Of a stretch of 64,000 nucleotides of DNA, positions 1 to 64,000 are shown in pieces (position 1 is the stretch's first letter; each line of letters opens with the position of its first letter). The DNA comes from Candidatus Eiseniibacteriota bacterium. GTDB lineage: Bacteria > Eisenbacteria > RBG-16-71-46 > CAIMUX01. Made by a program: the position numbers and the translations under genes. A model generated the notes under the pieces. The model did no database searches, was not told the origin of the DNA, and saw nothing but the letters and a program-made list of their open reading frames with translations. The stretch lies in NCBI GenBank assembly GCA_903844735.1, contig CAIMUX010000110.1, forward strand, positions 1 to 64,000. Reading direction: 5' to 3'.

Positions 1-290
1 CCGGCTACCCGCACGTGAGTGGGCCACCGGGCCAGTGGCACGGCCGGGTACCCGCACGTGAGTGGGCCACCGGGCCAGTGGCACGGCCGGCTACCCGCAC
101 GTGAGTGGGCCTTCGGGCCAGTGGCACGGCCGGGTACCCGCACGTGAGTGGGCCTTCGGGTCATCGGCACGGCCGGCTCCCCACACGTGAGTGGGCCTTC
201 GGGCCATTGGCACGGCCGGCTCCCCACACGTGAGTGGGCCACCGTGCCATTGGCACGGTCGGCTACTCATGCGTGAGTGCACCATGATGA
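1..290. repeat. 43-bp tandem repeat array
   Basis: Six full units of 43 bp (starting at 1, 44, 87, 130, 173 and 216) and a degenerate seventh follow each other without spacer. Every unit carries the core CGTGAGTGGGCC and ends in GGCACGG. Units 1-4 alternate between two head variants (CCGGCTACC and CCGGGTACC); units 5-7 diverge progressively, so the array decays rightward and may continue left of the window. The period is not a multiple of three, so it is not a coding repeat. From the array to the next gene at 491 I see no gene. Confidence 0.92.
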
Positions 291-490
291 TTCCGTCACG
301 ACGGATCCGGTTTGCGCTGCTCCCGTAGCATGCGAAAGACGAGAATACATTGCTTACAAACAGGTTACGCGCTCCGCTTGCCCTTCCGGCCCACGCCCGC
401 AGATGTCGAACGTCCATGAGCGCCGGGAGTGGCAGGATCAATGCCGAACGGAGCCACGAAGCCCAAACCCCGCGGATGGGACCCGAGAAG

Positions 491-1501
491 TCAGCGAACC
501 ACGTCTTGCAGGTGGTAGAGCTTCACCTTCCGCCAGAGGGTGGATCGGGAAATCCCGAGGAGTTGGGCCGCCAGCGTTTGGTTCCCCTTCTCCCGCTCGA
601 GCACACGTCGGATGTACCAGGCTTCCACCTGCTCCAGAGTGAGGTTGTCGGCAAGGGGAGGTGCATGCCCCTCGGTCAGCAACGGCAGGCCGTGCTCTGA
701 AACCTCGGGCGGGAGGTCGCGCGGCATGATCCATGGCCCGTCGGCGAGGGCCGCCGCACGCTCCACCGCATTCTCCAGCTCGCGGGCGTTTCCCGGCCAG
801 GCGTAGTTGACCAGAAAGGCCAGCGCCGGCTCGCTGATGCCGCGGAAGGTCCGTCCGGTCCTTTCCCCGATCAACTCGAGGAAATAGTTCGCCAGGAACG
901 GGATGTCGTCCTGTCGCTCGCGCAGCGGCGGAAGGTGGATGCTGAAGACATTCAGCCTGTAGAAGAGATCGTCGCGGAAACGACCCGCGGCCATAGCAGA
1001 ACGCAGATCCCGGTTTGTGGCGGCAATGATGCGAAGATCGACCTTGAGCGCAAAGTCGGACCCCACCGGGCGGACCTCCCGCTCCTGCAGCACGCGCAGT
1101 AGCTTCACCTGCACCAGGGGCGAGGTTTCCGCGATCTCATCAAGGAAGAGAGTCCCGCCGTCGGCCATCTCGAAGTAGCCGCGCTTGCGGTCGCGTGCAT
1201 CGGTGAAGGCACCGCGGACATGGCCGAACAGCTCGCTCTCGATCAGTCCCTCGGGAATGGCGGCGGCGTTGACCGCGATGAAGGGGCCGGAGGCGCGGCC
1301 GCTCTGTAGGTGAAGAAATCGGGCCACCTTCTCTTTGCCAGTGCCGCTCTCGCCGGTGAGCAACACGGTGGTCTCGGTGGGAGCGATCTTCTCCACGAGG
1401 CGCAGCACGCGCCGCATGGCCTCGGAAACACCGATGATCGTTTCCTGGCGGCCCAGATCGCCACCACCGGCCCGCGTACGATCGTCTCCCGTCGGACTCA
1501 A
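491..1501 (-). CDS. sigma-54-dependent transcriptional activator (AAA+ and Fis-type HTH, no sensor domain)
   Basis: This is a bacterial enhancer-binding protein: the AAA+ ATPase remodels sigma-54 RNA polymerase and a C-terminal Fis-like helix-turn-helix binds DNA. Walker A GESGTGKE, Walker B GGTLFLDE, the sensor region AATNRDL and the HTH GNQTLAAQLLGISRSTLWRK are all clear. The sigma-54-contact loop reads GAFTDA rather than GAFTGA. There is no receiver, PAS or GAF domain, so its activity must be controlled by a partner or by expression level, as in PspF. I chose a TTG start 4 nt after the lysS stop because a GGGGAAGGA Shine-Dalgarno lies in the last lysS codons; the upstream ATG inside lysS would add a low-complexity tail unlike the family. 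About 336 residues. Family certain, target genes unknown. Confidence 0.88.
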   Translation of the reverse strand: MSPTGDDRTRAGGGDLGRQETIIGVSEAMRRVLRLVEKIAPTETTVLLTGESGTGKEKVARFLHLQSGRASGPFIAVNAAAIPEGLIESELFGHVRGAFTDARDRKRGYFEMADGGTLFLDEIAETSPLVQVKLLRVLQEREVRPVGSDFALKVDLRIIAATNRDLRSAMAAGRFRDDLFYRLNVFSIHLPPLRERQDDIPFLANYFLELIGERTGRTFRGISEPALAFLVNYAWPGNARELENAVERAAALADGPWIMPRDLPPEVSEHGLPLLTEGHAPPLADNLTLEQVEAWYIRRVLEREKGNQTLAAQLLGISRSTLWRKVKLYHLQDVVR

Positions 1502-1505
1502 TGGC

Positions 1506-1620
1506 TCAATCCTTCCCCGGCTCCACCGATTCGGGCCTGGCACCCTCCTCCTCTGGCGCCACCGATTCGGGCGAGGCGCCCTCCTCCTCCAGCTCCACCG
1601 ATTCCGGAGAAGCCCCATCC
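1506..1620 (-). repeat. 36-bp coding repeat at the lysS 3' end
   Basis: Three imperfect 36-bp units encode a 12-residue motif of the type GASPESVxPEEE appended after the normal end of LysRS (HLRP). The repeat is acidic and proline/serine rich. It also carries the ribosome binding site used by the following activator gene. Confidence 0.8.
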
Positions 1621-3092
1621 TCCGGCCTCAGGTGCGGGAACAGGAGGACGTCGCGGATCCCCGACGCGCCGCTCAGCAGCATGACCAGCCGGTCGACGCC
1701 GAGGCCCACGCCGGCCGCGGGGGGCATGCCCGTCTCGATCGCCTGCAGGAACTCCTCGTCTTGGGCCTGGGCCTCGTCGTCGCCTAAGTCGCGGCGGCGG
1801 GCCTGGTCCTCGAATCGGCGCCGCTGGTCGACCGGATCGTTCAGCTCACTGAAGGCATTACCGAACTCCACCCCCCCGATGAAGAGCTCGAAACGCTCCA
1901 CGAGGAGGTCCGGTTGATCCCGATGCACCTTGGCCAGCGGGGAAACCTCGCGTGGATGGTCGATGACGAACGTCGGTTGCAGAAGCTTCGCCTGGACCGC
2001 CTCATCGAAGATCGCCTCCAGGAGATGCCCCCGGCTCGCCCAGGCCGGGATCGCCACATGGTGGCCTCGCAGGAACGCGCGCAGCCGCTCCTCGTCGTCG
2101 TGCAGGGGGTCGATCCCTGTGTGCTCGCGCACCAAGTCAGCCATCGACAGCCGTGGAAACGGGAGCGCCAAGTCGATCCGCTCGCCGCGCCATTCCAGCT
2201 CCAGCGTGCCGACGGCGGCCAGCGCCACCGCGCGCACCATTTCCTCCACGAGATCCATCGCTTCGCGATAGTCGGCCCAAGCCCAGTAGAACTCGAGAAG
2301 GGTGAACTCGGGATTGTGCCCGCGGTCCATCCCCTCGTTGCGGAAGACACGGCCCAGTTCGTAGACGCGCTCGATGCCACCGACTAAGCATCGCTTTAGA
2401 GGCAGTTCCTCGGCAATGCGCAGGTAGAGCTTCTGATCCAGCGTGTTGTGGTGGGTGACGAACGGGCGCGCGCTGGCTCCGCCGTAGATCGCGACCAGGA
2501 TCGGCGTCTCTACCTCCAGAAAGCCACGGTCGTCCAGAAAGGCGCGCAGGGCTCGCACGGTATGAGCACGCACCTCGAAAACCCGGCGCGTCTGTGGATG
2601 CAGGATCAGATCAAGGTGTCGGCGACGGTAGCGCTCGCCGGTGTCCTCCCAGGCGTCGAAGACCTGTCCGTCTTTCTCCTTGACCACAGGAAGCGGACGG
2701 ATCGACTTGCAGAGCACCTCGAGCCGGGTGGCGCGCACGGTCGCCTCGCCGGTGCGCGTGCGCATGGGCACACCGTGTACGCCGATGAGGTCACCGAGAT
2801 CGAGCAACGAGAGGACTTCGTAGGCCGCCTCTCCGATCTCGTCCTTCTTGAGGTAGAGCTGGATCCGCCCGCCCGGGTCCTGGAGCTGCGCGAAAGTGGC
2901 CTTTCCCATCGGCCGCAGCGCCATGAGCCGACCGCAGACGGCGACGGCCTCCTGCTCCATCCGTGCGTCAAACCCCTCCAAGAGGCGATCGACGGTGTGC
3001 GTCCGGTGAAAGCCGTAGGGGTAGGGATTGATCCCCAGCTCGCGGAGCCGGGCCAACTTGGCCAACCGGGCTTCCATCAGTTCGGAGCGCAT
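1506..3092 (-). CDS. lysS: lysyl-tRNA synthetase, class II
   Basis: The enzyme charges tRNA-Lys with lysine using ATP in the cytoplasm. An N-terminal OB-fold anticodon-binding domain (about residues 55-150) is followed by the class II catalytic core, with motif 2 at FRNEGMDRGHNPEFTLLEFY and motif 3 at GLGVDRLVMLL, ending in the expected IRDVLLFPHLRP. At 528 residues it exceeds the usual ~500 because of a C-terminal tail of three 12-residue repeats. The ATG start is followed by the typical RLAKLARLRELGINPYP. It is the first gene of a leftward two-gene unit with the sigma-54 activator; yggS diverges on the other side. Confidence 0.97.
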   Translation of the reverse strand: MRSELMEARLAKLARLRELGINPYPYGFHRTHTVDRLLEGFDARMEQEAVAVCGRLMALRPMGKATFAQLQDPGGRIQLYLKKDEIGEAAYEVLSLLDLGDLIGVHGVPMRTRTGEATVRATRLEVLCKSIRPLPVVKEKDGQVFDAWEDTGERYRRRHLDLILHPQTRRVFEVRAHTVRALRAFLDDRGFLEVETPILVAIYGGASARPFVTHHNTLDQKLYLRIAEELPLKRCLVGGIERVYELGRVFRNEGMDRGHNPEFTLLEFYWAWADYREAMDLVEEMVRAVALAAVGTLELEWRGERIDLALPFPRLSMADLVREHTGIDPLHDDEERLRAFLRGHHVAIPAWASRGHLLEAIFDEAVQAKLLQPTFVIDHPREVSPLAKVHRDQPDLLVERFELFIGGVEFGNAFSELNDPVDQRRRFEDQARRRDLGDDEAQAQDEEFLQAIETGMPPAAGVGLGVDRLVMLLSGASGIRDVLLFPHLRPEDGASPESVELEEEGASPESVAPEEEGARPESVEPGKD

Positions 3093-3365
3093 GCGGTACC
3101 TCCTCGGTCAACGCGCCGGGGGCGGATCGCCCTCGGGAAAGGGGATTGTAGGCAATGGACGGATGCCTCTCAAGCGGGACGCGAGGTCGCCGGAAAGGAT
3201 CGACCAGAAGACGTGGCGCTGACGCGCGAATGACCCCGAGAGTCCCAGCGCGGTTGACGCCCCGGCCCGCAGCGGGAATGATCATCGAGATCGCCGTGCC
3301 CCCGTTGGGGGTGGCGCGGCTCGGCCCGAACTGTCCGCCGCGCGCGTCACTGGGAGGGGTCCGCC

Positions 3366-4091
3366 GTGTCCATCGCCGCCTCGCTGTCCCGGCTCCGCGA
3401 CGAGATTGCCGCCGCCTGTGCGGCTGCGGGGCGCGATCCCACCGCGGTCACCCTGGTGGCCGTGAGCAAGACGCATCCCGCGGAAGCGGTGCGCGAGGCG
3501 CACGCCGCGGGGATCCGGCACTTCGCGGAGAACCGCGCCCAGGAGTTCCTGGCCAAAGCACAGATCCTGGAGGACCTTGACCTCTCTTGGCACATGGTAG
3601 GAAGCCTCCAAACGAACAAGGTCAAGCTTCTCCTGCCGCGCATCGCCCTGCTGCACTCGCTCGACCGCATCGAACTGGCGCAGGCCGTGGAAAGACACGC
3701 CCTCGAGGGATTCCGCCTGCCCGCGCTCATCCAGGTCAACACCACCGGCGAAGAAACCAAGTCCGGCGTGGCACCCGCGGGGGTCGATGCCCTGGTCGAC
3801 AGCCTTCGACGCGTGAGGGCGATTGAACTGCGGGGCTTGATGACCATCGGGCCGCTCGGCGGAACCGAAGCGGAGAACCGCCGCGCCTTCGCGCTCCTGC
3901 GCACGCTCCGGGATCGGTTGGCGTCGCGCCACCCGGACCTCAGCCTCGGCGTGCTCTCCATGGGGATGTCCGACGACTTTCCCGAGGCGATCATCGAAGG
4001 GGCAACGCATCTGCGCGTCGGCAGCCGGGTCTTCGGCGAACGTGACTATGGCCCACAACCCTCGCGAGGGGAGCGCCTTACCCTTCCTTGA
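3366..4091 (+). CDS. yggS: YggS/PLPBP family pyridoxal phosphate homeostasis protein
   Basis: YggS proteins bind pyridoxal 5'-phosphate in an alanine-racemase-like TIM barrel without known catalysis and maintain vitamin B6 and amino-acid balance. The PLP-lysine lies in VAVSKTHP (about residue 36). Further family signatures are FAENRAQEFLAKA, WHMVGSLQTNKVK and the C-terminal LSMGMSDDFPEAI followed by GATHLRVGSRVFG. The GTG start is preceded by GGGAGGGG at good spacing. 241 residues is slightly longer than typical. Its 3' end overlaps the convergent TlpA-like gene by 14 nt. Confidence 0.95.
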   Translation: MSIAASLSRLRDEIAAACAAAGRDPTAVTLVAVSKTHPAEAVREAHAAGIRHFAENRAQEFLAKAQILEDLDLSWHMVGSLQTNKVKLLLPRIALLHSLDRIELAQAVERHALEGFRLPALIQVNTTGEETKSGVAPAGVDALVDSLRRVRAIELRGLMTIGPLGGTEAENRRAFALLRTLRDRLASRHPDLSLGVLSMGMSDDFPEAIIEGATHLRVGSRVFGERDYGPQPSRGERLTLP

Positions 4092-4659
4092 GCAGCGACG
4101 CGATCACCTGCTGCCAATGCTCGCGCGGGGCGACCCCCACGCGCCGCTCCACCACGCGACCCTGTCGGTCCAACAAGTAGGTCGTGGGGATTCCCTCGAC
4201 CACTCCGAAAGCGCTCGCAACCCCGTTGCCGTTGACGAGCATGGTGTAGTTGATCCGATTCTGAGAAGCGAAGGGAGCGACCTTCGCGGCCCCCTCGTCG
4301 TCCAATGAAATGCCGATGATCTGCAGCCCCTTCGGCCCCAACCGGCTTTGGAGCTCGATGAAATCGGGAATCTCCGAGCGGCACGGGGGACACCAGGTCG
4401 CCCAGAAGTTCACCATTGCGACTTTCCCTCGAAAGTCGATCAACCTGACATCCCGGCCATCGAGGTCCTTCAGGCTGAAGTCCGGCGCGGGACGCCGATC
4501 CCGCCCCGCAGGCACTTCGGCGGCGGGACTTCCCCCGTCACGGACTTTCGGGCGCGACTCCTTCCCGCCGCACGACGCGACCATCAGGGCCACGAAGACG
4601 GCGGTACACAGGATCGCCACGGCACGGCCGGGACCAGGCTTCAGGTTCCGAGTTGACAC
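4078..4659 (-). CDS. TlpA/ResA-like thiol-disulfide oxidoreductase lipoprotein
   Basis: A periplasmic, membrane-anchored thioredoxin. A signal peptide (about residues 10-30) ends in a lipobox with acylated cysteine (LMVASC), followed by a flexible linker and an AhpC/TSA-Redoxin domain. The active site is WATWCPPC at about residue 90, followed by the TlpA-type insertion and the cis-Pro loop VEGIPTTYLLD. Such proteins reduce cytochrome c apoproteins or other periplasmic disulfides. The partner is not visible here: no ccm or cytochrome genes are adjacent. It is convergent with yggS and looks monocistronic. Confidence 0.92.
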   Translation of the reverse strand: MSTRNLKPGPGRAVAILCTAVFVALMVASCGGKESRPKVRDGGSPAAEVPAGRDRRPAPDFSLKDLDGRDVRLIDFRGKVAMVNFWATWCPPCRSEIPDFIELQSRLGPKGLQIIGISLDDEGAAKVAPFASQNRINYTMLVNGNGVASAFGVVEGIPTTYLLDRQGRVVERRVGVAPREHWQQVIASLLKEG

Positions 4660-5077
4660 TCCGGTTCCTCCTTGAAAGCGGTTTTGTGGGACATTCCCGC
4701 GCGTGGCGGGACCGCTCAGTATAGCGCACCTGCGCGAGACGTCGACAGGTGGGCAATCGTGGGGGCGAAGGACGTAGCGCGGGTGGAGCAGCTCGTGCTC
4801 TCCAATTCACTGCGGGGATTGACTCGGGCGTGGCGGGGCGCGGTGGGGTCGAGATCGCCGCCGGACCGGTTGAGCTGCGATCCGAGTCGCCTGCCCCGAG
4901 CACTTCCCTTGACGGCGGGTGAAGCACGGCCGTTACATTTACAAACGGCGAGGGGCGGGAGCCGACCACTTCTTCATCGGCTATCGGCCTGGAACCGGCG
5001 GCGCATGCATCGCCCCCCCCCACCAGATTGCCGGCGACGCGCCCGGACCGAGTATGTGCCAAGCGCAAGGAGGACTC
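4660..5077. other. intergenic region with divergent promoters
   Basis: About 420 bases separate the TlpA-like gene and gpmI, which are transcribed away from each other. Apart from one plausible rightward promoter at 4909-4938 I see no gene, repeat or hairpin of note. Confidence 0.5.
4909..4938 (+). promoter_or_regulatory. candidate sigma-70 promoter of gpmI
   Basis: TTGACG (-35) and TTACAT (-10) are separated by 18 nt in a locally A/T-richer stretch. Transcription would start about 130 nt before the gpmI start codon. The assignment rests only on consensus match. Confidence 0.35.
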
Positions 5078-6736
<1,659 letters not shown>

Positions 6737-6794
6737 ATGCCACCGATTCCCGAAAGCCCGCGATCGTCGACAGCCCGACGGTCGCCAGCCCCCC

Positions 6795-7559
6795 TCAGCG
6801 CGCGGACGGCGTTGCGGGCGTTTCCGTGATGCCGGACGGCGTCGCGGCAGCCTCCGGCTTGTCCGGCGCCCGCGTGAGGAGGAACTCCACCCGCCGGTTG
6901 CGGCTGCGCCCGGCAACATCGTCATCCGACGCCAGCGGGTGGGTATCGGCAAACCCCACCGCGCTCAGCCGGACCCCCGGCACACCGCGCACGATCAGCT
7001 CGCGCACCACGGTCCCGGCCCGCGCCGCGGAGAGCTCCCAGTTCGACGGGTAGACCTGGTTACGGATCGGCAACCCATCGGTGTGCCCCTGCACCTCCAC
7101 GCGGTACGGATAGCGAGAGAGGATAGGGGCCAGTTTGTCGAGGAATTCCTCTGCCTGCGGGGCTATCTCCGCGTTCGCCACGCGGAACATGAGCCGGTCG
7201 CTTACCCGCAGACGGAGCCCCTCGGCGGAGCGATGGATCTCGAACGGCCCACCCGGTCCGCCGGAGGCGGCCAGTCCCTCCAGTTCCCTTTCCGCCCGGA
7301 TCCCCGAGGCCAGAGCTCCGTCCTCCACGGTGGCCGATCCCCGCGGTGCCGAAGCATATGGCAGGTCCTTCGCCCCGAATGCCTGGCGCATCCCGGCAGC
7401 CAGCGCCCGGTACTTGGCCGCATTCATGCTGGAAAAGGAGAACAGCGCGATGAAGAAGATCAGTACCAGCGTGATCAGGTCTGCATAGGTGATCGCCCAC
7501 TCGGGAGCGCTGCCGGACTCGGTTCGCGGCAGAAGGCTGAATCGACGATCGGACGACAC
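6795..7559 (-). CDS. MotB-like stator protein with OmpA peptidoglycan-binding domain
   Basis: MotB forms the ion-conducting stator of rotary motors with MotA and anchors it to peptidoglycan. One N-terminal membrane helix follows WAITYADLITLVLIFFIALF, where the Asp of YAD is the expected ion-binding residue. The C-terminal OmpA/MotB domain carries VEVQGHTDGLPI and SARAGTVVRELI plus GRSRNRRVEF. GTG start, 9 nt after the stop of the MotA-like gene. A proline/threonine-rich tail follows the domain. No flagellar genes are in the window, so a gliding, TolQR-like or chemotaxis-linked role is equally possible. Confidence 0.88.
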   Translation of the reverse strand: MSSDRRFSLLPRTESGSAPEWAITYADLITLVLIFFIALFSFSSMNAAKYRALAAGMRQAFGAKDLPYASAPRGSATVEDGALASGIRAERELEGLAASGGPGGPFEIHRSAEGLRLRVSDRLMFRVANAEIAPQAEEFLDKLAPILSRYPYRVEVQGHTDGLPIRNQVYPSNWELSAARAGTVVRELIVRGVPGVRLSAVGFADTHPLASDDDVAGRSRNRRVEFLLTRAPDKPEAAATPSGITETPATPSAR

Positions 7560-7568
7560 GGCGCAGCC

Positions 7569-8387
7569 TCAAGCCGCGCGCGAGTGTTGCGAACGGGCAG
7601 CCGGCTGCATTTCGGGATCTAAAAGACCAAGGAGGTGTCGCTCGACCAGCCGCGGGTGCGTTCCGGCGAGGATTGACACCAACCCCTGGATGATGATCTC
7701 CCGGTTGATCACCTCCTGCCGCGCCCGCTCTCCGAGCTTGTCGGCCAGGGGCAGAAAAACCAGATAGGCGAGGAGCGCACCATAGAAAGTGGTCAGCATC
7801 GCCACCGCCATCGAGCCGCCGATCTTCGACGGGTCCCCCATCATGGTGAGCATCTGCACGAGGCCGATGAGGGTCCCGATCATGCCGAAGGCGGGCGACG
7901 AGTTTCCCATGCCACGCAGGATCCGCTGGCCCCGCTCGTGCCGCTCCAGGATCGAGGCGCCCTCTGATCGCAGGACTAACTCGACCGTGCTCGGGTCAAT
8001 GCCGTCCACACAGAGTTCGACAGCACGGCGCAGGAATCGGTCGCGCACGACTTGGCGCTCCATGGCCAGAAGGCTGTCCTTGCGCACCGTGTAGGCGAGG
8101 CGCACCAGGTCATGCACCAGATCGACCGGCGACTCCATCCGGTCGGTGAAGGCCCGACCGATAACCCGCGCGCTGCCGAGAACCACCGGTGCCGGAAAGC
8201 GGATGAAGGTCGTGGCGATAACCCCCCCACCAACGATCAGCACCGAAGGAAAACTCCAGAACGACCGAGCCGCCGGCCCAAGGATAACCGCGCCCCCGAT
8301 GAGGAGCAGGCCCAGCGCAATACCGAGCACGGTCGAGCGATCCAAGTCCGATTCCCCCTCCGGACCTGTCAACAGGTCCGATCCCAC
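7569..8387 (-). CDS. MotA/PomA-like proton/sodium channel protein
   Basis: Four predicted membrane helices in the MotA arrangement: two near the N terminus (about 20-65) and two after the cytoplasmic loop. The third and fourth helices include GMIGTLIGLVQMLTMMGDPS and AVAMLTTFYGALLAYLVFLPLA, the diagnostic MotA/TolQ/ExbB signature. With the MotB-like protein it should form the ion-driven stator. The first possible start is GTG directly after the HDOD gene; a TTG 14 codons later has a better ribosome site (GGAGGGGG), so the start is uncertain. It belongs to a leftward HPt-HDOD-MotA-MotB unit. Confidence 0.88.
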   Translation of the reverse strand: MGSDLLTGPEGESDLDRSTVLGIALGLLLIGGAVILGPAARSFWSFPSVLIVGGGVIATTFIRFPAPVVLGSARVIGRAFTDRMESPVDLVHDLVRLAYTVRKDSLLAMERQVVRDRFLRRAVELCVDGIDPSTVELVLRSEGASILERHERGQRILRGMGNSSPAFGMIGTLIGLVQMLTMMGDPSKIGGSMAVAMLTTFYGALLAYLVFLPLADKLGERARQEVINREIIIQGLVSILAGTHPRLVERHLLGLLDPEMQPAARSQHSRAA

Positions 8388-8388
8388 C

Positions 8389-9474
8389 TCACGGCAGAAG
8401 CGATACCAGCGCCTCGGCCCGCCCGCGATCAGCCGCCACCGCCAGCCGCAACCCCTCTAGGTCCTGGGGACGGAGGCCGAGCACCTCCAGTGCCCCGAGA
8501 TCCAACGGTCCTGACGCACAAAACGGATCGCCCGGGGCCTTCGCCGCCGGCATGCTCACCGTCGGCCCGATCGCACCGTCCGTGGCCGCCCTTGCTTCCG
8601 TTCCTGCACCGGCCGCGACCGCAGAAACCGTCGCGGTCTCCGCTCCCGGCGCAAGGCCCGCGTCCGACGAGATCACAGCGCTCGGCGGGATCTCCGTGGA
8701 CGCTTCCAGCCAGTCCGATACGTGGACGATGGCGGTCAAGGTCGGATTGAGTCGCGCGCGACCCGGCGCGTGATGACACCCGATGGCCTCGGCCACCGAA
8801 GCCGGAAAATTCCAGCGGCGCGCCAACTGCCGTCCGACGAAAGCGTGGTCGCGCCCGAAGATCTCGCGCTCCGCGTCGACCAGCGGCATCGTCATGCCGG
8901 TTACCAGATCAGCCGCGCGCCGAAAGCCGTCGTGGAAAAACTGGTCGAGGATCACAACCCCCATGTCGTGGACGAGACCCGCGAGGAACGCCTCTTCCGG
9001 ATCGCCGGAACCGAGTCGCTTGGACAGCAGCCGCGCTCCCGCGGCGCACATCGCAGTGTGTCGCCACAGGTGGCTGCGGTTGAACCGCCGGTCCCGCGAG
9101 GACTGGCCGAAGCTCTTCACCAAGACAGCCGAGAGAGCAAGATTCCGCACGGTTCCCAATCCCAGGAGGAGCACGGCGTGCTGGATCGAGCCGATCCGCC
9201 TGCCGAGTCCGAAGAACGGCGCGTTCACCAACCGCAGCACCGCCGCGGCCATCGCCTGATCGCCGCTCACCATGTCGGCGATCTCGCGCGTGGAGACATC
9301 GGGATTGTCCGCGGCGCTCAGCATACGGGTGACGGACGCGGGCAAGGCGGGCAACCCATCGATCCGGTCCAGCGCTTCGAGGAGATCTGCTCTCCCAGGG
9401 CCATCCTCTGCCACGGGGGCCGGAACGACCGGAGTCCGTTCGGGGGACGCCGCGCGCTCACGCCCGCGATTCAT
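8389..9474 (-). CDS. HDOD domain signalling protein
   Basis: HDOD domains are catalytically altered HD-type folds found in bacterial signalling and motility control. The domain begins at LDRIDGLPALPASVTRML and continues with DQAMAAAVLRLVNAPFFG and FLAGLVHDMGVVILDQFF; the later CHHAPGRA segment matches the second half. A roughly 90-residue Ala/Pro/Thr-rich stretch and a DLGALEVLGL helix end the protein. The ATG start overlaps the HPt stop (ATGA), which excludes a longer frame that runs back inside the HPt gene. 361 residues. Co-transcription with an HPt and MotAB-like proteins suggests control of motility or surface behaviour. Confidence 0.9.
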   Translation of the reverse strand: MNRGRERAASPERTPVVPAPVAEDGPGRADLLEALDRIDGLPALPASVTRMLSAADNPDVSTREIADMVSGDQAMAAAVLRLVNAPFFGLGRRIGSIQHAVLLLGLGTVRNLALSAVLVKSFGQSSRDRRFNRSHLWRHTAMCAAGARLLSKRLGSGDPEEAFLAGLVHDMGVVILDQFFHDGFRRAADLVTGMTMPLVDAEREIFGRDHAFVGRQLARRWNFPASVAEAIGCHHAPGRARLNPTLTAIVHVSDWLEASTEIPPSAVISSDAGLAPGAETATVSAVAAGAGTEARAATDGAIGPTVSMPAAKAPGDPFCASGPLDLGALEVLGLRPQDLEGLRLAVAADRGRAEALVSLLP

Positions 9475-9869
9475 CGGGGGTCGGCCTCGAGGCGCTCGGT
9501 GATATCCGTCAGATCGGGGAGCGGGGCGGCCACGGCAACGGCGTCGAGAACCGCGACCGCCATGTCGGCAGCGGCCTCGATCAAAGCCAGATCCTCTGAA
9601 TTCGCGGGGCGCCGGCGCCGCAGGAGCCCCCCGGTGAACGTCTCGAGGGCGCTCGCCAAGCACGCAACCGTGTCGAAACCGAGCTGGAGGGATGCGCCCT
9701 TCAAGTTGTGAGCCAGCCTCCGGACGTCGGCTAGCTCGGCCTCGCTCCCTGTCTCGGCCCAGCGCCGGAGCGCTTCGCGCATCCGCCGCAGCGTCTCCCC
9801 CCCCGAGCTGACAAATAGATCGAGCAGGAACTGTTCCGAAATCCCTTCGGGAAGGCGTGCCGGGTCCAT
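9471..9869 (-). CDS. HPt domain phosphotransfer protein
   Basis: Histidine-phosphotransfer proteins pass phosphoryl groups between receiver domains and histidine kinases. The helical bundle carries the phosphorylatable histidine in RRLAHNLKGASLQLG, followed by the second helix pair. I took the second of two nearby ATG codons, as it lies 8 nt from AAGGAG; a longer frame upstream has no ribosome site. 132 residues. It opens the operon with HDOD and MotAB-like genes. No hybrid kinase is adjacent, so the phospho-donor is elsewhere. Confidence 0.85.
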   Translation of the reverse strand: MDPARLPEGISEQFLLDLFVSSGGETLRRMREALRRWAETGSEAELADVRRLAHNLKGASLQLGFDTVACLASALETFTGGLLRRRRPANSEDLALIEAAADMAVAVLDAVAVAAPLPDLTDITERLEADPR

Positions 9870-9884
9870 CTGCATCTCTCCTTT

Positions 9885-9900
9885 TGACCCGCGCGGGTCA
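9885..9900. promoter_or_regulatory. perfect 16-bp palindrome before the HPt operon
   Basis: TGACCCGCGCGGGTCA is a perfect palindrome ending 16 nt before the HPt start codon and immediately upstream of its Shine-Dalgarno. It could be a regulator operator or a small mRNA hairpin influencing translation of the operon. Confidence 0.45.
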
Positions 9901-10010
9901 TAGAGATGCATCGGCCGAACCGAGCCGTTTCTTGACCCTCACCGCGGTGTTTGCCCAGTCCGATCGAAGGAGCCGGTCCGCCTTCGCTGACAGACGATTG
10001 AACGGCCTGC

Positions 10011-11453
10011 CTACGGTGCCGTACGGGCCGGGGCGAATCGGTCGAAGTAGCACCGCACGCCGGAGGCGAGCGCTTCGGCAAGTCTCTGCCGGTGAACGGG
10101 GGACCTGAGCTTCTTGCGCTCCGCCGGGCTGGAGATGAAGCCGACTTCGACAAGAATCGACGGCACCTGGAACGATTTCAGTACGGCGAATCCGGCCTGC
10201 TTGACACCGCGCGACGCAGCCAAACCCTGAGTCGTGAGGACATCGAGAACGACCTCTGCGATGCGGCTGCTGCGGAGCAACGTGTCGGCCTGACGCAGAT
10301 CGATAGCAAAGGGAAGTCCCTGTAGCGCCTCGTCCTCCCGCACGACGAAATCAGGGTCGGCTTCGTTCTCTAGGCGGGCCAACTCGGCCGCGGCACGGTC
10401 GGTGCTAGCCCCGATGGAGAGAAAAAAGACCTCCGCTCCCGACGCCCGGCTGCTCTGTGCGGCGTTGACGTGAATGCTGACGAAAAGGTCCGCCCCTTCC
10501 CGCTCCGCAAAACGCATCCGCTCCGCGAGCGGGATACGCCGGTCATCCTGCCGGGAGATCACAGCACGATATCCAGGCATCTTGTTGAGGGCGGCCGCAA
10601 GCCGCTTGGCGACATCCAAGCAGACATCCTTCTCCCGGAGCCCCTTGCCCACCGCGCCGGGATCCGCCCCCCCGTGCCCCGGGTCGAGGACGACCACGCG
10701 CGGGCCGCTGCGCCGGGGACCGGACGACGTGTCGCCTGCCGCGGGCTTCGGCGATACCGCGGCATCAGTGCCACTCTGCACCGATGAGCCCATGGGCGCG
10801 GCGACAGAAGGTGCCACGGGCTGGGTCACGGATCGCGCCGCGGCTACTGCCACCGGCGGCACCACGGAACCTTCCTTGGGCGCTGCCACGGATGGCGCCA
10901 TCGGCTCTGCCACAGGCGTTGCTTCGGGCGACCTTATGCGTGGGGAGGTCGGCGGTTTCGGTGCAGGAACCGCCGGGACGCCCCGTTTCGCTACGAGGTC
11001 GATCACCAAGCGAGGCGGCTTTCCGTTCTCAGCGTCGACCCGGAAGGCCTTGGCCGTAGCCGGGGCGACAAGGCCGATCCAAACCTCAAGGCCGTCCCGG
11101 CCCCGTTCACGAACACGCAGCGAATGGAACAGCCCGCCGGGACGATCCGGGGCATGGAAGCCGACCGCTCGCTTCATCCCCGGCAGCTTGAGCACCAGTG
11201 CGGTGTCACCGGTTGCGGAGCAGCGGTGGGCAAGGCAGGCTTCACTGAGATCGAAAACGAGGCGGGTGCGTTCCGGGGTGACGCCGAGACGTACCGAGAG
11301 GAGTTCAGCCGTGGAGCCGGCAAGTGATGGCAAGCAGATGGAAACCACGAGTAGGTGGGCCAAGAGCCAAGGGAGCTGCGATGCCCGAAAACCGGTCAGG
11401 CGGCGCCAGGCCGTGGGGTACTGTGCTGTGCGCAGTCGGCCCTTTCCCGTCAC
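10011..11453 (-). CDS. N-acetylmuramoyl-L-alanine amidase (AMIN and Amidase_3)
   Basis: A periplasmic zinc amidase that cleaves the bond between muramic acid and the stem peptide, as AmiC does in cell separation. A long N-terminal stretch with one hydrophobic segment (about 27-47) acts as signal peptide. It is followed by an AMIN-type beta domain (about 48-155), a low-complexity Pro/Ala/Val linker (about 160-240) and the Amidase_3 domain. Zinc and catalytic residues are in DPGHGGADPGA, the Glu of LREKDVCLDVA, SIHVNA and the late ILVEVGFISS. The upstream start is not supported by an obvious ribosome site, so the true start may be closer to the signal peptide. An M23 peptidase gene lies upstream on the same strand. 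Confidence 0.92.
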   Translation of the reverse strand: MTGKGRLRTAQYPTAWRRLTGFRASQLPWLLAHLLVVSICLPSLAGSTAELLSVRLGVTPERTRLVFDLSEACLAHRCSATGDTALVLKLPGMKRAVGFHAPDRPGGLFHSLRVRERGRDGLEVWIGLVAPATAKAFRVDAENGKPPRLVIDLVAKRGVPAVPAPKPPTSPRIRSPEATPVAEPMAPSVAAPKEGSVVPPVAVAAARSVTQPVAPSVAAPMGSSVQSGTDAAVSPKPAAGDTSSGPRRSGPRVVVLDPGHGGADPGAVGKGLREKDVCLDVAKRLAAALNKMPGYRAVISRQDDRRIPLAERMRFAEREGADLFVSIHVNAAQSSRASGAEVFFLSIGASTDRAAAELARLENEADPDFVVREDEALQGLPFAIDLRQADTLLRSSRIAEVVLDVLTTQGLAASRGVKQAGFAVLKSFQVPSILVEVGFISSPAERKKLRSPVHRQRLAEALASGVRCYFDRFAPARTAP

Positions 11454-11562
11454 GGCGCGTCGGTTCGCCCACGCCGGAAGAATCCCCGAAAAATCTCCAG
11501 GGAGAGTCCGCGGAAGAGCCCCGGCGAAGTCCAGGGTCCGGAACCGGCCCGAGAGCGAACCG

Positions 11563-12498
11563 TCAGTCGGTCAGTCCCCGCGGCATGAGAATGAAAGCCG
11601 AAGGATCGCGCAGCGCGCCGCCGACCCGAAGCTCGTAGTGAAGGTGCGCGCCGGTGGAACGCCCGGAGGTTCCCACCGCGCCGATGGTGTCACCGCGCTT
11701 CACCTGCTGCCCGGGCCGCACGCGTGCCTCGGAGAGGTGGCAATAGACTGTCTCAAAGCCGTAGCCATGCGAGACGTGCACCGTCAGTCCGAACTCACCC
11801 CCCGACCCGACCTCGGTGACCTCGCCGGTAGCGGCGACGTGGACAGGCGTGCCGTAGGCAGCCCGCAGGTCCAGACCTGAGTGAAAGGCCCGCTGGCCCG
11901 TAAAGGGATCGGGGCGCTGGCCGAACCCGCTGGAGAGCACAAACGACCCGCGCAGCGGACAGATCGAAGGCGTGTGATCCAGCTTATCTCCGAGGCTCTT
12001 CAGCGTGGCCAGGGTCTGCTCGAGGTTTCTTCGCTGCGAGGACGCCTTCTGAGATAGTGTTTCGAGACGGCGGCTCTGCTCGCCGACCGCTTGGCGCAGG
12101 CCGGGATCGGCCGTCATGACGTCTTCCACCGGATCGGCGCCCACAAACGGGCCGCCTTGCCCCGGCCTGTCTTTCCCGTCGTCGGGATTCAACCCAGCCA
12201 GCAGGCGCGCCTGCTTTTCCATCCGTTCCCCGTCGCGAACCATCCCCTCAACGCGATTGAGCGCCTGGTCCACGTCGGAGAGGTGGGTCCGCAGCGTGGC
12301 GTTCTCTTGCTGGAGGGTCGTCACCGATCGAAGGCCACGCAGACTCCGCAGGTGCAATCCCACCGACCCGGCCATCAGCACCAACCCCAGGACACCGGCC
12401 CCGAGCATCAGATGCAGGACGCGAGCCGGCATACGCAGATTCCTTACAGCGCCGCCACCCTCCGGAACCAAAACGATGTTCCAGCTTTTTTTCCGCAA
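11563..12498 (-). CDS. M23 family metallopeptidase with coiled coil (murein hydrolase or activator)
   Basis: A membrane-anchored LytM/Peptidase_M23 protein. One membrane helix (about 28-52) is followed by a coiled coil rich in Leu, Gln and Glu (about 60-165). The C-terminal M23 domain (about 190-300) carries HSGLDLRA (His and Asp zinc ligands) and HLHYEL (last His ligand), so it is probably catalytically competent. Coiled coil plus LytM is the arrangement of EnvC/MepM-like proteins that work with amidases, and an amidase gene lies directly downstream on the same strand. 311 residues. Confidence 0.93.
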   Translation of the reverse strand: MRKKSWNIVLVPEGGGAVRNLRMPARVLHLMLGAGVLGLVLMAGSVGLHLRSLRGLRSVTTLQQENATLRTHLSDVDQALNRVEGMVRDGERMEKQARLLAGLNPDDGKDRPGQGGPFVGADPVEDVMTADPGLRQAVGEQSRRLETLSQKASSQRRNLEQTLATLKSLGDKLDHTPSICPLRGSFVLSSGFGQRPDPFTGQRAFHSGLDLRAAYGTPVHVAATGEVTEVGSGGEFGLTVHVSHGYGFETVYCHLSEARVRPGQQVKRGDTIGAVGTSGRSTGAHLHYELRVGGALRDPSAFILMPRGLTD

Positions 12499-12735
12499 GG
12501 CTCTCCTCCCAAGTCAACCGTCCATGTCCACGCGAGGCGAGACGCAGGCCGCACCCGGGCAACCTAGCAGCCACGCGCGAGTCCTGTCAACCCCAGCAAT
12601 TGTGGTCCCCGGGCAGAGTGCCCCCAGGCGTAGTAGACGCGATCTCAAACGGTGGCACACGAAGGAACTGGAGCAGATGGCGAAAGCCGTCCGTGCGAGC
12701 GCGCCCCGGGCAGCAACCGGCGGGGAAACAAGCCC

Positions 12736-14229
12736 CTACGGCCTCGAGCTCTTGCCAAACGGAAGGGCGAGGAACCACCGCCCACCGTCCCGAAGGACCT
12801 GCACAAGGGCTGGCTGACCCGCGCTCTCCGCGAGGCGCAACAGCCGGCGGCACTCGTCGAGCCCGTTCACTTCCCCCCCCCGGACCTCGAGAACAATGTC
12901 GTCGGCCAGAAAACCGGCCAGGGAGGCGAGGCTGCCGGGACGAACCTCGACCACGAGCGCGCCGCGGGGTAGGACCGGATTCACAGACCGTTCCTCGTCC
13001 GTGACGTCCGCGAGTTCCAAACCGATCTCCGGGGTGGCCCCGGCGGGGGCAGCCTCGTCGGTCTCGGTCGTCTCCGGCTCGGGACGGTCGGCGAGAACGA
13101 CTTCCAAGTCCAGCGGCTTCCCCATCCGCACGACACGCACCGTCACAGGGCGATCGCTGGGGGTCTTGGCTACCGCCAGGCGGAAACCGGCGAGATCGCC
13201 GACCCTCTCGCCGTCGAAGCGGACCAGAGCATCCCCGGCTTGGATCCCCGCCCGTGCCGCCGGTGTTCCGTCCTCGACCTCACGAACCAGCACCGCGTGT
13301 GCGTCGGGCAGGCCCAGGGCCTCCGCCAGCACCGGATCGACGCGCTGCAGGATCACGCCCAAGAAGCTTCGGGGGACCCGTCCATCGCGAAGCAGGCTTT
13401 CCGCCACCTCACGCGCCAGGTTGATGGAGACAGCAAAGCCCAGACCGCGCCCGGGGCCGCCGAATGCCGTGTTCACCCCTACCGCCTCGCCGCGCGCATT
13501 CACCAGTGGCCCGCCACTGTTGCCGAAGTTGATGGCAGCATCGGTCTGGATGAAGTCCTGGTAGGCCGGCGTGTCACCTCCGATCGAAATCTCCGTCCGC
13601 GCCTTCCCGCTGACCACGCCCACCGTCAGGCTGCCCTCGAGGACACCCAGCGCGTTGCCTACGGCAGCGACCCACTCCCCGATACGCAGCGCATCGGAGT
13701 CGCCCAGCGGGACCACCGGCAGACCGCCCTCGGTTTCAACGCGGAGCACCGCAATGTCCGTGGCGGCGTCGGCCCCCACCAGCGTCGCAGGAAATTGCCT
13801 TCCGTCGGGTAGATGGATGAGGATCTCCACCGCGTCCTCAACGACATGACTGTTGGTGAGGACGTAGCCACCGCGGTCGAAGATGAACCCGCTCCCCGAG
13901 GACGGCACTTCCATCCCGCCGTTCGGACCGAAGGGGAACTCCTGATTTCCCGTCGAGTCGGGCGCCACCCGCGGATGCACGAAAAGACGGCGAACGTCGA
14001 CGGAAACGACTGCCGGAAGAACGCGTTCAGCCACCCCAACGAAGGGGCCGATGGCCTCGGACTGCCCGCCGTTTCCCCCGGCGTCACGCGATGGATCGAG
14101 GCGGGCAGGCGCGCCCGACGAGACCGCGGGTACGGGTTGAGCCAGCGCGAGCGCGCCCGCGAGAGACCACGCGGCGAGTGCGACTGCAAGGACGGAAACA
14201 GACGGGAGTGATCGCGGTCCGGCGGGCAT
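12736..14229 (-). CDS. HtrA/DegP-like periplasmic serine protease with two PDZ domains
   Basis: A quality-control protease of the periplasm. A signal peptide (about 1-33, ending ALALAQP) precedes the trypsin-like domain with the triad in TNSHVVEDA (His), ATDIAVLRVE (Asp) and NFGNSGGPLVN (Ser). PDZ1 follows with FLGVILQRVDP and AGIQAGDALVRFDGE, then an acidic linker and a degenerate PDZ2 (SLAGFLADDIVLEVRG). The ATG is supported by GAGGAGG 6 nt upstream; the frame stays open far beyond but those codons overlap the divergent lpxH. 497 residues, the usual DegP/DegQ size. Confidence 0.94.
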   Translation of the reverse strand: MPAGPRSLPSVSVLAVALAAWSLAGALALAQPVPAVSSGAPARLDPSRDAGGNGGQSEAIGPFVGVAERVLPAVVSVDVRRLFVHPRVAPDSTGNQEFPFGPNGGMEVPSSGSGFIFDRGGYVLTNSHVVEDAVEILIHLPDGRQFPATLVGADAATDIAVLRVETEGGLPVVPLGDSDALRIGEWVAAVGNALGVLEGSLTVGVVSGKARTEISIGGDTPAYQDFIQTDAAINFGNSGGPLVNARGEAVGVNTAFGGPGRGLGFAVSINLAREVAESLLRDGRVPRSFLGVILQRVDPVLAEALGLPDAHAVLVREVEDGTPAARAGIQAGDALVRFDGERVGDLAGFRLAVAKTPSDRPVTVRVVRMGKPLDLEVVLADRPEPETTETDEAAPAGATPEIGLELADVTDEERSVNPVLPRGALVVEVRPGSLASLAGFLADDIVLEVRGGEVNGLDECRRLLRLAESAGQPALVQVLRDGGRWFLALPFGKSSRP

Positions 14230-14375
14230 GGAAGACCTCCTCGAATGCCGTTCCGGCATCGCCGAATGATACGGCGGGCAAGAACCAGGAAACAAGGTCG
14301 CGGGGTGCGGACCCGGCCGGCCCGAAGCTCGCTGCCACGGGAAGATCCCGGCTCGGTGGCGGCGGCCGCCACGCG

Positions 14376-14381
14376 TATACT
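14376..14381 (+). promoter_or_regulatory. candidate -10 box giving a leaderless lpxH mRNA
   Basis: TATACT lies only 7 nt before the lpxH ATG and there is no Shine-Dalgarno. A transcript starting at the usual distance would begin at or next to the start codon. No convincing -35 is visible. Confidence 0.35.
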
Positions 14382-14388
14382 CCCCGGC

Positions 14389-15171
14389 ATGATCCAGGAG
14401 ATCCCTGACAACGGAAAACCGGTCGTCTTCGTCAGCGATGCCCACCTCGGCGCAGCGTCGGGTCGGCCTGATCGCGAGGAGCGCCTGGTCGAGCTGGTCC
14501 GCCTCCTGCGAGGATCGGCTGCCGCGCTCTTTCTCATGGGCGACCTGTTCGATTTCTGGTTCGAATACCGCCACGCCGTGCCCAAGGGAACGTTTCGCAT
14601 CGCCCGAGCCCTTGCCGACCTCGTCGACTCGGGAGTTCCCACTGCCTATTTCGGAGGGAACCATGACTTCTGGATCGGCAGTTACTTGCGGGACGAGGTC
14701 GGCCTGTAGGTCTTTCAGGAGCCGGTGGTGTTGCGTCTGCAAGACCGCCTCGTCTACCTCGCCCACGGCGACGGCCTCGGCCCCGGAGACAACGGCTACA
14801 AGGTCCTGAAGCAGATTCTGCGCGCGCCGTGGGCGATCGCAGCCTATCGCGCGATCCACCCGGACCTCGGGATTCCGTTCGCCCGTCGCGTCTCGGGGTA
14901 CAGCCACAAACGCACCGAATCACGCGAACGGGTCCTCGACCGAATTCTGCGAGGTGTGGTGGCCCCGCGTATTCGCGGCGAGGTCACCGCCATGGTCATG
15001 GGACATGTCCACGAGCCGGCACACATACGCGGAAACGGCCGCGACTTCGTGCTTCTCGGCGACTGGATGGACCAGATGACCCACGCACGGATGGAAGGCG
15101 GGCGTTTCACACTCTACCAACTCGACGGAACGGGGCATCGACCCCTGCCCAGTGAACCGTTTCCCGCCTGA
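14389..15171 (+). pseudogene. lpxH: UDP-2,3-diacylglucosamine diphosphatase LpxH, interrupted by one in-frame TAG
   Basis: LpxH hydrolyses UDP-2,3-diacylglucosamine to lipid X in lipid A synthesis. The metallophosphoesterase motifs are all present in one frame: FVSDAHLG, MGDLFDFW, FGGNHDFW, LAHGDGLG and VMGHVHEP. A single TAG at 14707-14709 splits them after about 106 codons; the same frame continues uninterrupted for another 154 codons to the natural end. No frame change occurs, so one base substitution (or sequencing error) explains it. Other genes nearby use TAG as their stop, which argues against general recoding. The residue position is not conserved, so readthrough with almost any amino acid could restore function. 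Confidence 0.88.
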
Positions 15172-15225
15172 GCCTGATCCGGATCGCGGCCTGCGCGGAA
15201 ACATTCTGGTAGCGCGGGCCGGCTC

Positions 15226-16167
15226 CTAGCCCAGAGCCATCTGCACGGCGATCCGGTGCTGGTCGCCGAGGTTGTTCCTGAATGGCACGAACGAATACTG
15301 CCCGCGGATTCGCCCCTTGCCCACGCCCATTCCGAAGCTCACCGATTCGCTATCCTGGCCGGAGCGATAGCCGATCTGCACCCGCGCCGCGTGCTGATAC
15401 TCGTACTCGGTGCCCACCAGACCACAGAGACCCTCGTCGCGCACTTTTCGCATTTCGACCGCGAGACGCACGGTGCCACCAAGGGAGCTAAGCGGCACAA
15501 CGTGGCTCAAGCCCCCCTGCAAAGTGAGCGGCAGGCGGAAGGCCTGCGCCTCAAACTTCATGTCGGAGCCGAGGTGAAGGACGGCGAAGCCGGCGTCAGT
15601 GCGGGGCAGGATCTCGCGGGCTTGAACGCCAAAGTTCCAGGCTACGCCGGTCGCCGTGAAGGTGTCGATCGCTTCGCGCAGGTACTCGACCGCGGCGCCC
15701 ACTCCAACTCGCTCGATCGGTGAGAATCCGTACCCCATCGAGAGGCCGATGTCGCTGTATCCGAACTCGCCCTCGTACTGACCGCTTAGGTCGTACTTCT
15801 TGATCGGGTTGGTCCAGACGCCCTGGAAGGAAATGCCCCCACCGAGCCGAGCGGAACCACCGACGCCAGCGGCGTGGGCCAGTGCGGCGTACTCATGCCG
15901 CACGCCGTCGAGACTCTCCTGGTGCATCAGCTCGGCATTGGTACCACGGAGCAGAGGAAGCGCCCCGGGGTTCCACCCCATCGCGGAGGCATCGTCGACA
16001 TGTGAGACCACCGCGTTACCGAGTGCTACGGAGCGGGCACCGACGCCGACCTTCAGATACGACAAGCCGGTGGCGACGGGATCGGCGGCCGAGCCGACTG
16101 TGGGCAGGAGTAGAACCAGCGCGAGAGCGGCAACAAAGCCCCTGGCCGCGACGATCGAGCGTCTCAT
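15226..16167 (-). CDS. PorV/PorQ-like outer-membrane beta-barrel protein
   Basis: A signal peptide (about 1-28, ending GSAAD) is followed by the PorV/PorQ-type start GLSYLKVGVGARSVALGNAV and MGWNPGAL, then alternating strands ending in an aromatic-poor but barrel-like C terminus. In Bacteroidota PorV shuttles type IX secretion substrates to the attachment complex; in other FCB lineages the role is less clear. 313 residues. It follows the DUF4384 and FN3 lipoprotein genes on the same strand, with a GC-rich hairpin in the 137-nt gap. Confidence 0.82.
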   Translation of the reverse strand: MRRSIVAARGFVAALALVLLLPTVGSAADPVATGLSYLKVGVGARSVALGNAVVSHVDDASAMGWNPGALPLLRGTNAELMHQESLDGVRHEYAALAHAAGVGGSARLGGGISFQGVWTNPIKKYDLSGQYEGEFGYSDIGLSMGYGFSPIERVGVGAAVEYLREAIDTFTATGVAWNFGVQAREILPRTDAGFAVLHLGSDMKFEAQAFRLPLTLQGGLSHVVPLSSLGGTVRLAVEMRKVRDEGLCGLVGTEYEYQHAARVQIGYRSGQDSESVSFGMGVGKGRIRGQYSFVPFRNNLGDQHRIAVQMALG

Positions 16168-16203
16168 CGAAAACCCTCCAGCAATCTTGTGGCAGGGCCG
16201 ACC

Positions 16204-16235
16204 CCCGGCCCGCCCGGCAAACGCCGCGGGCCGGG
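16204..16235 (-). terminator. GC-rich hairpin between the DUF4384 gene and the PorV-like gene
   Basis: Arms CCCGGCCCG and CGGGCCGGG pair perfectly over 9 bp with a 14-nt loop. No U tract follows on the leftward strand, so this may be an attenuator, an mRNA-stability element or a weak terminator. Confidence 0.4.
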
Positions 16236-16304
16236 AACTCGGCGTTCCCGACCCGTGGAGTCTACGGGCGCACGGTCGAATCGGTCAACGCGCCCCGCCG
16301 ATCG

Positions 16305-17681
16305 TCAGCGCGATCTGCCGTGCTCCTCCTTCGCTGGCCGGTCCGGCGATCGCGAGGGAGAATCCTTCGCCCGCCTCTGCTCCCGGTCCCGGTCGCCCCG
16401 GTCAGGCCGGGATGGCGGCTTTGGAGAGGGTACACCGGGACGAGGGTCCGCGTTCCGCATCTCGGGCTTCCGCGTCCGGACCGGTGCGGGCTTGTTCGCA
16501 GGATCCCGCCGTTCCTCCTTCTCACCAATCGCGCGGCGCAGACGCTCCTCGAACCCCCGGCCCCACTCATTGTTGTTTTCAGGTCGTCGTGGTCGCACCT
16601 CGCGCCCGTCGCGCCCGTCGCCCTGTCGATCGTCCCGCCGGTCGTCGCGATCCCTGGGATCGGCGCCCCGGTGGCCGGAAGGGCGGGCATCCGAGAAATG
16701 GCCCCGCAGCGCGCGGCGTCCATCGGCCGAGGACCAGACCCAGCGCCCGTCAGGACCGGTCCAGCGCTCGCCGTGCCACGTCCGCGGACGCCAGCCGGTC
16801 CAGACTTCATACGTGTACCGCGGGAACCAGGTCAGGCGGAAATCAATCCGGCCGGAACACCGGACATCCCCCACCCGGAGCCGGACAGCCGGACAGGGCG
16901 GTCCGTACGGATCGACCGCCCCGCTCCAGTGACAGTCGGAGCAGAGGAAGCGCGGATACGGCACGCGCCGACCCAGATGGAAGTAGATCCATGCGGTAGC
17001 GTAGCTATCGTGCTGCTCGGGATACGGCACCAGCTCCTCGCAGAAGTCTCGAACCTGGTAGAGCGGATCGCCCACCACCCGGCCGGCACGATACGGGTCG
17101 ATGTCGTCGTTCCAGTCAACGAGAGGCGGCATCGGCTCCATCCCCACCGCCATCCAAGAGGGATGACGAGAGCGCAACGGATGGGAGCTCGCCAGGGCGT
17201 AGACGTATTCCATGCCCGGAGGACCGGCGAACTGAAGGTCGTATCCTGATCCCGGCTCGGGGAGTCGATACGTGTGCCCGCCCTCAATCCATCCATCCTC
17301 GAAAGGGCGCGGGTAGAGCAGCCGCATCCGTCCCTCTGTGTCCACGGAGAAGACGGTGAGATAGCAATCTGCGTTCGTTCGCGCGTAGAGCCGGGCACGA
17401 CTGCCCGGATGCACTAAGGACCCGGCGGGCGGGTCAGACCAGAACTCCACCTCGATCCCCGAAGTGGGTACCCGCACCAGCCGCTCTTCTCCACCGGGGT
17501 CTTGCGCCCGCGCCGGGCCGGGAGCGCCGATCAGAGCTGCGAATGCCATAGCGATGACCAGCGCGGCAGCCGAAACGAATCGCGGCGAGACGATCGCACC
17601 GACCCAGTTCCTGTCGGCCGCAAAGGCCCCGGGCGCAACGACCAGCCTCAATGTGGCAGCGGAACTCCTGAGGGCGTTCAT
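16305..17681 (-). CDS. secreted DUF4384 domain protein with charged tail
   Basis: A signal peptide with hydrophobic core around residues 35-55 (cut near ARAQD) leads into a DUF4384 domain (about 70-160) that includes VHPGSRARLYARTNADCYL and RMRLLYPRPF. This beta-rich domain is common in surface and protein-interaction proteins. A middle part with aromatic and cysteine residues (FLCSDCHW) follows, and the last ~130 residues are an extreme Arg/Asp/Pro-rich tail, probably disordered. The ATG is 8 nt from GGAGGA and overlaps the stop of the upstream lipoprotein gene (ATGA). Function unknown; probably envelope-exposed and made together with the FN3 lipoprotein. Confidence 0.8.
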   Translation of the reverse strand: MNALRSSAATLRLVVAPGAFAADRNWVGAIVSPRFVSAAALVIAMAFAALIGAPGPARAQDPGGEERLVRVPTSGIEVEFWSDPPAGSLVHPGSRARLYARTNADCYLTVFSVDTEGRMRLLYPRPFEDGWIEGGHTYRLPEPGSGYDLQFAGPPGMEYVYALASSHPLRSRHPSWMAVGMEPMPPLVDWNDDIDPYRAGRVVGDPLYQVRDFCEELVPYPEQHDSYATAWIYFHLGRRVPYPRFLCSDCHWSGAVDPYGPPCPAVRLRVGDVRCSGRIDFRLTWFPRYTYEVWTGWRPRTWHGERWTGPDGRWVWSSADGRRALRGHFSDARPSGHRGADPRDRDDRRDDRQGDGRDGREVRPRRPENNNEWGRGFEERLRRAIGEKEERRDPANKPAPVRTRKPEMRNADPRPGVPSPKPPSRPDRGDRDREQRRAKDSPSRSPDRPAKEEHGRSR

Positions 17682-18658
17682 GGCGCAATCCTCCCCGGCG
17701 ACCCCGCCCGGTGCGCCCGAGGCCCGTGGAGGGCGGGGCGGGGCGGGGCTGCCGATCCGGGGCGAAGGAGCTCCGGGTTTCCTTCGTCCACCTGATAAGC
17801 CCAGTCGATCACCACACGGTCGGCAGTGACCGAGGCAACGCGGAACTTGGCAAAGTGGTTGTCCCACGTCCACACGATGTAGCTGTGCCCTTCGATGAGC
17901 GGCACATCCCCGCCGGGAGCCCACCCTTCCTCAGGTGCCCAGTCAACATCATCGAGGGCCAGGTATCCCGCGTCCTGGATGTCGGTGTAGTCGTCGACGG
18001 AGCGCTCGGTAGCCACCATCCAGGCTCCTTCCTCGGGAGAGTGCCAGTAGTAGATGTCGGCTGCCAGCTCTTCTCCGCTGACCACGCGGTTGGCGGAGAA
18101 GTCATACCCGGCGCGGCGGGGGTCAATCCCTGCGTTGTCAAGGCTCAGCCCGCCGCCCTCCGGTCGCGGGGTGTCGTGGACGGTGTTCACAGCGAGTTCG
18201 CTCTCATTCCCGGAGTCGTCGAAAGAAGAAATGGAGTAGTAGTAGGTCACGCCGTTGCGGACATCGCGGTCGCTGAAACTCGTCGCTCGGCGGCCGACCG
18301 TGGCGACCCGCGGAAAGTAGCCTGTCGGCTCGGTGCTGCGATACACCCGATATCCATCAAGGTCGCTCTCGGCATTGGCGAACCACATGACCCGGATCTC
18401 CCGATCACCGGTCATACTCCAGAGACCGCACGGAGGAGCCGGCGCCTGGGTGTCCGGGCGCCAGCAGCTATCTCCGTCGTCGTACGGCTCACAGCCGGTA
18501 GAGGCCAAAACGCCAAGTGCCAGCAGCGCCGCGGCTGCGGGCCACAACCGTCCCGCCGAGATGAGGCCCCGCCGCCGACCTCGCTTCCACGTCCCCGCCC
18601 CCTCTACCCGAACCCGTCCCGGTCTGCTACCGGCCGCCTTCTCTCTGCTCGCCTTCAT
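17678..18658 (-). CDS. lipoprotein with fibronectin type III domain
   Basis: A basic N terminus and a hydrophobic helix end in a lipobox (LASTGC, about residue 55), marking an outer-membrane or periplasmic lipoprotein. A fibronectin type III domain follows (about 75-160: IRVMWFANAESDLDGYRVYR ... YYYSISSFDDSGNES). The remaining ~120 residues form a Trp/Asp-rich domain I do not recognise, and the last 30 residues are low complexity. First gene of a leftward FN3-DUF4384-PorV unit, pointing to an exported surface complex. The N terminus is unusually long before the signal sequence, so an internal start is possible. Confidence 0.8.
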   Translation of the reverse strand: MKASREKAAGSRPGRVRVEGAGTWKRGRRRGLISAGRLWPAAAALLALGVLASTGCEPYDDGDSCWRPDTQAPAPPCGLWSMTGDREIRVMWFANAESDLDGYRVYRSTEPTGYFPRVATVGRRATSFSDRDVRNGVTYYYSISSFDDSGNESELAVNTVHDTPRPEGGGLSLDNAGIDPRRAGYDFSANRVVSGEELAADIYYWHSPEEGAWMVATERSVDDYTDIQDAGYLALDDVDWAPEEGWAPGGDVPLIEGHSYIVWTWDNHFAKFRVASVTADRVVIDWAYQVDEGNPELLRPGSAAPPRPALHGPRAHRAGSPGRIAP

Positions 18659-18839
18659 CGTATCCTCCCTCCTGTCGCGAAGGTCCGCGGATTGGAACCT
18701 GCGTAAACGTCGTCAAGTAGCGTGCCGCGGAGATGGCGGGATGGCAGGCATCGGTAACCGTTTGCGCAACAGCCGAATCAGTGAACCGGCATGCGGGGCT
18801 GACATTGCTGCGAGGGATTCCGGTCCCCCTGCCGGGGCG

Positions 18840-18869
18840 ACACTCTGGCGCACCAATGCGCCAAAGTGT
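18840..18869. promoter_or_regulatory. 13-bp inverted repeat upstream of rlmN
   Basis: ACACTCTGGCGCA and TGCGCCAAAGTGT are inverted copies with one mismatch around a 4-nt spacer, 58 nt before the rlmN start in the gap between divergent genes. A dimeric regulator operator or an RNA hairpin in the leader are both possible. Confidence 0.5.
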
Positions 18870-18927
18870 GGCAGGGTGCCGATCGGCCGCCGGCTCGTGC
18901 TATCCTCGCTGTGCACGGAGAGAAACC

Positions 18928-20160
18928 ATGAACCAACCACCTCTCGACCCCACCTCCCAGACGCCCAATCCGATCACCGGACTCCGACGGATCGCCGGAC
19001 CCGAAGCGATCACCGAGCCCGGACCGTTTCCCGAGCCGGAGTCGATCCGGATCCCGGACGGGGCTGCCGTTCCCCGCGACGCGTCGGGACGGGTGAGCCT
19101 GCTCGGCCTGACCGCCGAAGAGATGCTCGCTGCGCCCGGACCGCTGACAGCCCTGCCACCCTTCCGCGCCCGACAGGTGGCGCGCTGGATGTATGGCAGG
19201 GGCGAGAGCCGGTTCGAAGCCATGACCGACATCGCTGCGCCGTTGCGGCGTGAGCTGACCCGGCACTACGCGGCCGATCCGGACCCGACAGTTTCGCTGC
19301 AGCGAGCCGACCGGAACGAAGCGATCAAGTTCCTGTTCCGGCTCGGAGACGGACGCCTTGTGGAAGCAGTGCTGATCAACACCGGCAAGCGTCGAACGAT
19401 CTGCCTCTCATCACAGGCCGGCTGCGCCTACGCCTGTGCATTCTGCGCCACTTCCGCCATGGGTCCCGGACGCAACCTCTCGGTGCGCGAGATTGTCTCC
19501 CAGGTGCTGGCTGTCCGCCAGCAGATGCGGGACGACCGGATGGAAGGCGGGCACAACATCGTCTTCATGGGCATGGGCGAACCGCTCGCCAACCTCAACG
19601 CCCTCATCCCCTCACTGCGGCTCCTGCAGGCCGATGAGGGACTGGCGATCGGACGTCGTCGGATCACAGTGAGCACCGTAGGGCTGCCCCGGCAAATCAT
19701 CGCCCTCGCCGACTCGGACGTGAAAGTTCGGCTGGCCTTTTCGCTCCACGCCACCACCGAGGAGATGCGCACGCGGCTCATGCCGATCAACGCGAAACAC
19801 CCGTTCATCGAGGTTTTCCGCGCGCTGCACTACTTCCAGCGGACCCAGCGCATGCGCGTCACCCTGGAGTACCTGCTGCTGGAGGGAGTGAACGACACCG
19901 TCGACGATGCGCACCGACTGGCCGGATTCGCGCAGAAGCTTCGATGCAAGGTCAACCTGATCGCGTTCAACCCGCATCCGGCGGCTCCTTTCCGCCCCAC
20001 CGATCCGGACCAGATGGCAGCCTTTGTGCGATCCATGGATCCCATCACCCCCTCAGTGACGATGCGGTACAGCAAGGGACGGGAAATTCTCGCGGCTTGC
20101 GGCCAGCTTTCCACGACCTGGATGGAGCGGGATGAGGCCGGTGCACTGGCCGGGGACTGA
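18928..20160 (+). CDS. rlmN: 23S rRNA (adenine2503-C2)/tRNA methyltransferase RlmN
   Basis: A radical SAM enzyme that methylates C2 of A2503 in 23S rRNA and A37 of some tRNAs. The 4Fe-4S motif is CAYACAFC (about residue 172). The SAM motif IVFMGMGEPLAN, the segment RRITVSTVGLP and the C-terminal methyl-carrying cysteine in ILAACGQL are present. The first ~55 residues are a Pro-rich extension unlike typical RlmN. Start ATG with GGAGAG 6 nt upstream. First gene of an operon continuing with a sensor kinase; the kinase start lies 29 nt inside rlmN. Confidence 0.95.
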   Translation: MNQPPLDPTSQTPNPITGLRRIAGPEAITEPGPFPEPESIRIPDGAAVPRDASGRVSLLGLTAEEMLAAPGPLTALPPFRARQVARWMYGRGESRFEAMTDIAAPLRRELTRHYAADPDPTVSLQRADRNEAIKFLFRLGDGRLVEAVLINTGKRRTICLSSQAGCAYACAFCATSAMGPGRNLSVREIVSQVLAVRQQMRDDRMEGGHNIVFMGMGEPLANLNALIPSLRLLQADEGLAIGRRRITVSTVGLPRQIIALADSDVKVRLAFSLHATTEEMRTRLMPINAKHPFIEVFRALHYFQRTQRMRVTLEYLLLEGVNDTVDDAHRLAGFAQKLRCKVNLIAFNPHPAAPFRPTDPDQMAAFVRSMDPITPSVTMRYSKGREILAACGQLSTTWMERDEAGALAGD

Positions 20161-21826
20161 CCCACCCGCCGGGCCGGACCAACACCGCCGCCCGGACCGG
20201 ACCGGCCACCCTGCCCCCCGCGGCCGCGGACTGCCGCTGCGCACCCGGCTCTTCCTTCTCGTGTTTGCTTCGAGTGTCGTGCCGGCCGCCCTCGTCCTTG
20301 GCTGGGGCTGGTGGCAATTGCGCCGCCAGATGAGCCTTTGGACGCTCCCCTCCGTGGAGCGGGCGCTCGGTGCCTCGCTGCAGGCGAACCGGCGCGCCTT
20401 CGACCGTCTTCTTCGCCACATGGATGCGGAAGGCCGAATCCTGGTCGAGAGCAGCGTCTTCCCTCCCGCACCCGAGGACACCACAGGACTCGGCGCGCTC
20501 CTCGAGTCGGGCTGCCGCGAGTTCGGCCTTGACCTCGTCCAGTTCTACGCCATCGAGGGGAACGGCTTCCGGCTCCTCGCTTCGCACACGCCGTCCGGGC
20601 GCGGCGGTCCCGATGCCGCGACAAAGCTCCAAGCACCCATCCCCTCATCCGCCGGTCCCAGCCGTCCCGCGTCCCTGCAGCTTGACGAGCCGCGCGGCGA
20701 TCTCCTCGCGCTGCCGACCTACCTCTGGTATCCGCGCGCGGAGGGCGACTCACTGCAGCTCCGGGGCGCCCTGGTGCTAGGCGTTGACCTGGGCAACGGC
20801 TACTACGCACAGATCCGCGAGGTGTCGACCGGCCTCCTTTTCTATCGCAGGCTACAGGAGATCGGCCTTGTGCTGCGAACCGGCTACGGAGTCCTCGCTC
20901 TGCTCGTCCTACTCCTCTCCCTGGGACTAAGCCTGTTCCTCGCCCAGCGCGTGGCGGGGCGCATTTCTCGCCCGATCGACGTGCTCATCCGAGACATGGA
21001 CGCGGTGGGACGCGGCAGCGGGGCCGGCACACCGGAAGCAAGCGGGATCCCCGAAATGGACCGGCTGGCGCGGGCCTTCGGCGCCATGCGCCGAACGCTG
21101 CAGATCTACGAATCCTGGCTGCGTCAGTCGGAGCAGGTCCGCGGAGCGCAGGAGACCGCACGCTTCGTAGCCCACGAGATCCGCAACGCCCTCACGCCGA
21201 TCCACGCCGGACTCTCGGTGCTGGAGCGACAGGGAGGGAGAGAGGATGCTGACGCTCGAGCGAAATCGACACGGGCTCTTGACCTGATTCGGCGAGAGGC
21301 GGACCGGATGGCGGCACTGGCCGGCACATTCAGCGAGTACGCGCGATTCCCGGAGCGGCGCCTGGAACGAATCGACCTCGCGACCCTCGTGGAACGGCTG
21401 GCGCGGGAAGAAATCCCGGAGCGGATTGCGCTTGCGGTGGAACGCCCCGATGATCCCCGCGAGGAACTGCCCATGGTGGTAGCGGACCGCGAAGAGATCG
21501 AGAGGGTCTTTCGGAACCTCGTTCGCAACGCCGTGGAGGCGAGCCCTGGTGACGGAGCGCTCCGTTTGTCGTTCGCCACGGCGGAGTCGGGCGGCCTGCG
21601 CGTCGCGTTGGACGACACGGGCCGGGGCATGGATCCGGAAACACTCCGTCAGGCGTTCCAACCGGGATTCACGACCAAGGACACCGGCACTGGCCTCGGT
21701 CTCGCGCTCGTCCGCGGCTCGATCAGTCACTACGGGGGCACGGTGTCGCTGGAGAGCCAATTAGGGCAAGGGACGCGCTGCGTGGTGGAACTGCCGCCCG
21801 CCACGACGGAGGGACAGGAAGGGTGA
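20132..21826 (+). CDS. NtrY-like membrane sensor histidine kinase
   Basis: A two-component sensor. A transmembrane helix (about 38-60), an extracytoplasmic sensor region (about 60-245) and a second helix (about 250-275) precede a HAMP domain (RVAGRISRPIDVLIRDMDAV). The dimerisation/phosphoacceptor domain has FVAHEIRNALTPI. The ATPase part has the N box NLVRNAVEASPG, G1 DDTGRGMD and G2 GTGLGLAL. Translation is coupled to rlmN upstream and to the response regulator downstream through GTGA. The sensed signal is not deducible; NtrY relatives respond to nitrogen, redox or envelope state. Confidence 0.93.
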   Translation: MRPVHWPGTDPPAGPDQHRRPDRTGHPAPRGRGLPLRTRLFLLVFASSVVPAALVLGWGWWQLRRQMSLWTLPSVERALGASLQANRRAFDRLLRHMDAEGRILVESSVFPPAPEDTTGLGALLESGCREFGLDLVQFYAIEGNGFRLLASHTPSGRGGPDAATKLQAPIPSSAGPSRPASLQLDEPRGDLLALPTYLWYPRAEGDSLQLRGALVLGVDLGNGYYAQIREVSTGLLFYRRLQEIGLVLRTGYGVLALLVLLLSLGLSLFLAQRVAGRISRPIDVLIRDMDAVGRGSGAGTPEASGIPEMDRLARAFGAMRRTLQIYESWLRQSEQVRGAQETARFVAHEIRNALTPIHAGLSVLERQGGREDADARAKSTRALDLIRREADRMAALAGTFSEYARFPERRLERIDLATLVERLAREEIPERIALAVERPDDPREELPMVVADREEIERVFRNLVRNAVEASPGDGALRLSFATAESGGLRVALDDTGRGMDPETLRQAFQPGFTTKDTGTGLGLALVRGSISHYGGTVSLESQLGQGTRCVVELPPATTEGQEG

Positions 21827-23229
21827 AAGAGCGAATTCTGGTGGTGGACGACGAAGAGGGGGTGCGCGACGCCTTCACCCTCCTGCTCGATGAAGCGGGG
21901 CACCAACCGATCGCGGCGCCCGGAGCCGAAGCGGCCCTGGCCTTACTGGAGCGGGAGGATGTCGCCCTTGTGCTTTGCGATGTTGGCATGCCAGGCATGG
22001 ACGGCATCGCCTTGGTGGAGCACCTCGGCCGGACGCACCCGGAGCTGCCGGTAGTGATGGTCTCCGCCCACGGCGAACTTGAGACGGCCGTGCGCGCGGT
22101 CCGGGCGGGCGCCTACGATTTCCTCCTGAAGCCGATCGATGAGAAGCGACTCTTCGTCACCATCGAACGCGCGATCGAGTGGGCGCGGATGCGGGGCGAT
22201 CTCCGGCGCCTGCGCACCGAGCGGAAGGAGGAGCAGGAACTGCTTGGCGAAAGCCCGCCCATGCGCCGGCTGCGCGAGGAGATCCGGCGGGCCGCTCCCA
22301 GCGAAGGCCGAATCCTTATCCTCGGCGAGGCCGGGACCGGCAAGGAGCTGGTGGCTCGCGCCATCCACGAGGGCAGCCGTCGCGCCGAGAAGCCGTTCGT
22401 GAAGGTGAACAGCGCGGCGATTCCGCACGACTTGGTGGAGAGCGAGCTCTTCGGTCACGAGGCAGGCGCTTTCACCGGCGCGACCAAGGCCCGCCGGGGC
22501 AAGTTCGAGCAGGCCGATGGCGGCACCCTATTCCTCGATGAAATCGCCGACATGGCCCCGGATGCTCAGGCCAAGCTGCTCCGGGTTCTCGCCACCGGCG
22601 AAGTGGAACGGGTGGGGGGCGCTAGCCCGGTGCGGGTCGATGTGCGGCTCGTCTGCGCCACCAACCGGGATCTGACCGAGGAGATCCGCGACGGGATGTT
22701 CCGCAAGGACCTTTACCACCGCGTGGCCGTCATCCCAATCGTGGTCCCGCCTCTGAGCGAACGAGGTCGGGACATTCTACTCCTCGCCGTCCGGTTCCTG
22801 GCGCACTTCTCCGTCGGCTACCGCGAAGCGCCGCCGGTCCTGGAGCTCGACGCACAGGAGCGGCTCCTCAACCACACTTGGCCGGGCAATGTCCGCGAGT
22901 TGCGCAACCTCGCTGAGCGGATCGCCATCATGCACGATCGGCTGCGGGTGAGTGCGGAGGATCTCGACGGTTACCTGGCCCCGCCCGAAAGGTCGGGCGC
23001 CGCACTCCCGACACAGATGCGAGGCGGCTCCAGCGCCGAGGATTGGAACGGCCGGCGCGGTGAAGAGGAGAGGGCGCGGCTCGATACCGTGTTGAAGAAA
23101 GCGGGCTGGAACGTGACATTGGCTGCCGAGCAGTTGGGGATCGACCGCGCTTCTCTGAACCGGAAGATACGGCGCTTCGGCATCGTCCGGCCGGGCCGGC
23201 GGGTCGGTGAGCCGGGCGCGGAACCATGA
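21823..23229 (+). CDS. NtrX/NtrC-family response regulator, sigma-54 activator
   Basis: Full three-domain architecture: receiver (1-120, acidic pocket VVDDEEG, phospho-acceptor Asp in LCDVGMPGMDG, Lys in FLLKPID), AAA+ (about 140-380, GEAGTGKE, intact GAFTGA loop, GGTLFLDEI, WPGNVREL) and a Fis-type HTH (TLAAEQLGIDRASLNRKI). It should activate sigma-54 promoters when phosphorylated by the neighbouring kinase. GTG start overlapping the kinase stop. 468 residues. Confidence 0.95.
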   Translation: MKERILVVDDEEGVRDAFTLLLDEAGHQPIAAPGAEAALALLEREDVALVLCDVGMPGMDGIALVEHLGRTHPELPVVMVSAHGELETAVRAVRAGAYDFLLKPIDEKRLFVTIERAIEWARMRGDLRRLRTERKEEQELLGESPPMRRLREEIRRAAPSEGRILILGEAGTGKELVARAIHEGSRRAEKPFVKVNSAAIPHDLVESELFGHEAGAFTGATKARRGKFEQADGGTLFLDEIADMAPDAQAKLLRVLATGEVERVGGASPVRVDVRLVCATNRDLTEEIRDGMFRKDLYHRVAVIPIVVPPLSERGRDILLLAVRFLAHFSVGYREAPPVLELDAQERLLNHTWPGNVRELRNLAERIAIMHDRLRVSAEDLDGYLAPPERSGAALPTQMRGGSSAEDWNGRRGEEERARLDTVLKKAGWNVTLAAEQLGIDRASLNRKIRRFGIVRPGRRVGEPGAEP

Positions 23230-23963
23230 GCCGCGGGCTCACGGCCTCCCCCGGACGGTTGTCGGCACGCGGCATGCTCCCCTCCGTGGTCGTGCTGACC
23301 CTGGCCCTGCTGTGGTCTGTCTCCACCGGTCCGGCGCGTGCCGATGCACCCACCGTCTTCGTCGCCGGCGGAGATTCGCTTTCTCTCTGGATCCTCGTCC
23401 AGTGGGACCGCCCACTTCCGGCTTTCGTAGAAGAGCGTCTGGAGCGTGGCCTGCCCGCCACGGTCGACGTGCGGGCCGAGTTGGTGCGCCTCCGCGCGGG
23501 CTGGATCGACGCAAAGCTCGCCGCGGAGTCGTTGGAGATGCAGGTCGCGAAGGATCCCTGGGACGGCTCGTACACTCTGCTCGACACCGGCTCTACGCGC
23601 GGGCTCGACTCGCTGGCCGCGGTCCGCGCGAAGCTTTCACGCCAGAAACTAAGGCTCGCTCTGCAGCCGGAGTGGTGCGACGGCACCTCCATCTACCGCG
23701 TAGACGTCACGACCCTTGTGGCACCGCTCACAGCCCGCGACGCGGGCGAGGTCGACTCGTGGTTACGCGGCCAGCTCCGCGGCCTCGGACGCGGCCTTCT
23801 TGGTGTACCACGCGGTCTATTCGGCGTCATCCGCGACCTCTCCGGCCTGGGCGAGCACACCGCTAGTGGCGAGAGCACTCGCTTTCGGATGGAGAGGATG
23901 CCCGAAGATCGAGTGAAGGTGTTGATACCGGGAGATGGAGTGGCAGGCAGCGGAGGCGGCTAG
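23226..23963 (+). CDS. DUF4390-like exported protein
   Basis: A signal peptide (about 17-40, ending PARADAP) precedes about 170 residues resembling DUF4390: a fragment of the form LERGLPATVDVRAELVRLR and WIDAKLAAESLEMQV, then YRVDVTTLVAPL. DUF4390 genes often sit next to NtrY-type kinases, as here (ATGA overlap with the response regulator). A periplasmic partner for the sensor is a reasonable inference but untested. The C terminus is Gly-rich. Confidence 0.65.
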   Translation: MSRGLTASPGRLSARGMLPSVVVLTLALLWSVSTGPARADAPTVFVAGGDSLSLWILVQWDRPLPAFVEERLERGLPATVDVRAELVRLRAGWIDAKLAAESLEMQVAKDPWDGSYTLLDTGSTRGLDSLAAVRAKLSRQKLRLALQPEWCDGTSIYRVDVTTLVAPLTARDAGEVDSWLRGQLRGLGRGLLGVPRGLFGVIRDLSGLGEHTASGESTRFRMERMPEDRVKVLIPGDGVAGSGGG

Positions 23964-24060
23964 CACGCACGATTCATGCGTGTTCTGCGCAACGTCGGAT
24001 CTGCATGCATCTACCTCGTCAGGCTTGCCGGCCGCGCCCCCGCGGGGGCGTCCCCGACAT

Positions 24061-25158
24061 CTAACGCAGGATGCGGATCGGCACGACCGTGGGTGTGCTT
24101 CCGGACCGGGTCCTCACGCGCAGCCAGTAGGCCCCGGCGGTCGGCCGACCGCCCGATCCGCCCGCGTTGTCGAGCGAGGCCGCATACGCAACGCCACCGG
24201 TAGAACGGAAGGCCAGATCGGCGACCACACGCCCGGACACATCGACGAGACTGACGGAGGGACCACCCGGCATGGCGCGATCCGCTTCACTGAGCCGCAG
24301 CGTGAGAATCTGGCCCGGGCGAATCGGATTGGGCGAGACGGTGAGCGTCGTCATGGCCATGGTGTTCCAACCACCGACGAGACGCTCGTAGAACTCGCGC
24401 AGGCCCGGCACCGCGTCCGGGGACGGCAATTCCGGGTTCTCGATCGCGCCGCTCCCGCGCGCAGCCGATCCGCCGAAAAGCACTCGGAAATCCTCAGCGA
24501 AAATCTCGTGAGGGCGAAACGCGTGCGCTGCGTCGTCGTTGAAGATCGAAGCGTCGGTCACCCCACGCAGTGCCGCCCATTCCGTCCACAATCTGACCGA
24601 CGAGTCGGACATGAAGTGGCGGTGGAAGATGTGCCCGATCTCGTGCGTGACCAGAAATGCGACCTGAGCGCTGTCGTAGTCACGAACCCCAGGGCTCAGG
24701 TAAATGGCCCTCGAATCGGCGGAGGAAGAGAGTCTGCCCGCCCGCGGATACGGAAGCAGGTAGATCGCGACCTGCAGCGACTGCACGCACTGGGCAGGAA
24801 GATCCTGAAGCGAGAGATAGACCGCGGCTTCGTCAGCAGGGTGGAAAGCACCGTCCCCGCGATTCAGAATCTCAGGATCCTCAATGCTGACGATGAACCG
24901 AACCAAGGCCCCGCTGGACTCGCGAAACACCAACTCCCCCGTCGGGAGCCGTGAGGTGTGGTCCCGCAGGACCTCGTCCGGGCCGATGACCTCGATCCCG
25001 GGCGCACTGGGAAGAGCGAGTGCGAAGGCTGGAGCGGCCGGAAGGACCAGGGAAGGGGCAATGGCGGCCACGGCAATCCAGGATACCAGCCAAATTCGGG
25101 CCAACTGATTCTTTCCCTTACTGTTCCCGGCTGAAGACAGACTGCGGTGTTTCGCCAT
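24061..25158 (-). CDS. secreted zinc metallopeptidase with C-terminal FlgD/type IX sorting-like domain
   Basis: A signal peptide (about 22-47, ending AFALALP) is followed by a zincin domain with THEIGHIFHRHF (about residue 170) and a downstream acidic ligand candidate in HEIFAEDFRVLF, a gluzincin-like arrangement. The last ~95 residues begin with VSPNPIRPGQILTLRL and end GAYWLRVRT, the FlgD-Ig/type IX secretion C-terminal pattern, so export across the outer membrane is likely. Two PorV-like proteins in the window fit this. Start ATG; no Shine-Dalgarno, but a TATACT box lies 6 nt upstream. Apparently monocistronic. Confidence 0.82.
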   Translation of the reverse strand: MAKHRSLSSAGNSKGKNQLARIWLVSWIAVAAIAPSLVLPAAPAFALALPSAPGIEVIGPDEVLRDHTSRLPTGELVFRESSGALVRFIVSIEDPEILNRGDGAFHPADEAAVYLSLQDLPAQCVQSLQVAIYLLPYPRAGRLSSSADSRAIYLSPGVRDYDSAQVAFLVTHEIGHIFHRHFMSDSSVRLWTEWAALRGVTDASIFNDDAAHAFRPHEIFAEDFRVLFGGSAARGSGAIENPELPSPDAVPGLREFYERLVGGWNTMAMTTLTVSPNPIRPGQILTLRLSEADRAMPGGPSVSLVDVSGRVVADLAFRSTGGVAYAASLDNAGGSGGRPTAGAYWLRVRTRSGSTPTVVPIRILR

Positions 25159-25164
25159 GTGTCA

Positions 25165-25170
25165 AGTATA
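25165..25170 (-). promoter_or_regulatory. candidate -10 box giving a leaderless mRNA
   Basis: On the minus strand TATACT ends 6 nt before the ATG of the metallopeptidase gene, which lacks a Shine-Dalgarno. The arrangement matches that before lpxH. A TTGCCT -35 is 19 nt upstream, at the edge of acceptable spacing. Confidence 0.35.
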
Positions 25171-25244
25171 TCGCAATGTGGTGGGCAATAGGCAATGATA
25201 GATGACGGCCGAGTGGTGCGAATCGGCGTCACTCGGCCCAGACG

Positions 25245-25283
25245 CAAAACGCCAGCAGGTCGGGGTGAGCCGATCCTGCTGGC
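25245..25283 (-). terminator. Rho-independent terminator of the sigma/anti-sigma/bactofilin operon
   Basis: A strong hairpin (GCCAGCAGG with CCTGCTGGC, extended inside by TCGG/CCGA with one bulge) lies 41 nt after the stop of the bactofilin-like gene. On the minus strand it is followed directly by GTTTTG. Confidence 0.7.
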
Positions 25284-25324
25284 GCTATACGATTATTTAG
25301 CAGATGGTTATGCTTGATCCACGA

Positions 25325-26500
25325 TTACGATCCAGGAAATGCCGGCACGGGTGGCCCCTCTGGCGGAAGTGGAGGCGTTGTCGGCGGGCGGATCGGAGGA
25401 GGTGCGTCGGGTCCCGGCGGAGAGAGCGACGCCCTTCGCCTGCCCGCAAAGAGGGTTAGCACCATGGCGCCGAACCCGGTCGCTCCGGCGAGCGTGAGGA
25501 CGGTGCCGCCGAAGAAGATCAGAACCAGTGCGATCACGGTCCCGATCCCCCCCGTTCCCAACAGCAGCAAACCCAGAACGATCGGCAGGAAGAGCATGCC
25601 GAGGCCGATCGCCGCCGAGCCGGTCCAGGACCGAGGCGCCGCGCCTCCCTCGAGCCTCCCCCGGCCGATGCGCTGCCCGAGTAGTGCCGCGATCAACGCC
25701 AGGCTCATGGCATTCAGCGGCACGAGGGCGATACCCGCCGGAATCGTCACCACGAGCCCGATCACGGTAATGGAGAGCAGGACGATGAAGACCACGACCA
25801 CAAGGTGGGCAACCAGCCCCATGAAGAGCGCACGCCACGGCCCTTCAGCCACCCTGTGTCCGAACTGGTCCATGTTGGAGCGCGCCAGAGCGCGGGCCGC
25901 CCAGCCGATGCCGAGCACGAAGACCATCTTCAGGACGACGATGGCCAGGACAAGCAGAGAGACCCCCTTAAGGATGGCGATCGGCCCTCGCGTTCCCCCA
26001 TGGGGGGCGAAAATCCCGGCGGGGACGAAACTCATTCCCACATTCTGACCGCCGATGTGGGAGCCCGTCTCGCGGTTCACGCGCCCGCCGATCGACACGG
26101 CATCGCCGTCGACGCGACCGCCATCCTTCACCGTGACCTCGCCACCGATCGCCACCACATCGCCGCGTACGCGGCCAAACACAGTCACGCTCCCACCGAT
26201 CGACACGACGTCACCGCCCACGGTCCGGTCCGCGTCGATGGTAATGCTCTCACCGGTGCGGACAATGTCTGACTCCTGGTCAAATCGAAGACTGTCCAGC
26301 CCTGAATTCCGCCGGATGATGATGGCGGTGTCGCCCTTGGTGGTTATGCTGATCTCGACATCGGCCTGCTGGCGGCTGTGTCCAGCGTGGATGGTATCGG
26401 TTCCAAGATCGACAACCGTCTGCGCCCCCGCTGGACCGGCCACCACGGACAGGCTGAGGAACGCGAGACCCAGGATGATGTCAGCAGTGCGGCTTTGCAT
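25325..26500 (-). CDS. bactofilin-like polymer-forming membrane protein
   Basis: After a signal peptide (cut near GPAGAQT) and a short beta region comes a repetitive right-handed beta segment (about 85-145: VGGDVVSIGGSVTVFGRV, VRGDVVAIGGEVTVKDGG, VDGDAVSIGG), typical of polymer-forming/bactofilin-like modules. At least five hydrophobic helices follow (about 175-355), and a Pro-rich tail. It probably belongs to an envelope-stress set because it is translationally linked to an anti-sigma factor (20-nt overlap). Exact role unknown. Confidence 0.78.
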   Translation of the reverse strand: MQSRTADIILGLAFLSLSVVAGPAGAQTVVDLGTDTIHAGHSRQQADVEISITTKGDTAIIIRRNSGLDSLRFDQESDIVRTGESITIDADRTVGGDVVSIGGSVTVFGRVRGDVVAIGGEVTVKDGGRVDGDAVSIGGRVNRETGSHIGGQNVGMSFVPAGIFAPHGGTRGPIAILKGVSLLVLAIVVLKMVFVLGIGWAARALARSNMDQFGHRVAEGPWRALFMGLVAHLVVVVFIVLLSITVIGLVVTIPAGIALVPLNAMSLALIAALLGQRIGRGRLEGGAAPRSWTGSAAIGLGMLFLPIVLGLLLLGTGGIGTVIALVLIFFGGTVLTLAGATGFGAMVLTLFAGRRRASLSPPGPDAPPPIRPPTTPPLPPEGPPVPAFPGS

Positions 26501-27113
26501 GGTTCACCTTCCTCTTGTGGGGCCCGGCAATCCGCCAAAGCACCAGCCCGGTGGCCGCCACCCCCAGCCCCATGGCACCGATGAGAGACACCGTCAGGCC
26601 GCCCAGGCCGACCCGGGCCGCCTTGCGCACCGGCGCGAAACGGTCAAGGAAATCGGAGGTCCTGCTCCAGAAGGAGCGCAGCGTTTCCATCCAACCCTGT
26701 AGAGAGTCCACAAGCCCCAGCTCTTGACCGCCGCCCATCCCGGTCCCCGGCAAGGCCAGCAAGGAGGACCACAGGGAAACGACCACGAAACCACCGAGCG
26801 CGAGCCCCACCGCTCCGGCCAAGACCAAAGTCCACGAGCGTCGCAGTCCGTTGGTGCGTGGGGAGTTGGCGCGCACCGGCTGCTGCGCCCGACCGGCCTG
26901 AACGGCCGCCCGGACCAGCACCTCTTCGAGGTCGACCGGGAACGCCGGCTCTGGGATCGAGGAGAGATCCCGAGCGAGGCGGCGGAGATCGGCGACATCC
27001 AGGCGGCAGACGGCACAGCCGGTGAGGTGTCCCTCGACGGTCGCGCGGTCCGCCTCGATGATCTCCCCAATCGCGTATTCCTGGAGGAGATCCTTGTCGA
27101 ATAAGCAGTTCAT
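26481..27113 (-). CDS. anti-sigma factor with N-terminal zinc finger
   Basis: The N terminus carries the zinc-binding anti-sigma motif (H at VEGHLTGCAVC, i.e. HxxxCxxC, about residues 28-36), which holds ECF sigma factors inactive. A membrane helix (about 95-118) and a second one near residue 175-200 flank an extracytoplasmic stretch with amphipathic helices. It lies between the ECF sigma gene and the bactofilin-like gene on the same strand, the classic arrangement for a regulated envelope-response operon. Confidence 0.85.
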   Translation of the reverse strand: MNCLFDKDLLQEYAIGEIIEADRATVEGHLTGCAVCRLDVADLRRLARDLSSIPEPAFPVDLEEVLVRAAVQAGRAQQPVRANSPRTNGLRRSWTLVLAGAVGLALGGFVVVSLWSSLLALPGTGMGGGQELGLVDSLQGWMETLRSFWSRTSDFLDRFAPVRKAARVGLGGLTVSLIGAMGLGVAATGLVLWRIAGPHKRKVNHAKPHC

Positions 27114-27137
27114 TGACTTGCCGCTCCGTCGTTCGGG

Positions 27138-27338
27138 TTAGCCAACTGCTTTCTGCAGTTGGAGATGTCGCTGAACCTGGCCCTGCCTCTGGCCGTTACC
27201 CTGTCCGTTACCCCGTCCGTTACGTTGGCCACTGCCTTGGGCATCGCCGTGCTCATGCGCCCTCGTACGGCCCCGCTCCGGTTCGGTTGCAGCCGACTCG
27301 CGGCGAGAGTGAAATCGACGGGCCCCGAATCGCCTCAT
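27138..27338 (-). CDS. possible 66-residue Gly/Gln/Asn-rich peptide
   Basis: The ATG overlaps the stop codon of the ECF sigma gene (ATGA) and the frame ends 24 nt before the anti-sigma start. The product is basic and repetitive, with a GNGQ/GQ repeat in its second half; no domain is recognisable. Position and coupling argue for translation; composition argues for spacer DNA. Confidence 0.35.
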   Translation of the reverse strand: MRRFGARRFHSRRESAATEPERGRTRAHEHGDAQGSGQRNGRGNGQGNGQRQGQVQRHLQLQKAVG

Positions 27339-27970
27339 GCATCCATCCCGATCGACTCATTGAGGCCGTCCTCCCCCCGCATCCAGGCCCGCATCTGGTT
27401 GTGGGCGCGGTGGAGGCGCGCTTTGACCGTACCCAACGGCAGGTCGAGCAGCTCGGCGATCTCATCGTAGGACCGCTGCTGGGCGTGCCGCAGATGGATC
27501 ACCACCCGATAATGCGGCGCGAGGCGGTCCACCAACAGCCCCAGGGCTTCCCCCATGCGGCGCATTTCTAAGACCCGGTCCGGAAGCGGGTTCTCATCCC
27601 GTAGCATGGGCGGACGACGCTCCTCGTCCCTGGGGTCCGGATCGATGGAAACCGTGCGCAGGCGCCGCTTGCGCAGAAAATCGATGGAAAGGTTCGTGGC
27701 GATGCGGTTGATCCAGAAGGAGAAGGTCCGCGCCTGATCGAACTGCTCGAGGGCGCGGAACGCCTTGACGAAGGTCTCCTGAACGAGGTCACGGGCGTCC
27801 TCTGTGTTGGTCACCATGCGCCAGACAATGTGGTAGACCGGGCGTTCGTGCCGCTGCACCAGCACGCGGAACGCATCCTCGTCCCCCGCCAAACAGCGGC
27901 GCACGAGTTCGCTATCAGTTGTAGCATTCACCCGTTCGACCCCGACTTCCGAAGGCGCGACCGCGAACAT
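27335..27970 (-). CDS. ECF (sigma-70 family, RpoE-like) sigma factor
   Basis: Region 2 is intact: DEDAFRVLVQRHERPVYH, then DARDLVQETFVKAFRAL and FSFWINRIATNLSIDFLRKR. Region 4 has RSYDEIAELLDLPLGTVKAR with the HTH. I chose an ATG preceded by GGGGAGAGGGG; an ATG 6 codons upstream has no ribosome site. 211 residues. Upstream of its anti-sigma gene, so probably controlled by regulated release. The promoter should lie in the 290-nt gap to enolase. Confidence 0.92.
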   Translation of the reverse strand: MFAVAPSEVGVERVNATTDSELVRRCLAGDEDAFRVLVQRHERPVYHIVWRMVTNTEDARDLVQETFVKAFRALEQFDQARTFSFWINRIATNLSIDFLRKRRLRTVSIDPDPRDEERRPPMLRDENPLPDRVLEMRRMGEALGLLVDRLAPHYRVVIHLRHAQQRSYDEIAELLDLPLGTVKARLHRAHNQMRAWMRGEDGLNESIGMDA

Positions 27971-28209
27971 CCTGCCCCTCTCCCCCATGATTGCGGACCG
28001 GAGAGAGGTACGGCGAGCCGGGCTCGGAAGTTGCCCGCGCTGGCGCCGACCGCGGGGCCCCGCGTCGGGAAAGGCGTCCCAGACCTTAGGAACCGCCCTG
28101 CTCAGATGTCAAGCTATTGGCAGGGGAACCTGCCCGCCCTGGGATGCCCCGGTAAGCATCCTTCGAATGCATGCCTCGTGGCCTTGACGCTCGGCGGTCC
28201 CGGGGCTAG

Positions 28210-29547
<1,338 letters not shown>

Positions 29548-29590
29548 AACCTGCGTCGATCCCGCGCCGCTGGGCCGGGAGGGAGGTGAC

Positions 29591-30031
29591 ATGGAGTTCG
29601 GACGCATACCCGGGAAGGGAATCCGGGGTTGGTCCGTGAGCCAAGGATCGGGAACGCACCGCGTGCGGGTCACGGGTCCGTCCATCATCGAGACCCTTGG
29701 TGCCAAACGCGATTTCCTCGTTCGGGTCGGGGTGCTTGGACTGACCCTCTGGGCCGCGGGAGTCATCCTTCTGGGAGACAAAGGGGTGCTCCGCCTACGC
29801 GCCCTGCGCGAACAGGCAGTAGCCATGAACAGCCGGAACCAGGCGATCGAGCAGCAGCTCAAGGAGACCAACTTCGAGTTGCAGGAGGACGCCGGGCTCA
29901 GCATGGAGCGGGTCATGCGCGAGCGGTACCGCAAGTCGCTACCGAACGAGGTCGTCTACCGGAAGGTGGTGGTTCGCCGCGATTCGGTGGCGATTTCGCC
30001 CGAAACATCTCCTAACGAAATGGGGCGTTGA
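29591..30031 (+). CDS. ftsB: FtsB/DivIC-like septum formation initiator
   Basis: A small bitopic protein: about 40 cytoplasmic residues, one membrane helix (about 45-65), then a coiled coil (LRLRALREQAVAMNSRNQAI and onward) and the short motif MERVMRERYRKSLPNEVVYR, matching the FtsB/DivIC pattern. Position directly after eno is the same as in many bacteria (eno-ftsB). It scaffolds the FtsQBL divisome complex. 146 residues. Confidence 0.88.
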   Translation: MEFGRIPGKGIRGWSVSQGSGTHRVRVTGPSIIETLGAKRDFLVRVGVLGLTLWAAGVILLGDKGVLRLRALREQAVAMNSRNQAIEQQLKETNFELQEDAGLSMERVMRERYRKSLPNEVVYRKVVVRRDSVAISPETSPNEMGR

Positions 30032-30056
30032 CAGCGCCTGGGTCGACGGGTAGTGT
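30028..30056 (+). promoter_or_regulatory. sigma-70 promoter of tRNA-fMet
   Basis: TTGACA and TAGTGT are separated by 17 nt, ending 22 nt before the tRNA. The -35 box overlaps the ftsB stop codon. Confidence 0.6.
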
Positions 30057-30078
30057 CCCTGATTCGTGAACGGTTTGG

Positions 30079-30152
<74 letters not shown>

Positions 30153-30159
30153 CATACTC

Positions 30160-30366
30160 GACAGAAGAACTCCCGGTGCTCTGTAACGCAGACGTCGGGA
30201 GTTCTCGTATCCGCAGCTCTCCCGTCCGGTCCGAGCCATAGAGAGTGAGCCCCTCCACGAACGCTCGCACCACCAGCTTCTTCTCATCCAACGACCACGG
30301 ATCCCTGAATCCACAGATCAGGCATTCATCGTGGCCATTCATTACCCGGGTTGGCGGCTCCTGCAC
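30160..30366 (-). pseudogene. remnant of a site-specific recombinase C terminus
   Basis: About 65 residues including DEKKLVVRAFVEGLTLY and TGELRIREL resemble the C-terminal segment of large serine recombinases. There is no N-terminal catalytic part. The frame runs into the tRNA antisense strand, whose translation (FEPTTFGL) is a familiar artefact. Confidence 0.45.
30166..30205. terminator. perfect 10-bp hairpin downstream of tRNA-fMet
   Basis: AGAACTCCCG and CGGGAGTTCT pair perfectly around a 20-nt loop, starting 14 nt after the tRNA. No U tract follows. It may end or process the tRNA transcript. Confidence 0.45.
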
Positions 30367-30488
30367 TCTCTGTAGTCATCAAAGGTCTCCAAAGTTACTT
30401 CGACGCAGGCTGATCCTGCAGGATGGTAACGTGTGGGCGGCCCTGTACCACCACCATAATCGCCTGGGAAAGCACCCGTTCCATCGTT

Positions 30489-31208
30489 TCAAGATAAGGA
30501 CGGCTGCGCGTGATTTCCGGGTCGCGATGAAACTCCGCCAGGAGATTCCGGAATCGACAGACAGCCTATCCCCGCGCCTGATTCACGCGGAACCTGGCTA
30601 CCCCCTGAGCCTGGCTGCTGGATCCTTGGGCCTACCCCCTGGCTTCTGGGATCACCTGGTTGGCACAGAGACGAGCATCTTCGATCGACTGCGCGGATCA
30701 GGTCGAGCGAAATCCCCATGAGCACGCTGACCACGGCGATCGTGGTCAGATAGAGCGAGAAGATCCGCCGGCCGAACTCCTTCTCGAGGACCAGAAGCGA
30801 GGCCAGATTGGTGGCCGGTCCCGCCAGCAAGAAGACCAGCGCGGCGCCTGGGCTGATCCCGGCGGCGATGAGGCCGGCCGGGAGGACCGAGCATGAACAC
30901 AGAGGCAAGGGGGTCCCGATGAGGGAGGCGATGAGAATGGGCCGCTCGCCCGAACCCCGAAGTGGATCGAGCAGCCCTCGTCTGCGCCGCAGCAGCACGT
31001 GGAGCAGCCCGGCAATCAGGAATCCGGCGAGCAGGAAGACTGCCGATTCATTCAGGATCTGCAGTATCTGAAGGGGATGGCGCTCATAGGTTGTCCAGAG
31101 CGACCGCTCGATCGACAAGCGATCGCCCGTGTAGCCCGGCCGGTGGTTCCAGATCGAGCATCTGCAGGATCGTGGGCATGATGTCAACCATTCTGGGGTT
31201 CTTCTCAT
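30489..31208 (-). pseudogene. truncated permease of the ArsP/YraQ (DUF318) family
   Basis: Residues from about 31080 down to 30690 carry three to four membrane helices and the family hallmark GTPLPLCSCSVLP followed by FLLAGPATNLASLLVLEKEF. Full-length members have about 8 helices and over 300 residues; here similarity stops after LIRAV and the rest is unrelated Ser/Pro/Gly-rich sequence. No good start codon follows the overlapping upstream gene. Probably a remnant; full relatives export metalloid- or metal-containing compounds. Confidence 0.6.
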
Positions 31209-33363
31209 CGAGCTTGCGATTGCAGAACAGAATCCCAGGAATCAGATCCGGATCGCTGGAGCAATGATCCCCCGACCAGGCCCGGCGATTGTCCTCCAGC
31301 AGATCCGGAGAGACTCCGCCCAGGGTCATCTGCCAGGAGACCCGGTAGTTCAGGCTGTTCCCGGCCCGAAGGTCGGGGATCAAATCCTTCTTGAAGCCGG
31401 GGGTGTACATCTGCTCTCTCGTCCAGACTCGGTTGACCGGCTTTTCTCCGGTGGCGCTGTCCACCAGAGCCTCCAGGCCGTCGATGATCGACCGCCGGAC
31501 CTCCTCGTATTCCGAACCGGGAGCAACAATCCCCTCCCTCTCCCGTCCAAGGAGGTTCACGTAGATGCTTCCGAGCCCCAGGGCATAGGCCTTTGTACGC
31601 GTCCAGTTCACGTGTCCGAGCAGTGCGCCGGTGTCAAAGAACTTCTCCAGCGTAGCCAGATCGCCGCTAGGCGTGTTCAACCCCATGAGGCCGTTCTGTA
31701 CAAGCCAGGTGTTGTAGTTCACGCCCCGCCTGAAGGAGGAGAATCCGTGATCAGAGAGCACGATGAGAGTGGCATCCTTGTCCAGCATCGCCCGGGTCTC
31801 GCCCACGACTTCGTCCATGGCGCGATAGGCGCGCAGGACCTCAGGGGCGAACCGGGCTGCCCGCGCAGGATCGTAGAGCGGGTGCCCGGTATCGATGAAC
31901 TGCCAGAAGAGATGGCCGATGCGGTCGGTGAAGTAGAAGATCTGGATGTAGAGATCGTCCTTCTTGTCGCTAAGGAGGCCTCGCTGGATTTCCCGGTCTT
32001 TCTGCAGAGTGAAGTACATGTCCTCTAGAAAAAGGTTCTCATCCCCCACGCCTGAGGGGAGAGACCAAGTGTCCTCCGGCCAGCCGATCGTCTTGAAGAG
32101 GCCGAAGCGCTGGCGGATCTCCTTGGCGTAGGACGGGGGCCAGGAAAAGGCGATCGGATGGCAGTCCGGGTGAAAGTTGAGCGGGGAGAGGTACAGTTCC
32201 ACCTCCGGATCGAGGCGGAGCAGCTTGAAGCGTACCAGTCCGCGCAGCGGAGAGAGCAGATCGACCAGCGGGTTCATCGGGAACTTCAGCTCAACGAAAC
32301 CGCTCCACTGACCAGGTCGGAGACGCACGGTCTGGCCGGAGACACGAATGGTGCAGGTCGAGTCGGTCACATCCAGAGCCATCGGCACGTCGAGCCGCCG
32401 CGGGACCCCCGCCTGTTTCAGCTCCGCCTCGATCTTCCGGCGCGACTCTGCCCGCGATGCGGACGGCTCCGCGGCCAGCCGGCGATCGAGCACATAGTCG
32501 TAGAAGGTCTTGTTGTAGGGACCGACGACGATCGTTTCCATTCGCCCGCGACGCCCCGGGAGCCGGACCAGCTCGAGGCTGAACTCGTTGTCTCCGGCAT
32601 GGAAGGACGGGTCTGAGGTGTAGTAGGCCGGCGTCCCGATCCGACCCCGCATGTCAGGCACGCCCAGCCCCGAGATCATCCTCCCCAAGGTGAGCCGCTC
32701 CGCGGGGAAAGTAGCCGGCACATGGATGACTTGGGCCCGCAGCCCCACCTTGTCGGCGATCTCCCACATGGTCCGACCCTGGCGGTGGTTGACCGCGTCG
32801 GGGAGCTCGATCGGCAACCACAGGTGAACGAGATATCCCGCCCCACTGCCGAGCGAGACGGCAACCACGACCGAGGTGATCCAGCGACGCGCCCGTGGGA
32901 TCCGCAGAAGACGCAGAGCGATCAGCAGAACGATCCAGGCGAACAGTCCGACAACGGCGCCGGCAAGGATGGCGTTGCGTTCACCGAAGAGGAACGTGCG
33001 GCGCGGCTCCGAGGTCATCGCGAAATCGGGGTTGTAGGTGTTGGGGTCCCGTTTGATGAAGTCGAAGATCTCGGTCGATCCGGGATCGAGGCCGGTCGCG
33101 AAGGAGGACCATGAGACCGGGGTCTGCGGTGGGTTGGTCGGCCGGAGCCGCGCGTAGCACCCCTCCTCCATGAGGGCCCGGAGGTGCGGCAGCTCCCCCT
33201 GCTTCATGTACGCCTCGACCAGCCCGGCATCGGCTCCGTCGAACCCGAGGACCACGACCTGTGGACGCGGCGGCACGCCCAAGGACGGAGTGACGGAAAG
33301 AGCCAGAAGGACAACGACCGCGACCGTGCGAAGCCTCGTGAGTGGCACCCTGGGGATTCTCAT
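31084..33363 (-). CDS. alkaline-phosphatase-superfamily phosphodiesterase/hydrolase with membrane helices
   Basis: A type I phosphodiesterase/nucleotide pyrophosphatase fold. Signal-like N terminus (about 10-30), then first metal motif VVLGFDGADAGL, probable nucleophile region in NPPQTPVSWSSFATG, and later metal motifs TDRIGHLFW and VLSDHGFSS. Two hydrophobic segments (about 135-180) interrupt the domain, so it is likely anchored in the membrane. 759 residues, longer than simple members. Last intact gene of the leftward ATPase/NifX operon; its ATG overlaps the thioesterase stop (ATGA). Substrate unknown. Confidence 0.8.
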   Translation of the reverse strand: MRIPRVPLTRLRTVAVVVLLALSVTPSLGVPPRPQVVVLGFDGADAGLVEAYMKQGELPHLRALMEEGCYARLRPTNPPQTPVSWSSFATGLDPGSTEIFDFIKRDPNTYNPDFAMTSEPRRTFLFGERNAILAGAVVGLFAWIVLLIALRLLRIPRARRWITSVVVAVSLGSGAGYLVHLWLPIELPDAVNHRQGRTMWEIADKVGLRAQVIHVPATFPAERLTLGRMISGLGVPDMRGRIGTPAYYTSDPSFHAGDNEFSLELVRLPGRRGRMETIVVGPYNKTFYDYVLDRRLAAEPSASRAESRRKIEAELKQAGVPRRLDVPMALDVTDSTCTIRVSGQTVRLRPGQWSGFVELKFPMNPLVDLLSPLRGLVRFKLLRLDPEVELYLSPLNFHPDCHPIAFSWPPSYAKEIRQRFGLFKTIGWPEDTWSLPSGVGDENLFLEDMYFTLQKDREIQRGLLSDKKDDLYIQIFYFTDRIGHLFWQFIDTGHPLYDPARAARFAPEVLRAYRAMDEVVGETRAMLDKDATLIVLSDHGFSSFRRGVNYNTWLVQNGLMGLNTPSGDLATLEKFFDTGALLGHVNWTRTKAYALGLGSIYVNLLGREREGIVAPGSEYEEVRRSIIDGLEALVDSATGEKPVNRVWTREQMYTPGFKKDLIPDLRAGNSLNYRVSWQMTLGGVSPDLLEDNRRAWSGDHCSSDPDLIPGILFCNRKLDEKNPRMVDIMPTILQMLDLEPPAGLHGRSLVDRAVALDNL

Positions 33364-33830
33364 GTCGCCGAACCTTCTACCGGGGCCCGGCGACCCCGCC
33401 GGGAACTGCGGCGCATCAGGAATTTCGCCTCACCCCAGGCCATCACGCGATCTCCCTGGATGATCTCGGCCTTGAGCTGGTAGAGGGGCGCCCGCATGGA
33501 GACGATCCAGGCCCGCACGCCGACCACTTCCTTGGCCGAGACCGGTTCCACGAACCGCACATGCAGATCCGCCGTCACCGCCTGCACCTCGCGATGGAAC
33601 AGGCAGTGTGTCATGGCTGCGTCGAGGAGGGCCGAGATGACGCCTCCGTGAAGCATGCCCTCATATCCCTGGAGACCGGCGTTGGGCTGCACCGTTCCGT
33701 GGACGCTGGTTCCCTGCCCTGGATGAAAGGAGAGGCCCCACGACCCCGGGTTCCCTTGGCCACAGAGGAGGCAGTGAGCATGTCCGTTGCGTACGCTGAG
33801 GGTGATCGGCTGGTCAGTGTCTACACGCAT
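33360..33830 (-). CDS. PaaI-like hotdog thioesterase
   Basis: A hotdog-fold acyl-CoA thioesterase-like protein. The central helix segment GMLHGGVISALLDAAMTHCL and the strand TADLHVRFVEPV are typical of the PaaI/YbgC-type 4HBT group. A Cys-x2-Cys pair (HCLLCGQGNPGSWGL) near the N terminus is shared by a subgroup. Overlaps both neighbours by a few bases, so translationally coupled. Substrate unknown. Confidence 0.8.
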   Translation of the reverse strand: MRVDTDQPITLSVRNGHAHCLLCGQGNPGSWGLSFHPGQGTSVHGTVQPNAGLQGYEGMLHGGVISALLDAAMTHCLFHREVQAVTADLHVRFVEPVSAKEVVGVRAWIVSMRAPLYQLKAEIIQGDRVMAWGEAKFLMRRSSRRGRRAPVEGSAT

Positions 33831-34339
33831 CCCGGCCCACCTCCAGAAGTTCCGCGAGCAAGTCGCTCGCCCGACCGGCCGACGTGCCCGCCTTCCGGTC
33901 CTGCCCCCCGCGCGTCGTCCCAGGAAGCTCCGACCCCACCTCGTCCCGGCCCGCGCAGTCCGTACTCCAGAAGATCCGCGCAGGCCGCCTGCAGGGTGTC
34001 AGCGGCCAGGAGGGCGCAGTGTTCAATCTCCCGAGGGAGCCCCCCGAGGGCATTCAGGATCTCCTTCTGCCCCACAGCGGCCGCATCCTTCAGAGGCATT
34101 CCCTCGGCCAGGCACGTCGCCATGCTTCCGCAGGCAAGGGAGGAGCCGCAACCGTCGGTGGTGAACGCCACCCTCGTGATCCTGCCGTCTTCCAGGCGTA
34201 CCCAGAATTCCATGGTATCCCCGCAGGGTCCCGTGATGCGCGCGCTGCCCGAAGCGCCCTCGAGAGGGCCGAAGTTCCGCGGATGCCTCGCATGGTCGAG
34301 AACCGTTGCGGTGATCTCCCGAGAGTCCTCTGTCTGCAT
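33821..34339 (-). CDS. IscU/NifU N-terminal-like Fe-S scaffold protein
   Basis: Scaffold proteins assemble Fe-S clusters on three cysteines. Present are DHARHPRNFGPLEGA (cluster-transfer start), ITGPCGDTMEFWV, TTDGCGSSLACGS and EHCALLAADTL, matching the IscU cysteine positions. The normal domain ends near residue 125; about 45 further residues are Gly-rich and without similarity. ATG with AGGAGG 8 nt upstream. Sits between a ferredoxin-ATPase gene and a thioesterase, all co-oriented, which supports a role in metallocluster assembly. Confidence 0.88.
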   Translation of the reverse strand: MQTEDSREITATVLDHARHPRNFGPLEGASGSARITGPCGDTMEFWVRLEDGRITRVAFTTDGCGSSLACGSMATCLAEGMPLKDAAAVGQKEILNALGGLPREIEHCALLAADTLQAACADLLEYGLRGPGRGGVGASWDDARGAGPEGGHVGRSGERLARGTSGGGPGCV

Positions 34340-34349
34340 TCCCGTCCTC

Positions 34350-35267
34350 CTAGACTTCCAGGTTCGCCCACACCCTGCGTATGTCGGTCGCCGCCGGCGA
34401 GTTCGACTCGGCCACCGCCGTTTCCTGCATCTGGGCCAGGGTGACCGCCCGGTCGTAACGGATCCGCCCGGCAACACGGGCCCCCGCCTCCCGGGCCTCC
34501 GCCCCGATCCGCTCCGTCATCTCGGGGTTCAGATCCCACCGGTTCACGCACACCATCGCCGGCACTGCAAAGTGCCGAGTGAGGGAAAGAACCCGCGCGA
34601 GATCGTGGGCACCCGACACCGTCGGTTCGGTTACCACGAGCACGAGGGACGCGCCTCCGATCGAAGCAATCACCGGACAGCCGAGGCCGGGTGGGCCGTC
34701 GACAACGATCGTTGTGCGGCCGGACTCCTCGGCGATCCGCCGGGCCTCTCGCCGCACGATGGAGACCAGCTTCCCCGAGTTCTCTCCCCCCACCCCCAGG
34801 CGGGCGTGGACCATCGGGCCGCATCGGGTGTCCGAGATCATCCACTCGCCACAAGTTCGTTCGAGCAGGTCGATCGCCCCGGCCGGGCATACCAGTTGGC
34901 AGACCCCGCACCCTTCACAGGAGAACGGATCGACCCGTAGGGCGATACCGGCCGGACCGGTCGCGAACGACGCCGCAACATCTCCGAGCCTCACCTTCCC
35001 CGCGCGATCATCCGGCACGATTGCGCCGAACCGGCAGCTCTCGGCGCACGCACCGCACCGCCGACATGCGTCAGGGCGGATCCGCGCCTCGCGCCCGCTG
35101 CGGAACTCATGCCGTTCCCGTATGGACGGCGCCAGCACCAGGTGGAGATCGGCCGCATCTACGTCGCAGTCGGCGATCACGGGACGATCCGCCAGGATCG
35201 CGAACGACGCGGCCACGCTCGTCTTCCCCGTCCCTCCCTTGCCGCTGATGATGACCAACTCCTTCAC
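34350..35267 (-). CDS. MinD-type P-loop ATPase with inserted ferredoxin domain (copy 1)
   Basis: SIMIBI/ParA-MinD fold with deviant Walker A ISGKGGTGKTS, switch ADCDVDAAD and IVVDGPPGLGCPVIAS. An inserted 2[4Fe-4S] ferredoxin (about 65-125) has CRRCGACAESC and CEGCGVCQLVC. Relatives (COG1149) occur in anaerobes beside NifX-like proteins and belong to the orange-protein complex of Desulfovibrio. GTG start supported by GAGGGGG 9 nt upstream. 305 residues. Part of a long leftward operon controlled by a putative sigma-54 promoter. Confidence 0.92.
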   Translation of the reverse strand: MKELVIISGKGGTGKTSVAASFAILADRPVIADCDVDAADLHLVLAPSIRERHEFRSGREARIRPDACRRCGACAESCRFGAIVPDDRAGKVRLGDVAASFATGPAGIALRVDPFSCEGCGVCQLVCPAGAIDLLERTCGEWMISDTRCGPMVHARLGVGGENSGKLVSIVRREARRIAEESGRTTIVVDGPPGLGCPVIASIGGASLVLVVTEPTVSGAHDLARVLSLTRHFAVPAMVCVNRWDLNPEMTERIGAEAREAGARVAGRIRYDRAVTLAQMQETAVAESNSPAATDIRRVWANLEV

Positions 35268-35278
35268 GCTTGTCCCCC

Positions 35279-36034
35279 TCAGTGAAGATGGCCCTGACCC
35301 GTGAGCTGCAGCAGGCCGATCGTTCCCACCCCGGCCACGATCAGGACCAGTTCCCACGCGAGGGCATGCAATCCGGACACCTCACGACGGCCCGGGATGA
35401 GGTCGGCCAAAGCGATGTAGAGGAAGCTCGCGGCCGAGAGCGCGAGGAGATACGGAACGAACTGGCGCAGCGGCGCCAGGAGGACATAGGCGAGCACCGC
35501 TCCGAGCAGGGCGGCCAGGCTTGAGAGGGCATTGAACAGAAACGCCCGCCGCCGGGTGTAGCCGCTTGCGAGGAGGATCGCGAAGTCGCCGACTTCCTGG
35601 GGCACCTCGTGCGCGATCACCGCTACGGACGTGGTGATGCCCAACGGGACCGACGTCGCAAATGCCACCGCGATGGCCACGCCGTCCACGAAGTTATGGA
35701 GGGAGTCCCCGATCAGGATCAACGTGCCGGCCTGAGAGTGGATATCGCAGCGGCGCTGGTGACAGTGGCGCCAGATCGCCAGCTTCTCCAGGATGAAGAA
35801 GAGGATGATCCCGGCCAGGATCGCCCCGAGCGCCGTCCGAGTGGAGAGATGGTGCAACGCCTGGGGAATCATACCGAAGAAGGCCGCCCCCAGGAGCGTA
35901 CCGATGGCATACGGGATGAGGTATCGGGTCAACCCGTCCAGGTGCCGGGAGGGGAAACAGAGAACGAGGCCGGCAAGGCCGACGGAGACCAGCGAGCCGA
36001 GCAAGGTGAAGACGACGATCAGCAGAAGAATCAT
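35279..36034 (-). CDS. ZIP family divalent metal transporter (copy 1)
   Basis: Eight membrane helices with the ZIP metal motifs in helices 4 and 5: SLHNFVDGVAIA and IAHEVPQEVGDFAI. A loop WRHCHQRRCDIH rich in His/Cys lies before helix 4. Imports Zn2+, Fe2+ or similar ions. Its start overlaps the stop of the second ferredoxin ATPase (ATGA), so metal import is made together with the cluster ATPases. Confidence 0.92.
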   Translation of the reverse strand: MILLLIVVFTLLGSLVSVGLAGLVLCFPSRHLDGLTRYLIPYAIGTLLGAAFFGMIPQALHHLSTRTALGAILAGIILFFILEKLAIWRHCHQRRCDIHSQAGTLILIGDSLHNFVDGVAIAVAFATSVPLGITTSVAVIAHEVPQEVGDFAILLASGYTRRRAFLFNALSSLAALLGAVLAYVLLAPLRQFVPYLLALSAASFLYIALADLIPGRREVSGLHALAWELVLIVAGVGTIGLLQLTGQGHLH

Positions 36035-36882
36035 CGTGCCGCCGTCCCTTCCGCCTGCTGTACCAGCCGGTCCAGGAATCCAGCGAAGATCCCGCGGTAT
36101 TCCGGGAGAGCGTCCACTACCAACTCTCCCCGAGAGCAGACCTCGGCGATCCGCCGATCCTCGGGGATCTCCAGGAGGATCGGGATCCCCTCATGACGGC
36201 AGAAGGCGTGCACCCTGTCGTCGCCGATCCCCATCCGATTCACCGCCACTCCGAAGGGAAGCCCCAGCTTTCGAGCCAGCTCGACGATCAGTCGCAGGTC
36301 GTGGAGGCCGAAGGGAGTCGGCTCGGTCACGAGGGCCACGTAGTCCACTCCCCGCAAGGCGGATACGACCGGGCAGGAGGTGCCTGGAGGCGCGTCAAGG
36401 ACGGCCAGGCGGTTTTTCCGCAGGTGAGCCTTAACCCGCCTGATGAGGGGCGGCGCGTTCGGCACCCCCACGTCGAGCCGGCCCTGAATCAGGGTCACTT
36501 CACCAGAAACCACCACCTCGACCACCCCGATCCGTCGCTCGATCTCCCGGATGGCCTGCCTCGGGCAGACCCGCAGACAGCCTCCGCACCCGTGGCACAG
36601 CTCTGGAAAGACGAGTGGTGTCGCCTTCAACCCGACGATGGCATGGCACGCACAGAACCGGCTGCAGGCGCCGCAGCCGTCGCAGAGGACCGGGTCAATC
36701 TCAGGGACGGGGACGCACACTGTCTCCAGCAGGCGCGGGGTACCCCTGAGGAAGAGATGATCATTCGGCTCTTCCACGTCGCAGTCCAGGAGCTGCGCCG
36801 GCAGACCCGCCGCCTTGACCAGATTCACGGAGACGGTGGTTTTGCCCGTCCCGCCCTTTCCGGAAGCGACTGCGATGATCAC
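36031..36882 (-). CDS. MinD-type P-loop ATPase with inserted ferredoxin domain (copy 2)
   Basis: Walker A ASGKGGTGKTT, LDCDVEEPNDHLF, inserted ferredoxin with CDGCGACSRFC and CHGCGGCLRVC, then VLDAPPGTSCPVVSALRGVD and TEPTPFGLHDL. 283 residues. Paralogous to the copy encoded just downstream; the pair matches the two ATPases usually found together in ORP-type loci. Probably couples ATP hydrolysis to transfer of a metal cluster or electrons. Confidence 0.93.
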   Translation of the reverse strand: MIIAVASGKGGTGKTTVSVNLVKAAGLPAQLLDCDVEEPNDHLFLRGTPRLLETVCVPVPEIDPVLCDGCGACSRFCACHAIVGLKATPLVFPELCHGCGGCLRVCPRQAIREIERRIGVVEVVVSGEVTLIQGRLDVGVPNAPPLIRRVKAHLRKNRLAVLDAPPGTSCPVVSALRGVDYVALVTEPTPFGLHDLRLIVELARKLGLPFGVAVNRMGIGDDRVHAFCRHEGIPILLEIPEDRRIAEVCSRGELVVDALPEYRGIFAGFLDRLVQQAEGTAAR

Positions 36883-36949
36883 GAAACGACCTCAACCTCC
36901 CGATCCGCGCGTCGGCAGCCGGCCGCGGTTTCACCCGTGTCTCGCACCT

Positions 36950-37312
36950 CTAGGCCCAGTGACCCTCAACGTCCGCCGATTTCGTCGGCCGCAGGTCCCC
37001 CGCTCGGAAGGCCTCCAGCGCGGCGGACACCGTGGCGGCGTCAGTGGTGAAGACCTGGATCCCAGCCGCGGCGAGAACCCGAAACGCCTTGGGCCCGCAG
37101 TGCCCGGTCACGAGCGCCTTTGCGCCGGATCTGACCACAGCTTCAGCCGCCTGGATTCCGGCGCCCTGAGTCGCCTCCACGTTCTGCCGGTTGTCGAGTA
37201 TCTCGACGGTGTCGTGATCCTGGTCATAGATCAAATAGCGCGGCGCCCGCCCGAAGCGCCCCTCAAGGGGCGCTTCCAGGCTGTTCCCCGAAGTCGTGAA
37301 CACGATCTTCAC
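36950..37312 (-). CDS. NifX/NafY-like dinitrogenase Fe-Mo cofactor-binding family protein
   Basis: A 120-residue single domain of the NifX/NafY/orange-protein (COG1433) group: MKIVFTTSGNSLEAPLEGRF, YLIYDQDHDTVEILDN, and ALVTGHCGPKAFRVLAAAGI. These bind molybdenum-, iron- or copper-containing clusters. No nitrogenase genes are nearby, so an ORP-like role is more likely. Begins just upstream of the ferredoxin ATPase on the same strand. Confidence 0.9.
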   Translation of the reverse strand: MKIVFTTSGNSLEAPLEGRFGRAPRYLIYDQDHDTVEILDNRQNVEATQGAGIQAAEAVVRSGAKALVTGHCGPKAFRVLAAAGIQVFTTDAATVSAALEAFRAGDLRPTKSADVEGHWA

Positions 37313-37444
37313 AGGGCATCTCCTTTCCCAAGTCCCAGGTTGGCCGTCTGCTCGGAGCCTCCGACGGCCGCTGGGTCAACCGTATGGCCCGCTGGCCGAA
37401 GTACGGCCGATCGAGGGATGTCTGATGACACTCCACCCTTTACT

Positions 37445-37825
37445 TCACGACCCCTGAGCAGCACCGCACGCGAGTTCTCCGAGCCGCTTCTGGATCGCGT
37501 CCAGCTCCGACTGCAGGGCTTTGGCCTGCCCGGAGAGGAACTCCCTCTCCGAGCCCGGGTCGACCGCTCCGGACGGATCGGTGCCCTGGCGCAACCAGCC
37601 CGGCAGGCCGGTGGCGTGGAAGCAGTGACGCCACCCGCGGTGACCTCCGCCACGCCCCCACGCTCTGCCTTCGGACGACCTAAATCCGCGGCCCCCGCCT
37701 GCGCCGCGCCCCAAGCCAGGCAACGGGTTGGTATAGCCCGGCATCCTGGATCCCGCGCAGTAGCCCGCGGCCCGTCCGGTCCTTGGCCCCACTCCCATCG
37801 GCCCGCTCCTATCTCCTCCCGGCAT
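37445..37825 (-). CDS. DUF5320 family protein
   Basis: Starts with the family signature MPGGDRSGPMGVGPRTGRAA followed by GYCAG, a Gly/Arg/aromatic-rich middle, and a C-terminal coiled-coil segment (GQAKALQSELDAIQKRLGEL). DUF5320 proteins accompany NifX-like and ferredoxin-ATPase genes in anaerobes; function unknown. ATG is 7 nt from AGGAGG. 126 residues. Confidence 0.85.
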   Translation of the reverse strand: MPGGDRSGPMGVGPRTGRAAGYCAGSRMPGYTNPLPGLGRGAGGGRGFRSSEGRAWGRGGGHRGWRHCFHATGLPGWLRQGTDPSGAVDPGSEREFLSGQAKALQSELDAIQKRLGELACGAAQGS

Positions 37826-37875
37826 GACCAAGCCTCCTTTTTCGTTGAATGCGCTCGGTAACCGTCCGCCGTCCG

Positions 37876-38490
37876 TCAGCGCCGAACAAGGGCCGACCCG
37901 CAGTCCGGGCACCGGCTCTGGGTGCAGGGAACACCCTGCGTGTGCGGCTCTTCGTGCCCGCAAGACGGGCAAACGCAGTGTCCTGCCGGACCCTTGGCGA
38001 AGCCTCCGGCCATGCGGCTTCCGCGGCCTCCGGTTGGACGGCCTTGGCCTCGGCCTTTTCCTGAACCCCCACTAGCTTCCGGTTGTTCTTTTTCGTTCAC
38101 GACCACTTCCTTCTCTCCGAAATTGCGCTCCCCCCGCCGCCGACGATGTCTTCCGCTCTGGCACCCCGGCATCGCGTGGGCAGCTTCCGCCAATCGATCC
38201 TCCAAGAGCGCCCGGATGACGCCCGGCAGATCGCCGATCACGAACGGGACGACACAGATGCCGTAGGCTTCAACAATGGCCCGGATCGGCCGCGAGATCG
38301 CGCCGCAGACCAGGAGATTGACGCCGAGTTCCGCCAGGCGAAGCGCTTTCTCAGCCGGCGTGAACCCTCCCACCGTCTCCTCGGCTTCGGCCACCACCCG
38401 CCCCGAGTCGATCTCAAGGAAACGGATCTGGCCGACGACATCGAAAACCGGTGCGATCCGCCCGTTCCAGGTTGGGAGTGCAGCTTTCAT
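37876..38490 (-). CDS. NifX-like domain fused to a C-terminal zinc ribbon
   Basis: Residues 1-110 are a NifX/orange-protein domain (MKAALPTWNGRIAPVFDVVG, FLEIDSGRVVAEAE, ALRLAELGVNLLVCGAISRP). A basic linker with Gly/Arg repeats follows. The last 35 residues hold two Cys pairs, CPSCGHEEPHTQ and CPDCGSALV, a zinc ribbon. First gene of the long leftward operon, 26 nt after the expected start of a sigma-54 transcript. 204 residues. Confidence 0.87.
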   Translation of the reverse strand: MKAALPTWNGRIAPVFDVVGQIRFLEIDSGRVVAEAEETVGGFTPAEKALRLAELGVNLLVCGAISRPIRAIVEAYGICVVPFVIGDLPGVIRALLEDRLAEAAHAMPGCQSGRHRRRRGERNFGEKEVVVNEKEQPEASGGSGKGRGQGRPTGGRGSRMAGGFAKGPAGHCVCPSCGHEEPHTQGVPCTQSRCPDCGSALVRR

Positions 38491-38526
38491 GACCTCGGGC
38501 TTCCTCTTCGTTCCCGAGTTCGTCGG

Positions 38527-38542
38527 TGCATGCTCCGTGCCG
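38527..38542 (-). promoter_or_regulatory. sigma-54 promoter of the ATPase/NifX operon
   Basis: On the minus strand CGGCACGGAGCATGCA carries GG and GC exactly 10 nt apart; 6 of the 7 positions of the -24 box TGGCACG and 4 of the 5 of the -12 box match. Transcription would begin about 26 nt before the start codon of the NifX-zinc-ribbon gene. Confidence 0.7.
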
Positions 38543-38624
38543 GAAGCCTCCGCGCGAGCCTGCAATGCCGGAGTTGGTTGATACGGAAACGGGTGACGGA
38601 AAGAGGCAGCGTTCGAAGGCGATC

Positions 38625-38837
38625 TCAGGGTCGCGTGACAGCGGCGCTGCATGGATGAGAAGATCGCATCAGCGCGACGGTCTGGCCATCGCAGATCCCG
38701 GCCTCACATCCTGCCATCGGAGGAGAGTGCTCAGGCGGCCGGGCAGCCAGCGTGACCGCCGGTGCCCTGATCGATCCGGCCGCCCGGGCAGAGCACTCGG
38801 AATCGTCGCATGTCTCGCAGGACTCATCGTCCGTCAT
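38625..38837 (-). CDS. possible 70-residue cysteine-rich peptide
   Basis: MTDDESCETCDDSECSARAA at the N terminus resembles the Cys-rich leader of some Mrp/NBP35-type ATPases, but no P-loop follows. Seven cysteines in total. It may be a fragment of a lost ATPase gene or a small metal-binding peptide; ribosome site weak. Confidence 0.35.
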   Translation of the reverse strand: MTDDESCETCDDSECSARAAGSIRAPAVTLAARPPEHSPPMAGCEAGICDGQTVALMRSSHPCSAAVTRP

Positions 38838-38988
38838 TCCGTGGGCCTTTCCGTGTGATCCCCGGCCGGGCGACACCTTCTCGGTGACCTTGCCGACGTG
38901 CGGCCTGGACTGCCGCATGCCACCGGCAACATGGTTGGCAAGGGACGTCGCGGTGACGGGCGCGATCCGGCGTCGGGTCAAGGAACGC

Positions 38989-39615
38989 TCATTGCGACGC
39001 TCGCGCAGACGTGACTTCAAGCAACTCGATCAACTGGTCAGCCGAAAGCTTCGTGTTGACCCTGCGGCCGTTGACAAACGCGCATGGAACCTCGTCAACG
39101 TGGTTGAGAGTCGCCTCCCGCCGGACGGCGGCCAGGCGCTCCATGGTCCTCGCACTCGCGTACGCGATCTCGAAAGCGTCGCCGTCAAGCCCTTTGAGAA
39201 GCCCCCATTTAACGAGCAGACACACCTTGAATTCACCCTGCTTTTCATAGAGATGAAGCAAGTAGGGCCAGAACATGCCTTGGTCGGCTGCCGCATACAT
39301 CGCCCTGCCGCAGGCGAGACGCTCCTCTTCGGCCGGAAAGTACGGCCGCAGATACAGACGGACCTTGCCCCGCAGACGGCCGCCGAGCACCTCCCGGTGG
39401 AGCCTCGGAACAAGCTCCGAGCAGGTCTTGCTGCGGCCGCAGGCGTACAGCACGAGGACGACAGGCGCACTCGAATCCCCGACGCTCATCCGCGGATCCA
39501 GCTCGATCCTGGCTGCCGGCTCCTGGGTTGCGACGTCAGGTTTCGCCAGGGCCGCAACGGTCCCGATGATCATCGAGCAACACAGTCCGAATGACGCGAC
39601 GACTGCTCTTTTCAT
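38989..39615 (-). CDS. exported DsbA-like thioredoxin-fold protein
   Basis: A signal peptide (about 1-25, ending VAALA) is followed by a thioredoxin/DsbA-type domain starting DSSAPVVLVLYACGRSKTC. The usual CxxC is replaced by a CxxxxC pair, so redox chemistry is uncertain. The C-terminal half (KVCLLVKWGLLKGLDGDAFE, EVPCAFVNGRRV) fits the DsbA/FrnE helical insertion and cis-Pro region. ATG with AAGGAGTG 7 nt upstream. 208 residues. Confidence 0.72.
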   Translation of the reverse strand: MKRAVVASFGLCCSMIIGTVAALAKPDVATQEPAARIELDPRMSVGDSSAPVVLVLYACGRSKTCSELVPRLHREVLGGRLRGKVRLYLRPYFPAEEERLACGRAMYAAADQGMFWPYLLHLYEKQGEFKVCLLVKWGLLKGLDGDAFEIAYASARTMERLAAVRREATLNHVDEVPCAFVNGRRVNTKLSADQLIELLEVTSARASQ

Positions 39616-39765
39616 GGTGACACTCCTTGCTTTGGGGCTCGAAACATGAAGCGCGATTGGCCGCACGGAGATCAGTCAGGCTCCTTCCATCGCAGCTTGA
39701 ACAGACGCCCAGAGCGCGCGGATATCCACCGCGGCCAGACCGGCGCCGTGCTCCACCACGGCGCT

Positions 39766-40306
39766 TCATCTCACCTGCGCCGCCGTGACTGAGTCGTCGT
39801 AGCCGACGGTCCCGAGGGCCGGCATGCTCCAGCGAGCGGCCTCGGCGTCGATTTCGGCCGCAACATCCGGGTTGATGCTCGCCTTGTCGATGCAGACCAT
39901 GGCCTTGCCCTTGAGCTGCCGGCAGAGATGGGCGACGCGCTCAGGATCATGCAGGCCGGACACAGTCGGCTCGGCGACCAGAAGCACAACGTCCGCCGCC
40001 TTCACCGAGGCGATCACCGGGCACGAAGTGCCGGGCGGGGCGTCGATCACGACCGTCCCCTCGGCGGGCCCCGCCTCCACAGCACCGCGCGGATCACCGG
40101 GGGCGCATGGGCTCGCCGAGCTTGAGTCGCCCCTGCAGGAAGACCACGTTGCCGGCAACGCTTTCCTCCACGACGCCGGTCGGCCGAGGCTCGTCTCGGA
40201 CGGCACTCGCGGGGCCGCGCCGCAGCACCATCCCCTGCCGCCCCCCGTCCCCGGCCCTCGTCCCCGGCCCTCGTCCCGTCGGCCCCATTCCATTTCTTCC
40301 GGGCAT
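39766..40306 (-). pseudogene. decayed MinD-type ATPase (copy 3) joined to a DUF5320 N terminus
   Basis: Reading leftward: a DUF5320 start (MPGRNGMGPTGRGPGTRAGD), then an ATPase middle fragment (VVFLQGRLKLGEPM), then VIDAPPGTSCPVIASVKAAD and AEPTVSGLHD to a C terminus ending YDDSVTAAQV. The three pieces lie in different frames; at least two single-base losses near 40,050-40,100 are needed to join them. Walker A and the ferredoxin domain are gone. It is preceded by its own sigma-54-like promoter, so it was once a separate transcription unit. Confidence 0.8.
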
Positions 40307-40401
40307 TTCCGTCCTCCCTTCTTGCCCCTGGTCGGGAGCTCGCCTTGTCCATGTCCGGCCGCCCGGGCCGCGTTTGCGCGCATTTTCACCAGCCTGTTGC
40401 C

Positions 40402-40417
40402 TGCAGAAAGCATGCCG
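40402..40417 (-). promoter_or_regulatory. second sigma-54-type promoter, before the decayed ATPase
   Basis: Minus-strand CGGCATGCTTTCTGCA has GG and GC 10 nt apart with GGCA and TGCA cores. It lies about 95 nt before the DUF5320-type start codon, which has GGGAGG. Weaker match than the first. Confidence 0.5.
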
Positions 40418-40759
40418 CGGGCGAAGTGACCGGCGTATGCGCTGCAAAAGCAGCGAATTGGGAGCAATCGGCGGCGGACGCGCCGGCGGTAGAGTCGCGC
40501 TCCGGCGACTCCGCCGTCTGCCGGAACCGCAGAAGGGAGGCCTCGGAGCGCCCGCCCAATCGCGGAGCGGGTTGATTCGGTGACGTATGGAACTTGCTGA
40601 GGCCAAGATCTTTGATCAGAGTTGGTCGTCGTAACCTCATCAACGCATCAGTGAACAAACCCAACGAATCGGGACAATGGCGGGCATCCGCGACCGCATT
40701 CCGGGTCGCGTGCGCGGGCGCCATGAAAACCGGAACCCGCGTCAGCGCGATGTATCGAG
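40418..40759. other. 340-bp gap holding no gene
   Basis: I see no credible gene. GGTTGATTCGG at 40570-40580 matches GGTTGATACGG at 38576-38586, both upstream of the two sigma-54-type promoters; candidate activator site. Confidence 0.4.
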
Positions 40760-40963
40760 TCATTCCTCCATCGGAGGGTTCTTCTTCCGCGCCAGGAAGA
40801 GCCGGTGGTGCTCCGGCCCTTCACGGATCACCGCCTTCCCGCACTTCGGGCATCGCGCCTGTCTGCGCCGCGTGCCCGATTGATGGGGGACGGTAGTATC
40901 GCATTTTAGACATGTGCGCCTGCCGCCCGGCCCAAGCCTTCGTTCGCATGACCGTTCATTCAC
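40760..40963 (-). CDS. small zinc-ribbon protein
   Basis: 67 residues with two Cys pairs (CLKCDTTVPHQSGTRRRQ, then CPKCGKAVIREG), the same ribbon that ends the NifX fusion at 37,876. Highly basic elsewhere. Start overlaps the stop of the sigma-54 regulator gene by 8 nt, so it is probably co-translated with it. May bind RNA, DNA or a partner of the NifX proteins. Confidence 0.65.
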   Translation of the reverse strand: MNERSCERRLGPGGRRTCLKCDTTVPHQSGTRRRQARCPKCGKAVIREGPEHHRLFLARKKNPPMEE

Positions 40964-42413
40964 CCCGCTCGCCGCCGGAAACCGCTATCCCTCGAGGCTT
41001 GATGGCGCGCGCGTGGCCCGCTCCGGGCCTGCCGGAGCGCCCGTCCTTCAGGGGAAGGTCCAGACCCAATCTCTTCACCTTGCGAAAGAGGGTGCTCTTG
41101 TGGATACCCAAGGCCCGAGCGGCCGCCTCCCTGCTCCCACCATGGCGTTCCAGGGCGGTGCGAATCTCCTGGGCGTCGAGGAACTCGCGGGCGATCCGGA
41201 TGTCGGAAAAACCGCCGGATGGAAACCCACGGCCGCGCGCGGTCAGCTCGTCGGGCAGATGCTCGATTCCGATGAGTCCGTTGCCGCAGAGGATGAACGC
41301 CCGCTCGATGACGTTTTCCAGCTCGCGCACATTGCCGGGCCAGTCGTGGGCCATGAGGAGGGAGAGCGCCTCGACTGCGATCCCCCGGACCGACCGGCGC
41401 TGGAGCCGATTGAATCGGGCGATGAACTCGTCGACCAGGAGGGGGATGTCCTCCTTGCGCCGACGTAGGGGCGGCAGCTCCACGCGCACGACGTTTACCC
41501 GGTAGTAGAGGTCCTCGCGGAATGCGCCCGCGCGGGTTCGTTCGGCCAGGTCACGGTTCGTGGCCACGATGATCCGGGCATCGGTGGTCTGCGAGCAGGT
41601 GGCACCGAGGGGCTCGTAGGATCGCTCCTGGAGCACCCGCAGGAGTCGAACCTGCACGGCCGGGCTCACCTCGCCGATCTCGTCTAAGAAGAGCGTCCCT
41701 CCCTGGGCCAACGCGAAGCGTCCCGGCTTGTCCTTGTTGGCCCCTGTGAAGGCCCTGGCCTTGTAGCCGAACAGCTCCGATTCAAGAAGGGTGTCGGGAA
41801 GCGCCCCGCAGTTCACCCCCAGGAAGGGACCGCCGCGCCGGGAGCTAAGGGAGTGGATCGTCCGGGCGATCACCTCCTTTCCGGTCCCCGTCTCCCCGAG
41901 AATCAGCACCGTGCTCGGGCTCGTCGCAATTGCGGGCAGGACCTCGAAGATTCTCTGCATGAGGAGGCTCCTGCTGACGAGATCCCCGATCCGGAAACGC
42001 CCCTCCAGTTCCTGCCTGAGGGCCTCGACCTCGCTCAAGTCACGGAAGGTCTCGGCACCGCCGATCACCTTCCCCGTGGGATCGCGAAGGACGGCGGTGG
42101 AGACACTGATGGGAAGGTCGGCCCCGTCGGAGTCGACAATGTAGCCGGACCTCCCGATGATCGGCCGGCCGGTCTTCAGCGTCTGCCGAAGTGCGCACTC
42201 CGCCTCGCAGAGGCTGCAGTGGAAAACCTCCGAGCAGAAACGGCCGAGCGCCTCGTCGCGGGAGATGCCGGTGATCTCCTCAGCCGCCCGGTTGAAGGAT
42301 GTGATCCGCCACTCGAGGTCGACCGTGAAGACACCATCGGAGATGCTCTCGAGAATGGCATCTGTCGCTGTCAGAACGGTAGCCACCGAGCGTTTCCTGG
42401 ACCTCGCCGTCAT
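40956..42413 (-). CDS. sigma-54-dependent regulator with Cys-containing PAS domain
   Basis: A PAS domain (about 20-125: ISDGVFTVDLEWRITSFNRA) holds a Cys cluster FCSEVFHCSLCEAECAL that could bind a metal or cluster or sense redox state. AAA+ (about 155-395) has GETGTGKEV, GGTLFLDEIGEV and WPGNVRELENVIERA; the sigma-54 loop is RAFTGA instead of GAFTGA. Fis-type HTH GSREAAARALGIHKSTLFRK ends the protein. Similar regulators control ORP operons in Desulfovibrio, and sigma-54 promoters are present before the ATPase/NifX genes here. The ATG chosen has GGAG upstream; another start lies 4 codons earlier. About 485 residues. Confidence 0.92.
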   Translation of the reverse strand: MTARSRKRSVATVLTATDAILESISDGVFTVDLEWRITSFNRAAEEITGISRDEALGRFCSEVFHCSLCEAECALRQTLKTGRPIIGRSGYIVDSDGADLPISVSTAVLRDPTGKVIGGAETFRDLSEVEALRQELEGRFRIGDLVSRSLLMQRIFEVLPAIATSPSTVLILGETGTGKEVIARTIHSLSSRRGGPFLGVNCGALPDTLLESELFGYKARAFTGANKDKPGRFALAQGGTLFLDEIGEVSPAVQVRLLRVLQERSYEPLGATCSQTTDARIIVATNRDLAERTRAGAFREDLYYRVNVVRVELPPLRRRKEDIPLLVDEFIARFNRLQRRSVRGIAVEALSLLMAHDWPGNVRELENVIERAFILCGNGLIGIEHLPDELTARGRGFPSGGFSDIRIAREFLDAQEIRTALERHGGSREAAARALGIHKSTLFRKVKRLGLDLPLKDGRSGRPGAGHARAIKPRGIAVSGGERGE

Positions 42414-42432
42414 GATGCTCCACACCCACCGG

Positions 42433-42453
42433 GACCGATTGGACTATTCGGTC
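42433..42453. promoter_or_regulatory. inverted repeat upstream of the sigma-54 regulator
   Basis: GACCGATT and ATTCGGTC are inverted copies (7 of 8 matching) around a 5-nt spacer, about 20 nt before the regulator start. Possible autoregulatory operator. Confidence 0.35.
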
Positions 42454-42607
42454 GAACGGAATTCGCCGCCCGATGCCCAACGCGGTGCACCCATCAAGCG
42501 TATTCAAGATCCGCGGACCCCGCCGGCATTCCCGGAGAGCGTCGAGATAGGAACGCCGCTCTTCACCATCGTCGCCGGCTCCGGAAATCACACCGAAAAT
42601 CTCGGCC

Positions 42608-43321
42608 TTACGGCGTCAGAATCTTGCTGAGGACTTCCTCCTTGGAAATCTCCTTCGTGCAGAAGAACCAGTCGCGGCAAGTGACACCCGCCTGTTTGCC
42701 TTCCATCCGGTCTTTGGCCACACCGCAGGAACCTGCTGTCGGGACGATGACTTCGTCGCCGGGTCGCCAATCAGCGGGGGTGGCGACAGAGAAGGCATCC
42801 GCCGTCTTGAGCGCGACCACGACTCGGTAGAGCTCGTCGAAGTTGCGGCCCAGACTCAGCGGATAGTAGATGATGGTGCGGATCATGCCCTTGGGGTCAA
42901 TAACAAAGACGGCGCGGACCGCCTTCGTGCTCGACTCGCCCGGTTGCATCATGCCATAGGCCTTGGCCACCTCCATGGTGATGTCCTCGATCAGGGGGAA
43001 CGTCACTTCGACATCCTTCATGCCCTTGTATTCGATCTTCTCCTTGATGGTTCGTAGCCAGGCGATGTGGCTGTACAGGCCGTCCACAGAAAGTCCGACG
43101 AGCTTGCAGCCCAATTCGGTGAACTTGGGCTCGAGGGTCGCAAAGGTCATGAACTCCGAGGTGCAGACTGGGGTGAAGTCGGCCGGGTGGCTGAAGAGGA
43201 TGACCCAGCTCCCTTCATAGTCGGCGGGAAAGGTGATCTCGCCTTGGGTGGTTACCGCCTTGAAGGCGGGGGCTTTGTCCCCGATACGGGGCATGGTGAC
43301 GATGCTTCCACCTGTTTCCAT
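42608..43321 (-). CDS. peroxiredoxin (Prx6/AhpC-TSA type)
   Basis: Reduces peroxides with the peroxidatic Cys in HPADFTPVCTSEF (about residue 53). The C-terminal extension with GSCGVAKD, GVTCRDWFFC matches the archaeal-type Prx6 group, whose extra cysteines resolve the sulfenate. ATG preceded by AGAGGA; a longer frame upstream lacks this. 237 residues. Antioxidant protection for an oxygen-sensitive cluster system is a reasonable inference. Confidence 0.94.
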   Translation of the reverse strand: METGGSIVTMPRIGDKAPAFKAVTTQGEITFPADYEGSWVILFSHPADFTPVCTSEFMTFATLEPKFTELGCKLVGLSVDGLYSHIAWLRTIKEKIEYKGMKDVEVTFPLIEDITMEVAKAYGMMQPGESSTKAVRAVFVIDPKGMIRTIIYYPLSLGRNFDELYRVVVALKTADAFSVATPADWRPGDEVIVPTAGSCGVAKDRMEGKQAGVTCRDWFFCTKEISKEEVLSKILTP

Positions 43322-43341
43322 AGCGCTGTCCTCTTTTCTCA

Positions 43342-43361
43342 ACATGTGCATGAGCACATGT
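43342..43361. promoter_or_regulatory. perfect 8-bp inverted repeat upstream of the peroxiredoxin gene
   Basis: ACATGTGC and GCACATGT flank ATGA, 20 nt before the start codon. A likely operator for a dimeric regulator that controls the peroxiredoxin gene. Confidence 0.5.
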
Positions 43362-43953
43362 CACATTAGTACCTCCGGTCGCTCTCGGCGTCTCCTCGCC
43401 AGAACCCGCCGGCGGCAGCAAGCTGTGGTAACCCGCTGCTCACCTGTCCTGGTTGTGCCGTCGCCAACCAGCCCACGCGGGAAACCCGCGATCATCCCTC
43501 AAGAGCAGGACCTCGGCCCCCTTCGTGATCTGTGTGCGGCGATGATCGCCGGCTTGCCGTCCAACGTGACCCTGGACCCCTTGACCTCAACACTGTCGCC
43601 TGGCGATATTTTCGTGTCCTGGCCTCATGGTCGACACCCGGTGGAGATGATAGAGCAGGATCATGTGAGAGAAATCATCAAAGGTCCGCCAGGGCCGCGT
43701 GGAATTCCGGAAGGACATCCACCGCTCCCGGAACACCGAGCGCCCCTCGCGGCTGGATCGGCATGCCCTCCGTGGTGACGAAAGGCGTGTGAATGATTCC
43801 GATCGGCCTATAGATGACTGCGATCACTTCCTGACTTCCTCTGTTGGGCGCGACGCCCTGCGCCTAGATGATCGCTCAGCGGTCAGCCTAGCCCCGGCGC
43901 CCGGGGCCCGGCAGAATTCCCGGCTCCCCGAGCGCGGGCGGCAGACTCGCCTG
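43362..43953. other. 590-bp gap without a credible gene
   Basis: Only short, compositionally poor open frames. No recognisable domain, hairpin or repeat until the tandem promoters at its right end. Confidence 0.45.
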
Positions 43954-43983
43954 TTGACGATAATGAACTTATGTCCGTAACAT
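43954..43983 (+). promoter_or_regulatory. upstream promoter P1 of the DUF134 operon with operator-like spacer
   Basis: TTGACG and TAACAT are 18 nt apart. The spacer contains ATAATGAACTTATGTCC, nearly identical to that of P2. CTTATGTC also pairs with GACATAAG at 43993-44000. Confidence 0.5.
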
Positions 43984-44054
43984 AATTCTGAAGACATAAG
44001 CCTGTCCAGAGCTTTTTCTCGCTCCGGCAGGCGGAGGGAGCTGTCGTTTTGCCC

Positions 44055-44083
44055 TTGACACATAATGAACCTATGTCCACAAT
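44055..44083 (+). promoter_or_regulatory. downstream promoter P2 of the DUF134 operon with operator-like spacer
   Basis: TTGACA and CACAAT are 17 nt apart and the spacer is CATAATGAACCTATGTC, with CATA/TATG dyad ends. A start near 44090 would leave a leader of only about 13 nt containing the GGGAGGT ribosome site. Confidence 0.55.
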
Positions 44084-44102
44084 GCCATCGGGAGGTGCGG
44101 GA

Positions 44103-44486
44103 ATGCCCAGACCATTCTGCAATCGAATCATTGCCGGGAGGCCGGCCGTCTCGATCTTCAAGCCGATTGGCGTCCCAGTCACAGAACTCGAAGAGATCGT
44201 GATGACCCTCGACGAGTTCGAAGCTCTCCGGCTCGCAGATCTGGACGGGCTCTACCAGGAGCAGGCGGCTGAGAAGATGAAGATCTCCAGGCCGACCTTC
44301 AGCAGAATCGTCGAATCGGCCCGCCGAAAAGTGGCCGACGTGCTTGTTCACGGAAAGGCCCTCCGGATCGAGGGTGGTCCTATTCACCAGGGAGCCCGTC
44401 GATGCTGCCGGTTGCATGACCGAGCGGCGAAGCGATCACAAGCAGACAACCGCGGCAGGACTCTGCCAGAGGAGAAATCTCGATGA
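44103..44486 (+). CDS. DUF134 family DNA-binding protein
   Basis: Begins MPRPFCNRIIAGRPAVSIFK, the DUF134 pattern, with a sigma-70 region 4-like HTH: TLDEFEALRLADLDGLYQEQ then ISRPTFSRIVESARRKVADV. DUF134 genes regularly accompany NifX-like genes and are suspected regulators. Start ATG with GGGAGGT upstream. 127 residues; its stop overlaps the following NifX gene. Two promoters with identical spacer motifs suggest self-regulation. Confidence 0.88.
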   Translation: MPRPFCNRIIAGRPAVSIFKPIGVPVTELEEIVMTLDEFEALRLADLDGLYQEQAAEKMKISRPTFSRIVESARRKVADVLVHGKALRIEGGPIHQGARRCCRLHDRAAKRSQADNRGRTLPEEKSR

Positions 44487-44857
44487 ACATCTGCATCCCC
44501 GTCAACGAAGACCAAGGATTCAGGAGCCCGGTGTGCGCGCATTTCGGTTCGGCGCCGTTTTTCATGATCGTCGACACCGAGAGTGGAGCCTGTCGGGCCA
44601 TCCCGAACACCAATCAGCACCACGGCCACGGAATGTGCACGCCGCTGGCAGCCCTTGATGGAGAGAGCATCGACGGCATGGCCGTCGGGGGTATCGGCAT
44701 GGGCGCGGTGAACAAGCTGATCGCCGCAGGCATCCAGGTGTTCCTTTCGGAGCAGTCGACGGTGGAGGAGACCGTAAATGCCTACAAGGCCGGAACACTC
44801 CGCCTCGTGACACCCGAGACCGCCTGCGGCCAGCATCACGGACACGACGGCCACTAG
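44483..44857 (+). CDS. NifX/orange-protein-like protein with His-rich ends
   Basis: Another COG1433-type domain: MNICIPVNEDQGFRSPVCAH, FFMIVDTESG and MAVGGIGMGAVNKLIAAGIQ. An inserted NQHHGHGMCTPL loop and the C terminus CGQHHGHDGH add possible metal ligands not found in the other two copies. ATG overlaps the DUF134 stop (ATGA). 124 residues. Confidence 0.9.
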   Translation: MNICIPVNEDQGFRSPVCAHFGSAPFFMIVDTESGACRAIPNTNQHHGHGMCTPLAALDGESIDGMAVGGIGMGAVNKLIAAGIQVFLSEQSTVEETVNAYKAGTLRLVTPETACGQHHGHDGH

Positions 44858-44961
44858 CTCCAAACCATGGAAGGGGGGGAGGTGGGGGCGTAGCCACTCC
44901 CAGGCTCATCGTCACAAACGGATAGGAGGCGTGGTCGCGCAAGGCCGCGGGAACGGAAGCA

Positions 44962-46152
44962 ATGCATACGAACCACAAGGGTTTCCAGACGAAGCTCGTC
45001 CATGCGGGCGCCCCGAAGGATCCGTACGGAAGCGTCGTCACACCCATCTATCAGACGTCCACGTTCTCGTTCGAGAACACCCAGGTCGGGGCGGATCGCT
45101 TCGCCGGCAAGGCGGACGGGTACATCTACACCAGGATCGGCAATCCCACCATCCGGGCTCTTGAGGATTGCGTCGCGGCGTTGGAGGAAGGCGTTGGCGG
45201 CATAGCCACGAGCTCCGGGATGGGGGCCGTGTGCACCGTCTGCCTCGCACTTCTCGACCGCGACACGCACGTGGTCAGCACCGCCTCTGTCTACGGGCCT
45301 TCGCGCACGTTGATGGAGAAGCATCTGGGGCGGTTCGGTGTGTCATCTTCGTTCGTCGACACCTCCGACCTCGAGGCCGTGCGCCATGCCCTCCGGAAGA
45401 ACACGCGGATGATCTATGTCGAGACGCCGTCCAACCCGATGATGCAGATCACGGACATCCGCGCCATGGCTGATCTGGCGCACGCCCAAGGCGCGCTTCT
45501 GGTTGTCGACAGCACCTTCGCGTCTCCCTATCTTCAGAAGCCATTATCCATGGACGCGGATGTCGTCCTGCACTCGGTGACCAAGTTCATCAATGGTCAC
45601 GCGGACGTCGTCGGAGGGATCCTCATCGCTCGGGACAAGGCCGTCTACCGGCGGGTGCGCGATGTCATGGTCATCACCGGCTGCAACATGGATCCACATC
45701 AGGCATTCCTGGTCCACCGAGGTCTCAAGACACTCGCCCTTCGCATCGAGCGGGCGCAAGAAAGCGCGATGAAGATCGCCAGCTGGATCGAATCGCGCGA
45801 TGAGGTTGCCTGGGTTCGCTACACCGGCCTGTCCTCCCATCCGCAGTACGAGCTGGCTCGACGTCAGATGAGAGGTCCGGGTTCGATGATCAGCTTCGAA
45901 CTGAAGGGCGGGTTCGAGGCAGGAAAAACCCTCATGAACAAGGTCCGGCTGGCAGTACTGGCCGTCTCTCTGGGTGGGGTCGAGACCCTAATCGAGCATC
46001 CCGCCTCGATGACCCACGCCGGACTCCCGGCGGAGGAGCGGCTGAAAGCGGGCATCACAGACGGCCTAGTCAGGTACTCGGTCGGAATCGAGGATCCCGA
46101 CGATCTCCTTGGGGATCTGGAGCAGGCGCTCGCATCGGATCAGGCGCATTGA
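44962..46152 (+). CDS. methionine gamma-lyase-like PLP enzyme (Cys/Met metabolism family)
   Basis: Fold type I trans-sulfuration enzyme. PLP lysine in HSVTKFINGHADVVGG, phosphate/PLP contacts in YTRIGNPTIRALED, ATSSGMGA, YVETPSNPMMQITDI and LGGVETLIEHPASMTH. This combination is nearest to methionine gamma-lyase, which releases methanethiol, but the Cys of the LYGCT motif of Pseudomonas enzymes is replaced (VYGPS), so cystathionine lyase or O-acetylhomoserine sulfhydrylase activity is possible. 396 residues, normal. Could supply sulfide or methanethiol; runs convergent with the thiM remnant. Confidence 0.9.
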   Translation: MHTNHKGFQTKLVHAGAPKDPYGSVVTPIYQTSTFSFENTQVGADRFAGKADGYIYTRIGNPTIRALEDCVAALEEGVGGIATSSGMGAVCTVCLALLDRDTHVVSTASVYGPSRTLMEKHLGRFGVSSSFVDTSDLEAVRHALRKNTRMIYVETPSNPMMQITDIRAMADLAHAQGALLVVDSTFASPYLQKPLSMDADVVLHSVTKFINGHADVVGGILIARDKAVYRRVRDVMVITGCNMDPHQAFLVHRGLKTLALRIERAQESAMKIASWIESRDEVAWVRYTGLSSHPQYELARRQMRGPGSMISFELKGGFEAGKTLMNKVRLAVLAVSLGGVETLIEHPASMTHAGLPAEERLKAGITDGLVRYSVGIEDPDDLLGDLEQALASDQAH

Positions 46153-46156
46153 ACGG

Positions 46157-46745
46157 TACCCCGGGGCGGATCTTGAAGACTTCATTACCGCCGACAATGT
46201 AGTCCGTCTCCCCGCTGATGCAGATGACCGAGCCGAGGCTACCGTAGAGGGACCGGGCGGCCCCCACCGCATCCCGGGAGGCTCTCTGTGCTGTCCACGC
46301 CCTTGGTCCTTGCGCCGTCTCCGCAGAGGGCGACGATCTCCGAGGCGTTTCCGCGGATGATCGTGGGCCGGGTGGCGGCCACGAGCTCCCGGACGGTGTG
46401 GGTGCGATCCGGTGTGGCCCCCGCCCCCACCGGATCCAGCACGATGGGAATGCCCCGCTTCGCCGCATGCTCCGCGGCCTTGCACATGGACTTGACCCAC
46501 CACTCCCTGCTCAAGGTGCCGATGTTGATGACCAGGGCGGAGGCGAGGCTCACCATGTCCGCCATCTCCTCCTCGGCATGGGCCATCACGGGCGAGGCCC
46601 CGATGGCCAGGAGGGCGTTGGCCGATGTGTTCATAGCCACGTAATTGGTGATGTTGTGGATGAGCGGAGAACGCTTCCGGATCTCCATTACGGCTGCCCA
46701 CGCGTTCAAAGGATCCTGTTCAGGCTTGGGACATCCTTCGCTCAA
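46157..46745 (-). pseudogene. thiM: hydroxyethylthiazole kinase ThiM, frameshifted and truncated
   Basis: ThiM phosphorylates the thiazole alcohol in thiamine salvage. The N-terminal two-thirds are good ([55 protein letters not shown]). At about 46283, after GVDSTE, one extra base shifts the frame; the other frame continues [12 protein letters not shown] and VICISGETDYIVGG. Similarity ends there and the ATP-site C terminus is missing, replaced by the end of the convergent lyase gene. Confidence 0.88.
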
Positions 46746-46775
46746 GCCCTTCCGGTCGGCCTTCCGGCCCCGATG

Positions 46776-47219
46776 TCAGTTGTAGGCGACCTTGATCTCC
46801 CAAGCTTCATCCAGGAGCGGCCTGACCAGTTCGGAGATGTTCTGCTCCTCCCAGAAGGGCAATTTCCCATGGGCATCCATGTATTTCTGAGGGATGGGAT
46901 GGGTGCCGATCACCACCGGCAAGCCGAAGGACGATTCGATGAACATCTTGAACCGCCGGATGCTCGGACAGGGCGGATAGCCGACCACCAGGCCGGTGGC
47001 CAGATGGATGACCTCGGCGCCATTCTTCTTCATTTCCTCGGGCACGTATTCCACATTTCCGCCCGGGCAGCCTCCGCAGGTGGAGTAGCCCACGATTTCG
47101 ACAGGCTCTTCCGGAGGGTAGATGGCGAAGGCACCGTGCCTCTCCCGCAAGGCCCGAAAGCACTTGCCGCCACCGCACCCCTGGTACCGTCCGCAGATGA
47201 TGATGCCGATTTTTGTCAT
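46776..47219 (-). CDS. CGGC domain protein
   Basis: MTKIGIIICGRYQGCGGGKC, YSTCGGCPGG and YPPCPSI show the CGGC-type cysteine arrangement; these small proteins are presumed metal-binding and are found mainly in anaerobes. 147 residues. ATG with GAGGAGAATCTCC just upstream. Lies next to the molybdenum hydroxylase operon on the same strand (11-nt gap) and may be its last gene. Confidence 0.88.
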   Translation of the reverse strand: MTKIGIIICGRYQGCGGGKCFRALRERHGAFAIYPPEEPVEIVGYSTCGGCPGGNVEYVPEEMKKNGAEVIHLATGLVVGYPPCPSIRRFKMFIESSFGLPVVIGTHPIPQKYMDAHGKLPFWEEQNISELVRPLLDEAWEIKVAYN

Positions 47220-47230
47220 GGAGATTCTCC

Positions 47231-49603
47231 TCAGCGGGATCCGTTCTTGAGAGACGGCGGTTGCGACGGCGGGGCGACACCTTTCAGCGCCGCGAGGATG
47301 CGCTCGGGCGTGAAAGGCGGCTGGAAGAGGCGAACGCCGATGGCGTCGTAGATCGCGTTGGCAATGGCCGGGAGCGGCCCGTTGATGCTGATCTCCGACA
47401 CGCTCTTAGCACCGTACGGGCCGGTCGGCTCGTAGGACGGCACGTGGATGGTGACCATCTCCGGCAGGTCGCGGGTGGAGAAGATCTTGTAGTGCCCGAA
47501 GCTGGGGTTGCGGCAGCGCCCGGCTTGGTCGAAGAGCAGCTCCTCGGTGAGCGCGTAGCTGATGCCGTTGAGCACCGCGCCTTCGGTCTGCCCCTCGGCG
47601 AGCTTGGGGTTGATAGCAGTGCCGCAGTCGACCGCGGCCACGTACTTCACCACGCGGCAGAAGCCCGTCTCGGTGTCAACCTCCACCTCGGCGAAGTGCG
47701 CCGCGAAGGGGGGCGGGGAGGCGTGGCTGATGTGCGAGGCGAAGCTCGCAATCTGGTGCTGGTCGGCGTCGTACAGGGAGCGCAGCGCCACTTGGGCGAA
47801 CGTCACGCGCCGCGCATCGGGGGCGATCACCTCGCCCGCCTCGGTGCGGAGTTGGTCAACATCGCCCGGCGGCAGGCCCAGGATCTCGGCCGCCACCTGC
47901 AGCACCTGGCCGCGCACGATCACCGCGGCCTTGCGCACTGCCTCGCCCGACAGGTACGTCGTCGAGGAGGCGTAGGCGCCCACGTCGAACGGCGTCAGGT
48001 CGGTGTCCGAGGAGTAGACGATCACGTGGTCGAGCGACACGCCGAGCGCCTCGGCCGCGATCTGCGCCAGCACCGTGTCGGAGCCAGTGCCGAGGTCGGT
48101 GGCGCCGACGAGCAGGTTGAACGAGCCATCGTCGTTCATCTTGAGCGACGCCGCGCCCATGTCGATCTCGGGGATGGAGGATCCCTGCATCAGAGCGCAC
48201 ATGCCGACGCCGAGTTTGACGAGCTTCGGGCTGTGGCGGTCCCTGCCGCGCTTCTCGCTCCAGCCGATGGCCACGGCGCCGCGGTCGAGGCACTCGTCGA
48301 GCTTGCACGAACCGATCTTCTGCACGACGCCGGCCTTCCCCTCGCCCAGGGCCCGGAACACGTCGGATCCCTGCCCCTCGCGGATGTGGATCTTCCGCCG
48401 CAGCTCCACCGGGTCGACACCCAGCCGCTCGGCGGCGATGTCCATGGCCACCTCCATGGGGAAGGCGGCCTGGGTGGCGCCGTAGCCGCGGTAGGCCCCG
48501 CCCACGGGGAGGTTCGTGTAGACCGAGTCGGCCCGGAAGCCGACGTTGGGGCACGGGTAGAGCGGCAGCGTCTTCGAGCCGCAGTTGCACGCCACCGTCA
48601 GGGCGTGGGAGCCGTACGCGCCGGTGTTGGTCAGCACGTCAAGGTCGATGGCGACCGGCTTGCCGTCGGCCTCCAAGCCGAGTCGCACACGCACCCGCGA
48701 TGGGTGGCGCGTGCGCGACGAGACAAACTCCTCGGCGCGGGTGTACTCATGCTTCACGGGGCGGCCGGTCTTCAGGGCCAGCATGGCGACGAGATCCTCG
48801 AGGACCTCCTGCTTGACGCCGAAGCCGCCGCCGATCCGCGGCTTGATGACGCGGATGCGGCGCACCGGGATGTCGCACGACTGTGCCACGATGCGGCGCA
48901 CGTGGAACGGCACCTGCGTCGAGGTGCGGATGATGAGGCGGTTGTCGGCATCGAGCCAGCAGATGGTGACGTGCGGCTCGATGGGCGTATGCTGGCCGTA
49001 ATGGGTGTGGCAGGTGACGTCCACCTGGACGGGCGCCGCGGCGAAGGCCTTCTCCGGGTCGCCGATCTGCATGTCGACGTGACCGGCGAGGTTGCGCTGC
49101 GGCTCGTACGGCACCGGGATGACGGCCCGGGCGTCGGGCTCGTCGTGGATGACGGGTGCGCCCGGGTCCATGGCGCGCTCCATGTCAAGCACCGGCGGGA
49201 GCACCTCGTACTCGACGTCGATGAGCCCGAGCGCCTCCTCGGCGATGGCGCGCGTCTCGGCGGCGACGGCGGCCACGCGGTCCCCCACGTAGCGCACCTT
49301 GCTGTCGAGCATGAGGGTGTCGTACGGCGACGGCTCGGGGTACCCCTGGCCGGCGGTGGTGTGCAGGATGCGCGGCACGTCGTGGTGGGTGAGCACGCAG
49401 ACGACTCCGGGGAGCGCCCGGGCCCGCGATGCGTCGATGCGGGTGATGCGCGCGTGGGCGTGGGGGCTCCACAGGAACTTAGCGTGGAGCATCCCGGAAA
49501 TGGCGACATCGTCGACGTAGGCCGCCGCGCCGGCGGCCATGCCGAGGGCGTCGACCTTGCGCGGGCTGGTGCCTACGGTCCTGAAGGGGCGCGGGTCGCT
49601 CAT
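47231..49603 (-). CDS. xanthine dehydrogenase-family molybdopterin-binding subunit
   Basis: Large catalytic subunit of a molybdenum hydroxylase. Domain order: aldehyde oxidase/XDH a/b hammerhead (about 15-120), then the molybdopterin domains. Recognised segments: KPRIGGGFGVKQE, GGAYRGYGATQAAFPMEVAM (MCD contact) and the C-terminal SEISINGPLPAIANAI. The usual active-site loop GVGE reads SVSE, with the base Glu retained. 790 residues, normal. Overlaps the 2Fe-2S subunit gene by 4 nt. Substrate not deducible. DNA here is strikingly richer in G and C than its neighbours. Confidence 0.92.
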   Translation of the reverse strand: MSDPRPFRTVGTSPRKVDALGMAAGAAAYVDDVAISGMLHAKFLWSPHAHARITRIDASRARALPGVVCVLTHHDVPRILHTTAGQGYPEPSPYDTLMLDSKVRYVGDRVAAVAAETRAIAEEALGLIDVEYEVLPPVLDMERAMDPGAPVIHDEPDARAVIPVPYEPQRNLAGHVDMQIGDPEKAFAAAPVQVDVTCHTHYGQHTPIEPHVTICWLDADNRLIIRTSTQVPFHVRRIVAQSCDIPVRRIRVIKPRIGGGFGVKQEVLEDLVAMLALKTGRPVKHEYTRAEEFVSSRTRHPSRVRVRLGLEADGKPVAIDLDVLTNTGAYGSHALTVACNCGSKTLPLYPCPNVGFRADSVYTNLPVGGAYRGYGATQAAFPMEVAMDIAAERLGVDPVELRRKIHIREGQGSDVFRALGEGKAGVVQKIGSCKLDECLDRGAVAIGWSEKRGRDRHSPKLVKLGVGMCALMQGSSIPEIDMGAASLKMNDDGSFNLLVGATDLGTGSDTVLAQIAAEALGVSLDHVIVYSSDTDLTPFDVGAYASSTTYLSGEAVRKAAVIVRGQVLQVAAEILGLPPGDVDQLRTEAGEVIAPDARRVTFAQVALRSLYDADQHQIASFASHISHASPPPFAAHFAEVEVDTETGFCRVVKYVAAVDCGTAINPKLAEGQTEGAVLNGISYALTEELLFDQAGRCRNPSFGHYKIFSTRDLPEMVTIHVPSYEPTGPYGAKSVSEISINGPLPAIANAIYDAIGVRLFQPPFTPERILAALKGVAPPSQPPSLKNGSR

Positions 49604-50088
49604 CGGGCCCCTCCGCCGGCCGCAGCGCGGGTGCGCAGGCGCGCCGCCGCGTCGAGGACCGCCTCGATCTGCTTCACGTACCCGGTGCAGCGGCAGAGGT
49701 GGCCGTCGAGCGCGTCCTTCACGTCAGCGGCCGTGGGGTCCGGGTTCTCGTCGAGGAGCGCCTTGGCCGAGAGGATCATTCCCGGCGTGCAGAAGCCGCA
49801 CTGCACCGCGCCGGCATCCACCATGGCCTCCATGAGCGGGTGCGGGCGGTCGGGTGTACCGAGGCCCTCGACAGTGGTGAGCACGCGCCCCTCGACCTGG
49901 CCGGCGAAGACGACGCAGGAGGCGAGGGGGACCCCGTCGACCAGCACCGTGCAGGCGCCGCAGTCGCCGGTCTCGCAGCCGCGCTTGACACTCGTGTAGC
50001 CGGCGTCGCGGAGCGCGTCGATGAGGAGGGCGCGCGGCGCCACCTCGAGGGTGCGCCGTACGCCGTTGATCGTGGCGGTGAGCTTCAC
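49600..50088 (-). CDS. xanthine dehydrogenase-family 2Fe-2S subunit
   Basis: Small electron-transfer subunit with two [2Fe-2S] clusters. N-terminal plant-type motif KRGCETGDCGACTVLVDGVP and later Cys ASC; C-terminal helical domain with QCGFCTPGMI and GHLCRCTGY. GTG start supported by GGGAGGACC 5 nt upstream and overlapping the FAD-subunit stop (GTGA). 162 residues, normal. Confidence 0.93.
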   Translation of the reverse strand: MKLTATINGVRRTLEVAPRALLIDALRDAGYTSVKRGCETGDCGACTVLVDGVPLASCVVFAGQVEGRVLTTVEGLGTPDRPHPLMEAMVDAGAVQCGFCTPGMILSAKALLDENPDPTAADVKDALDGHLCRCTGYVKQIEAVLDAAARLRTRAAAGGGAR

Positions 50089-50948
50089 GCGGTCCTCCCG
50101 GCGGCGCGCTGCGCCGCTACTTGCAGCACGCGGCGCACCAGCACACCGCACAACTCGCGCCGGTACTCGCGCGAAGCCCGGAAGTCGTTGGCCACCTGCA
50201 CCTCGGCCATCGCCGCGGCGGCCGCCGCGGCGAAGACCGCCTCCACCGGCTGCTCGCCGACGAGCGTGCTCTCGGCAGCACACAGCCGGCCGGGGAAGAG
50301 ACGCAGACCGCCCACCACTACGCGAGCGGCCTTGATGGCGTCACCGCCTAGCTCCAGGGCTACGGCCACGTCGCACAGGGTGTAGTCGACGGCAGTGCGG
50401 CCGAACGTGAGGAACGCGGAGCCACCGTGGCGCGGCGCCGGCGGAACGACGATCTCGACCATCAGCTCGCCGGGTTTGAGCTGCCGCCTCGGGTGGCGCG
50501 CCACCAGATCCTCCACGCTCATCTCGCGCGCCCCGGCCGCGCTGCGCAGCCGGGCCACGGCGCCGAGCGCGAGCAGCACGGGCGGCAGGTCGGACCAGGG
50601 GTAGAGGCCGACGACGTTGCCCCCCACCGTGATCTGGTTCTGCAGGAGACGCGAGCCACACGCGGCTGCGGCCTCCGCGAGCCCGGCGAGGCCTGCGTCG
50701 GCAACGGCGCGCGCGCGCCCGACCGCGCGGGCCGTGGCCATGGCGCCGAGGTGCAGGCCGTCGGCCGCGAGCGTGATCGACCGCAGGCCGACGCGCGACA
50801 GGTCAACGAGCACGCGCGTCCTTGGGTCGGCCGCGAACACCAGACTGGTGCCGCCGGCCAGGGGGCGTGCCTCACCCGGGCTGGCGGCGAGCAGCGCAAG
50901 GGCCGCCTCAACCGATTCGGGGTACTGGAACTCCGCGAGGTTCTTCAT
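50085..50948 (-). CDS. xanthine dehydrogenase-family FAD-binding subunit
   Basis: FAD subunit that passes electrons on to an acceptor. FAD motifs: RPLAGGTSLVF near residue 30 and LQNQITVGGNVVG near residue 105; C-terminal CO dehydrogenase flavoprotein domain at about 175-285. First gene of a 3-gene operon (FAD, 2Fe-2S, molybdopterin subunit). 287 residues. Confidence 0.92.
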   Translation of the reverse strand: MKNLAEFQYPESVEAALALLAASPGEARPLAGGTSLVFAADPRTRVLVDLSRVGLRSITLAADGLHLGAMATARAVGRARAVADAGLAGLAEAAAACGSRLLQNQITVGGNVVGLYPWSDLPPVLLALGAVARLRSAAGAREMSVEDLVARHPRRQLKPGELMVEIVVPPAPRHGGSAFLTFGRTAVDYTLCDVAVALELGGDAIKAARVVVGGLRLFPGRLCAAESTLVGEQPVEAVFAAAAAAAMAEVQVANDFRASREYRRELCGVLVRRVLQVAAQRAAGRTA

Positions 50949-51322
50949 TCAGCCTCTGCCTACGGACAGCAGGATCTCGACCTTGGCGCCGTCCGCCACC
51001 GTTCGACCCAATGTGGGCGACCGCAAATGAGCATAACCGAGTTTGGGGTGCGACTCCAAGTAGCAGGCTCCTTCAACCGTTCTGCGCTTGCGAACACCAC
51101 CGTTCCAGATTCATCAGCCGGCAAACGCCCGCCCACCGAGTGGTCCGGCCGCAAGTCCTGTGATCAAGAGAGTGATCAGGTCATCTGCCATGAGCGTCCG
51201 CATAGGCTCTAGGGCATTTGTCGACCCGACGATCAAGGATCGCATCCACTCCATGGGTACGCACGTTCGCCTGGAGGACCGGCGCCGCGTTCACGAGGAG
51301 TGACGGACGAGAGCGTCAGATC
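50949..51322. other. non-coding gap upstream of the molybdenum hydroxylase operon
   Basis: About 370 bases hold no open frame with recognisable similarity and no obvious hairpin; it probably contains the operon promoter. Confidence 0.4.
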
Positions 51323-51646
51323 TCAGACAGAGGATGGCGGAGGCGCGCGGGGAGTCCCTGCCACCAGGGCGATCAAAGGGGGCGCGAGTGGAGAGGGGAG
51401 GAGGACCGGAGATAGATAGAAGGCGGTCCGGACCAGGACAACTCCTGAGGCCGCAAGGAAGGCAACGTGATGGAAAGCAGCACAGGGGACGCATTGGTGC
51501 GAACCATCATCGCCCCCGGCCGCATGGTGGTGGCACAGATGCACCGGACCGCTGAAGAAGATCACCAGCAGAACGAAGACCCCGATCGTTCTTCGGAAAG
51601 CTGCGTGCGTGCTTCCTGATGCACTCCGACTGCTCATAGACCGCAT
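51323..51646 (-). CDS. small membrane protein, DUF2946-like
   Basis: A hydrophobic N terminus (FVLLVIFFSGPVHLC) leads to a His/Cys segment CHHHAAGGDDGSHQCVPC and two further hydrophobic stretches. The pattern resembles DUF2946 proteins that accompany metal-uptake genes, and a ZIP transporter gene lies directly upstream on the same strand. No clear ribosome site; start uncertain. Confidence 0.45.
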   Translation of the reverse strand: MRSMSSRSASGSTHAAFRRTIGVFVLLVIFFSGPVHLCHHHAAGGDDGSHQCVPCAAFHHVAFLAASGVVLVRTAFYLSPVLLPSPLAPPLIALVAGTPRAPPPSSV

Positions 51647-51721
51647 TCTTGTAGACGCAGGCGCACTTGGCAAGCGGATTCCTCGCACGCTTGCTTGTCC
51701 GTCTGGAAGGCCCGGCCTCTT

Positions 51722-52474
51722 TCAGAATCCGATCAACGTCGAGAACCCATATGCTGCTGCAATCCCGGCAATGAACGTCCCAAGCGCCACGTACTTGCTC
51801 CCGGCCTGCATCGCATCGGGCAGAAGCTCGGAAAGAACGACATACCCCATGGCACCGGCTGAAAAGCCCAGGGCAAGCGGCGTCGCTGTCGACATCCCGC
51901 GTAGGAACAGGAATCCGCCCATTGCAGCGACAAACTCCACAACACCAGAGAAGACCCCCCACATGAAGGACCGTCGGTTCCCCACGCCATAGCACGCCAC
52001 CGGCGCCGCCACCATCAGCCCTTCGGGAATGTCCTGCAGAGCAACAGATGCGGTGACCAGCCAGCCGAGGGACGGTGAACTCGCAAACGCCGCCGCAATG
52101 GCAAGCCCTTCAGGGATATTGTGAATGGTGATGGTCCCGACGAGGAGCGCCACCTTTCTCTTGGAACTGCGCATCTCAGTTCCAAGCAGCAGCATGTGAG
52201 CATGTGGGAGCAGTCTATCCAAAAGAAAGAAGACGGTCATTCCTACCAGCAGACTGGACAAGGCCACGCGGTGCCCGGCCAGAGCATGTGACTGGGTGAC
52301 CATCTCCAAGGCGGAGAAGGTCATCATTCCCGCACAGAACGCAATTGTGGCCGCGTAGAATCGGCCGCCGATCCGTTTGAGGCCCAAGACGGCGGCGGCC
52401 CCGAGCGCCGTGGCCACCAGTACCGTGCATGCCCCGAGGAGAGTCCCTATGAACTGCGTTGCGTTACCCTGCAT
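51722..52474 (-). CDS. ZIP family divalent metal transporter (copy 2)
   Basis: Eight predicted membrane helices with both ZIP metal motifs: TIHNIPEGLAIAAAF and ALQDIPEGLMVA. Closer to the ZIP5/GufA-type than to copy 1 (HNIPEG instead of HNFVDG), so it is not a recent duplicate. A short His-rich loop LLPHAHMLLL precedes helix 4. 250 residues, ATG start. Confidence 0.92.
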   Translation of the reverse strand: MQGNATQFIGTLLGACTVLVATALGAAAVLGLKRIGGRFYAATIAFCAGMMTFSALEMVTQSHALAGHRVALSSLLVGMTVFFLLDRLLPHAHMLLLGTEMRSSKRKVALLVGTITIHNIPEGLAIAAAFASSPSLGWLVTASVALQDIPEGLMVAAPVACYGVGNRRSFMWGVFSGVVEFVAAMGGFLFLRGMSTATPLALGFSAGAMGYVVLSELLPDAMQAGSKYVALGTFIAGIAAAYGFSTLIGF

Positions 52475-52480
52475 GCGAAG

Positions 52481-53140
52481 CTACCCGCTCTCGTGTAGAA
52501 TCCATCGTGTAGAATCCATGGACCTCGCCCCAGCCGGTGAGTGACCCTTTGCTTCCATACTCCATCGAAGTTGTCCTGTCCATGTCCTACTGTCAACTGT
52601 GAAGGGTATCAACACGGGGATCACCACCTTGGCAGGGGCAGCGGGGAGTTCGTCCGGCAACGGATTGCCATCCACCTGCGTAAACCGGATCATGAGGTCG
52701 TGCAGGAAGGCGTCGTACTCGCTTCGTTCGCCGAGTCCGAAGCGGCGTTTCACCTTGGCGACGGCCTCCTCGGGATTCGCGCTGCCCCACGGCTCCCACA
52801 GGCCGGTTTCCTCCATGACCACGTTCGGCAGAATGCCCAGTTACAGCAGGGCGTTGAAGCCGACCCAACAGTGCGGACTGTCGTAGGGCCGTCCCCAGAC
52901 TCGCTGCGAGACCTCCGCCATGATGCCATCCATGACCGGCGCGCGCATTAGCAGGAAGCAGTGCCGCCGGGTGACGCGATCAAGGCTCTGCACGAACGCG
53001 CGGAAGTCGGCGAAGCCATACATCGCCTGGGAGCACAGCGAGACGTCATGCGGCTCGACCCGCACGTCGGGCCACGCCGCCGGCACTACCTCCACGTTCG
53101 TGACGCGCGCGGCGACTAGGGTCTCACTCGTGTACTCCAC
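52481..53140 (-). pseudogene. SAM-dependent methyltransferase remnant with in-frame TAA
   Basis: Two open pieces in the same frame, separated by one TAA near 52841, carry PHDVSLCSQAMYGFADFRAF, HCFLLMRAPVMDGIM and then TGLWEPWGSANPEEAVAKVK, matching the C-terminal half of a class I methyltransferase. The N-terminal SAM-binding motif is absent; the sequence stops right at the mobile-element remnant on its right. Both truncation and stop codon make it a pseudogene. Confidence 0.7.
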
Positions 53141-53191
53141 GACAAGCTGGCCTGGTCCCTAATGGGACCGCGGTAGCGGGGACACGAGGCC

Positions 53192-53374
53192 ATGGACGCG
53201 AAGACTAAGACCATCGAAGACATCGCCCGCCGCCTTCTGGGGATCGAGACCTTGGAGACCCGGAGTAGTGACGCTTTCGACTTCTACGACCTGGCCATCT
53301 GGAGCATCCGGAAGGCTCTTGAGGCCGCCCACGACGCCGGGGGACCGGCGCGCCCAGAACGAACCGCCCGGTAG
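53192..53374 (+). CDS. DUF6900-like small protein of mobile elements
   Basis: 60 residues: TKTIEDIARRLLGIETLETR then FDFYDLAIWSIRKALEAAHD. This matches my recollection of DUF6900, a short protein seen on plasmids and integrative elements. Function unknown. Good ATG start with GGGGACACGAGG upstream. Confidence 0.6.
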   Translation: MDAKTKTIEDIARRLLGIETLETRSSDAFDFYDLAIWSIRKALEAAHDAGGPARPERTAR

Positions 53375-53419
53375 ACCCACCAACCGCGGGGCACTACCCT
53401 GCAGAAAGGATCCTGAACC

Positions 53420-54091
53420 ATGTCGAAGAAGATCACGAAGAGAGTCCACGGAGAGGCGATTGCGGCACGGAGAGCCGAGCGCGAGGCCAAGGCCACCGGC
53501 CGCGAGCACACCATCGCCAGGGCCGCACGAGACGGGATGCCGCGGCGCAAGCAGGCGGCGGTCGCTGACCCGCCGGCCCCGGACAGCGCTGCGGCGACGC
53601 AGGAGGCCGCGAGGGAACTCTGCGTGTTCGCCTTCCGCCTGACCGAAGAGGAGCGCGACGCCATCCACCAGGCGGCCGCAAGGAACGGGAGCACGCTGGC
53701 CAAGCAGACGAGCGCGGCGACCAGGGCCGCAACTGCAAGCGGCTCCATTCTGCCTCCTCCTATTTGGAGCGGTGGGCAGAACAGAGAGACTCCCACCGCA
53801 GGTCTCGGTAGGAGTCATCAGCCCACTTGCGGGCGGTTCAAGGCGAACTCCATCGCCGTCTGGCTCGATCGACATTCTCCCACGGTCGACTTGTTCCCGT
53901 CCACAGAAGGACGAGAGCCCAGGGCGCGCCAAGTTGGGACAGGGCAGACAGGGCCAACGTGGGTGCCGGGGGCGGGCGCAGCGTGGGTCACCTCTGTCGG
54001 GCCCCACAACGGACCCCCGCTACGTTCTAGGATCGCCGTCTTGCCAGCACAACTCCACCGGGAAACAATCCGGTGCGCGAAGGGCTGCTGA
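53420..54091 (+). pseudogene. broken small mobile-element protein
   Basis: The first ~110 codons look real: a basic N terminus then FAFRLTEEERDAIHQAAARN, resembling the DNA-binding part of small accessory proteins that follow DUF6900 genes. After SGSILPPP the frame continues as unrelated sequence through the proposed att site, so the natural C terminus is lost. On the other strand a short membrane peptide beginning MEPLAVAALVAALV with a good ribosome site overlaps it; I cannot decide between them. Confidence 0.4.
54013..54023. repeat. putative attR: second copy of the tRNA-fMet 11-mer
   Basis: ACCCCCGCTAC repeats the tRNA 3' end. It lies between the mobile-element remnants and the convergent PEGA gene, exactly where accessory content stops. 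Confidence 0.5.
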
Positions 54092-54100
54092 GGGGGCAGA

Positions 54101-56455
54101 TCAGGGGACAGCGATTTCGTCGGCAGGAGGTTCCGGTTCCACGTTCGGCGGAGTCAAGGGCGGCACAGACTCGACCGCTGGAGCCGACCCGACCGCGGGG
54201 GCCGACTCGACCGCAGGAGCCGTCCGATTGACCGAGCGTTGTGAAGCTGCCGGTACGCCGCCAGCCCACTGGGCCTCCGGGTACAGCCGGAAGACATCCG
54301 ACCACACCGTCTGGCCTTCGGGTCCACCCATCGTGAAGTAGTAGCGCAGCTCTCGCCCCAACGGGATCGACTCAGGGTTCACCACCCCAACGAAGACCCC
54401 CTCACCGCCCTCCACGGGCGACATCGGGATCTCACGCAGGCCCGGCGCCAAATCCGGCGAATGGAGCGTGGGCGCTGCCCACGCCTCAGCCGTTCCGGAG
54501 ACAGCCACGGTCAACAACATCGGCCCCCGCACGCGGACACGGCCGGGAGCCACGTGACGCAACACCGGGAGCTCGCCCTCGCCGAGCCGGGCCAGCACGG
54601 ACCGCACCCCACCGGCCTTCACTTCAAACACCTCGGCATACGTACCTGAGCCCACCGGACCGACGCGAACACTATGCAGTCCCGGCGCCAGCGGCACATC
54701 CAGCGGAGTCGAGCCGACCACCCGTCCGTCCACTCGAACGGTGTCGCCCTCGGACTCGACAAGCCCTTCACGTCCAGTCCGTCGGAGCGCTTCAACGCGG
54801 ACCGCTCCCTGCCCTCCCCGGTAGTCGTTGGGCACTGACAGCCGCGTGGCCTTCCCGGGCTTGACGAGGACCACCCGATCCCACATCGGCATCCGGTCGT
54901 CCTCGTAGAAGATCCTGTTCCATCCGCAGGGAAGTGAGTCGAAGATCGCGGGCACAGGTACCTTCGGGCGGCCATGGATCCACGCGCGTCCCCCGGCAGC
55001 GGCATCGGACGCCAGAACGGAGACCGACCCGAACAGTAGCGGCGCCACTCGCACAGACTCGCCGGCCCGAACGGTAAACTCTTCCTCCCACATTCCGCAG
55101 GGACCGAGATCGAGGGTCACCCGGCGGCGACCCGCCGGAATCGAGTCGATGCGCGCGGGGGTCCCTCCGGCAACCGGCCGGCCATCGACGAGGACAGCCC
55201 GTGCCACCGGCTCAGGCGCCACGATCAGGACACCCGTGCCTCCCGCCACCTTTCCCCCACGCCAGGCCTGTTCCATCCAATCGGGCGCGCGCCCACCTCG
55301 GCCCGTGGAGCGGGGTAGCGCCACCAGCCCCACCAGCGCCAGCACGCAGACCGCCAGCGACGCGACCCACACAGTCCTACCGAGTCGGGGCCGCGGATAC
55401 TCATCCTCGCCGGCGCGAAGACCGACCCCGGAAAGGGCCGGATCTACCTCGATCGTCTCTGCCACATGGATCGGCCCCGCGCCACCGGGGCCACCCAGGC
55501 CGTGCTGGTCCAGGGTGGCGAACAACTCATCCAGTCCCGGAAAATCCGGCTCGTCCGGCTCACCCTCGGCACGCACGGACGGCGAGGCGGCACCCGGCAC
55601 GAGCGCGTTCGCCTGCGACGCAGCAACGTCCGGCCTCGACACGCCCGCGGACGGCGCGTTTACCCTCGCCACGGAGAGAGTGGCCCCACCGACGTTCGCG
55701 TCCTCGACCACTTCCGGATTCCACGCATCCAGAAGATCATCCAGCGGATTGGGCCGCGGCCCACCCGGCCCGGCGGCCACCGGCACGAAACGCAACGCTA
55801 CCGCGCAAGCCCCCTGCGCCTGCAGCCCGAGCAGGTTTACAAGGCCGTCGCACGCGCGCTTCAAATCCGGGGTGCTCCGAAAGAGGTTCTCCACTGCGCG
55901 GAGGTCCGGCAGCAGATCCGACTCGCACGCAAAGACGACCACCGTGTCACCAGGGCGCACCGCCAGAGAGGTCACTTCAAGCCCGAGGCGCTCGCTTCGC
56001 CCTAGGACGGCGCCGGACGCCTTCGCTTCGTCCGGTGGCCCCCCGACAGGGTGAGCCTGCCCGTTCCGCAGAAGGCAAATCCAAGCCGGGGCGCCCTTCA
56101 CGAAATAGACCCGGTCTTCCTCAGCAAGGGCGCAGCTCACCTCCACGGCACGCGCCTCCCGCATGAGGGAACGGTTTTCCCGCCAGAGTCTGGCGTGCGC
56201 TTCGCGCAATTTTCCCAAGAGACCGTGCAGCGCCGGCGGAGCACCGGCGGGATCGCCCTCGCCATCGTCTGCCAGCTCCAGTTCCCGCAAACGCGGTTCG
56301 ACCATTTTCGAGAAGGTGTCCTCGGGCGTGCTCACGGCCACCACTGTGAGCACCCGGGCCGGATCGGCCCAGGCTCGGTAACGCCCGCCCTCCAGCTCGG
56401 ACGTGGCCAGCTCGATGCGCACCGCCCCGGCGGGTGCGCCATTCTCCTGGGTCAT
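54101..56455 (-). CDS. pseudo-PP2C/PEGA membrane protein
   Basis: Residues 1-230 resemble a PP2C/SpoIIE phosphatase: YFVKGAPAWICLLRNGQAHP and VRPGDTVVVFACESDLLPDL occupy the places of GDSRAY and CSDGL, but the metal-binding aspartates are missing, so it is probably catalytically dead. A linker, a membrane helix (about 362-382) and two or three PEGA-like beta modules (VLVDGRPVAGGTPARIDSIP; VDGRVVGSTPLDVPL) follow, then a carbohydrate-binding-like beta domain and an 8-residue repeat (SAPAVES). 784 residues. Its ATG overlaps the upstream TPR gene stop; acts with it at the envelope. Role unknown. Confidence 0.75.
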   Translation of the reverse strand: MTQENGAPAGAVRIELATSELEGGRYRAWADPARVLTVVAVSTPEDTFSKMVEPRLRELELADDGEGDPAGAPPALHGLLGKLREAHARLWRENRSLMREARAVEVSCALAEEDRVYFVKGAPAWICLLRNGQAHPVGGPPDEAKASGAVLGRSERLGLEVTSLAVRPGDTVVVFACESDLLPDLRAVENLFRSTPDLKRACDGLVNLLGLQAQGACAVALRFVPVAAGPGGPRPNPLDDLLDAWNPEVVEDANVGGATLSVARVNAPSAGVSRPDVAASQANALVPGAASPSVRAEGEPDEPDFPGLDELFATLDQHGLGGPGGAGPIHVAETIEVDPALSGVGLRAGEDEYPRPRLGRTVWVASLAVCVLALVGLVALPRSTGRGGRAPDWMEQAWRGGKVAGGTGVLIVAPEPVARAVLVDGRPVAGGTPARIDSIPAGRRRVTLDLGPCGMWEEEFTVRAGESVRVAPLLFGSVSVLASDAAAGGRAWIHGRPKVPVPAIFDSLPCGWNRIFYEDDRMPMWDRVVLVKPGKATRLSVPNDYRGGQGAVRVEALRRTGREGLVESEGDTVRVDGRVVGSTPLDVPLAPGLHSVRVGPVGSGTYAEVFEVKAGGVRSVLARLGEGELPVLRHVAPGRVRVRGPMLLTVAVSGTAEAWAAPTLHSPDLAPGLREIPMSPVEGGEGVFVGVVNPESIPLGRELRYYFTMGGPEGQTVWSDVFRLYPEAQWAGGVPAASQRSVNRTAPAVESAPAVGSAPAVESVPPLTPPNVEPEPPADEIAVP

Positions 56456-57822
56456 CCCGCTCTCTCCTCCTCCGCAGGCATCGGCTGCAGGTCACCCCAG
56501 CTCCGGTTGCAGTCGAGGTACTGCTGCCAGGCGTTCTGTGCTTTGCGGCGGAGCCCCAACCGCCGGTAGGCCTGCCCGAGGATGTAATAAGTCCGGGCGT
56601 AGGCGGGATTCAGGCCCGCCCCTTCCTCCAGCTCCCGCACCGCTTCCGGCGCGCGGTCGAGGGCCAGGAGCGCCTCCGCCCGTTGCGCATGCAGATCGGC
56701 CGAACGAACCCCCTGGCGAGAGAGCTGGGAAAGCTCGTCGAGCACCTCATCCCAGAGCTCCCGCTGCCGAAGAACGCTGGTCAGCGTCATGCGGGCCTGG
56801 AAATACTGGGGGTTGACCTCCAGGGCGCGGCGCAGGCAGCGCAGGGCGTCATCGCCCCGTCCCTGGGACTCATACAGGAGACCGAGGTTGTACTGGAGGT
56901 CCGGGTAGTCGGGGCGTAGGCGAGCCGCCACCTCGAACTGAACGACCGCCTCTTCCTGGTATCCCTGGGATTGGTACTCGAAGCCGAGGGCGATGCGGGC
57001 GGGCACAGACGTGGGATCGACTTCGATGGCCCGGCACAGGGCCGAGACCGCCTCCTCCTCATCACCGCGGGCGAGGGCCAGTTGCGAGAGGCAGACTTGG
57101 TGCATCGACTCGCGTCCCTGCCGGAGAAATGCTTCATCAAAGAATGCCTGGCCATCGGCGAGCTTGCCGTGTCGGGCACAGAGAGCGCCCAGGTAGCGAC
57201 AGAGGTCGGCCGCTACGGGATTCCAGGCCTCGGCCGCGTCGTCGCCCAGGACCGACTCGATGTGTGGTTGAAAATTCCGAGAGCGGCGCCCCGAACCACT
57301 CGCCGGCCGCCCGCGCGACTCCAGCACGCGGCGGTAGAGCGGGTGCGCCCGCTCGGCGGCTTCCAGCGCGGCACGGGCCGCCGCGGGATCTCCCCACGCC
57401 GACTCGTAAACAGACAACACATACCAACCCGTAGCGTCCCAGGTCGGGTTTTCCACGAGACGGCGTAGGGCAGCCCGAGTTCCCTCCCGATCGCCGGCTT
57501 GAGCGAGAAACCATGCCGTCCAGAGGCATCGCTCCGGCTCCTCCTGGCCTTCCGCCGGGGCCTCTTGCGCCCAGGCCGCGGGATCGAGCTCGCCGTCACG
57601 AAGGCGCAGCGCGACCAGACGCGCGAACCGAGCCCGCCGGTAGCCAGGGTTGGCCTGCAGCGCCGCGTCGAACTCCGTCACCGCATCTCCCGCGTTCCCC
57701 CGGGCCAAGCGCAGGAGTCCCAGCAGGTGCCGGAGATCGGCGAAGGTGGGGTTGTCCCGAACCTGGGCCTCCAACTCCCGCGCTCCCTCGAGCCACGGGT
57801 CTAAGACCAGTTCCATCTGCAT
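56452..57822 (-). CDS. tetratricopeptide repeat protein
   Basis: At least seven TPR-like helical pairs over about 450 residues, for example LLGLLRLARGNAGDAVTEFD, ALGFEYQSQGYQEEAVVQFE and YNLGLLYESQGRGDDALRCL. TPR proteins scaffold complexes. The ATG taken shares one base with the BON gene stop (TGATG); a start 6 codons earlier is possible. It overlaps the PEGA gene by 4 nt. Confidence 0.88.
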   Translation of the reverse strand: MQMELVLDPWLEGARELEAQVRDNPTFADLRHLLGLLRLARGNAGDAVTEFDAALQANPGYRRARFARLVALRLRDGELDPAAWAQEAPAEGQEEPERCLWTAWFLAQAGDREGTRAALRRLVENPTWDATGWYVLSVYESAWGDPAAARAALEAAERAHPLYRRVLESRGRPASGSGRRSRNFQPHIESVLGDDAAEAWNPVAADLCRYLGALCARHGKLADGQAFFDEAFLRQGRESMHQVCLSQLALARGDEEEAVSALCRAIEVDPTSVPARIALGFEYQSQGYQEEAVVQFEVAARLRPDYPDLQYNLGLLYESQGRGDDALRCLRRALEVNPQYFQARMTLTSVLRQRELWDEVLDELSQLSRQGVRSADLHAQRAEALLALDRAPEAVRELEEGAGLNPAYARTYYILGQAYRRLGLRRKAQNAWQQYLDCNRSWGDLQPMPAEEERAG

Positions 57823-58115
57823 CACGCTGCCCCCCGGCATGATTCCCCCGTGTCGGGCTCTCCGAGCCGGAACACGACGTCCCGCACCTCCGGGATGGCC
57901 TCAATCTCCCGTTGAATCCGCCGACACCAGGCGTCTCGCGCGGTGGCGGCCGATCCCGGGGCGTCCAGCCCGGGCCCACTCTCGGTGCGCAGATCGCCGC
58001 CGATGTACACCACACCGTTGGTGGTTCCGATGGTCACGGACCGTAGGTCCACCCAACGCCGAGCCAAGAGAATCCGCACCTTGGCCTGGATCTTCGAGTC
58101 AGCCCCCTTTTGCAT
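57822..58115 (-). CDS. BON domain protein
   Basis: A 97-residue protein that is a single BON module (KIQAKVRILLARRWVDLRSV, GVVYIGGDLRTE, EAIPEVRDVVFRL), usually binding phospholipid or peptidoglycan surfaces. No signal peptide. ATG with GGAGGGG 8 nt upstream. First gene of a BON-TPR-PEGA operon. Confidence 0.82.
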   Translation of the reverse strand: MQKGADSKIQAKVRILLARRWVDLRSVTIGTTNGVVYIGGDLRTESGPGLDAPGSAATARDAWCRRIQREIEAIPEVRDVVFRLGEPDTGESCRGAA

Positions 58116-58420
58116 GGTCGTTCCCCTCCGCCAGTCAGACAGTCAAGGGGCATGCCAGAGGCGAGGAAGAATGACTTCGACATGGAGAGCCGAAATCACT
58201 TGAGGCAGATTCTATATCTGACTGTTGTATCGTTGATTAGCAACTCGACCCGGCAAGTGCTCCCGAGGCACGCGATCTGACCGGGAAGTCTCTCTCGATC
58301 GTTGGGATGGTTTTTGGCCATCCGCACGCCTGGATGGATGCGGCTTGAGCGGACCGACGCACGAAGCGATCCGATTCCGCCAGACCCTGCTCGGTGGCAG
58401 CCGGGAACTCTTCCGCCCTG
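58116..58420. other. 305-bp gap upstream of the BON operon
   Basis: No gene. A locally A/T-rich patch (TATATCTGACTGTTGTATCG, near 58,213-58,232) is a likely promoter area for the leftward BON operon but I cannot align clear boxes. Confidence 0.4.
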
Positions 58421-59491
58421 CTAGAAACCGATCGAGGCCGAAACGCGGTGCGTCGCGTCGAGTTCCTCGTGGGAAAGGAAGGCGTAGTCAACACCCCAGG
58501 AGCGATAGCGGATGCCGGCGCCGGCGGTCAGCGCGCCGGCGTCGCTGCCGACCCGAGCCGCGACGGCCGAGCCGTGCCCTTTGCGCCCCGAACCAAAGGC
58601 GGAGGCGTTCCCGACCCAGTACTCGAGCCCGGCCTGGAGGTCGCCTCCCCAGGCACCGCTTGCTATCTGGCTCGCGGCATCACGACCGTCGAATGTATTG
58701 GCCAGAGCGAGCGCCGTGTTGAGCCGTCCTCGCAGACCCGGGAGATCGCGCGTCCAGGCAGCGCCGAAGGTCAGCGCCGGCCGAAGCGTCTCACGGTGGC
58801 CGGTATCCCAGGAGATGCGCGTGGTGGTGGCATCGGCCAGCCGCACTCCCAATCCCCAGGAAGCAGTAGGCCGGTAGAGGAGCCCAAGGTCGAGCCCCAT
58901 CCCGAAACTCGTGTTGTCCAGCAATCCCTGCCGGATCAGCTTCAGGTTTCCGCCAAGCGACAACCGGTCGCCGGTGGCGCGGGCATACGAGAGCAGCAGC
59001 GCGTACTCGGTATCACTGTCCATATAGAATCGATCCGGCAGGATCGGCTCCCCTTCGTCGCGGCGTCCGTTATGATTCCGATCGTCGTAGGCGTCGCGTG
59101 TGACAAGGATGTCATCCACCGAGAAACGGACCAGAGAAATCGCGACCGCCGACCCGCTGCTACGGGAGTCGAGCGGCTGCACGAACGAGGCGAAGTCATG
59201 GTTGGCGATCGACCCGAACTGCTCGGCGTGCATGAACAGCATCTCGGGTCGGGCGGCACGGGCCAGGCCCGCCGGGTTCCAGTACGGTGCCGAGCCATCA
59301 TCGGCAATGGCCACGAAAGCGCCTCCGAGACCGAGAGCCCTGGCCCCGACACCGATCTTCAGGAACTCCGCGGCGTACTTCCCGCCGGCGAGCACGGGCG
59401 AGGCGAGCACACACGCGGCAGAAAACGCGAGGCTGATGCAGGCGGCACGGACCGCTCCGGAAACGTGCCCGTCGGCGGTAAGCAAGCGCAT
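58421..59491 (-). CDS. PorV/PorQ-like outer-membrane protein (copy 2)
   Basis: Signal peptide (about 13-37, ending SPVLAGG), then YAAEFLKIGVGARALGLGGA and APYWNPAGLARA, the PorV-type start, and a beta-barrel ending in RVSASIGF with terminal Phe. A DxNxDG-like calcium loop (DDRNHNGRRDEGEP) is inserted. ATG has AAGGAG 7 nt upstream. 356 residues. Apparently monocistronic; paralogous to the protein encoded at 15,226. Confidence 0.85.
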   Translation of the reverse strand: MRLLTADGHVSGAVRAACISLAFSAACVLASPVLAGGKYAAEFLKIGVGARALGLGGAFVAIADDGSAPYWNPAGLARAARPEMLFMHAEQFGSIANHDFASFVQPLDSRSSGSAVAISLVRFSVDDILVTRDAYDDRNHNGRRDEGEPILPDRFYMDSDTEYALLLSYARATGDRLSLGGNLKLIRQGLLDNTSFGMGLDLGLLYRPTASWGLGVRLADATTTRISWDTGHRETLRPALTFGAAWTRDLPGLRGRLNTALALANTFDGRDAASQIASGAWGGDLQAGLEYWVGNASAFGSGRKGHGSAVAARVGSDAGALTAGAGIRYRSWGVDYAFLSHEELDATHRVSASIGF

Positions 59492-59531
59492 AGCGGCTCC
59501 TTGGGGATGCGACGCCGGAATCTTCTGCCAT

Positions 59532-59587
59532 CGGCCCAAGGACCCACTTCCCTCAGCACCGGCCCACGGACCCACTAGCCCTGAGTA
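59532..59587. repeat. two direct 28-bp repeats in the PorV-2 upstream region
   Basis: Copies begin CGGCCCAAGGACCCACT and CGGCCCACGGACCCACT, 28 nt apart, 40 nt upstream of the PorV-2 start. Could be paired regulator sites or a short duplication. Confidence 0.4.
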
Positions 59588-59704
59588 CCATCCTAGCCGA
59601 GGGCTTGCGTGGGGTCAAATCGGGCACACCACCGATACCGAACCCCGAGACCATCGGCACGGATCCCCGGAGAATCACCGGCGCCGGCTCAAACAGGCCG
59701 GAAC

Positions 59705-60103
59705 TCAGGCGGCGTCGGACTCCCCGTACACGAGCTTGTACCAGTCGACGTACCCCTGGATGTGGCTCTTCGCGTCCTGCCCGAGGCTCAGAAACGCGGA
59801 AGCCATTTTGTAGTCGCCATCTGGAGAGTCCGACTTCTCGCAGCGCACCACGACCGCGGTAGTTTCAATGGTCCGCGGGGCGTGCTCCGCGTAGGGAGGG
59901 AACTGGAAGGTAATCCCGAGCCGGGTTAGCGGCTCGATCTCGCGGCTGCTTCGGCAGAAGAACCCGCCGACGCTGAAGTTCAGCACTTTGAGCCGAAGAT
60001 CTTCCTGCGGACACCCGCCTTGGAGCACCGCTTCCAGATTGATGCGCGCGCGCGGGTGCTTGCGCCGCTCCGACCCTTTCGGTCGTCCGTGCTTGCCTTC
60101 CAT
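59705..60103 (-). CDS. PilZ domain protein
   Basis: PilZ domains bind c-di-GMP. The RRKHPRARINLEAV motif and NFSVGGFFCRS (N/DxSxxG) are both present, so binding is plausible. 132 residues. ATG chosen; a GTG 8 codons upstream is an alternative and neither ribosome site is ideal. Confidence 0.85.
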   Translation of the reverse strand: MEGKHGRPKGSERRKHPRARINLEAVLQGGCPQEDLRLKVLNFSVGGFFCRSSREIEPLTRLGITFQFPPYAEHAPRTIETTAVVVRCEKSDSPDGDYKMASAFLSLGQDAKSHIQGYVDWYKLVYGESDAA

Positions 60104-60270
60104 GGCCTGGCTTGCCTCCCGTGCCACTGATGCCGATCGCCGCTAAGCTCCTTCTCCCGTTTTCGGCCCGGACCCCGAGAAGGGTGAGCACCCATCCCCG
60201 ACCCGCGGACGAGCCCGATGGTGAGCCCGCGGATGCTCGCGCGTAAAGGGCGGAATCGCGGCCTTAGATT

Positions 60271-60310
60271 CGGAGCGGGCTTCGGGCTTCGAGCTTCAGA
60301 CTTCGGGCTA
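60271..60310. repeat. short GGGCTTC direct repeats after the RNase R gene
   Basis: GCGGGCTTCGGGCTTCGAGC and CTTCAGACTTCGGGCTACCG form about five imperfect copies of a 7-9-bp unit at the 3' end of rnr. Confidence 0.4.
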
Positions 60311-62563
60311 CCGGCGCTTCGTGCCGCGTTTCCCGGAACTGCTGCGCTTTGGCCCCGCGGTCTTGCGGGCGCTGCCGCCCCCGCCCGATCTACGAGGCGG
60401 ACGGCTGGCGGACTTCAATCTCCCGTCCTTGGCCCGGCTGGACCGGCTTCGGCCGCCGGGGCCACGAGCCGGGGTGGTCCCGCTGCGCGGCCTCTTCCTC
60501 GTGTCCGGCCGTTTCCCGGCGCGTTCATCCCCCGCGCCCCGCGCGACTTCATCCCCGGCGTCTCCGTCCGCGGCGCGCCGATCCTCGCCGCGCCCTGATC
60601 GATCGCGCCGCCCTCGTCCGCGCGGGCCCGCCACTCGCACCAGAGCAAATTCGACCCGGCGCGCTCGCAGGTCGACGCGGGCCACGATGACGCGCACCGG
60701 ATCACCCGGCCGGAACTCCTCCCGCGACCGATCGTGCAGAAACGCCGGGCGTTCGTCCGCGAGGCGAAACCCAGGCGGCAACGACTCCCGCGGCACGAAT
60801 CCTTCCACCGGCATGGTGTCCAGTTCCACGAAGAGGCCCGCGGGGATCATCCCCGTGATGTGCCCGGCGAACTCCGCGCCCAGGCGACGCTCCATGAAAC
60901 GGGCGGTCTTCAGCCGCACCATCTCGCGTTCCGCCTCCTGCGCGTTGACCTCGGCGCGCGACGAGCAGCTCGCTTCGCGCTCGGCGTCCTCCCACGAGAC
61001 GGTCGGCGGGCGGCCGTCCAGCAGTTCCTTCACCCGGCGGTGCACGAAGAGGTCGGGATAGCGACGGATCGGCGACGTGAAATGGCAGTAGCCGCGCAAC
61101 CCAAGGCCGAAATGGCCGGTGTCGACCGGTGCATAGATCGCTTTGCGCAACGCACGCAGAAAGAGCCGCTGCACCGTGCGCCCGAGCGGCGAGTCGGGAA
61201 GCGCCTCCAACCAGCGCCGCAATCGCGGGAAATCGGAGAGCGCTGCGGGCGACGTGCCCGGCACCAGCGCCAACGCATCCCCCAGGAATCGAGCCACAGA
61301 TTCGGCATCGGGCTCGGCGTGGACGCGGTAGAGAAACGGTACTTCGCGCTCCAGCGCCCACGTCCCGATGGCCCGATTGGCCGCGATCATGAACTCCTCG
61401 ATGAGCCGATGGGACTCAAGCGATGCTCGGCGGTGAATTTCGCGCGGCACGCCGTCGGGACCCAGCGTCATCTCCGCTTCCGCCACGTTGAACTCAAAGC
61501 CGCCTTGAGCGAAGCGACGGTCCCGCAGAATCCCGGCCAGTCGGGCCATCTCGCGCAGGGCCGCTACGATCTCGGGCGATGACGCCTCGGGGTCATCTTT
61601 CCCGTCGAGTTTCCCGTCAAGGATCGCCTGGGCCTGCGCGTAGTGAAGCCGGGCTTGGCTTCGGATCCAGCCACGCGAGACATGCACCCCGCTTCCGGCA
61701 CCGCGAGCGTCGAAATCGATCCGCACAGAGAGAACCCGCCGGTCGATGCCCGGGCCCAGGCTCGCGGCCACACTGGAAAGCCCCTCCGGCAGCATCGGGA
61801 TCGCCACGCCGGGAAAATAGACACTGGTGCCGCGACGCGAGGCTTCCCGGTCCAACGGTCCGCCTTCCGCCACGAACGAAGTGACATCGGCGATGTGCAC
61901 CCAGAGTCGCCACCCGCCACCAGCGAGCGGTGCGATCGCCACGGCGTCATCGAAATCCTTGGCGTCGGGCGGATCGATCGTGAGGACGAAGTCGTCGCGG
62001 AAGTCCTCGCGCCGGGCTGCCTCGGGATCGGGACCCGCGGCCGAGGCGAGGGCCTCTTTTTCGGCGGCTTCGGGGAAACGCAGGTCGAGAGAAGCCTCGC
62101 CTGCAATGTTCACCAGATCGTGGCGCGCGTCGTCTCCCTCGCCCAGGAGGTCGGCGGCCAGGGCCACCGGCGTCTGCTCGGTGCCCGGCCGGGTCTCGAT
62201 GCGAAACCGGATCTTCGCACCGGCCACGCCCGCGACCGTGCCGAGGCGCAGACGGAGCCGCTCGGGCAACAGTGGGCTATCCGGACGCACGAACCACGCC
62301 TTGCCGATCCGCTCCAGATTGCCGGTGTATCCGCCTTCGCCGCCACCGCGCGCGAGGATCTCCTCCACGTCGGCGGAGGGGCGAAAGTCACGCAGGTCCC
62401 CGCGCGTCACACGAACACGCACACGGTCGCCGTGCAGGGCACCAGCCAACGCCTCCGCGGGCACGAAGATGTCCTCTCCTCCCTCGTCGGGACGGAAGAA
62501 GGCGAACCCCGTGCGCGTACCGCGGATGGTCCCATCCAGAGCTTCGGTGCGACGGACTCTCAT
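60308..62563 (-). CDS. rnr: ribonuclease R
   Basis: A 3'-5' exoribonuclease for structured RNA. Cold-shock domains (1-160: FAFFRPDEGGEDIFVP), RNB catalytic domain with DPPDAKDFDDAVAI metal ligands and YCHFTSPIRRYPDLFVHR, and a C-terminal S1 domain (GHITGMIPAGLFVELD). The N-terminal HTH of E. coli RNase R is absent and the last ~110 residues are a strongly basic Arg/Gly/Ser tail, which probably helps RNA binding. 751 residues. ATG start; weak ribosome site. Confidence 0.95.
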   Translation of the reverse strand: MRVRRTEALDGTIRGTRTGFAFFRPDEGGEDIFVPAEALAGALHGDRVRVRVTRGDLRDFRPSADVEEILARGGGEGGYTGNLERIGKAWFVRPDSPLLPERLRLRLGTVAGVAGAKIRFRIETRPGTEQTPVALAADLLGEGDDARHDLVNIAGEASLDLRFPEAAEKEALASAAGPDPEAARREDFRDDFVLTIDPPDAKDFDDAVAIAPLAGGGWRLWVHIADVTSFVAEGGPLDREASRRGTSVYFPGVAIPMLPEGLSSVAASLGPGIDRRVLSVRIDFDARGAGSGVHVSRGWIRSQARLHYAQAQAILDGKLDGKDDPEASSPEIVAALREMARLAGILRDRRFAQGGFEFNVAEAEMTLGPDGVPREIHRRASLESHRLIEEFMIAANRAIGTWALEREVPFLYRVHAEPDAESVARFLGDALALVPGTSPAALSDFPRLRRWLEALPDSPLGRTVQRLFLRALRKAIYAPVDTGHFGLGLRGYCHFTSPIRRYPDLFVHRRVKELLDGRPPTVSWEDAEREASCSSRAEVNAQEAEREMVRLKTARFMERRLGAEFAGHITGMIPAGLFVELDTMPVEGFVPRESLPPGFRLADERPAFLHDRSREEFRPGDPVRVIVARVDLRARRVEFALVRVAGPRGRGRRDRSGRGEDRRAADGDAGDEVARGAGDERAGKRPDTRKRPRSGTTPARGPGGRSRSSRAKDGRLKSASRPPRRSGGGGSARKTAGPKRSSSGKRGTKRR

Positions 62564-62586
62564 AATTTTCCCGCAGATACACGGAA

Positions 62587-62614
62587 AGCCCCGGGACGGT
62601 CATCCCACCCGGGG
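62587..62614 (-). terminator. hairpin between the small ribosomal peptide and rnr
   Basis: GCCCCGGG and CCCGGGGC pair perfectly with a 12-nt loop; on the minus strand TTT follows. Acts as terminator or attenuator, lowering rnr expression relative to the peptide gene. Confidence 0.6.
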
Positions 62615-62696
62615 CCTACCCACGAAAGCCGGCGGCATCGACCGCCAGGGAAAGGGGGTACGTCCAGGCAGTGCGAGGCAGCCCGGACGCCGACGA

Positions 62697-62798
62697 TCAC
62701 TTCTGCCAGAGGCGCTTCTTGTGGCGGTTCTTCCGCAGGCGCTTCTTCCTCTTGTGTGTCGCGATCTTCTTTCTCTTGCGCTTCTTGCCGCAACCCAT
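62697..62798 (-). CDS. AURKAIP1/COX24 (mS38-like) domain peptide
   Basis: 33 residues: MGCGKKRKRKK, then ATHKRKKRLRKNRHKK. The second part matches the short basic peptide conserved in Bacteroidota and related phyla as the AURKAIP1/COX24-domain protein, the bacterial counterpart of mitochondrial ribosomal protein mS38. It should bind the small ribosomal subunit. ATG preceded by AAGAGG. Too short for most gene finders. Confidence 0.8.
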   Translation of the reverse strand: MGCGKKRKRKKIATHKRKKRLRKNRHKKRLWQK

Positions 62799-62903
62799 GA
62801 ACGACGACCTCTTCTTTCCTTGCCGCAGGTGAAACCCGCGCTCACATGCGGGGCCGCGGGCTCCCACGCGCCGCCATTCCCCGCTCCGCTATCTGCTTGC
62901 CCG

Positions 62904-63191
62904 CTAGTGGCTTGCCCGTTCTGACACCCGTTTCCCCAGACCGGGCGCGCAGCGAAAGACGGGCGCAAGCCGGGCCGGAACCCGGATCCGGCCGCCCTTC
63001 CCAGGCGTTTGTACAACGCGGCCCACACGCGGCCGCACTTCGAAGCGGCCGAACCCGCGCAGCGTCACCGCCTGGCCTTCGGTCAAAGCCCGCTCGATCG
63101 ACTGCAACAACGTCTCGACGACCGCCCGGGCATCCCGCGGGCGCATATGCCGCGCCTCCGCCAGATCCCCGATCAGTTCCTTCTTGGTCAT
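62904..63191 (-). CDS. HU/IHF family DNA-binding protein
   Basis: Nucleoid protein of 95 residues. The N-terminal helices (KKELIGDLAEARHMRPRDAR) and FGRFEVRPRVGRV match HU; the DNA-binding arm reads TPGKGGRIRVPARLAPVFRC, with the conserved Pro. Somewhat more basic than usual. ATG with GGGGAGG 6 nt upstream. Confidence 0.92.
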   Translation of the reverse strand: MTKKELIGDLAEARHMRPRDARAVVETLLQSIERALTEGQAVTLRGFGRFEVRPRVGRVVQTPGKGGRIRVPARLAPVFRCAPGLGKRVSERASH

Positions 63192-63289
63192 GTCCGGACC
63201 TCCCCGCGATGCGGACTCCGGTCACGAGATGGAACGAATTGCCAAGTCGCACCATACCGGACGATCCAGGGGTTCGTCAACCGGCTTTC

Positions 63290-64000
63290 TCAGCGGTACT
63301 CCAGACGAGGAGCCGAGCCGAGCAAAACCCGGGTCCGCCCGGCAAGACGGCGGGCAATATCGAGCCAATCCGGCTCCCGCCGCCCATGGGAGGTCACGGG
63401 TGTCGCCGGATCGAGGCCGGCGAGACGGGCCGCCAACCGGATGGCGTCGGGCTCGAAGCCGAGCGTGTCGACCAGTCCGACAGCCAAGGCCTGTCGTCCG
63501 GTGAGGATCCGTCCGTCGGCCAAGCTAAGCACGCTGTCGATGGCCATCACCCGGGACTCTGCCACGGTGGACGTGAACTGCTGGTAGGCATCACCCACTA
63601 CCGACTCGAGCATGGCCCGATCGTCATCGGTCATGGGCCGCCACCAAGCGCCGACATCCTTGCGAGCGCCGGTCTTCACGACCTCGGTACGTACCCCGAT
63701 CTTTTTCATCAGCTCGCTGGCATCGGTGAACGTCATGATCACGCCGATCGAGCCTGTGATCGTGCCCGGCTCGGCCACGATCTTCGACGCCGCACACGCG
63801 AGGTAGTAGCCGCCGGATGCGGCTGTCGCGCCCAGCGAAGCCACCACGGGGTGCTCGGTGCGCCGGCGGTAGCGCTGGACGGCGTCGAGCATCTCCTGCG
63901 TAGCGCCGACCCCGCCGCCCGGGCTGTCCACGCGCAGGACAAGGGCACGGATCCGCGTGTCGCTTTCGATGCGGCGCAGTTCATCGAGGAAGGAACGAGC
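63290..64000 (-). CDS. sppA: signal peptide peptidase SppA (C-terminal part; N terminus beyond the window)
   Basis: The frame is open to the window edge. Present are LVLRVDSPGGGVGATQEMLD (oxyanion region), GATAASGGYYLACAA with the nucleophilic Ser, and TGARKDVGAWWRPM with a following Lys that could be the general base. SppA cleaves remnant signal peptides in the inner membrane. The 5' end is cut by the window, so length and start are unknown. Confidence 0.92.
   Translation of the reverse strand, partial: ARSFLDELRRIESDTRIRALVLRVDSPGGGVGATQEMLDAVQRYRRRTEHPVVASLGATAASGGYYLACAASKIVAEPGTITGSIGVIMTFTDASELMKKIGVRTEVVKTGARKDVGAWWRPMTDDDRAMLESVVGDAYQQFTSTVAESRVMAIDSVLSLADGRILTGRQALAVGLVDTLGFEPDAIRLAARLAGLDPATPVTSHGRREPDWLDIARRLAGRTRVLLGSAPRLEYR

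Follow-up and report, generated by a model that had tools for sequence, protein, structure and literature searches.

A putative local sigma-54 switch for an orange-protein-like gene cluster in a Candidatus Eiseniibacteriota bacterium

Which DNA site might guide a sigma-54 activator to the promoters beside its own gene? The question is raised by a locus in the 64,000-nucleotide stretch analysed here (the window), where two −24/−12-like elements face leftward next to an activator gene. We consider it likely that a PAS-AAA+-Fis activator, acting through palindromes, runs the locus as a local sigma-54 switch that controls orange-protein (ORP)-like genes. The activator (40956-42425) would bind AGTWGC-N6-GCWACT palindromes upstream of the two minus-strand −24/−12 promoters; once bound, it would loop to sigma-54 RNA polymerase and remodel it, turning on the leftward genes. 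Promoter A would start the intact NifX-DUF5320-NifX-MinD-ZIP-MinD-NifU run. Downstream of promoter B there now lie frameshifted remnants of another DUF5320/MinD copy, together with a DsbA-like gene. From the sequence we infer binding, activation, co-transcription and signal sensing by the PAS domain.

The −24/−12 elements and the genes behind them

The genes and promoter elements of the locus are listed below from left to right; all lie on the minus strand.

34350-35267, minus: second MinD/Mrp-like ATPase with ferredoxin motifs (domain match; same order in relatives)
36031-36882, minus: MinD/Mrp-like ATPase with ferredoxin motifs (domain match; same order in relatives)
36950-37312, minus: NifX-like protein, Nitro_FeMo-Co (domain match; same order in relatives)
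37445-37825, minus: DUF5320 protein (domain match; same order in relatives)
37876-38490, minus: first gene after A, a NifX-like (ORP-like) protein that has a C-terminal zinc ribbon (PF02579 match falls short of the cut-off; relatives have orthologues at this position)
38527-38542, minus: candidate sigma-54 promoter A, −24/−12 element CGGCACGGAGCATGCA, 36 bases ahead of the start of the first NifX-like gene
38989-39666, minus: DsbA-like thioredoxin-fold protein, intact, behind B
39697-40306, minus: degenerate sequence behind B, with a DUF5320-like start and MinD remnants spread over two frames and interrupted by a stop (E 4e-28)
40402-40417, minus: candidate sigma-54 promoter B, −24/−12 element CGGCATGCTTTCTGCA, top sigma-54 match of the window
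40823-40933, minus: vestiges of a NifX-like C-terminal zinc ribbon, in the stretch that separates the activator from promoter B (E 5e-6)
40956-42425, minus: sigma-54 activator with PAS domain, AAA+ domain with loop RAFTGA, and Fis-type HTH with helix HKSTLFRK

The two GG-N10-GC elements described in the first-pass annotation were both found in place, and in each the GG and GC, 10 bases apart, sit in a TGGCAC-N5-TTGC-like context. By sigma-54 weights that are approximations, A ranked 4th and B 1st among the 1384 GG-N10-GC sites of the window; the same weights lie behind the calls of sigma-54-like sites in relatives and control loci and behind the pair and phasing tests below. When both strands of the window were scanned with a matrix built from 29 sites of relatives, A ranked 6th and B again 1st. 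Random sequence yielded, per 64 kb, 0.1 matches to this matrix as good as B and 2.95 as good as A, so the −24/−12 element of A is not significant on sequence alone. Together with their surroundings, described below, both elements are probably sigma-54 promoters of the adjoining activator.

Relatives were collected as 80 activator loci from named genomes, together with loci from kin genomes, and the 45 loci whose activators are 51-79% identical to that of the window (L038-L082) were counted as relatives. Their gene order is activator, operators, promoter, NifX-like, DUF5320, NifX-like, MinD, MinD, with NifU, thioesterase or peroxiredoxin sometimes added to the operon. The window carries the same series of genes leftward from 38490, and the 36 bases between promoter A and the first NifX-like gene are much like the layout in relatives.

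Three further groups of genes lie near the cluster. A peroxiredoxin gene (42608-43357, minus strand) is found upstream of the activator, and relatives of it, 79-82% identical, occur inside the clusters of L045 and L056. A pair encoding DUF134 and NifX-like proteins (44049-44857, plus strand) faces right, and none of the best operator matches of the window precedes it; the same pair adjoins the activator in L069 and L076. A cystathionine gamma-synthase-like gene (44962-46152, plus strand) follows, and a 73% identical gene lies between two MinD genes in L125 (9036-10214).

A palindrome in register with sigma-54-like sites

In most relative loci a strong sigma-54-like site was found 98-384 bases past the end of the activator match. 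When the stretches between the activator end and this site were read, a repeated palindrome was evident, with the consensus AGTWGC-N6-GCWACT. Palindromes were counted in 43 of the 45 relative loci (two with less than 150 bp after the match were left out) and in 30 of 35 control loci of other activators, a list picked by hand. Perfect copies of GTNGC-N6-GCNAC occurred 28 times in 200 bp from each of the 43 relative loci, the window being left out of the count, as against 0.1 in shuffled sequence. With at most one mismatch allowed, 29 of the 43 loci had a palindrome (3.04 expected). The 30 loci of other activators had no perfect palindrome, and a single locus had one with at most one mismatch.

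The position of the palindrome is also restricted. A sigma-54-like site preceded by an operator some 58-138 bp away was present in 35/45 relatives, 20/30 Desulfovibrionales relatives and 5/35 loci of other activators, and a pair of operators 31-34 bp apart in 22/45, 10/30 and 0/35 respectively; in 10 of the 45 relatives the operator-promoter combination was absent. The operator usually lies some 95 bp ahead of the sigma-54 site. The relatives L040 and L058 each have one more promoter, in front of divergent MinD genes, and this one has just one operator, 81.5 bases away.

The window holds three such putative operators:

38630-38645: proximal operator of A, GTCGC-N6-GCGGC, 1/8 mismatches, centre 95.5 bp upstream of the promoter
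38663-38678: distal operator of A, 1/8 mismatches, centre 128.5 bp upstream, 33 bp from the proximal operator
40493-40510: operator of B, AGTCGC-N6-GCGACT, perfect, centre 84.5 bp upstream

By matrix score the B operator is the best in the window, the distal A operator 3rd and the proximal A operator 31st. The best score, 13.6, falls within the range of maxima obtained from random sequence for a window this rich in GC (8.4-16.0), and the case for the operators is therefore carried by register rather than by score. The palindrome pair at A is the single case of 31-34 bp spacing in 64 kb and stands in canonical register with the promoter. Among 1377 GG-N10-GC sites of the window, A alone had both operator positions filled; of 5444 sites in control loci, 0 had. 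A random site had as good an operator 70-135 bp away with a frequency of 0.0027 for the operator of A and 0.00095 for that of B. The two promoters had been picked in the first-pass annotation without knowledge of this palindrome. At promoter A the arrangement is that of the ORP-linked clade, with a sigma-54 site that has operators in register ahead of it and a NifX-like gene behind it. The in-register operators at both elements lend support to the earlier proposal that two sigma-54 promoters would be served by the adjacent activator, acting locally.

Distances between operator and promoter were compared in 35 loci, using perfect operators only and dropping the near-copies L058, L064, L075, L152 and L159. 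They cluster near 83, 95, 115 and 127 bases, with few between. The resultant was 0.49 at a period near 10.75, and 4 of 5000 jittered sets were as phased, a figure that is not a strict probability because the 35 loci share descent. With periods of 10.5-11, none of the three distances in the window departs from the mean phase by more than 2.4 bp. Such phasing fits an activator that would contact the polymerase only when bound on one side of the helix.

The perfect 18-base form, AGTNGC-N6-GCNACT, occurs six times in the window's own genome. Only the copy at 40493-40510 has a sigma-54-like site at canonical distance; the other five have none (score of at least 8) 58-138 bp away. The 16-base pattern alone was rejected as a genome-wide marker, being too frequent (116 places), and the genome-wide regulon search took in perfect operators only. 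As far as perfect operators tell, the circuit is thus private within this genome, as had been suggested. The suggestion does not extend further: the module of regulator, operator and operon recurs in loci labelled with a dozen or so phyla, and the circuit is therefore not unique to an island.

The activator and alternative readings

The activator gene was confirmed as an open reading frame at 40956-42425 on the minus strand with PAS, Sigma54_activat and HTH_8 domains; its matches to PF00158 (8e-65) and HTH_8 (3.1e-9) are those of an enhancer-binding protein. The genome has 40 matches to the sigma-54 activator domain. In a quick tree, drawn open and without bootstrap, the activator fell in a branch of 74 rows with 99% SH-aLRT, which places it in the ORP-linked clade, and the Desulfovibrionales activators with a GAFTDA loop fell outside this branch. 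Its recognition helix retains the HK[ST]T-FR type typical of the clade. His442 was present in 71 of 73 sequences of at least 60% identity, the other two having gaps, and the GAFTDA set has Ser, Thr or Asn at this position in 13 of 14 (one gap).

The loop that contacts sigma-54 reads RAFTGA (about 41745-41760, minus strand; first codon AGG, Arg224), keeping five of the six letters of GAFTGA with the first Gly replaced. The first residue is Gly in 131 of 132 relatives and Ser in the remaining one, so RAFTGA is unique among 133 sequences. Within the genome itself, loops were read in 22 of 30 loci, and only that of the window's activator lacks the first Gly. Because of this loop the activity of the activator is uncertain here, and full activity of this copy is doubtful. 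The change may be damage, error or adaptation.

There is accordingly some chance, though a minor one, that the locus is a relic, its operators and promoters inherited and still to be discerned, its activator no longer able to remodel sigma-54 owing to the Gly-to-Arg change, and its cluster in decay. Besides the rarity of RAFTGA, this reading has in its favour the remains of NifX, DUF5320 and MinD genes between activator and operon, and a report, in the available part of PMC2941729, that changes in GAFTGA severely impair activation in most activators. Against it, the NifX, DUF5320 and MinD genes behind A and the activator gene itself are all full-length open reading frames, and the recognition helix is intact. 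Several odd loops in D. vulgaris are counted as functional in the available part of PMC4641369, and AGG for GGG, a change of one base, could be an assembly error.

The remains just mentioned also bear on promoter B. The gap between activator and first NifX-like gene is about 2.5 kb in the window, as against about 0.2 kb in the class kin L124 and L125, and it contains the NifX zinc-ribbon remains, promoter B, frameshifted DUF5320/MinD remains and the open DsbA-like gene. Since the remains behind B are frameshifted, B would drive a defunct copy and may drive the DsbA-like gene too. A reading in which both the match at B and its palindrome are accidental, left over in decayed sequence, and A alone is real, we regard as improbable. 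It would agree with the broken genes behind B and with the single canonical promoter in L124 and L125; it must also explain, however, why the top-ranked sigma-54 match and the top-ranked operator of the 64 kb fall there in register, and why a ribosome-binding-site-like stretch and a DUF5320-like start come next.

Two rpoN genes, differing from each other, are present in the genome (L006 on contig C121 and L007 on contig C67), as in all three searched genomes of its family. Across 39 searched genomes, seven have two copies (G000, G001, G002, G004, G007, G009 and G019), 31 have one and one has none. A bolder reading would have activator, phased operator pair and NifX/DUF5320/MinD operon moving between phyla as a sealed module of fixed geometry, with RAFTGA adapted to one sigma-54 paralogue and not damaged; we hold this to be very improbable.

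The shared motif named in the first-pass annotation, GGTTGATWCGG, does occur exactly upstream of both elements (GGTTGATACGG at 38576-38586 and GGTTGATTCGG at 40570-40580). Its own 5.4-Mb genome has five exact copies, against three of a reversed-pattern control and about 5.2 expected at equal base use, and the window has 28 copies with at most two mismatches (28.0 expected from shuffles). Among 400 random pairs of 200-bp stretches of the window, 175 had an 11-mer in common (one mismatch or fewer) when only the same strand was compared and 264 when either strand was allowed, pairs less than 400 bp apart having been skipped yet still counted in the 400. The gap to the promoter is 34 bp at one element and 153 bp at the other. 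Of the three copies outside the window, one (L003) is near a sigma-54-like site (score of at least 9 within 260 bp), and the motif was found in 7 of 123 loci examined, all from the own genome and none from other genomes. As the activator's binding site the motif can almost certainly be dismissed, despite its exact presence at both places, since its genome count equals chance, stretches often share such an 11-mer, it is absent from the examined loci of other genomes and has no fixed distance to the promoters, and a different conserved operator, in register with both promoters in the window, is present.

Relation to described systems

The preferred reading, a local switch acting through AGTWGC-N6-GCWACT, has its closest described case in the orp operons of Desulfovibrio vulgaris Hildenborough. 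According to the available parts of PMC3897727 and PMC6345978, orp1 and orp2 are controlled by DVU2106 together with sigma-54, and palindromic sites and IHF also take part. Judged from these and from the available part of PMC4641369, in both systems ORP, NifX-like and MinD/Mrp genes adjoin a one-component sigma-54 activator; palindromic sites for the activator, sigma-54 promoters and two promoters for one activator are likewise common to both, as predicted here from sequence. The layouts differ in that orp1 and orp2 are divergent, whereas both promoters of the window face left with the activator upstream.

The activators differ as well. The loop of DVU2106 is given as GAFTDA in the available part of PMC4641369, and the DVU2106 type was equated with the Desulfovibrionales GAFTDA rows through this loop alone. 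The window's activator has neither that loop nor the helix of that clade and is thus not a DVU2106 orthologue in this sense; it has RAFTGA, another recognition helix and a separate clade, and its ORP-linked group is, on sequence comparison, a sister clade to the DVU2106 type. In 12 of 14 GAFTDA loci the AGTWGC-N6-GCWACT operator was absent from the sigma-54 sites; in the remaining two it occurs next to a second activator. At the Desulfovibrionales loci L175 (10664) and L177 (10538) the paired form of this operator comes after a second GAFTDA activator of 44-45% identity, and its copies stand some 82 and 113 bases away from a sigma-54-like site. In domain order and in its sigma-54 interaction domain the window's activator resembles PAS-AAA-Fis enhancer-binding proteins of the NtrC family, from which it differs by the HK[ST]T-FR helix of its clade and, in this copy, by RAFTGA.

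A description of the AGTWGC-N6-GCWACT operator was not found in searches of an openly licensed library, which for the clade outside Desulfovibrio gave only D. vulgaris papers as relevant. Six ORP-related words looked for in a paper on sigma-54 in Clostridiales are all absent, and a 2025 sigma-54 survey does not mention NifX, DUF134 or molybdenum cofactor.

Sequence elements, spacing, conservation and recognition helix together provide a testable operator, often paired 31-34 bp apart and about 95 bp from the −24/−12 element, for widespread and little-studied activators. This activator group adjoins orange-protein, NifX and MinD genes, mostly in uncultured bacteria. The RAFTGA loop offers a natural test of the role of the first Gly in GAFTGA. 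Since loci labelled with so many phyla have this geometry, the regulator, its site and the operon may well travel as a unit; if they do, the regulon would be predictable in metagenomes.
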